The notes below the pieces were generated by a model, which was given only the letters and a program-made list of their open reading frames with translations, was not told the origin of the DNA and did not search any database. This document shows, one piece after another, positions 1 through 20,548 of a stretch of 20,548 nt of DNA. How positions within the stretch are numbered: the first letter of the stretch is position 1; each line of letters opens with the position of its first letter. A program made the translations under genes and the position numbers. Source of the stretch: Candidatus Auribacterota bacterium (lineage in GTDB: Bacteria; Auribacterota; JAFGBW01); contig JAFGBW010000201.1 of the NCBI GenBank assembly GCA_016932965.1, positions 1 to 20,548 on the forward strand, in the 5' to 3' direction.

Positions 1-849
1 AGAATCATACCTGAACTGCATGAATTCGCAAAGAGGAGGGACCACAGGATAAGAGAACTGGTTTCTTTAAGAAGATTTCAAATTTTATTGAGATCAGATT
101 CAATCATTCAGGGTGAACCGGAATATGCACGTTGTTACGCTCTTCTTTATTATATGAGGGCCCATCCAAAGCAGGATCACGCACAAACAATTCGATCACT
201 GGAGGAAACGATTTCTGATTCAGAAGCTCTGCATGCTGTCTTTATACGCTATGTGACAGATGTTACTGATGCCGCTTTACAGGAGCCTCAGACCCCGAAA
301 TTTGAGGATCCTGTCAAAAAAATTGACCGTGAACAGATCCTCGAAGCCGCAATGGGGCCTTATAGACAGATCCCCTTTGATACCACAAGGGAGAAAATGC
401 TTTATGCCGCCCAATTATGGGCTGATTTATACCAGACTATTCACATCCCCCTGAATACGAATGGGGCAAAAAACCCCTTCTTTGATGTTGTCTCCTTTTA
501 CAAAAGGATACTCAGCCGCTCAATGACTGAAAATTTGGATACGATAATCACTGCCATGCGTGCAACCTCTCATGGGATTAAAACCGCCAACACAAAAACC
601 TATCTCAATGGATTACAGCAGCAAGGAATAGCCTTCCTGGACGAAACTCATCTGTCCGGTTTAGCGGAAGCCGTCATGCTAGACGCTGCAAGAGTTCTCG
701 ATCCTTCCCAGATCAGCATTTTCAGACGATGCCTGCCGAAACATGTAAGAAGGGAAATCCGGGTCGTAGAAGAATTGAGGCCGAGACCGGTAAGAAAGAG
801 ACGCCAGGAGGGTACAGAACAATTGAGTTTGTTTGACGAAGCTTCCTGA
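1..849 (+). CDS. Unrecognised protein, 5'-truncated, with C-terminal QLSLF motif
   Basis: The frame is open from the first base of the window (codons aga atc ata...) to a TGA at 847-849, so the gene starts upstream; a TTG at 88 is only an internal codon and has no ribosome site. About 282 residues are visible. They are soluble, with no membrane segment or signal peptide, and read as mainly helical. The C-terminal 40 residues are strongly basic (RPRPVRKRR) and end in EQLSLFDEAS. QLSLF matches the consensus pentapeptide by which bacterial proteins bind the beta sliding clamp (QL-S/D-LF, established for polymerases, MutS and others), so a DNA replication or repair role is possible but inferred from five residues only. 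I do not recognise the rest of the protein. It is separated from the next gene by 76 bases containing a good promoter, so it is probably the end of its own unit. Confidence 0.75.
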   Translation, partial: RIIPELHEFAKRRDHRIRELVSLRRFQILLRSDSIIQGEPEYARCYALLYYMRAHPKQDHAQTIRSLEETISDSEALHAVFIRYVTDVTDAALQEPQTPKFEDPVKKIDREQILEAAMGPYRQIPFDTTREKMLYAAQLWADLYQTIHIPLNTNGAKNPFFDVVSFYKRILSRSMTENLDTIITAMRATSHGIKTANTKTYLNGLQQQGIAFLDETHLSGLAEAVMLDAARVLDPSQISIFRRCLPKHVRREIRVVEELRPRPVRKRRQEGTEQLSLFDEAS

Positions 850-863
850 TCAATAAAAAGGCT

Positions 864-893
864 TTGGCAGTCATGATCCATTCATGCTACACT
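864..893 (+). promoter_or_regulatory. Sigma70-like promoter for the 926-3353 unit
   Basis: TTGGCA at 864-869 (5 of 6 to the -35 consensus) and TACACT at 888-893 (4 of 6 to the -10) are 18 bases apart in the short gap between a stop codon and the GT2 start. Transcription would begin near 900, giving a leader of about 25 bases. Prediction from sequence only. Confidence 0.4.
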
Positions 894-925
894 AAAGATC
901 CTCACTGATACCGAGAATCATTGAT

Positions 926-1891
926 ATGCCCCGCATACAAAAAACTATTTATATGCCCGTCAAAAAATTATCCGTTATCGTGCCTTGTTATAATGAGGCT
1001 GATGTCATTACTGATTCCTATTCCAGCATTAAAAAAGTCCTGGAAACCAATTTCCCGGATCTGCATGAAATGATTTTCATTGACGACGGCAGCACGGACA
1101 ACACCTTGTCCCTTCTCAGGGAACTGGCCGCAAAAGACAGCACAGTCAAAATCATAACTTTTTCAAGAAATTTCGGACAGCAGCCGGCCATTTCAGCAGG
1201 CATCCACTGTTGTCAGGGGGAACTCGCAGTCATCATGGACGCCGACCTCCAGGACCCTCCCGCCCTCATCCCCGAAATGGTGAGAATGCATGAAAAAGAA
1301 AAAGCCAACGTGATTTACGCGGTCAGAAGGCAGCGGCTGGGTGAAGGGGCTTTTAAAAAGATCACTTCCTCTCTTTATTACCGTATCCTGAATTATCTCT
1401 CGAACATGGAACTGCATGAGGATACCGGCGATTTCAGGCTGATAGACAAAAACGTGATCGATGCCTTCCGCGCTTTGAAAGAAAAAAATAAATACATACG
1501 GGGACTCATCAGCTGGCTGGGTTTTAAGCAGATACCGGTTTATTACGACAGAAGCCCGCGTTTCAAGGGCAAGACAAAATATTCGCTGAGCAAAATGCTC
1601 AGTTTTGCAGGAACCGGACTGTTATATTTTTCCACAAAACCTCTTCTCTTGACGGTCATTTTAGGGTTTCTCTGCACTCTGGTCGGTCTTTTTTTAGGCG
1701 TATTTTTCGTCATTAAAAAGGCCCTGTATCCGCAGGAGTTTGTGCACGGCTGGACATCCACCATCATCATCATCATCTTTTTCGGAGGGATCCAACTCAT
1801 CTCCATCGGAGTATTAGGCAGATACATCGGGAGCATTTTTGAAGAAATAAAAGGCCGGCCTGAATACATCATCAAAGAGCAAATCAATTGA
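926..1891 (+). CDS. GT2 polyprenyl-phosphate glycosyltransferase (DPM1/GtrB/ArnC-like)
   Basis: This 321-residue protein has the full pattern of the DPM1/GtrB/ArnC family: LSVIVPCYNEAD (15-26), DDGSTD (53-58), DADLQDP (105-111, metal/nucleotide-sugar binding), TGDFRL (167-172) and RFKGKTKYS (212-220), then two membrane segments near 233-264 and 278-299 as in GtrB. Family members move a sugar from a nucleotide donor to undecaprenyl phosphate at the inner membrane face; the product feeds GT-C enzymes outside. Which sugar cannot be read. The ATG at 926 has a weak GAG site 10 bases upstream; a second ATG at 953, just before the core, is possible but lacks a site. The next gene, a GT-C-like membrane protein, begins 4 bases after the stop, so donor maker and putative user are co-transcribed. 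Confidence 0.9.
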   Translation: MPRIQKTIYMPVKKLSVIVPCYNEADVITDSYSSIKKVLETNFPDLHEMIFIDDGSTDNTLSLLRELAAKDSTVKIITFSRNFGQQPAISAGIHCCQGELAVIMDADLQDPPALIPEMVRMHEKEKANVIYAVRRQRLGEGAFKKITSSLYYRILNYLSNMELHEDTGDFRLIDKNVIDAFRALKEKNKYIRGLISWLGFKQIPVYYDRSPRFKGKTKYSLSKMLSFAGTGLLYFSTKPLLLTVILGFLCTLVGLFLGVFFVIKKALYPQEFVHGWTSTIIIIIFFGGIQLISIGVLGRYIGSIFEEIKGRPEYIIKEQIN

Positions 1892-1895
1892 TCAC

Positions 1896-3353
1896 ATGAA
1901 CGAGCATAAGCTGGAACACCCGCTATTTTTGTTCATCAGCGTCACGCTCATTCTTCTGACCGCCAATGGAGAATATCTTTTTGATCCCCCTTACTGGGAC
2001 GCCCAGGGAGGATCTTTCCTTCAAGCCGCCTGGCTTATTGAAAACAGCTTTGATTATCTCTGGCTTTTTCATGAGAAGGGTTATATGCAGGGAGGGCCTA
2101 ATGTCTATTATCTCAATATCGTGCCTTTGCTGTACGCTGTCTTTCTTATATTCATCAAACCGGCCTTGGTTTTTTTTATCCTGCATCTTTTAAACATCTT
2201 CTGCACAGCTGTCACCTGCGTTGTCTTTTATCGGATTGCCAGAAGCGTTTTTTCATCCGGACTCTCCGTTTTGTTTTGTTTTGCCTGTCTCCTCAATCCC
2301 ATTCTGTCCGGACAGACCGCGGGCATCAATATGGAGCTTTATCTCTTGTTATTCTCGGCTTTGTCCATTTACTGCTTTCATGTCGGAAAATACCCCCTTG
2401 CTGTCATCCTATGCATCAGCGCCTATTTTTTTAAATCCAGCGCCATCATACTGGGAATGGCATACGGAGTATTTTATCTGGCCGAATCCGTAAAAAGTCT
2501 GCTGAAAAAGGAAAAACCATCCTTTCCCTATACCCTGTGTCTTCCTGTTTTCATCATGGTCATTTTGAGCTTTGTGTCCTCGGATTCAGACAGATATTTT
2601 TCCCAGTCAAACCTGATGGAGAAAATATCGCGGTTTCAAGAGGAAATCGTCCATCATTTCCCGGACCAGGGACTGATTCTTGCCCTGATCATTGTGACGG
2701 CTGTTTATTATTTTTTCAAACACGGTTTAAAAAACAGCTTCATGAATTTTCTTCTCATCTATACTCTGGGCTGTTATGCCGCCTATAGCAACTGCTTCTG
2801 GCCATTGCCCAGATATACGGCCTCCTATATTTTCCCGGCCTTTCTATGTTCAGGATTCCTGCTTGCAAAAACCTTCCGCAATCAACTCATGGCCTTTTTG
2901 CTTTTTTCTTCGCTTTCCATATTTGGAATGATGAACCAGCACGGAAAATTTCTCCCCAAGCTCCATCCGCAAATATCCAGGGCCGGGGCCAATCTTGAAA
3001 GAAGCAGGGAATATCTGACGGATTTGGAAGCCAATATCAGGACATGCCGTTTCATCGAAAACAATTATGCTGACGCGGAAATCGGAGTGAGCAGGAATTT
3101 CTACTGGATGCTGACCAATCCCTTCCTGGGATATGTGACGCGAACTGTGGAGAAAGCATTTATTCTTTCATCTGATTATTTCCAAAGCGAAGCATTTGAT
3201 TTAAAAAACGCGGATACCTTGTACCTGTATGCACCCCATTTCATCAGGCCTCCTGAGTTGAATGACCACTTTCAAATACTGTATGTGGATCAAAGTCTTG
3301 AAGGGACCCCAGTGGTGTTGTTTAAGAAATCCGGATTAACCGGGAATGGATAA
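1896..3353 (+). CDS. Polytopic membrane protein, GT-C glycosyltransferase-like
   Basis: The 485-residue protein is hydrophobic over residues 10-350, with roughly ten membrane segments, and ends in a soluble domain (about 355-485). After TM1 comes a loop with acidic residues (D30-PPYWD35-AQGG), the position where GT-C enzymes carry their catalytic or metal-binding Asp/Glu; WDAQGGSFLQAAWL resembles the start of PMT_2/ArnT-type proteins. Family members take a sugar from a polyprenyl-phosphate carrier. The gene follows the GT2 gene by 4 bases, which is the usual pairing of donor synthesis and transfer. Sequence identity to any named family is not evident to me, and the acceptor (protein, lipid or polysaccharide) is unknown. 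The start ATG at 1896 has no strong ribosome site, which suits translational coupling. Confidence 0.7.
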   Translation: MNEHKLEHPLFLFISVTLILLTANGEYLFDPPYWDAQGGSFLQAAWLIENSFDYLWLFHEKGYMQGGPNVYYLNIVPLLYAVFLIFIKPALVFFILHLLNIFCTAVTCVVFYRIARSVFSSGLSVLFCFACLLNPILSGQTAGINMELYLLLFSALSIYCFHVGKYPLAVILCISAYFFKSSAIILGMAYGVFYLAESVKSLLKKEKPSFPYTLCLPVFIMVILSFVSSDSDRYFSQSNLMEKISRFQEEIVHHFPDQGLILALIIVTAVYYFFKHGLKNSFMNFLLIYTLGCYAAYSNCFWPLPRYTASYIFPAFLCSGFLLAKTFRNQLMAFLLFSSLSIFGMMNQHGKFLPKLHPQISRAGANLERSREYLTDLEANIRTCRFIENNYADAEIGVSRNFYWMLTNPFLGYVTRTVEKAFILSSDYFQSEAFDLKNADTLYLYAPHFIRPPELNDHFQILYVDQSLEGTPVVLFKKSGLTGNG

Positions 3354-3380
3354 TAAAACATGAATTTAAAAAAGCATTCA

Positions 3381-3406
3381 TATCCTTGCCTGAACATGGC
3401 AAGATA
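3381..3406 (+). other. Stem-loop between the GT-C gene and selC
   Basis: CTTGCC at 3385-3390 pairs with GGCAAG at 3398-3403 around a 7-base loop, and TAT/ATA outside can add three pairs across one bulged C. There is no T-run after it, so it is not a convincing intrinsic terminator; it could be a weak terminator or a processing element ahead of selC. Confidence 0.3.
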
Positions 3407-3453
3407 AAACCTGATTCATTCAAAACATAACGGACTGAACTGAAACAAAGATG

Positions 3454-3548
3454 GAAGGTGTTTAGTGTCTGGCGATACTCGCAGTCTTCAAAACTGTTGT
3501 GGGGCCGAACAGGTTCAGGTTGGGTTCGATTCCCATACGCCTCCGCCA
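3454..3548 (+). tRNA. selC: Selenocysteine tRNA (anticodon TCA)
   Basis: The 95-base gene folds as a bacterial tRNA-Sec. The D stem is six pairs (AGTGTC 3464-3469 with GATACT 3474-3479) closing a four-base loop. The anticodon arm GCAGT-CTTCAAA-ACTGT (3481-3497) carries TCA at 3488-3490. A long variable arm (GGGCC 3502-3506 with GGTTC 3512-3516) follows, then a T arm with TTCGATT. The 3' acceptor strand ACGCCTCC (3537-3544), discriminator G and encoded CCA (3546-3548) complete it. Length, six-pair D stem and TCA anticodon separate it from tRNA-Ser and from suppressors. The acceptor stem is imperfect: the 5' strand pairs in register only if A3455 opposes C3543, or if one A is bulged. The organism therefore likely reads some UGA codons as selenocysteine, with SelA, SelB and SelD elsewhere. 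Confidence 0.92.
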
Positions 3549-3585
3549 TATTCTTCTCTTTTAATAAATTACCTCCTGTTCATGA

Positions 3586-3942
3586 ATGTCTTCAGAGTCC
3601 GCGGGAAAAAAACTGATCCGATCCTATGGGGAAGGATTATTCAAGGCAAAATTGAGAAGATTGCTGGAAAAAACGCGCCATGATATCATTTCAGGCGCAG
3701 ACAAAGCATTCCTTTCAGGAAAAGAGAGGGAACAGACTCTTGAAAAACGCCTAAAAAAACTGATGCTGTTATTCAAGCAGCAGGAGAGGGTCACTTTGGC
3801 CGAATTCAGAAAGGAAACCGGACTCAACAGAAATCTCGCCGTGACCATTCCGGAACAGATGGATGAAAAAGGAGTGGCCAGACGCAAAGGAGAAGGAAGA
3901 ATTTTAAGAATTGATCCTGCTGATAAAGATATAATCAGCTGA
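3586..3942 (+). CDS. Stand-alone SelB-type C-terminal winged-helix protein
   Basis: The 118-residue protein begins at ATG 3586, just after an in-frame TGA and 37 bases past selC. Residues 54-108 follow the pattern of the last winged helix of SelB: VTLAEFRKETGLNR, then a helix ending MDEKG, then VARRKGEGRIL, matching the family pattern (h)T-x-x-x-FR-x-x-x-G-x-x-R ... E-x-x-D-x-x-G-x-x-R-x-G-x-x-R-h-L. In SelB this domain holds the SECIS hairpin of selenoprotein mRNA. SelB's GTPase domain and its other winged helices are absent, and the 50 residues in front are basic and helical without a clear counterpart. It could be a remnant of selB, a free SECIS- or tRNA-binding protein, or an unrelated small winged-helix DNA binder. 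No Shine-Dalgarno site is visible. The position beside selC is the main support for a selenocysteine link. Confidence 0.6.
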   Translation: MSSESAGKKLIRSYGEGLFKAKLRRLLEKTRHDIISGADKAFLSGKEREQTLEKRLKKLMLLFKQQERVTLAEFRKETGLNRNLAVTIPEQMDEKGVARRKGEGRILRIDPADKDIIS

Positions 3943-4008
3943 AATTTTACTATCGTTAATCATACAGAAGATGAATTTTAATTTGAAGCATTGAATTAGT
4001 AAGAAGCC

Positions 4009-5403
4009 ATGAAATCCTTGATTGAACTACCAACTCAAAATTCAAAATCCACAACTCACAACTCTTTCCTCGTCGGTCTCCTTCTTTTTCTTGTCATCGT
4101 CATTTCCTATTCTCCCTCTTTGAAAACAGGGTTCCTCTGGGATGACAAGGGCTCGGTTCAATTCAATCCCTATCTTTTACGGGTAGACGTCAGCACTTTT
4201 TTTTCCAATTGTGAAGCCTCATTACCCCATGGGAACAAGGAAATATACCGTCCATTGAGAACGCTGTTTCTCAGCCTGATCCGCTGTTTTTTTGGTCCTG
4301 ATCCGATGCCTTTCCACGCCTTTAATATGCTGCTTCATTTCCTCGTCTGTCTGATGATTTATCATTACCTCCGCATTCTTTTTTCCAGATCAACCGCCTT
4401 TTTAACCAGCCTGCTTTTTGCCATCCATCCGGTTCATTCGGAATCCCTGAATCTGATCATCGGCAGCGCTGATTTGTTGTGCCTTTTTTTTCTTTTATTC
4501 GCCCTGACCGCTAACCACATGTCCGGATACAGAAAAACCATTTTAACGGCTATCTTTCTGCTGTTTGCCCTGTTCAGCAAAGAAACTGCCGTCATCGGTT
4601 TACCTCTTGTCTGGCTGGATGATTTCCAGCAGGGGAAAAAAAACCTTAAAAAAATTCTATTCAACGTCCGGACTTTTCTCTATCTGGGGATCACATTCTT
4701 TTATCTGTTCATCCGCTGGTCCCTAACCGGTAAGATGACCCAATTAAGCCATCATGGAAATACCTGGCTGCACCACATCGACTTTGCCTTGCAGGGATTT
4801 CTTACCTATATGAGGCTTTTTATCTGGCCGCGGAACCTCAAACTGGACTACATTTTTTTCCCCGGCCCTTTTTGGCTGACCGCCCTGGTATTTTTCATTG
4901 TCGGCACGGGCATCTTTTGGCTATACAAAAAAAGCCCGGCTGCTTCTCCATTCAGGTATGGACTGGCGTGGTTCTTTATCTGCTATCTTCCTATATCCAA
5001 TATACTTCCGATTAAAACCGTGGTCTCAGAACGGCTGATGTATCTGCCCTCTTTAGGGTTGTGTCTATTTTTCTCCGCCCTGATTGAACAATGGATGGCA
5101 CGGAAAAAAATACAGGGACGGATTTTTTTCTTTTCTCTTGCATGTGTTTTTTCTTTTTTGACTCATGCAAGAAATAAGGAATGGAACAACGAAGACGTGT
5201 TCTGGAAATTAAATCTGCAAAGGGCTCCGATGAGCGCCAGGGCCCATGCGAACTATGCCGTCAGGATGATGCTGCAAAAGGATTACAAAAGCGCCGAGTG
5301 CCTGTTTGAAACAGCGGTCGCCTACAATCCGAATGAAAAGGCTTTCAGACAAGGGCTGGAGAGGGTGAGACAGGAAAAAAACAAACTCTTCAGCCATGAA
5401 TGA
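4009..5403 (+). CDS. TMTC-like GT-C membrane glycosyltransferase with C-terminal TPR
   Basis: This 464-residue protein carries the signature of TMTC/DUF1736-type GT-C proteins: FLWDD at 42-46 in the first periplasmic loop, YRPLRTLFLSL (80-90), HPVHSES (140-146) followed by a long membrane helix, SKETAV (190-195), SERLMYLPSLG (340-350), then RNKEWNNEDVFW and one TPR-like helical pair (about 405-442). TMTC members are O-mannosyltransferases in animals; bacterial relatives are thought to glycosylate exported proteins, but substrate and sugar cannot be seen here. There are about ten membrane segments. The first 20 residues (PTQNSKSTTHNS) come from a low-complexity CAACTCAAAATTC-like stretch, unusual for this family. 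A weak site (AAGAAG) precedes the ATG. The next two genes, also with TPR or glycosyltransferase content, lie in the same direction. Confidence 0.85.
   Translation: MKSLIELPTQNSKSTTHNSFLVGLLLFLVIVISYSPSLKTGFLWDDKGSVQFNPYLLRVDVSTFFSNCEASLPHGNKEIYRPLRTLFLSLIRCFFGPDPMPFHAFNMLLHFLVCLMIYHYLRILFSRSTAFLTSLLFAIHPVHSESLNLIIGSADLLCLFFLLFALTANHMSGYRKTILTAIFLLFALFSKETAVIGLPLVWLDDFQQGKKNLKKILFNVRTFLYLGITFFYLFIRWSLTGKMTQLSHHGNTWLHHIDFALQGFLTYMRLFIWPRNLKLDYIFFPGPFWLTALVFFIVGTGIFWLYKKSPAASPFRYGLAWFFICYLPISNILPIKTVVSERLMYLPSLGLCLFFSALIEQWMARKKIQGRIFFFSLACVFSFLTHARNKEWNNEDVFWKLNLQRAPMSARAHANYAVRMMLQKDYKSAECLFETAVAYNPNEKAFRQGLERVRQEKNKLFSHE
4030..4064 (+). repeat. Degenerate CAACTCAAAATTC-type short tandem repeat
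   Basis: The stretch is made of near repeats of (C)AACTCA and AATTCAAA inside the 5' end of the TMTC-like gene. It is pyrimidine-poor on this strand and unlike the sequence around it. Similar heptamer-like repeats occur as intergenic short tandem repeats in some bacteria; here it is read as protein (residues 8-19). Confidence 0.4.
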
Positions 5404-5506
5404 AAAACCTTGCCTTCAAATTTAAGTTTGATTTAATAATTCCTTTTCCTAAAGAATTCGGTGGAAATAATCAGCCATTAAAAATACAGGAGATAAATAA
5501 ATAGCG

Positions 5507-5980
5507 ATGAACCATAGCAGGATTATAATCAGCCTCATATTGTGTCTGTTTTTGTTCTCTTGGAAGGCTTTTGCAGAAAGTCCTGAACGACTCAATAATA
5601 AGGCCATCAATAAATACAAAGAAGGAAACACACAGGAAGCCCTGGAGTACATGAACCAGGCAATCCAATTGTCCCAGGGGAACCCGATTTTATACAGCAA
5701 CCGAGGCGTTCTCAAAGCTCGTCTCAAGGATGAATTCGGCGCTCTAGCCGATTACAACAAGGCCATCGAGCTAAAACCTAGTGACGCTCATTGTCTGGCC
5801 TTGATCTATTTCAACCGGGGAAAACTCAAATTAAAACGGAATAAAATCGAAGCGGCCATCCGGGATTTCGACAAGGCCATTTCCTTTGATCCCAAGTACG
5901 CTCCTCCTTATAAAGCCCGGGCAAAAGCCAAATGGAAAAGTGCTCAGGCGGATTTCATCCTGTATCACAAAAAGAAATAG
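5507..5980 (+). CDS. Secreted TPR protein
   Basis: The 157-residue protein starts with a signal peptide (basic NHSR, a hydrophobic core and AFA before ES, cleavage near residue 23). It then has three tetratricopeptide repeats at about 26-59, 60-93 and 98-132, each with the usual G/A and D-P positions (NPILYSNRG, ELKPSDA, SFDPKYA), and a basic tail. It should be exported to the periplasm or be a membrane-facing adaptor; TPRs bind proteins, and no catalytic domain is present. AGGAGA at 5488-5493 serves as ribosome site, though 13 bases from the ATG is long. Its TAG stop shares one base with the GTG start of the following glycosyltransferase gene, so the two are translated together and may act together. 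Confidence 0.85.
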   Translation: MNHSRIIISLILCLFLFSWKAFAESPERLNNKAINKYKEGNTQEALEYMNQAIQLSQGNPILYSNRGVLKARLKDEFGALADYNKAIELKPSDAHCLALIYFNRGKLKLKRNKIEAAIRDFDKAISFDPKYAPPYKARAKAKWKSAQADFILYHKKK

Positions 5981-7134
5981 TGAAAATCGCTCTATATATC
6001 GGCAGAGGGATTGCGGCCCCTTTCATTGTCAGATCTTCCGGAGAGGCTTTTCAAAAATCCGGACATGAAATCCAATTTGTTCCCATCCGGGAAGAGAAAC
6101 AGGAAATCAGTCCGCTGCTTCGGGATTTTTCTCCGGACCTGGTCATCGCGCTCGATCATACCGGTATCCATGACGAAGAATTTGCCAAAGCAGGGGTGTT
6201 CTATTGCACCTGGTTTGTGGACCATCCTTACTACTATGTCGACAAAGACAACATCAACGATTTTCATCTGGCAGCCGTAACGGATTCGTCTTTCATGGCC
6301 CCTTTGGCTAAAATCGGATGTTCCCGGGTTGTTTATTGCCCTTTAGCTTATGATCCGACCCTTTTCCGCTTGGCCCCCCGCGACACTGAGCCTGAAATGG
6401 ATATATCCTATGTGGGCAGTTTCTCCAATCTGCCCGATCATTTCCGTCAGGACCGCCTGAAGCAGTTTCACCCCTTTTTCAATGTGATCGTGGAAGAGGC
6501 CCTCTCAATCAAGAAAGCACATCCGCAAATGCCCTTGTTCGAAACCCTCCTGGAAACGGAAAAAAACCTGAAAACGGATTTTTTAAAGAATTTTAGCGCC
6601 GCACAAATCGGTGCCATGATTTATCTCATGGATATCGAAAAGGATGCGACTCATAAAATGCAGATGGTCAAGACATTTGCATCCGAAAAACTCACCATCT
6701 ATGGAAACGAAAACTGGCAGATTCTTCTCGATAAGGGCTCCGTTTTTTCCTTTAAAGGAGGAGCGGTTTACGACAGGGGACTCTCTGATATCTATAAAAG
6801 GACAAAAGTGAATCTGATCGTCACGCGTCCCCAGCTTGCAAACGGCGTGAATCAGCGGGTGTTCGACATCGCCGCTGTCAGGGGTTTTTTCCTTTGCGAC
6901 GAGCGAGAAGGACTGAAGGAGATTTTCCCTTCTGTCTGGGAAAAAATCCGCTACCGGAATTTCGATGAGATGAAAGAAAAAGCCGATTATTTCCTGTCAC
7001 ATGAAAAGGAAAGAAAAGAGATAGCCCGGGAACTCCATCACAGCATCGCAGAAAACCACACCTATGAAAAAAGAATGTCCAATCTTTTGGACGGATTGAA
7101 TAATTTCATGAGGAAAAAGAAAAGCCCGGAATGA
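5980..7134 (+). CDS. CgeB/DUF3880-type glycosyltransferase (GT-B)
   Basis: I place the start at GTG 5980, inside the TAGTG junction with the previous gene; the frame stays open to 5932, but those residues overlap the TPR gene and precede the natural first strand KIALYIGRGIA. The 384-residue protein has two Rossmann-like halves. The first (1-135) shows SPDLVIALDHTG and CTWFVDHPYYY (76-86), typical of the DUF3880/CgeB N-terminus; the second begins at MDISYVGSFS (140-149) and contains NLIVTRP...GVNQRVFDIAAVRGFFLCDEREGL, the sugar-nucleotide binding part of the glycosyl transferases family 1_2. It is cytoplasmic, without membrane segments. Related proteins glycosylate spore coat, flagellin or maturation proteins; the acceptor here is unknown. 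The stop codon lies in the loop of the terminator that follows. Confidence 0.85.
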   Translation: MKIALYIGRGIAAPFIVRSSGEAFQKSGHEIQFVPIREEKQEISPLLRDFSPDLVIALDHTGIHDEEFAKAGVFYCTWFVDHPYYYVDKDNINDFHLAAVTDSSFMAPLAKIGCSRVVYCPLAYDPTLFRLAPRDTEPEMDISYVGSFSNLPDHFRQDRLKQFHPFFNVIVEEALSIKKAHPQMPLFETLLETEKNLKTDFLKNFSAAQIGAMIYLMDIEKDATHKMQMVKTFASEKLTIYGNENWQILLDKGSVFSFKGGAVYDRGLSDIYKRTKVNLIVTRPQLANGVNQRVFDIAAVRGFFLCDEREGLKEIFPSVWEKIRYRNFDEMKEKADYFLSHEKERKEIARELHHSIAENHTYEKRMSNLLDGLNNFMRKKKSPE

Positions 7135-7149
7135 CCTTCCGGGCTTTTC
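7119..7149. terminator. Bidirectional intrinsic terminator
   Basis: A perfect 13-base-pair stem (7119-7131 with 7137-7149) closes a five-base loop, TGACC. The arms carry AAAA/TTTT ends, so both strands have a U-rich tail. It ends the glycosyltransferase unit on the plus strand and the initiator tRNA on the minus strand. The TGA stop of the glycosyltransferase gene (7132-7134) sits in the loop. Confidence 0.9.
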
Positions 7150-7159
7150 TTTCATAAAA

Positions 7160-7233
<74 letters not shown>

Positions 7234-7270
7234 GCTGTTTTTTGTTATGATTTTTTAAAAGGGGAGGTAA

Positions 7271-7308
7271 TGCGGGAAAAACTTTTTTATAAAAAAGTTT
7301 TTCCCGCA
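7271..7308. repeat. Perfect 38-base palindrome
   Basis: The left half starts TGCGGGAAAAAC and runs into TTTTTTA; the right half is its exact reverse complement with no loop, 19 pairs in all. Short AAAAGGG/CCCTTTT arms (7257-7263 and 7309-7315) flank it. With T-runs inside the arms it could act as a terminator or as a dispersed palindromic element; it lies upstream of the initiator tRNA gene. Confidence 0.85.
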
Positions 7309-7331
7309 CCCTTTTCAAAAAATTTTATCGG

Positions 7332-7366
7332 CATTTTCATGGAAACAAACTGTTTCCATGAAAATG
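7332..7366. repeat. Perfect 16-bp inverted repeat with a 3-base loop
   Basis: CATTTTCATGGAAACA (7332-7347) and its exact complement TGTTTCCATGAAAATG (7351-7366) enclose AAC. On the minus strand the stem is followed eight or so bases later by TTTTTT, so it could terminate transcription coming from dnaJ or the small ORF. Confidence 0.85.
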
Positions 7367-7380
7367 GGATCAATTTCAGT

Positions 7381-7410
7381 CAGGATACAAAAGGCTAAAG
7401 GTTTATCCTG
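7381..7410. repeat. Short inverted repeat CAGGATA/TATCCTG
   Basis: Seven pairs (7381-7387 with 7404-7410) around a 16-base loop. Alone it is weak; it is listed because it is the third inverted repeat in a row in this gap. Confidence 0.45.
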
Positions 7411-7449
7411 GTCACGTCAAGAGGAATCTCAGGACTAAAAAATATTCTT

Positions 7450-7608
7450 TCAATCATCATTTTTATGATGTTTATCCCATATATTTCTTAAAAAATGCTG
7501 GCCTCTTCGGGCATAAGTTTCAATGATTTCATCAGCCGATTGGGAATCGAAATCATGAATGCGGTCAATCAAGGTTTCGATATTTTCCTTTTCAAAAACA
7601 GGGGTCAT
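7450..7608 (-). CDS. Possible small protein, 52 residues
   Basis: An ATG-to-TGA frame downstream of dnaJ reads MTPVFEKENIETLIDRIHD and continues with a helical, acid/base-balanced stretch (SADEIIETYARRGQHF) to HHKNDD. The composition looks like a real soluble helical protein rather than a shadow frame, and no other gene covers it. A GGCGG sequence precedes the ATG but is only about one base away. The same frame is open for ten more codons upstream to a TGA, without another start. The ATGA start overlaps the end of a second short open frame running from dnaJ. No family is recognised; it may be a small gene, or the tail of a decayed one. Confidence 0.35.
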   Translation of the reverse strand: MTPVFEKENIETLIDRIHDFDSQSADEIIETYARRGQHFLRNIWDKHHKNDD

Positions 7609-7764
7609 GCCGCCTGATAAAATGATATATTCACCATATCAAAGACACGGAGAATACAAAAATGGCGCTGTCCAAGAACTCCAGATTTTTTTAAATTTGT
7701 TATCATTTCAGGACGCGCACAGGCCTGACACGACTCAATTGGATCAAGGAACAAATGATCGTTC
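7609..7764. other. Gap between dnaJ and the small ORF
   Basis: These 156 bases follow dnaJ on the minus strand. One minus frame is open across them (about 50 codons, with a CQAC motif), but it has no start with a ribosome site and no recognisable family. No terminator hairpin for dnaJ is seen here; the nearest candidates are the inverted repeats at 7271-7366. Confidence 0.4.
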
Positions 7765-8898
7765 TTACTTAATGAATTCTTTCACCTTGTCCATGAAAGA
7801 ACGGGAGCGGGGGTTCATGTCCTGGCCGGATACTTCAGCAAACTGCATCAACAAATCCTTGGCTTTGCTGCTCAAATGAGTGGGGGTTTCCAGAACCACT
7901 TTCACAAGCATGTCCCCTGTTCCGTATCCGCGTACGTTGGGCATTCCTTTTCCCTTGAGTTTGAAGACCTTACCTGTTTGAGTCCCTTCAGGAATCTTCA
8001 ATTTTACTTTCCCGCTGATAGTTGGAACATCAATCTCTCCTCCAAGAGCAGCCACTGTAAAAGAAACCGGCACTTCGCACAAAATATCGTCGTTATGCCT
8101 TTCAAAAAAGGGATGTTTTAAAACATGAACCACCACATACAAGTCCCCGGACCGGCCGCCCCGGATTCCGTCTTCCCCTTCTCCGGAAAGCTTCAATTGA
8201 CCTCCGTCTGGAATCCCGGCAGGAATCGTAATCAGAATTTTCTGTTTTTTCGGTTTTCTTCCTTGTCCGGAACATCCTGAACAGGGACTGGAAACGACGC
8301 TTCCCTCTCCATGACAGCGGGGACAGGTTCGGCTGATGCTGATGAAAAGCTGTGCCTGCCGAACGGTTCCTTTTCCACCGCAAGTCTCGCATGTGCGCCG
8401 TTTTCCATCTTTGGAACCGCTTCCAGAGCACAGATCGCAAATTTTCATGCGGGTGACTTCAATTTCCTTTTTAAGCCCCTTTGCAGAATCGTCAAAAGAA
8501 ATCTCCAGGTCGTATCGCAGACTGTCTCCTGACTGACCTCTACCGGATGAACGCCTGTCTGCTCCTCCAAAAAACTCATCAAAAATCGATCCGCCGCCGA
8601 ATTCCCCCATGAACGTTCTCAAGGCTTCTTCCAGATCAATACCTCCGAATCCTCCGAATCCCCCTCCAGCCCCTGACAATCCCGCGTGGCCGAACTGATC
8701 ATATTGTGCACGTTTCTGAGGATCGCTCAATATCTCATAAGCCTCTGTAACTTCCTTGAAATTGGCCTCTGCAGCCGGATCTCCAGGATTTTTATCCGGA
8801 TGATACTTGATCGCGAGTTTACGGTAAGCTTTCTTGAGATCCGTTTCGCTGGAGTCCCTTGAAACACCCAAAATCTCGTAATAATCCCTCTTTGACAA
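7765..8898 (-). CDS. dnaJ: Type I DnaJ co-chaperone
   Basis: The 377-residue protein is a complete type I J-protein: J domain (1-70) with the HPD motif at 33-35, a Gly/Phe-rich linker (about 73-112, GGGFGGFGG), four CxxCxGxG zinc motifs (C154/C157, C170/C173, C192/C195, C206/C209), then the two beta-barrel client-binding domains and a helical C-terminus. It delivers unfolded clients to DnaK and stimulates its ATPase in the cytoplasm. The frame is open to an ATG at 8961, but I choose TTG 8898: it gives the usual N-terminus [11 protein letters not shown] and has AGGAG six bases upstream, whereas the 21-residue extension matches nothing in the family. dnaK, grpE and hrcA are not nearby, and no CIRCE operator is visible. 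A TATAAT at 8988-8983 may be its -10 box. Confidence 0.95.
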
Positions 8899-8902
8899 TG
8901 AA

Positions 8903-8909
8903 CTCTCCT
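8903..8909 (-). promoter_or_regulatory. Ribosome binding site fixing the dnaJ TTG start
   Basis: AGGAGAG on the minus strand (8909-8903), with AGGAG ending six bases before the TTG at 8898. It decides for the TTG start over the upstream ATG at 8961. Confidence 0.75.
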
Positions 8910-8982
8910 GTCTTTGAAAAGAAGAAAATTTGCCTGAAACACCCTCTATTGGCAAGGACAATTTTAACTTGCTTGATTTCTT

Positions 8983-8988
8983 ATTATA
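8983..8988 (-). promoter_or_regulatory. Possible -10 box for dnaJ
   Basis: A perfect TATAAT on the minus strand in the divergent gap between dnaJ and the next operon. No good -35 is seen at 16-18 bases, so the call is weak. Plus-strand candidates (TTGATT at 8973 with TAATAA 18 bases later) for the operon are weaker still. Confidence 0.3.
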
Positions 8989-9032
8989 TCCTAATGTAAT
9001 AAAAATACTATTTTTTCAAGGAAAGGCTACGA

Positions 9033-9554
9033 ATGACAAATAAGAGAAAATTGTTCGTCAACAACCGTGTTCGTCTTTATTTTGCAGGATACATCTTCTT
9101 TTCATTCTTAATCGTGATTCTTTTTTTAGGCTGGGAATTTTTTATTGAACTGCTGATATACGGTTTTCCCCAAATTCAATCTTATCTGAGTGAGGTACGG
9201 GGTTTTCCAGTTGTTGTCAAAGTCATCCTTCTTTTATTATGGGGCACTTCCAGTTTTTTAGTGGCCTATACTTATCTGGATGCCAAATTTCTGGGTATTT
9301 TCAGCAGAATGAACGATTGCTTCGAAAAAATGATCCATGATGACAGCATTGATCTCCAATTCAGAAAAGATGACCCCTTCATTTATCTGGGCGAATCATT
9401 CAATTCCATGAAGCAAATGTTCATTGAACGTATTCAAAAAAGAAAAAATTTTTTCCATTCACTGGAAAAAGAAATCCAATCCTTTTCGGACAATCTTCCG
9501 GAAGATAAAATCCAGATGATAGTAAAAAAAATCGACGAAGAACTCGCGAGATAA
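9033..9554 (+). CDS. Two-helix/HAMP-like membrane protein, paralogue 1
   Basis: The 173-residue protein has a basic start with RKLFVNNRV (6-13), TM1 at about 14-36, a short external loop, TM2 at about 58-80, a HAMP-like segment (84-130; FSRMNDCFEKM ... FRKDDPFIYLGESFNSM) and a charged coiled-coil tail. In HAMP domains the DE-xGxL...FN-xM part is the second helix; here it reads DDPFIYLGESFNSM. No kinase, methyl-accepting or cyclase domain follows, so it would sense or scaffold without its own output. AAGGAAAGG precedes the ATG with good spacing. It is the first of three tandem paralogues (9033, 9558, 10327) sharing the N-R-V start, the P-x-x-x-K...LLLWG TM2 and the FR-x-x-D helix. Function unknown; a chemoreceptor-like or secretion/cell-envelope role is conceivable. 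Confidence 0.75.
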   Translation: MTNKRKLFVNNRVRLYFAGYIFFSFLIVILFLGWEFFIELLIYGFPQIQSYLSEVRGFPVVVKVILLLLWGTSSFLVAYTYLDAKFLGIFSRMNDCFEKMIHDDSIDLQFRKDDPFIYLGESFNSMKQMFIERIQKRKNFFHSLEKEIQSFSDNLPEDKIQMIVKKIDEELAR

Positions 9555-9557
9555 AAA

Positions 9558-10337
9558 ATGGCACAACCATTCAAACGGAACGAATGCATCAATAATAGAG
9601 TTTACTTTTATTTCTTTCTCTTCACTCTCGTCTCCATGCTGGTTATTTTTTACTTTTTCGCGGAAGAATATCAGTCAGCGATAAAAGCCCAGACTACAAG
9701 CCTGAGCAAGTCTTACATGGAAACCGATATCAAGTTCTTTCCTTTTGCCGAAAATCTGACATTCAAAAATGTGCTGGTCTTTTCGTTGTGGCTCTTCTCA
9801 TGCTTTGTCTTTGCTGTGGTTTTCAGGCCGAGACTTAAAATCATGTTCCGACTTTTCATGTGGCTGTCCTTTCTGGTAGTCATCCTCTACAATTTTTGGA
9901 CTGTCTTCATCTCATACGCCATAGAAAACCCTGCCAATCCCGTTGTTTCTCTCTTGCTCAATCATCTTCGTTTCCCTCTTTCCTCCAAAGCAATCCTCTT
10001 ATGCTTATGGGGTTTTTTCAGCATTTACATTTCTTTTTCATATGTCACAACCAAATACATGGGTGTTTTTACACGTCTTGATTACCTGTTCAATTCGATT
10101 GCCAGAGGAAACTGGGATGCCAATATGTTTTTCAGAACCAATGACTCTTTCGCGTTTGCCGCCAAAAATTTCAATGAACTCAAAGGCCGTTACCTGAAAA
10201 AAATCTATGAAACCGATGAAGTTCTGATTCAGATCAAAGACAAAATAACCTCTCAAGATTCCAGCCCGGAACTTCTCCAGGAATTAAAAAAACTCATAAA
10301 ACAGAGCTCCATTCTGTCATCAGGCTATGAGAGCTGA
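9558..10337 (+). CDS. Four-helix/HAMP-like membrane protein, paralogue 2 (internal duplication)
   Basis: The 259-residue protein begins three bases after paralogue 1 stops. It has four membrane segments (about 16-35, 70-90, 95-118 and 138-163), then one HAMP-like segment (170-212; FTRLDYLFNSIARGNWD ... FRTNDSFAFAAKNFNEL) and a coiled-coil tail. NNRVYFYFF at 12-20 aligns with paralogue 1, but TM3-TM4 also align: RFPLSSKAILLCLWG (138-152) matches GFPVVVKVILLLLWG of paralogue 1, and KNVLVFSLWLF (70-80) looks like an older copy of the same segment. The simplest reading is that one two-helix module was duplicated within this gene. The HAMP-like part is clearer than in its neighbours because of the ARGNWD glycine. 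No output domain. It overlaps paralogue 3 by 11 bases. Confidence 0.75.
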   Translation: MAQPFKRNECINNRVYFYFFLFTLVSMLVIFYFFAEEYQSAIKAQTTSLSKSYMETDIKFFPFAENLTFKNVLVFSLWLFSCFVFAVVFRPRLKIMFRLFMWLSFLVVILYNFWTVFISYAIENPANPVVSLLLNHLRFPLSSKAILLCLWGFFSIYISFSYVTTKYMGVFTRLDYLFNSIARGNWDANMFFRTNDSFAFAAKNFNELKGRYLKKIYETDEVLIQIKDKITSQDSSPELLQELKKLIKQSSILSSGYES

Positions 10338-10791
10338 ACGCAAACTCTTTATCAATGACCGGGTCAAAGCCGCTTTTTCTCTTTTCTTTATCATGGCATT
10401 GAGCGTATTGGTTGTCTTCTTGGGGATAGAGGAATTGAAACAACTGCCCACCCTCTCCCAGGAACAGCGCCTTTTCCTTCAAAAACTGGAATACCCTGTT
10501 TTTTTTAAAATCGCCAACCTGCTCTGCTGGGGCTTTATCTCCACCTTCTTTGCCTATCTTTTTCTTTTTTACCGCTATCAGGGTTTTTTCCTGCGGCTCA
10601 GTCATTTTTTTGAAAAAGTATCCCGTAAAGAAAAAGGGCAGATATTCCATTTCAGAGAGCATGATCGTTTTCAGACCATTCACGACTCTCTGGAAAATTT
10701 ATTGAGCCATTACAGGGGCCGATTGAAAGCGAGCGAAGAAGAATTGACCAGACTGAAAGAAAAATTGTTCGAAATGTACTTCCGGAAATGA
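10327..10791 (+). CDS. Two-helix/HAMP-like membrane protein, paralogue 3
   Basis: The 154-residue protein is the shortest of the three paralogues. It keeps the ERKLFINDRV start (4-13), TM1 at 14-34, TM2 at 57-82 (EYPVFFKIANLLCWG) and a HAMP-like segment (86-128; FLRLSHFFEKV ... FREHDRFQTIHDSLENL). The N of the FN-xM helix is less well kept, and the tail (RLKASEEELTRLKEKL) is a clear coiled coil. Its start overlaps paralogue 2 by 11 bases and its TGA overlaps the next ATG as ATGA, so all four genes should be one translationally coupled operon. The following gene is a GT-C glycosyltransferase, the only hint to its pathway. Confidence 0.75.
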   Translation: MRAERKLFINDRVKAAFSLFFIMALSVLVVFLGIEELKQLPTLSQEQRLFLQKLEYPVFFKIANLLCWGFISTFFAYLFLFYRYQGFFLRLSHFFEKVSRKEKGQIFHFREHDRFQTIHDSLENLLSHYRGRLKASEEELTRLKEKLFEMYFRK

Positions 10792-12167
10792 ATAGAATTC
10801 TTCTGGGAACCGGAGTGATTTTATTCAGCCTGATCCTGAAAATACTTCTTTTCATCATGGGTCTGAAAGCTGAACAATCCGGTTTTTCACCATTTTATTC
10901 CCCTGATTCCCAAAGTTATCTGACCGCCTCTCTTTCTCTTGAGAAAAACCATTCATTTTACGCCTCTTCTTCTCCGGAAATATTCCGAACTCCCGGCTAT
11001 CCTTTATTTCTTTATTTGATAAAACAGATCCATCACTCCAGCCATACCATCATCCTCATTCAAATTCTCATTTCTCTTCTGAGCCTCTATTTATTGTTTT
11101 GTATAGTGTCAAAATTCATTTCTGAAAAGGCAGCTTTCATCAGTTCCGTTTTATATTGTCTTGATCCATTATCCAATCTATACACTCTCAAAATTATGCC
11201 TGAGACATTATTTACTTTCTTCATCCTGTTTTTCCTGCAAACCATCCTTTTGGCCGGGAAAACGAATCAATACCGTCATTATCTTCTGGCTGGAATCCTT
11301 GCCGCCATGGCCTCATACATCCGGCCTTTAGCCCAATTCCTGATTTTGATCCCGTGTTTTCAATCGATATTTCTGATAATGAAAAAACACCCTGTCCGTC
11401 CTCGTCTATGGATCAATTACCTGATCATGATCGGCAGTTTCTATGTGTGCATTTTTCCCTGGCAATGGAGAAACTATAAGAAAGCAGATTATTTCGGCAT
11501 GAGCACGGTCACTGCCGTAAACCTCTATTTTTACCGGGCCGCTGCCGTCCTAGCCGAAGTGAAAGGCATTGATTACTATTCCATGCGAAAAGAGATGGGG
11601 GCCTATGATTCTTCCATCGTGATCGAAAAAAATCCTGAATTAAAAAATGCTTCTTCAGGAAAAATCGCTTCCTTTATAGAAAAAGAAGGGAAAAACATCA
11701 TCTTCGGCCATCTCAAGACCTATCTTAAAATCCATTGGCAGGGAATAATTCGAATCCTTCTGGACCCCGGTTCAGCGGAGTTTTTAAAGTATTTTGGTCT
11801 CTACAAGGAAGGCAGCGGCTTGCTGGGGCAATGCATCTCCCATGGGGTTTTGACAGCTCTAACGGATCTATTCAAGACCAATCCTATTCTCTTCTGGCTG
11901 ACCCTGTTCTCAAGCCCGTGGAACTTCTTTTTAGCTGCTTTCACGATATGGTTTCTAATAAAAAAAGAATTCCCGTTCGAAATCCGCGTTATGGTATTAT
12001 TGTTCATTTTATATTTTTTGATCCTCTCAGGAGGCCCCGAAGCCACGGGCCGTTTCAGGATCCCCATTCTTCCTGTCATGACCATGGCAGCAGGTGCATT
12101 CTTGGATATAATGGGTGCCAAAAAAATCAAAAATTCAGCAGAAAATGCACCCTGGAATCGCCAGTAA
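10788..12167 (+). CDS. GT39/PMT_2-like GT-C glycosyltransferase
   Basis: The 459-residue polytopic protein has the typical GT-C opening: TM1 (about 5-24), then SPDSQSYLTAS with D40 at the expected catalytic Asp, FRTPGYPLFL (66-75), and MPETLFTFF (137-145) with a conserved Glu before a membrane helix. About eleven hydrophobic segments follow; the last (RFRIPILPVMTMAAGAF) is the common end of ArnT/PMT_2-type proteins, with a short basic tail. Family members transfer a sugar from a polyprenyl-phosphate carrier on the outer face of the inner membrane. Loop 1 is intact. It is coupled by ATGA to the last HAMP-like paralogue. Acceptor and sugar are unknown. Confidence 0.85.
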   Translation: MNRILLGTGVILFSLILKILLFIMGLKAEQSGFSPFYSPDSQSYLTASLSLEKNHSFYASSSPEIFRTPGYPLFLYLIKQIHHSSHTIILIQILISLLSLYLLFCIVSKFISEKAAFISSVLYCLDPLSNLYTLKIMPETLFTFFILFFLQTILLAGKTNQYRHYLLAGILAAMASYIRPLAQFLILIPCFQSIFLIMKKHPVRPRLWINYLIMIGSFYVCIFPWQWRNYKKADYFGMSTVTAVNLYFYRAAAVLAEVKGIDYYSMRKEMGAYDSSIVIEKNPELKNASSGKIASFIEKEGKNIIFGHLKTYLKIHWQGIIRILLDPGSAEFLKYFGLYKEGSGLLGQCISHGVLTALTDLFKTNPILFWLTLFSSPWNFFLAAFTIWFLIKKEFPFEIRVMVLLFILYFLILSGGPEATGRFRIPILPVMTMAAGAFLDIMGAKKIKNSAENAPWNRQ

Positions 12168-12257
12168 ATTTCAATTCTAAATTCCAGTCGATTCTTATAC
12201 AATACATTATCATTGGATCTCAATCTGTCACTGATTGGCATAATAAGAGCAATACTC

Positions 12258-12989
12258 ATGCGCCCCAAAATACACATTGGCACATCGGGTTTCAGTTACG
12301 ACCACTGGCAGGGGATTTTGTATCCTCATGGAAGTTCTTCTAAGGAACGGTTCCGTCATTACCGTTCTGTTTTCAATACAGTGGAAATCAACAACACCTT
12401 TTATCATCTGCCTGACAAATCCGTTTTCAAACGCTGGAAAGAATGGGGGGAGGACATGTTCTGTTTCACCATAAAGGCCAACCGCTATCTGACGCATGTC
12501 AAACGCCTTAAAGAGATACAATCCTCACTCAATAAATTCTACGAATGCGTTCTTGAATTAAAAGAAACAGCCGGGCCTGTCTTGTTTCAACTTCCGCCAA
12601 GATGGAATGTCAATATCGAAAGGCTTTCCTCATTCATCCATATGCTGCCGGAAAACCATCGGGCGGTTCTGGAATTCAGAGATTCCCGATGGCATTGCGG
12701 GGAAATATTTGATCTATTAAAAAGAAACGGCGTTAGTTTTTGCATTCACGATTATCCGGGGGTGACTTCTCATGCCCTTATCACAGGCCCTTTTGCCTAC
12801 CTCCGTTTTCACGGTCCTTATCCGGGTTATGGGGGATCCTACTCTTATGAGCATCTGAAATACTGGGCAGTAAAGATCTCGGAATGGGAAAAAGCGGGAT
12901 TTCCTGTTTACGTCTATTTCAATAATGACGGCGGAGGATTCGCCGTTGAAAACGCAAAAACACTCATACAAATAATGGCTATTTCATAA
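12258..12989 (+). CDS. DUF72 (YecE-like) protein
   Basis: The 243-residue protein is a full-length member of DUF72, a TIM-barrel-like family of unknown function. Family marks are visible in order: HIGTSGFSYDHWQG near the start, FNTVEINNTFYHLP, KANRYLTHVKRL, VLFQLPPRW, EFRDSRWH, YLRFHGP and the end YFNNDGGGFAVENAKTL. It is soluble, without signal peptide. The frame is open to a TTG at 12213, but I choose ATG 12258: the family begins right there (RPKIHIGTSG) and AAGAG lies nine bases before. The preceding gene ends 90 bases upstream, so it may be transcribed alone. Neighbours give no clue to its function, since DUF72 genes are scattered in bacteria. Confidence 0.92.
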   Translation: MRPKIHIGTSGFSYDHWQGILYPHGSSSKERFRHYRSVFNTVEINNTFYHLPDKSVFKRWKEWGEDMFCFTIKANRYLTHVKRLKEIQSSLNKFYECVLELKETAGPVLFQLPPRWNVNIERLSSFIHMLPENHRAVLEFRDSRWHCGEIFDLLKRNGVSFCIHDYPGVTSHALITGPFAYLRFHGPYPGYGGSYSYEHLKYWAVKISEWEKAGFPVYVYFNNDGGGFAVENAKTLIQIMAIS

Positions 12990-13171
12990 CACGACTGTCC
13001 GGTTAAGAATGAAATCCTGAGTTAAACATAACGCTTTTCAAATAATAACTGATGAGGGGCGGCCAAAAGTAGAGGCCCGGAGCCAAGATGATAAACAGGA
13101 AAGACGAAGCCACCCAAGGGCAAGGGCACAAGGCCCGAAATCCCATCGAGAATAAGAAATAAAAAAACTCT
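12990..13171. other. Convergent intergenic gap
   Basis: The gap separates the DUF72 gene from the end of the minus-strand GT-C gene. A terminator is not obvious; only short GGGC/GCCC pairings are present. On the minus strand a 47-codon frame (13146 to 13003) encodes a hydrophobic peptide with an ATG but no ribosome site, so I do not call it a gene. Confidence 0.5.
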
Positions 13172-14905
13172 CTACCAGTAGGAATCAGGTGAAACAGATC
13201 TTTGATACCGGCTCCTGTCATGCCGGATCTTTTCCTCAATCTCTTCCGAATGCTTGATTTTTTGAGCCTCCTGATACCAGGAAATCGCTTCCTCATAAAA
13301 ATCCTGTGCTTCATACGACTCAGCCAGATGAATACAACACCAATATCTCTCATCCTGCGAGACATCTTCCTTCAGCCTTGTTTTTAAAATACCAATGGCA
13401 TCTGTCGTATTCAAGGCATAGTAAAATTGATGATGGATTTTTTCCAGCTCAGAAAAAGAAAGCCTGCGTTTTCCTTCCAGGTAAGGAAGATACGCCTTGT
13501 CCGCTTCCTGGTTCATTTCTGTTCTTATCCTATAATCACTGAACTTAACTCCATCATAAAATCTTCTGTCTTTTCGGCGCATTTCTTCTTTAAAAAACAG
13601 GATGGAGACAAACAAAAAAATCATTCCAAAAAATACAAACCGCCTTTTATCCTTCACAAAAAGATCATACGAAACTTGAGCCCCATAGCCGGCAAAGACA
13701 CATAACACCGGAATCAACTGAAACTGATATCGAATGGTAAGACAAGAGGCCAGGACAGAGAAAACCGGAAGAAAAAGAAACACATTGAAAAAAAATGCAG
13801 AATACCGTGCGGGTCTGGATAAAAATTGACTTAAAAATCCAATCATTCCAAAACATAACAAGAGCCAATAAAAGAACGATGACGGTTTTTGACTCCGGAA
13901 ATGGCTCCTCTGATAATCGATATCGAACGTGTCATTCCAGTTACGGAAAAAAAACAATCGGTAAAATTTCATCAAAGTAAGCCGCAATGCTATGAATGGG
14001 TTATCGATTATGAAAGCGAATGTCTTCTGAAGCCAGAAATCATGCAATCGTGAACACCTCGGATATCGGCTGCTCAATATCTGACTCAGCTTCACTCCTT
14101 CCTGCATATGACCCATCGTGTTATCCCTGATAAAGGGAATGTTCGAATAAAAACCCTGAGTATATTTATTAAAACCAAAATACATGTGAATTCCCATATG
14201 GGTCTTTTTTCCCTTGGAACCATATAATAGAAATGCAGCCAGGCAAGCCGAAATGGCGAAAACCGTAAACAGATAATACAGGTTCAGCCATTTTCCATTC
14301 CGGAATCTTCTAAAAAATGGATACAAGGAAAAAAAGACCAGCAAATAATAAAAGGGGCGCAGTTGTCCAAGGCAAAAAATACAAAATAAAGCGAAAAAAT
14401 ATCTTAACCAGGCAGGCTTTTCCTGAAAAAGCAAACAACCATATAAAGCGACCAGAGTCAGAAAAAACAAAAGGGACAACTGAAGGATCTGCAGATCATA
14501 CAGGATTAGATCAGGACTCAAGGCCCAAAAAAATGCGCAAAGGCAGCCGGTTGCTCTGCTTGCCCCAAAACGGACTCCTATAGAAAATATCAATGGTATA
14601 GCCATGAGGGATAGAAAAATTTGAAAAAGGCGGACAAAATTCAAATCATTTCCTGACAGAAAACGCAAAACAATCAAGAAATACTGATAGAGTTTATGCG
14701 TTATATACGGAGAAACCGGTTCAGAAAAAAGCGGCTGAAAAAATTCCTGGACAGCACGGATGTAATAAAAAGAATCATGGGGAGGAATGTAAGTATCAAA
14801 TACAGGGTCCTGCCGGATTTCATTATAAGCATAAAGCCGATAAAACAAGCCTGCCAGGATGATCAAACTCAGAAAAAATGTGGAAGATAAAAAAAAACGC
14901 TTCAT
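13172..14905 (-). CDS. GT-C membrane glycosyltransferase with C-terminal TPR-like helices
   Basis: The 577-residue protein starts with TM1 (4-24), then an acidic loop, D33-PVFD37-TYIPPHD44-SFYYIRAVQEFF, that matches the GT-C pattern of a catalytic Asp followed by aromatic residues and a second helix. About ten membrane segments reach to residue 460. A soluble tail of about 120 residues ends in a TPR-like helical pair (ERYWCCIHLAESYEAQDFYEEAISWYQEAQ). GT-C/TPR fusions are known among TMTC-type enzymes, though here the TMTC motifs are absent. It should act on the outer face of the cytoplasmic membrane with a lipid-linked sugar. AAAAGG about ten bases upstream supports the ATG at 14905, and a TATAGT at 14937-14932 is a possible -10 box. 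It stands alone on the minus strand, divergent from the next GT-C gene. Confidence 0.8.
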   Translation of the reverse strand: MKRFFLSSTFFLSLIILAGLFYRLYAYNEIRQDPVFDTYIPPHDSFYYIRAVQEFFQPLFSEPVSPYITHKLYQYFLIVLRFLSGNDLNFVRLFQIFLSLMAIPLIFSIGVRFGASRATGCLCAFFWALSPDLILYDLQILQLSLLFFLTLVALYGCLLFQEKPAWLRYFFALFCIFCLGQLRPFYYLLVFFSLYPFFRRFRNGKWLNLYYLFTVFAISACLAAFLLYGSKGKKTHMGIHMYFGFNKYTQGFYSNIPFIRDNTMGHMQEGVKLSQILSSRYPRCSRLHDFWLQKTFAFIIDNPFIALRLTLMKFYRLFFFRNWNDTFDIDYQRSHFRSQKPSSFFYWLLLCFGMIGFLSQFLSRPARYSAFFFNVFLFLPVFSVLASCLTIRYQFQLIPVLCVFAGYGAQVSYDLFVKDKRRFVFFGMIFLFVSILFFKEEMRRKDRRFYDGVKFSDYRIRTEMNQEADKAYLPYLEGKRRLSFSELEKIHHQFYYALNTTDAIGILKTRLKEDVSQDERYWCCIHLAESYEAQDFYEEAISWYQEAQKIKHSEEIEEKIRHDRSRYQRSVSPDSYW

Positions 14906-15023
14906 CCGTCATGGACCTTTTCAAGGTTCATACTATATCCGGATCCAGACGAATGAAAGAATAAAAATCAACAGGACGTATTTTTCTCCGGACAGAAAAA
15001 AAAATCCTGATAAAATAGCCATC

Positions 15024-16448
15024 ATGTTTACCTCCAGAACGACCCTCCAAGAAATGTTTCTTCTGTTTATCTTCCTCGCAGCCATTTTCGGGGCAATCTA
15101 CAAGGATTATCCTCTTTTATCATCATACGGTGCTGATGAAGATTTCGATGTCATGAAGCCCTTTCTGATGGATTCAGGTTATTCTCTCTATAAGGACATT
15201 TGGAACGACCAGCCACCGGTCTTCAGTTATATTCTCTGGGCATGGCTTAAAATATGGGGCTTTTCGCTTCCTGCGGCGAGAATTCTCATAACGCTTTTTT
15301 CATCTGCCCTCTTACTCGCGCTTTATTCTGCAGTGAAAATGATCAACGGACGAAAAGGAGCCTGGTTCAGCATGCTTTGTCTAATCCTGAGTCCGTATTT
15401 CCTTCAGATGAGCAGCATCGTCTTGATCGGCATGCCTGCCATGAGTCTATTGATGATCTCATACGCTCTGGCCGTATATTATGAAAAACAAGGAACCCTT
15501 TTTTCATTTCTTGGTTCCTTAATCTTTTTTGTGCTGGCCGCGGGAACAAAACTAATGGCATGTCTGGGTTTGCCGTTTCTCATTATCATATGGATCATGG
15601 GAGAGAGAAATCATGGGGCTTTAAAACTTTCCAACTTCTTATGGATCCTGTCCGCTCTTTTTCTCTTGAGTTCCTATTATTTTCTTCTAAAGGACCAGTT
15701 ATTAGATACCCATGTCATGGCAAGACATCGTATAGGCGGGTATCATTTCCGCACTATTCTTTCCTGGATTTACAGCCAAAGTTATTGCTTACTGGCAGCC
15801 TGTTTTATTTTCCTTAAATTCTTCCAATTAAAAAAAACAGTTGCTCTTATGTCTCTTTGCTGGTTTATCTGCACACTCGTTATCTTACTGCTGCATCGTC
15901 CTGTCTGGCATCATTATTCCCTTTTTTTAAGCGTTCCTCTTTGTCTTTGCGCCGGAATAGGATTCAATGAAATGATCCAAATGAAAAAACAGATCTTAGC
16001 CAGCCTGGGATTATTAGGGATAGGACTGGTATTGGGAGGATCCATACCCTCTCATTTAAAAAAATACCGTGAAATTCATGATTTAACCTATCAGGAACAC
16101 GCGCCACTCATGGAATGTGTATGGTTTCTGAAAAACGTCCCGACTTCAGGTCCTGTTTTCACAGACAGGCCAATTATTGCCTTTCAAGCAGGAAAATGTG
16201 TTATTCCTGAATTATGTGTGTATTCTCTAAAACGGTTTTATACAGGTTATTTGAATGACGATTACCTCACTGAGGCGCTAAAAAAATATTCGCCTGATGT
16301 CCTTTTGTTCTATAATCCTGTTCCCATGAATTATTCAAAACTGATACATTATATTCATGCGCATTATGTATCCTCTTATTCACCTGATGGAAGCAAATTC
16401 TTTTTTAAAAGGCAGAAAACTACATGGAAAACAAAAATATCAAACTGA
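15024..16448 (+). CDS. GT-C membrane glycosyltransferase (PMT_2-like)
   Basis: I choose ATG 15024, which gives a 474-residue protein starting MFTSRTTLQEMFLLFIFL. The frame is open upstream to 14859, but those 55 residues are charged and overlap the divergent gene. TM1 (10-26) is followed by GADEDFDVMKPFLMDSGYSLYKDIWNDQPPVFSYIL (written here in its parts: D38/D40 acidic pair, then DIWNDQPP at 58-65), the classical loop of PMT_2-type GT-C enzymes. About ten further membrane segments follow, then a soluble end (about 400-474) with TSGPVFTDRPIIAFQAGK, where many GT-C proteins carry a small alpha/beta domain. The last 25 bases overlap the next gene, so the two are coupled. The truncated gene at 19143 is similar in arrangement. 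No clear ribosome site is seen before 15024. Confidence 0.85.
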   Translation: MFTSRTTLQEMFLLFIFLAAIFGAIYKDYPLLSSYGADEDFDVMKPFLMDSGYSLYKDIWNDQPPVFSYILWAWLKIWGFSLPAARILITLFSSALLLALYSAVKMINGRKGAWFSMLCLILSPYFLQMSSIVLIGMPAMSLLMISYALAVYYEKQGTLFSFLGSLIFFVLAAGTKLMACLGLPFLIIIWIMGERNHGALKLSNFLWILSALFLLSSYYFLLKDQLLDTHVMARHRIGGYHFRTILSWIYSQSYCLLAACFIFLKFFQLKKTVALMSLCWFICTLVILLLHRPVWHHYSLFLSVPLCLCAGIGFNEMIQMKKQILASLGLLGIGLVLGGSIPSHLKKYREIHDLTYQEHAPLMECVWFLKNVPTSGPVFTDRPIIAFQAGKCVIPELCVYSLKRFYTGYLNDDYLTEALKKYSPDVLLFYNPVPMNYSKLIHYIHAHYVSSYSPDGSKFFFKRQKTTWKTKISN

Positions 16449-17830
16449 TCCAGAATGCGCTTGAAAATCACAAGCCCCTGACTGAATTGAGATTATCCAG
16501 GGATTTTAAAAACATTTCCCTTTCAGGCTGCACCCTTCAAGGCCTCCGTTTTAAAGGGGCAGAATTTATCTCTTCCATCATAACACAGGTTGTGTTTATC
16601 CATTGCGATTTCACTGACTGCCTGTTTGAGAAAACACAGATGGAGGGATGCCGCTTCGAGCAATGCCAGATGAATTACTCCGTGTTCTATCAAACCCGAC
16701 AGGATCAAGGGAATTACACTAACTGTCAATTTTCCGGGACCTCTTTCGAAGACTCTTCATTCCAGGATGTGATTTTTGAAAAATGCGGCATTACTTCACT
16801 GGATTCATTCAACTGTATTCTGAAAAAAGTGACGATAAAAAACGGGGAAATCAAAAACAGCATTTTTTTTAAAACCCAGTGGAATGACAGCAACTGGATT
16901 GAAAATAACTTATCAAATCTTCAAACAATCAAATCCGTCTATCATGCCACGCATTTCATTAAAAATCACCTCTCCCAAGCCATATTTAAATCATGTGAGT
17001 TTCATGATCTGGACTGGAAAGAAAATCAGCAAACAAAAAACAGAATGATCAAATGCACGGGGATACCCTCTGAGATCCTTCATGAAGTCATCCTGACCGG
17101 CGGACAGACCGAAACGTTCCTCCGGCGTTTTTTCAGAAACAAAATCTGTTTATCCGTCACTATTTTGGTTCTGATTTCACTCTCCTATATCCTGTTCCGC
17201 ATTTCTTTCACGTCACAATACCTCTATGCCAGATACATCATCCGGGAATCTCTAACAGACATGAAACGACTATATTTATCAAAAGAAATGGCTGCTCTCA
17301 TGAAGATCACCTTTTCCCAAAAAAACATCATTCCTCAGCTGAACCAGGCTCTGATTGACAAACGAAACAAATTTTTTCCCGAAGCCAAAAAATTATTCAT
17401 GTCATGCCTTAAACAGGTTCCAGTTTCACCGTCTGACAACCTCCTCTTTTTCTGGCTGGTCAATGAAATCTTTATCTGCTCCGAAAAAGATCAAGACTGG
17501 ATGCAGTCTTTCCATGTTTTCAAACGACTTTTGCCTTCTTCCATGCATCAGCAATTACGTTATGATGTTATCACGAAAATCGAACGTAAATTTCTTCCTG
17601 AAACAACGTTAGCTGTCCTTCAGGAATACCTTTTAGAATTAAAAAATGATTACCAAAAAATGGAACAAGTCGTAACCTTCATGAACGGTTTGCACTATCT
17701 CCCCTTCAGAAAAAAGGCGGGAAGGATGATCCGCTCTTTTTTAAGACGCAAAATAAACGAATATCCTCAGGACAGGGAAAAATACCAGCGCTTAAAGGAA
17801 ATCGTGGAATTCTGGAACGAAACGCTGTGA
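16424..17830 (+). CDS. Pentapeptide-repeat/TM/helical protein
   Basis: The 468-residue protein has three parts. Residues 28-210 are degenerate pentapeptide repeats, seen as a five-residue rhythm of F, L or C (for example FIHCDF, CLFEKTQMEGCRF), which would fold as a right-handed four-sided beta helix; many Cys (C37, C61, C66, C76, C81, C101, C121, C131, C191) sit at the same phase. One membrane segment follows (241-262), then a helical C-terminal half of about 200 residues without catalytic motifs and without a recognised family. The N-terminal half has no signal peptide, so it is probably cytoplasmic and the rest periplasmic. The gene starts 25 bases before the GT-C gene ends, with AAAGG about 12 bases upstream of the ATG. 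A partner or assembly protein for that enzyme is possible; this is inference from coupling. Confidence 0.75.
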   Translation: MENKNIKLIQNALENHKPLTELRLSRDFKNISLSGCTLQGLRFKGAEFISSIITQVVFIHCDFTDCLFEKTQMEGCRFEQCQMNYSVFYQTRQDQGNYTNCQFSGTSFEDSSFQDVIFEKCGITSLDSFNCILKKVTIKNGEIKNSIFFKTQWNDSNWIENNLSNLQTIKSVYHATHFIKNHLSQAIFKSCEFHDLDWKENQQTKNRMIKCTGIPSEILHEVILTGGQTETFLRRFFRNKICLSVTILVLISLSYILFRISFTSQYLYARYIIRESLTDMKRLYLSKEMAALMKITFSQKNIIPQLNQALIDKRNKFFPEAKKLFMSCLKQVPVSPSDNLLFFWLVNEIFICSEKDQDWMQSFHVFKRLLPSSMHQQLRYDVITKIERKFLPETTLAVLQEYLLELKNDYQKMEQVVTFMNGLHYLPFRKKAGRMIRSFLRRKINEYPQDREKYQRLKEIVEFWNETL

Positions 17831-17990
17831 ATCTGACTGGCTAAAACCCCTTTGCTAGCGAATAAGGGAATGGCTGAACAACAACCACGAAGCATCCTAA
17901 CTAAAGGTCATTCCATAAAGAAACCTTTTGGAAACTTCAATCCTTTCACTCATGCAAAAAAGTCTTTTCCAGAACCGTGGATCTATCCTG
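17831..17990. other. Convergent intergenic gap, no gene
   Basis: The gap lies between the pentapeptide-repeat gene and the end of the radical SAM gene. A short CCCTT/AAGGG pairing is present after the plus-strand stop, but without a T-run. Nothing else is supported. Confidence 0.5.
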
Positions 17991-19076
17991 CTAAAAAGGC
18001 ATGAATGAATGCAATAGGGAGGGTAAAGCGTCACAATTCATCCAGCAAAGAGGACAATCCCCTTTCCTGATCTTATCTCTCAATTCACTCCCGGCCTGTT
18101 TGAGAAGCATGTTCAATTCATGATTAACATGCAGGATGTTACCAAAGGATTCTCTGATAAAAGAACAGGGACGGACATTTCCGTAAGGATCAATCGAAAG
18201 TGTAGCAAAAGAGGCATAACACGGGACCGGCGGTTTACGGCTACGGACATAGGAAATGGCCTGTTTGATAAACATTTTATTGAGGATATCCGGATAATCG
18301 CGAATCTGGTATATCCCAACCAATTGTTTCAGTACGGAAATGAACTCCTCTTTTTCTTCAATATGAAAGACACTGTCCTGATCATCCTCGTTATGAAAAA
18401 GTGCCGCATTATGACAAAGAGTAAAGACCATATTGCGTTTATATTGGCTGTATAATTCCAGGATATTCCGCCAATTCATCCTGGATATGGTGGTTTGAAA
18501 ATAAACTTTTAGATTTGGGATGCCTATTTTAAGAAGCCTGTCCCTGCTTTCCATCACTTTCTCATATGCTCCGCTGACTCCACGTATGGAATCATGAATG
18601 GATTTTTGACCATCTAAACTCAAAGCTACGTAAAGGGGAACAGTCCTATTTTCCTTCAGAATATCCCTTACCTGTTTTTCTATGATTTCCGGAAGCAGTC
18701 CGTTTGAATCTATCCACAGCATAAGTAGATTCTTGCATTCTCTGACAGAAGTCAGGACGATATCCGCCAGATCTTCCCTTAAGAAAGGTTCCCCTCCTTC
18801 AAAAGAAGCGATAAACAGATTCCGCCCCAGCGAAGATAAAAATTTTTTATAATCCTCCAGAGTGAGTTCTTTTCTGATCATCTCCTCCTGGTTAACCGTG
18901 TAAAGTTTCCAGATACGACAATGTCTGCAGAAAGAATTACATCGATAAGTCAGGTTGAAATTGATCTTATAGGGAAGCGGTATCCCATTCACACGGTTTC
19001 GGTATAAATGCACTTTGAAAAACCGGCATAAAAAATGTATATATTTATTAATCCTCATGATACATCTTATAGACAT
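17991..19076 (-). CDS. Radical SAM/SPASM-like protein
   Basis: The 361-residue protein has the radical SAM cluster motif C46-NSF-C50-RH-C53 (CX3CX2C), the SAM-binding GGEP at 94-97 and LSLDG at 152-156. The C-terminal part has five cysteines in a SPASM/twitch-like order (C286, C304, C341, C344, C348) with DPYGNVRPC and FGNI, the usual surroundings of auxiliary iron-sulfur clusters. SPASM members modify peptides, or dehydrogenate sugars and alcohols; the substrate here is not visible, and no precursor peptide gene was found nearby. It diverges from a GT-C gene, so a role in glycan or glycoprotein modification is possible. Two ATGs are candidates: 19076, and 19058 six codons later; neither has a strong ribosome site. 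I keep the longer form. An extended -10 (TGGTATAGT) lies 25 bases upstream. Confidence 0.88.
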   Translation of the reverse strand: MSIRCIMRINKYIHFLCRFFKVHLYRNRVNGIPLPYKINFNLTYRCNSFCRHCRIWKLYTVNQEEMIRKELTLEDYKKFLSSLGRNLFIASFEGGEPFLREDLADIVLTSVRECKNLLMLWIDSNGLLPEIIEKQVRDILKENRTVPLYVALSLDGQKSIHDSIRGVSGAYEKVMESRDRLLKIGIPNLKVYFQTTISRMNWRNILELYSQYKRNMVFTLCHNAALFHNEDDQDSVFHIEEKEEFISVLKQLVGIYQIRDYPDILNKMFIKQAISYVRSRKPPVPCYASFATLSIDPYGNVRPCSFIRESFGNILHVNHELNMLLKQAGSELRDKIRKGDCPLCWMNCDALPSLLHSFMPF

Positions 19077-19100
19077 TCACGAAAAAAACCATGAGAACAC

Positions 19101-19109
19101 ACTATACCA
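19101..19109 (-). promoter_or_regulatory. Extended -10 promoter element for the radical SAM gene
   Basis: On the minus strand TGGTATAGT matches the extended -10 form TGnTATAAT with one mismatch. No -35 is needed for such promoters and none is clear. Transcription would start near 19094, giving a very short leader before the ATG at 19076. Confidence 0.4.
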
Positions 19110-19142
19110 GAATAATGATCCTCATGCCTACTTGTTAATAAA

Positions 19143-20548
19143 ATGAAAGCCCATCCTTTCAAGATTGCCGGATTCTTCAGCCTGATCATATCTCTCATTA
19201 TCCTGACACGTTTCCCTACCATTTTTTATCATTTTCATGACTGGGATGAAGCGGAACTCATGAGTATATCATGGGCCATGACCCAGGGACAAATCCTTTA
19301 TAGAGACATCCCGCATTTTCATCCTATTCTGCATTTTTTTATCTTTCTTCCTTTTTTTTATCTCACGAGTACGAATCTGGCCCCTCATCTGATTAAAATA
19401 TTCAATATGGTCCTGATCCTCATTGGTGCAATCCTCATTGCCCGGATAACATGGTCCTGGTTCAAAAATCAATGGATATGCCTGGCTGCTTCTCTTTTTT
19501 TTATTTTCGGACTCGGTTATCATGAATGGGCATGGAGCTCTTATGGTGAATTTTACATGCTATTCCCGATATTATTATCTCTTGATATCATTTCCAGCAA
19601 CCAAGGCTATTTCACTCCTGTTAAAGCTATCTGCACCGGATTTTGTCTTGGAGTCGCTTTTTTTATCAAACAAGTGGCTTTATTTGACGGCATTGCGGTT
19701 GGTCTTGCTTTTTTCCTGATCAACAAAATGCGGTTTTCACAAAAAATAAAAACAGCCGGATATCTTTTTGCAGGATCCGTGATCGCTGCATCCGTCGCCT
19801 TTATCTATCCTTTCTTTCATGGAACCCTTATGAGCACCATCCATTCCACCATTTTGATCACTGCTGTTGCCTATACCAAAATGGACCTGGTCACCTCATC
19901 CTCTCTTCTGATAAGAAAAATATTCCTCAGCTGCTCTGACATGATCAACATCCTCAGCAATGAATTGTTCCTGAATCAAAAATGGGTGATGGCTGCTGTA
20001 TCTGTCCTTTTAGCAGGGGGCCTGGTCCGGTTCCTGTTCAAACGCCCCAAACAGGAAAACAAACTCCGTATCTTTTTTCTCCTGATTTTCTGGTTCTTTT
20101 TCGACCTGTTAGGGTTATCCCTGATTGGAAGATTCTTTCATCATTATCTGATTGAACTCATTCCTGTTATATCTTTATTACTTGCCCTACTACTTTATCA
20201 TACTCCTTCTTTTCTTAAACCGATATCTATTGCCGGACTCATTATGGGATTCTTCTTTTTATGCACCCATCAATTTATTAAAGAAATTCAAACAGCAGAT
20301 TGGTCTAAACCGAAGGACGTGGTCCGTTCGGAAAGAATTGCCGCCTTCGTCAGACAGCACACTCATGCATCCGATAAAATTTTTATCAATGCAGACAAAG
20401 CTCTGGATGTCTATTACCTTTCAGAACGCCTTTCATGCAACGGTATTTATATGAGTAAAGTCATGGATTCAGAGCACACCAACGATTCCGTTCTCGAAAA
20501 AGAGCGAAGAAATATCTTTGTAAAAAATCTTCCTTCCTTATTTCTCAA
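19143..20548 (+). CDS. GT-C membrane glycosyltransferase, 3'-truncated by window
   Basis: The frame opens at ATG 19143 and has no stop to the end of the window, giving 468 residues. TM1 (10-22) is followed by FHDWDEAELMSISWAM (31-46) with D33, D35 and E36, then GQILYRDIPHFHPILHFF: the same loop order as the gene at 15024 (acidic pair, Y-x-D, P), typical of PMT_2-type GT-C enzymes. About ten membrane segments follow, and the visible end (from about 400, ERIAAFVRQHTHASDKIFI) begins the soluble C-terminal domain seen in relatives, where IF-INADKALDVYYLSER resembles the end region of the 15024 product. Little is missing, probably under 100 residues. The gene diverges from the radical SAM gene across 66 bases. 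Substrate unknown. No good ribosome site precedes the ATG. Confidence 0.85.
   Translation, partial: MKAHPFKIAGFFSLIISLIILTRFPTIFYHFHDWDEAELMSISWAMTQGQILYRDIPHFHPILHFFIFLPFFYLTSTNLAPHLIKIFNMVLILIGAILIARITWSWFKNQWICLAASLFFIFGLGYHEWAWSSYGEFYMLFPILLSLDIISSNQGYFTPVKAICTGFCLGVAFFIKQVALFDGIAVGLAFFLINKMRFSQKIKTAGYLFAGSVIAASVAFIYPFFHGTLMSTIHSTILITAVAYTKMDLVTSSSLLIRKIFLSCSDMINILSNELFLNQKWVMAAVSVLLAGGLVRFLFKRPKQENKLRIFFLLIFWFFFDLLGLSLIGRFFHHYLIELIPVISLLLALLLYHTPSFLKPISIAGLIMGFFFLCTHQFIKEIQTADWSKPKDVVRSERIAAFVRQHTHASDKIFINADKALDVYYLSERLSCNGIYMSKVMDSEHTNDSVLEKERRNIFVKNLPSLFL

Follow-up and report, generated by a model that had tools for sequence, protein, structure and literature searches.

The 118-codon open reading frame (ORF) behind the tRNA-Sec gene of this bacterium is best read as part of the decaying scar of a selC-selA-selB operon in a genome otherwise without selenocysteine (Sec) decoding, a reading that we hold at a probability of about 0.92. 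With Sec decoding otherwise gone from the genome, the ORF is most likely without function. Within the window (the whole 20,548-nucleotide stretch analysed), the locus consists of selC, the 5′ end of selA and the 3′ end of selB, because two colinear SelA pieces precede the SelB match. The elements follow one another in the order selC (3454-3548), selA′ (3560-3699, in two frames), junction (3700-3765) and ′selB (3730-3909), and the ATG of the ORF at 3586 lies 37 bases past the encoded CCA end of selC, the spacing given in an earlier note on this DNA. The features are as follows:

3454-3548, + strand: selC, tRNA-Sec, anticodon UCA, with G73 and CCA encoded (ARAGORN; RF01852)
3560-3607, + strand: selA 5′ remnant, first piece, frame A (FNKLPPVHECLQSPRE), matching SelA N-terminal profile columns 13-28
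3606-3612, + strand: run of seven A's, where the SelA match moves from frame A to the ORF frame (-1 frameshift)
3607-3699, + strand: selA 5′ remnant, second piece (KKLIRSYGEGLFKAKLRRLLEKTRHDIISGA), ORF residues 8-38, matching SelA profile columns 29-59
3586-3942, + strand: chimeric 118-codon ORF, SelA N-terminus joined to SelB C-terminus, called from ATG
3700-3765, + strand: probable deletion junction zone between selA′ and ′selB, placed by adding the SelA and SelB profile scores at each possible split
3730-3909, + strand: selB 3′ remnant, last winged helix of SelB, ORF residues 49-108 (SelB profile, Pfam SelB-wing_3, fold)

The SelB-derived half is the easier one to recognize. Residues 49-108 of the ORF correspond to SelB profile positions 573-632 of 634, and SelB-wing_3 (PF09107) is the sole significant Pfam family of the ORF (residues 63-107, E = 3.3e-10, 39.8 bits against a cut-off of 23.2), the ORF being the single match to this family in its genome. 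A SelB profile made without the ORF picks out the ORF and nothing else from the six-frame translations of the whole window. The AlphaFold model, built with SelB C-termini, is a winged helix with a mean pLDDT of 75 (about 84-92 over residues 51-110); its eight top PDB matches are SelB mRNA-binding fragments, with modest Foldseek E-values of 0.02-0.04, the fold matches including 1wsu, 2pjp, 2ply and 2uwm, and its weaker fold matches include other regulators. The 118-residue product with a SelB C-terminal winged helix described in the earlier note is therefore borne out by the Pfam family, the SelB profile and the fold alike, and the profile check turned up no better match to a non-SelB winged helix. 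The NCBIfam selB model (TIGR00475) is touched by the ORF only at positions 534-580 of 581, so the ORF lacks a GTPase domain, as had also been stated; the EF-Tu-like GTPase domain of SelB (GTAGH[IV]DHGK) is not found in it.

The winged helix has, in addition, been altered at positions that SelB hardly ever changes. When compared with 87 full-length SelBs, the ORF has Asn in place of the Lys of the SRKYA motif (invariant in 87/87), Ala in place of a Thr present in 86 of the 87 and Thr in place of a Pro present in 73, and a further Pro stands within the conserved PLLE helix. The Arg, the Asp and the last Arg of the SelB winged helix are retained, and the Leu at the Tyr position is no lesion, since E. 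coli SelB has Leu there too. The RK motif and Thr that are conserved in SECIS-binding winged helices are not kept in the ORF.

Because some genomes have the order selC-selA-selB, SelA was tested as the source of the first half of the ORF, using a profile of 34 SelA N-termini from which the window was left out. With this profile the ORF ranks first among 5,593 translated segments of its own genome (background of 147 kb; 14.2 bits, the next segment reaching 5.4). The first piece (3560-3607) scores 14.3 bits ungapped (P = 7.5e-6, 1 in 132,990 windows), and the second scores 22.8 bits ungapped, the top of 83,582 own-genome windows with the next at 12.7; in 1.14 Mb of unrelated loci, 20 bits for the second piece are surpassed just once, by an authentic SelA whose gene is broken. 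In SelA numbering the second piece follows the first without a gap and in the SelA order, the join at columns 28/29 falling on the A7 run; about 46 SelA N-terminal positions are present over two frames, with the LPPV motif (LPxV in SelA) followed by the next helix. Frame A is closed by a TGA at 3614-3616, and no in-frame ATG, GTG or TTG exists between selC and the LPPV motif. In leave-one-out tests, genuine SelA N-termini reach median scores of 26 bits for the first piece and 31 bits for the second, which puts the pieces of this locus on the degraded side. Curated Pfam and NCBIfam models (PF12390 included) gave no SelA family for this part at E values up to 10, and the identification rests for that reason on our own profile and its background tests; when entropy weighting is left out of the profile the ORF drops to fifth place, so that the ungapped test provides the strongest evidence. 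Two independent pieces joined colinearly beside selC make the SelA identification convincing, and by these matches the first ~40-48 residues of the ORF are derived from SelA. An origin of this N-terminus from SelB WH2 or a linker was considered and rejected, as the SelB profile is silent for residues 1-48 and the SelA profile matches. The description as an orphan winged helix, which the earlier note had given, consequently fits the last ~60 residues, while the SelA origin of the first ~40-48 had been overlooked.

Summed profile scores per split point place the best SelA/SelB split near residues 42-48 (about 3711-3729). The 12-mer AAAAAAACTGAT is present twice in the window, at 3606-3617 and 3753-3764, 147 bases apart, one copy at the SelA frameshift and the other close to the zone of the selA/selB junction; the repetition may be due to chance.

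An intact counterpart of the proposed parent operon is found in locus L055 of genome G052, in which selC (3870-3963) is followed by selA and then selB on one strand; among the genomes studied here this order was seen in one. Starting from such an operon, one deletion of ~2.9 kb would have taken most of selA together with the whole of selB apart from its final ~60 codons, so that the selA start now runs into the SECIS-binding winged helix of selB, immediately downstream of selC. The size is estimated from the L055 gene lengths, by which about 400 SelA and 560 SelB codons would be missing. Decay would have followed, with loss of the selA start codon, the -1 shift in the A7 run, replacement of SelB-specific residues and the breaking of two tRNA base pairs; the A7 frameshift could also be an assembly error. 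That the ORF is a relic of selB, one of the possibilities raised earlier, is in this way supported and extended, because the relic would comprise selA as well as selB, joined by a deletion.

The tRNA gene matches RF01852 with 59.6 bits (gathering score 47) and has the anticodon UCA, G73 and CCA of a functional tRNA-Sec. Its score is below the 66-80 bits of seven selC genes from SelB-encoding genomes, and the 8+5 paired acceptor/T stem is not complete, as acceptor pair 2 (A.C) and the outer T-stem pair 49-65 (U.U) are both unpaired. In selC genes from SelB-encoding genomes (n = 22), the outer T-stem pair is closed in 22/22 and acceptor pair 2 in all except L081, a gene whose ends could not be set because it has no CCA. 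Acceptor-stem bulges, including bulged 12-bp variants, occur in apparently functional tRNA-Sec (PMC5330540), and selC is for this reason counted as mildly, not certainly, damaged; an initial view of the acceptor lesion as certain decay was toned down given these published variants.

Could the fusion be a working small protein, its SelA part holding tRNA-Sec and its winged helix an mRNA hairpin, and thereby assist, compete in or regulate selenocysteine decoding? All 118 codons are open, the codon use is gene-like (79th percentile of the genome's own genes and top 0.3% of out-of-frame segments), the winged-helix fold is predicted with good confidence, and the ORF stands directly behind selC. The open frame and codon use are also what a working gene would show and, with a selC above the Rfam cut-off carrying UCA, G73 and CCA, they speak against the scar reading; gene-like codon use is, however, expected of a fairly recent relic too, because the parent gene ends were coding. 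Against a working protein stand the absence of Sec genes from the assembly, the loss of invariant SelB residues, the broken tRNA stem pairs, the lack of a recognizable ribosome-binding site and the lack of the ORF from every other genome searched. No Shine-Dalgarno-like sequence was seen upstream of ATG 3586. In the whole assembly, no match was obtained for the SelA catalytic domain (PLP-dependent, PF03841) or for formate dehydrogenase alpha, and nothing exceeded the cut-off for the SelB GTPase (top match EF-Tu) or for SelD, whose sub-cut-off matches we read from their sequences as ThiL-type and PurM proteins. A full-length selB elsewhere in the genome, for which the earlier note had suggested a search, is likewise not found over cut-off, and of the set selA, selB, selC and selD that defines the Sec-decoding trait, only selC is whole in the assembly. 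With the catalytic domain of SelA, the SelB GTPase, SelD and formate dehydrogenase alpha absent, the suggested role as helper or competitor in selenocysteine decoding finds no support, and a working protein of this kind is very unlikely.

Nor is the arrangement conserved. The ORF or the selC-ORF pair was sought in 43 other genomes of the phylum and found in none, the locus is missing from G001 and G002, two genomes of the same order, and a peptide-pattern search of genome contigs gave no close relatives. Synteny with the same-order genomes yielded nothing, since neither G001 nor G002 encodes a homologue of the 485-aa upstream neighbour; G015 has none either. A pair that occurs in no other genome of the phylum, with the invariant Lys of SelB lost, leaves the proposed function as a regulator of selC unsupported as well. 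We likewise regard as improbable, to a similarly high degree, that a small chimera of a SelA N-terminal part and the SelB SECIS-binding domain has been retained in a new role, for instance as a selenium-independent binder of tRNA-Sec or of an mRNA hairpin.

As to the surroundings, the ORF is flanked by a gene for a 485-aa membrane protein upstream and a 464-aa PMT-like protein downstream, and a cluster of glycosyltransferase-like and membrane mannosyltransferase-like genes (926-7134) surrounds the Sec relic. Further along the window, 16424-17830 encodes a pentapeptide-repeat protein with a sub-cut-off match to HalA, a Hailong defence effector (46.9 against 250 bits), and 17991-19076 (- strand) a radical SAM/SPASM-like protein that many NCBIfam maturase models match weakly, none near its cut-off.

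The assembly (3.14 Mb in 300 contigs) is 92.6% complete, so the absent Sec genes could sit in the missing part of the genome, above all if they are clustered. This leaves room for a split SelB, in which the GTPase half, SelA and SelD lie in the unassembled 7% and the ORF is the active SECIS-binding half, and a recognizable selC would suit such an arrangement. We consider it very improbable, since the N-terminal part of the ORF is SelA sequence and not a SelB part, the SECIS-binding helix carries changes, three or four Sec genes would all have to have escaped assembly, and the SelB-encoding genomes inspected showed no split SelB. A SelB-wing_3 match over the cut-off is present in 157 of 384 genomes. 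Among the 384, no other stand-alone SelB winged helix was found; a recurring family of split or orphan SelBs was considered and rejected, as the other short SelB-wing_3 ORFs fetched and inspected were cut at contig edges or lay in frameshifted genes.

G015 is the only other genome of the 44-genome phylum with a SelB (a 687-codon open frame), and a tRNA-Sec lies nearby. At its locus L050, positions 4190-5908 encode a 540-aa AIR-synthase (SelD-like) protein with a C-terminal carboxymuconolactone-decarboxylase domain; this gene ends in a TGA that is followed at once by the first base of selC, both genes being on one strand, and selB (219-2270) is nearby on the opposite strand. In G047 (L056 and L013), which is 100% complete, the SelB-wing_3 match is in a 597-codon open frame and no tRNA-Sec exceeds the Rfam cut-off (best 44.5 bits), perhaps because the tRNA is non-canonical. 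The open-frame SelBs of L200 (G173; 4136-5686, 517 residues) and L192 (G065; 2455-4275, 607 residues) are without middle portions of the usual winged-helix region.

An assembly artefact, by which the cell would have an intact selCAB operon of which the assembler skipped 2.9 kb, could be imagined for an assembly fragmented into 300 contigs. It would not account for the missing start codon of selA, for the frameshift in the A7 run, for the substitutions at SelB positions or for the unpaired tRNA positions, nor for the absence of selD, a gene not necessarily in the operon, and is extremely improbable. That a winged-helix protein of another family stands beside selC by chance, as the commonness of the fold and the weaker matches to other regulators might suggest, is refuted by the SelA fragment between the winged helix and selC and by the SelB profile match, with SelB-wing_3 as the sole significant Pfam family and SelB-SECIS structures as the top fold matches, and has next to no chance of being correct.

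Taken together, a decayed selC-selA-selB operon is the reading that we prefer, and its meaning goes somewhat beyond this genome. Loss of Sec decoding in bacteria is mostly inferred from the presence or absence of genes, while here the scar can be read directly, apparently as one deletion that took out SelA and SelB at a stroke, with selC and two gene ends left over. A recognizable tRNA-Sec gene or a SelB-wing_3 match alone does not show that selenocysteine is used, a warning that is relevant to surveys in which tRNA-Sec is used to score genomes for the Sec trait.

When set beside known proteins, ORF residues 49-108 are homologous to the last winged helix of SelB (TIGR00475; PF09107) and have nearly the same end, but the GTPase domain and the earlier winged helices are missing, and the invariant Lys and near-invariant Thr are replaced. 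With SelA, the L-seryl-tRNA(Sec) selenium transferase (PF03841; N-terminal region PF12390), the locus has about 46 N-terminal positions in common; unlike SelA, it lacks the whole catalytic domain, contains a frameshift, has no start codon and is too diverged for PF12390. Gene order and strand are those of selC-selA-selB operons such as that of L055, in which selA stands directly behind selC, but here an internal deletion would have spared no more than the outermost parts of selA-selB; PMC8124441 likewise mentions a selCAB operon.

In ARAGORN predictions, selC near selB is downstream of it in 13 of 15 loci, which speaks against a selC-selA-selB parent. In Alphaproteobacteria and others, selC is known to sit inside selB or to overlap the 3′ end of an intact copy (PMC8124441). 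Such overlaps resemble this locus in that selC and selB sequence run together; here, however, selC precedes the selA remnant, and nesting of the Alphaproteobacterial kind is ruled out by this difference in order. Loss of the Sec trait is widespread (PMC1794560), and Yersinia pestis strains carry a selB pseudogene with one frameshift while selA, selC and selD are present (PMC1273633). As in these cases, Sec genes remain here as wreckage after decoding was lost, although, in contrast to Y. pestis, nearly everything is gone. Relics of lost Sec decoding are thus already known, and this locus is a clear new example of them, ordinary in kind and unusually legible.
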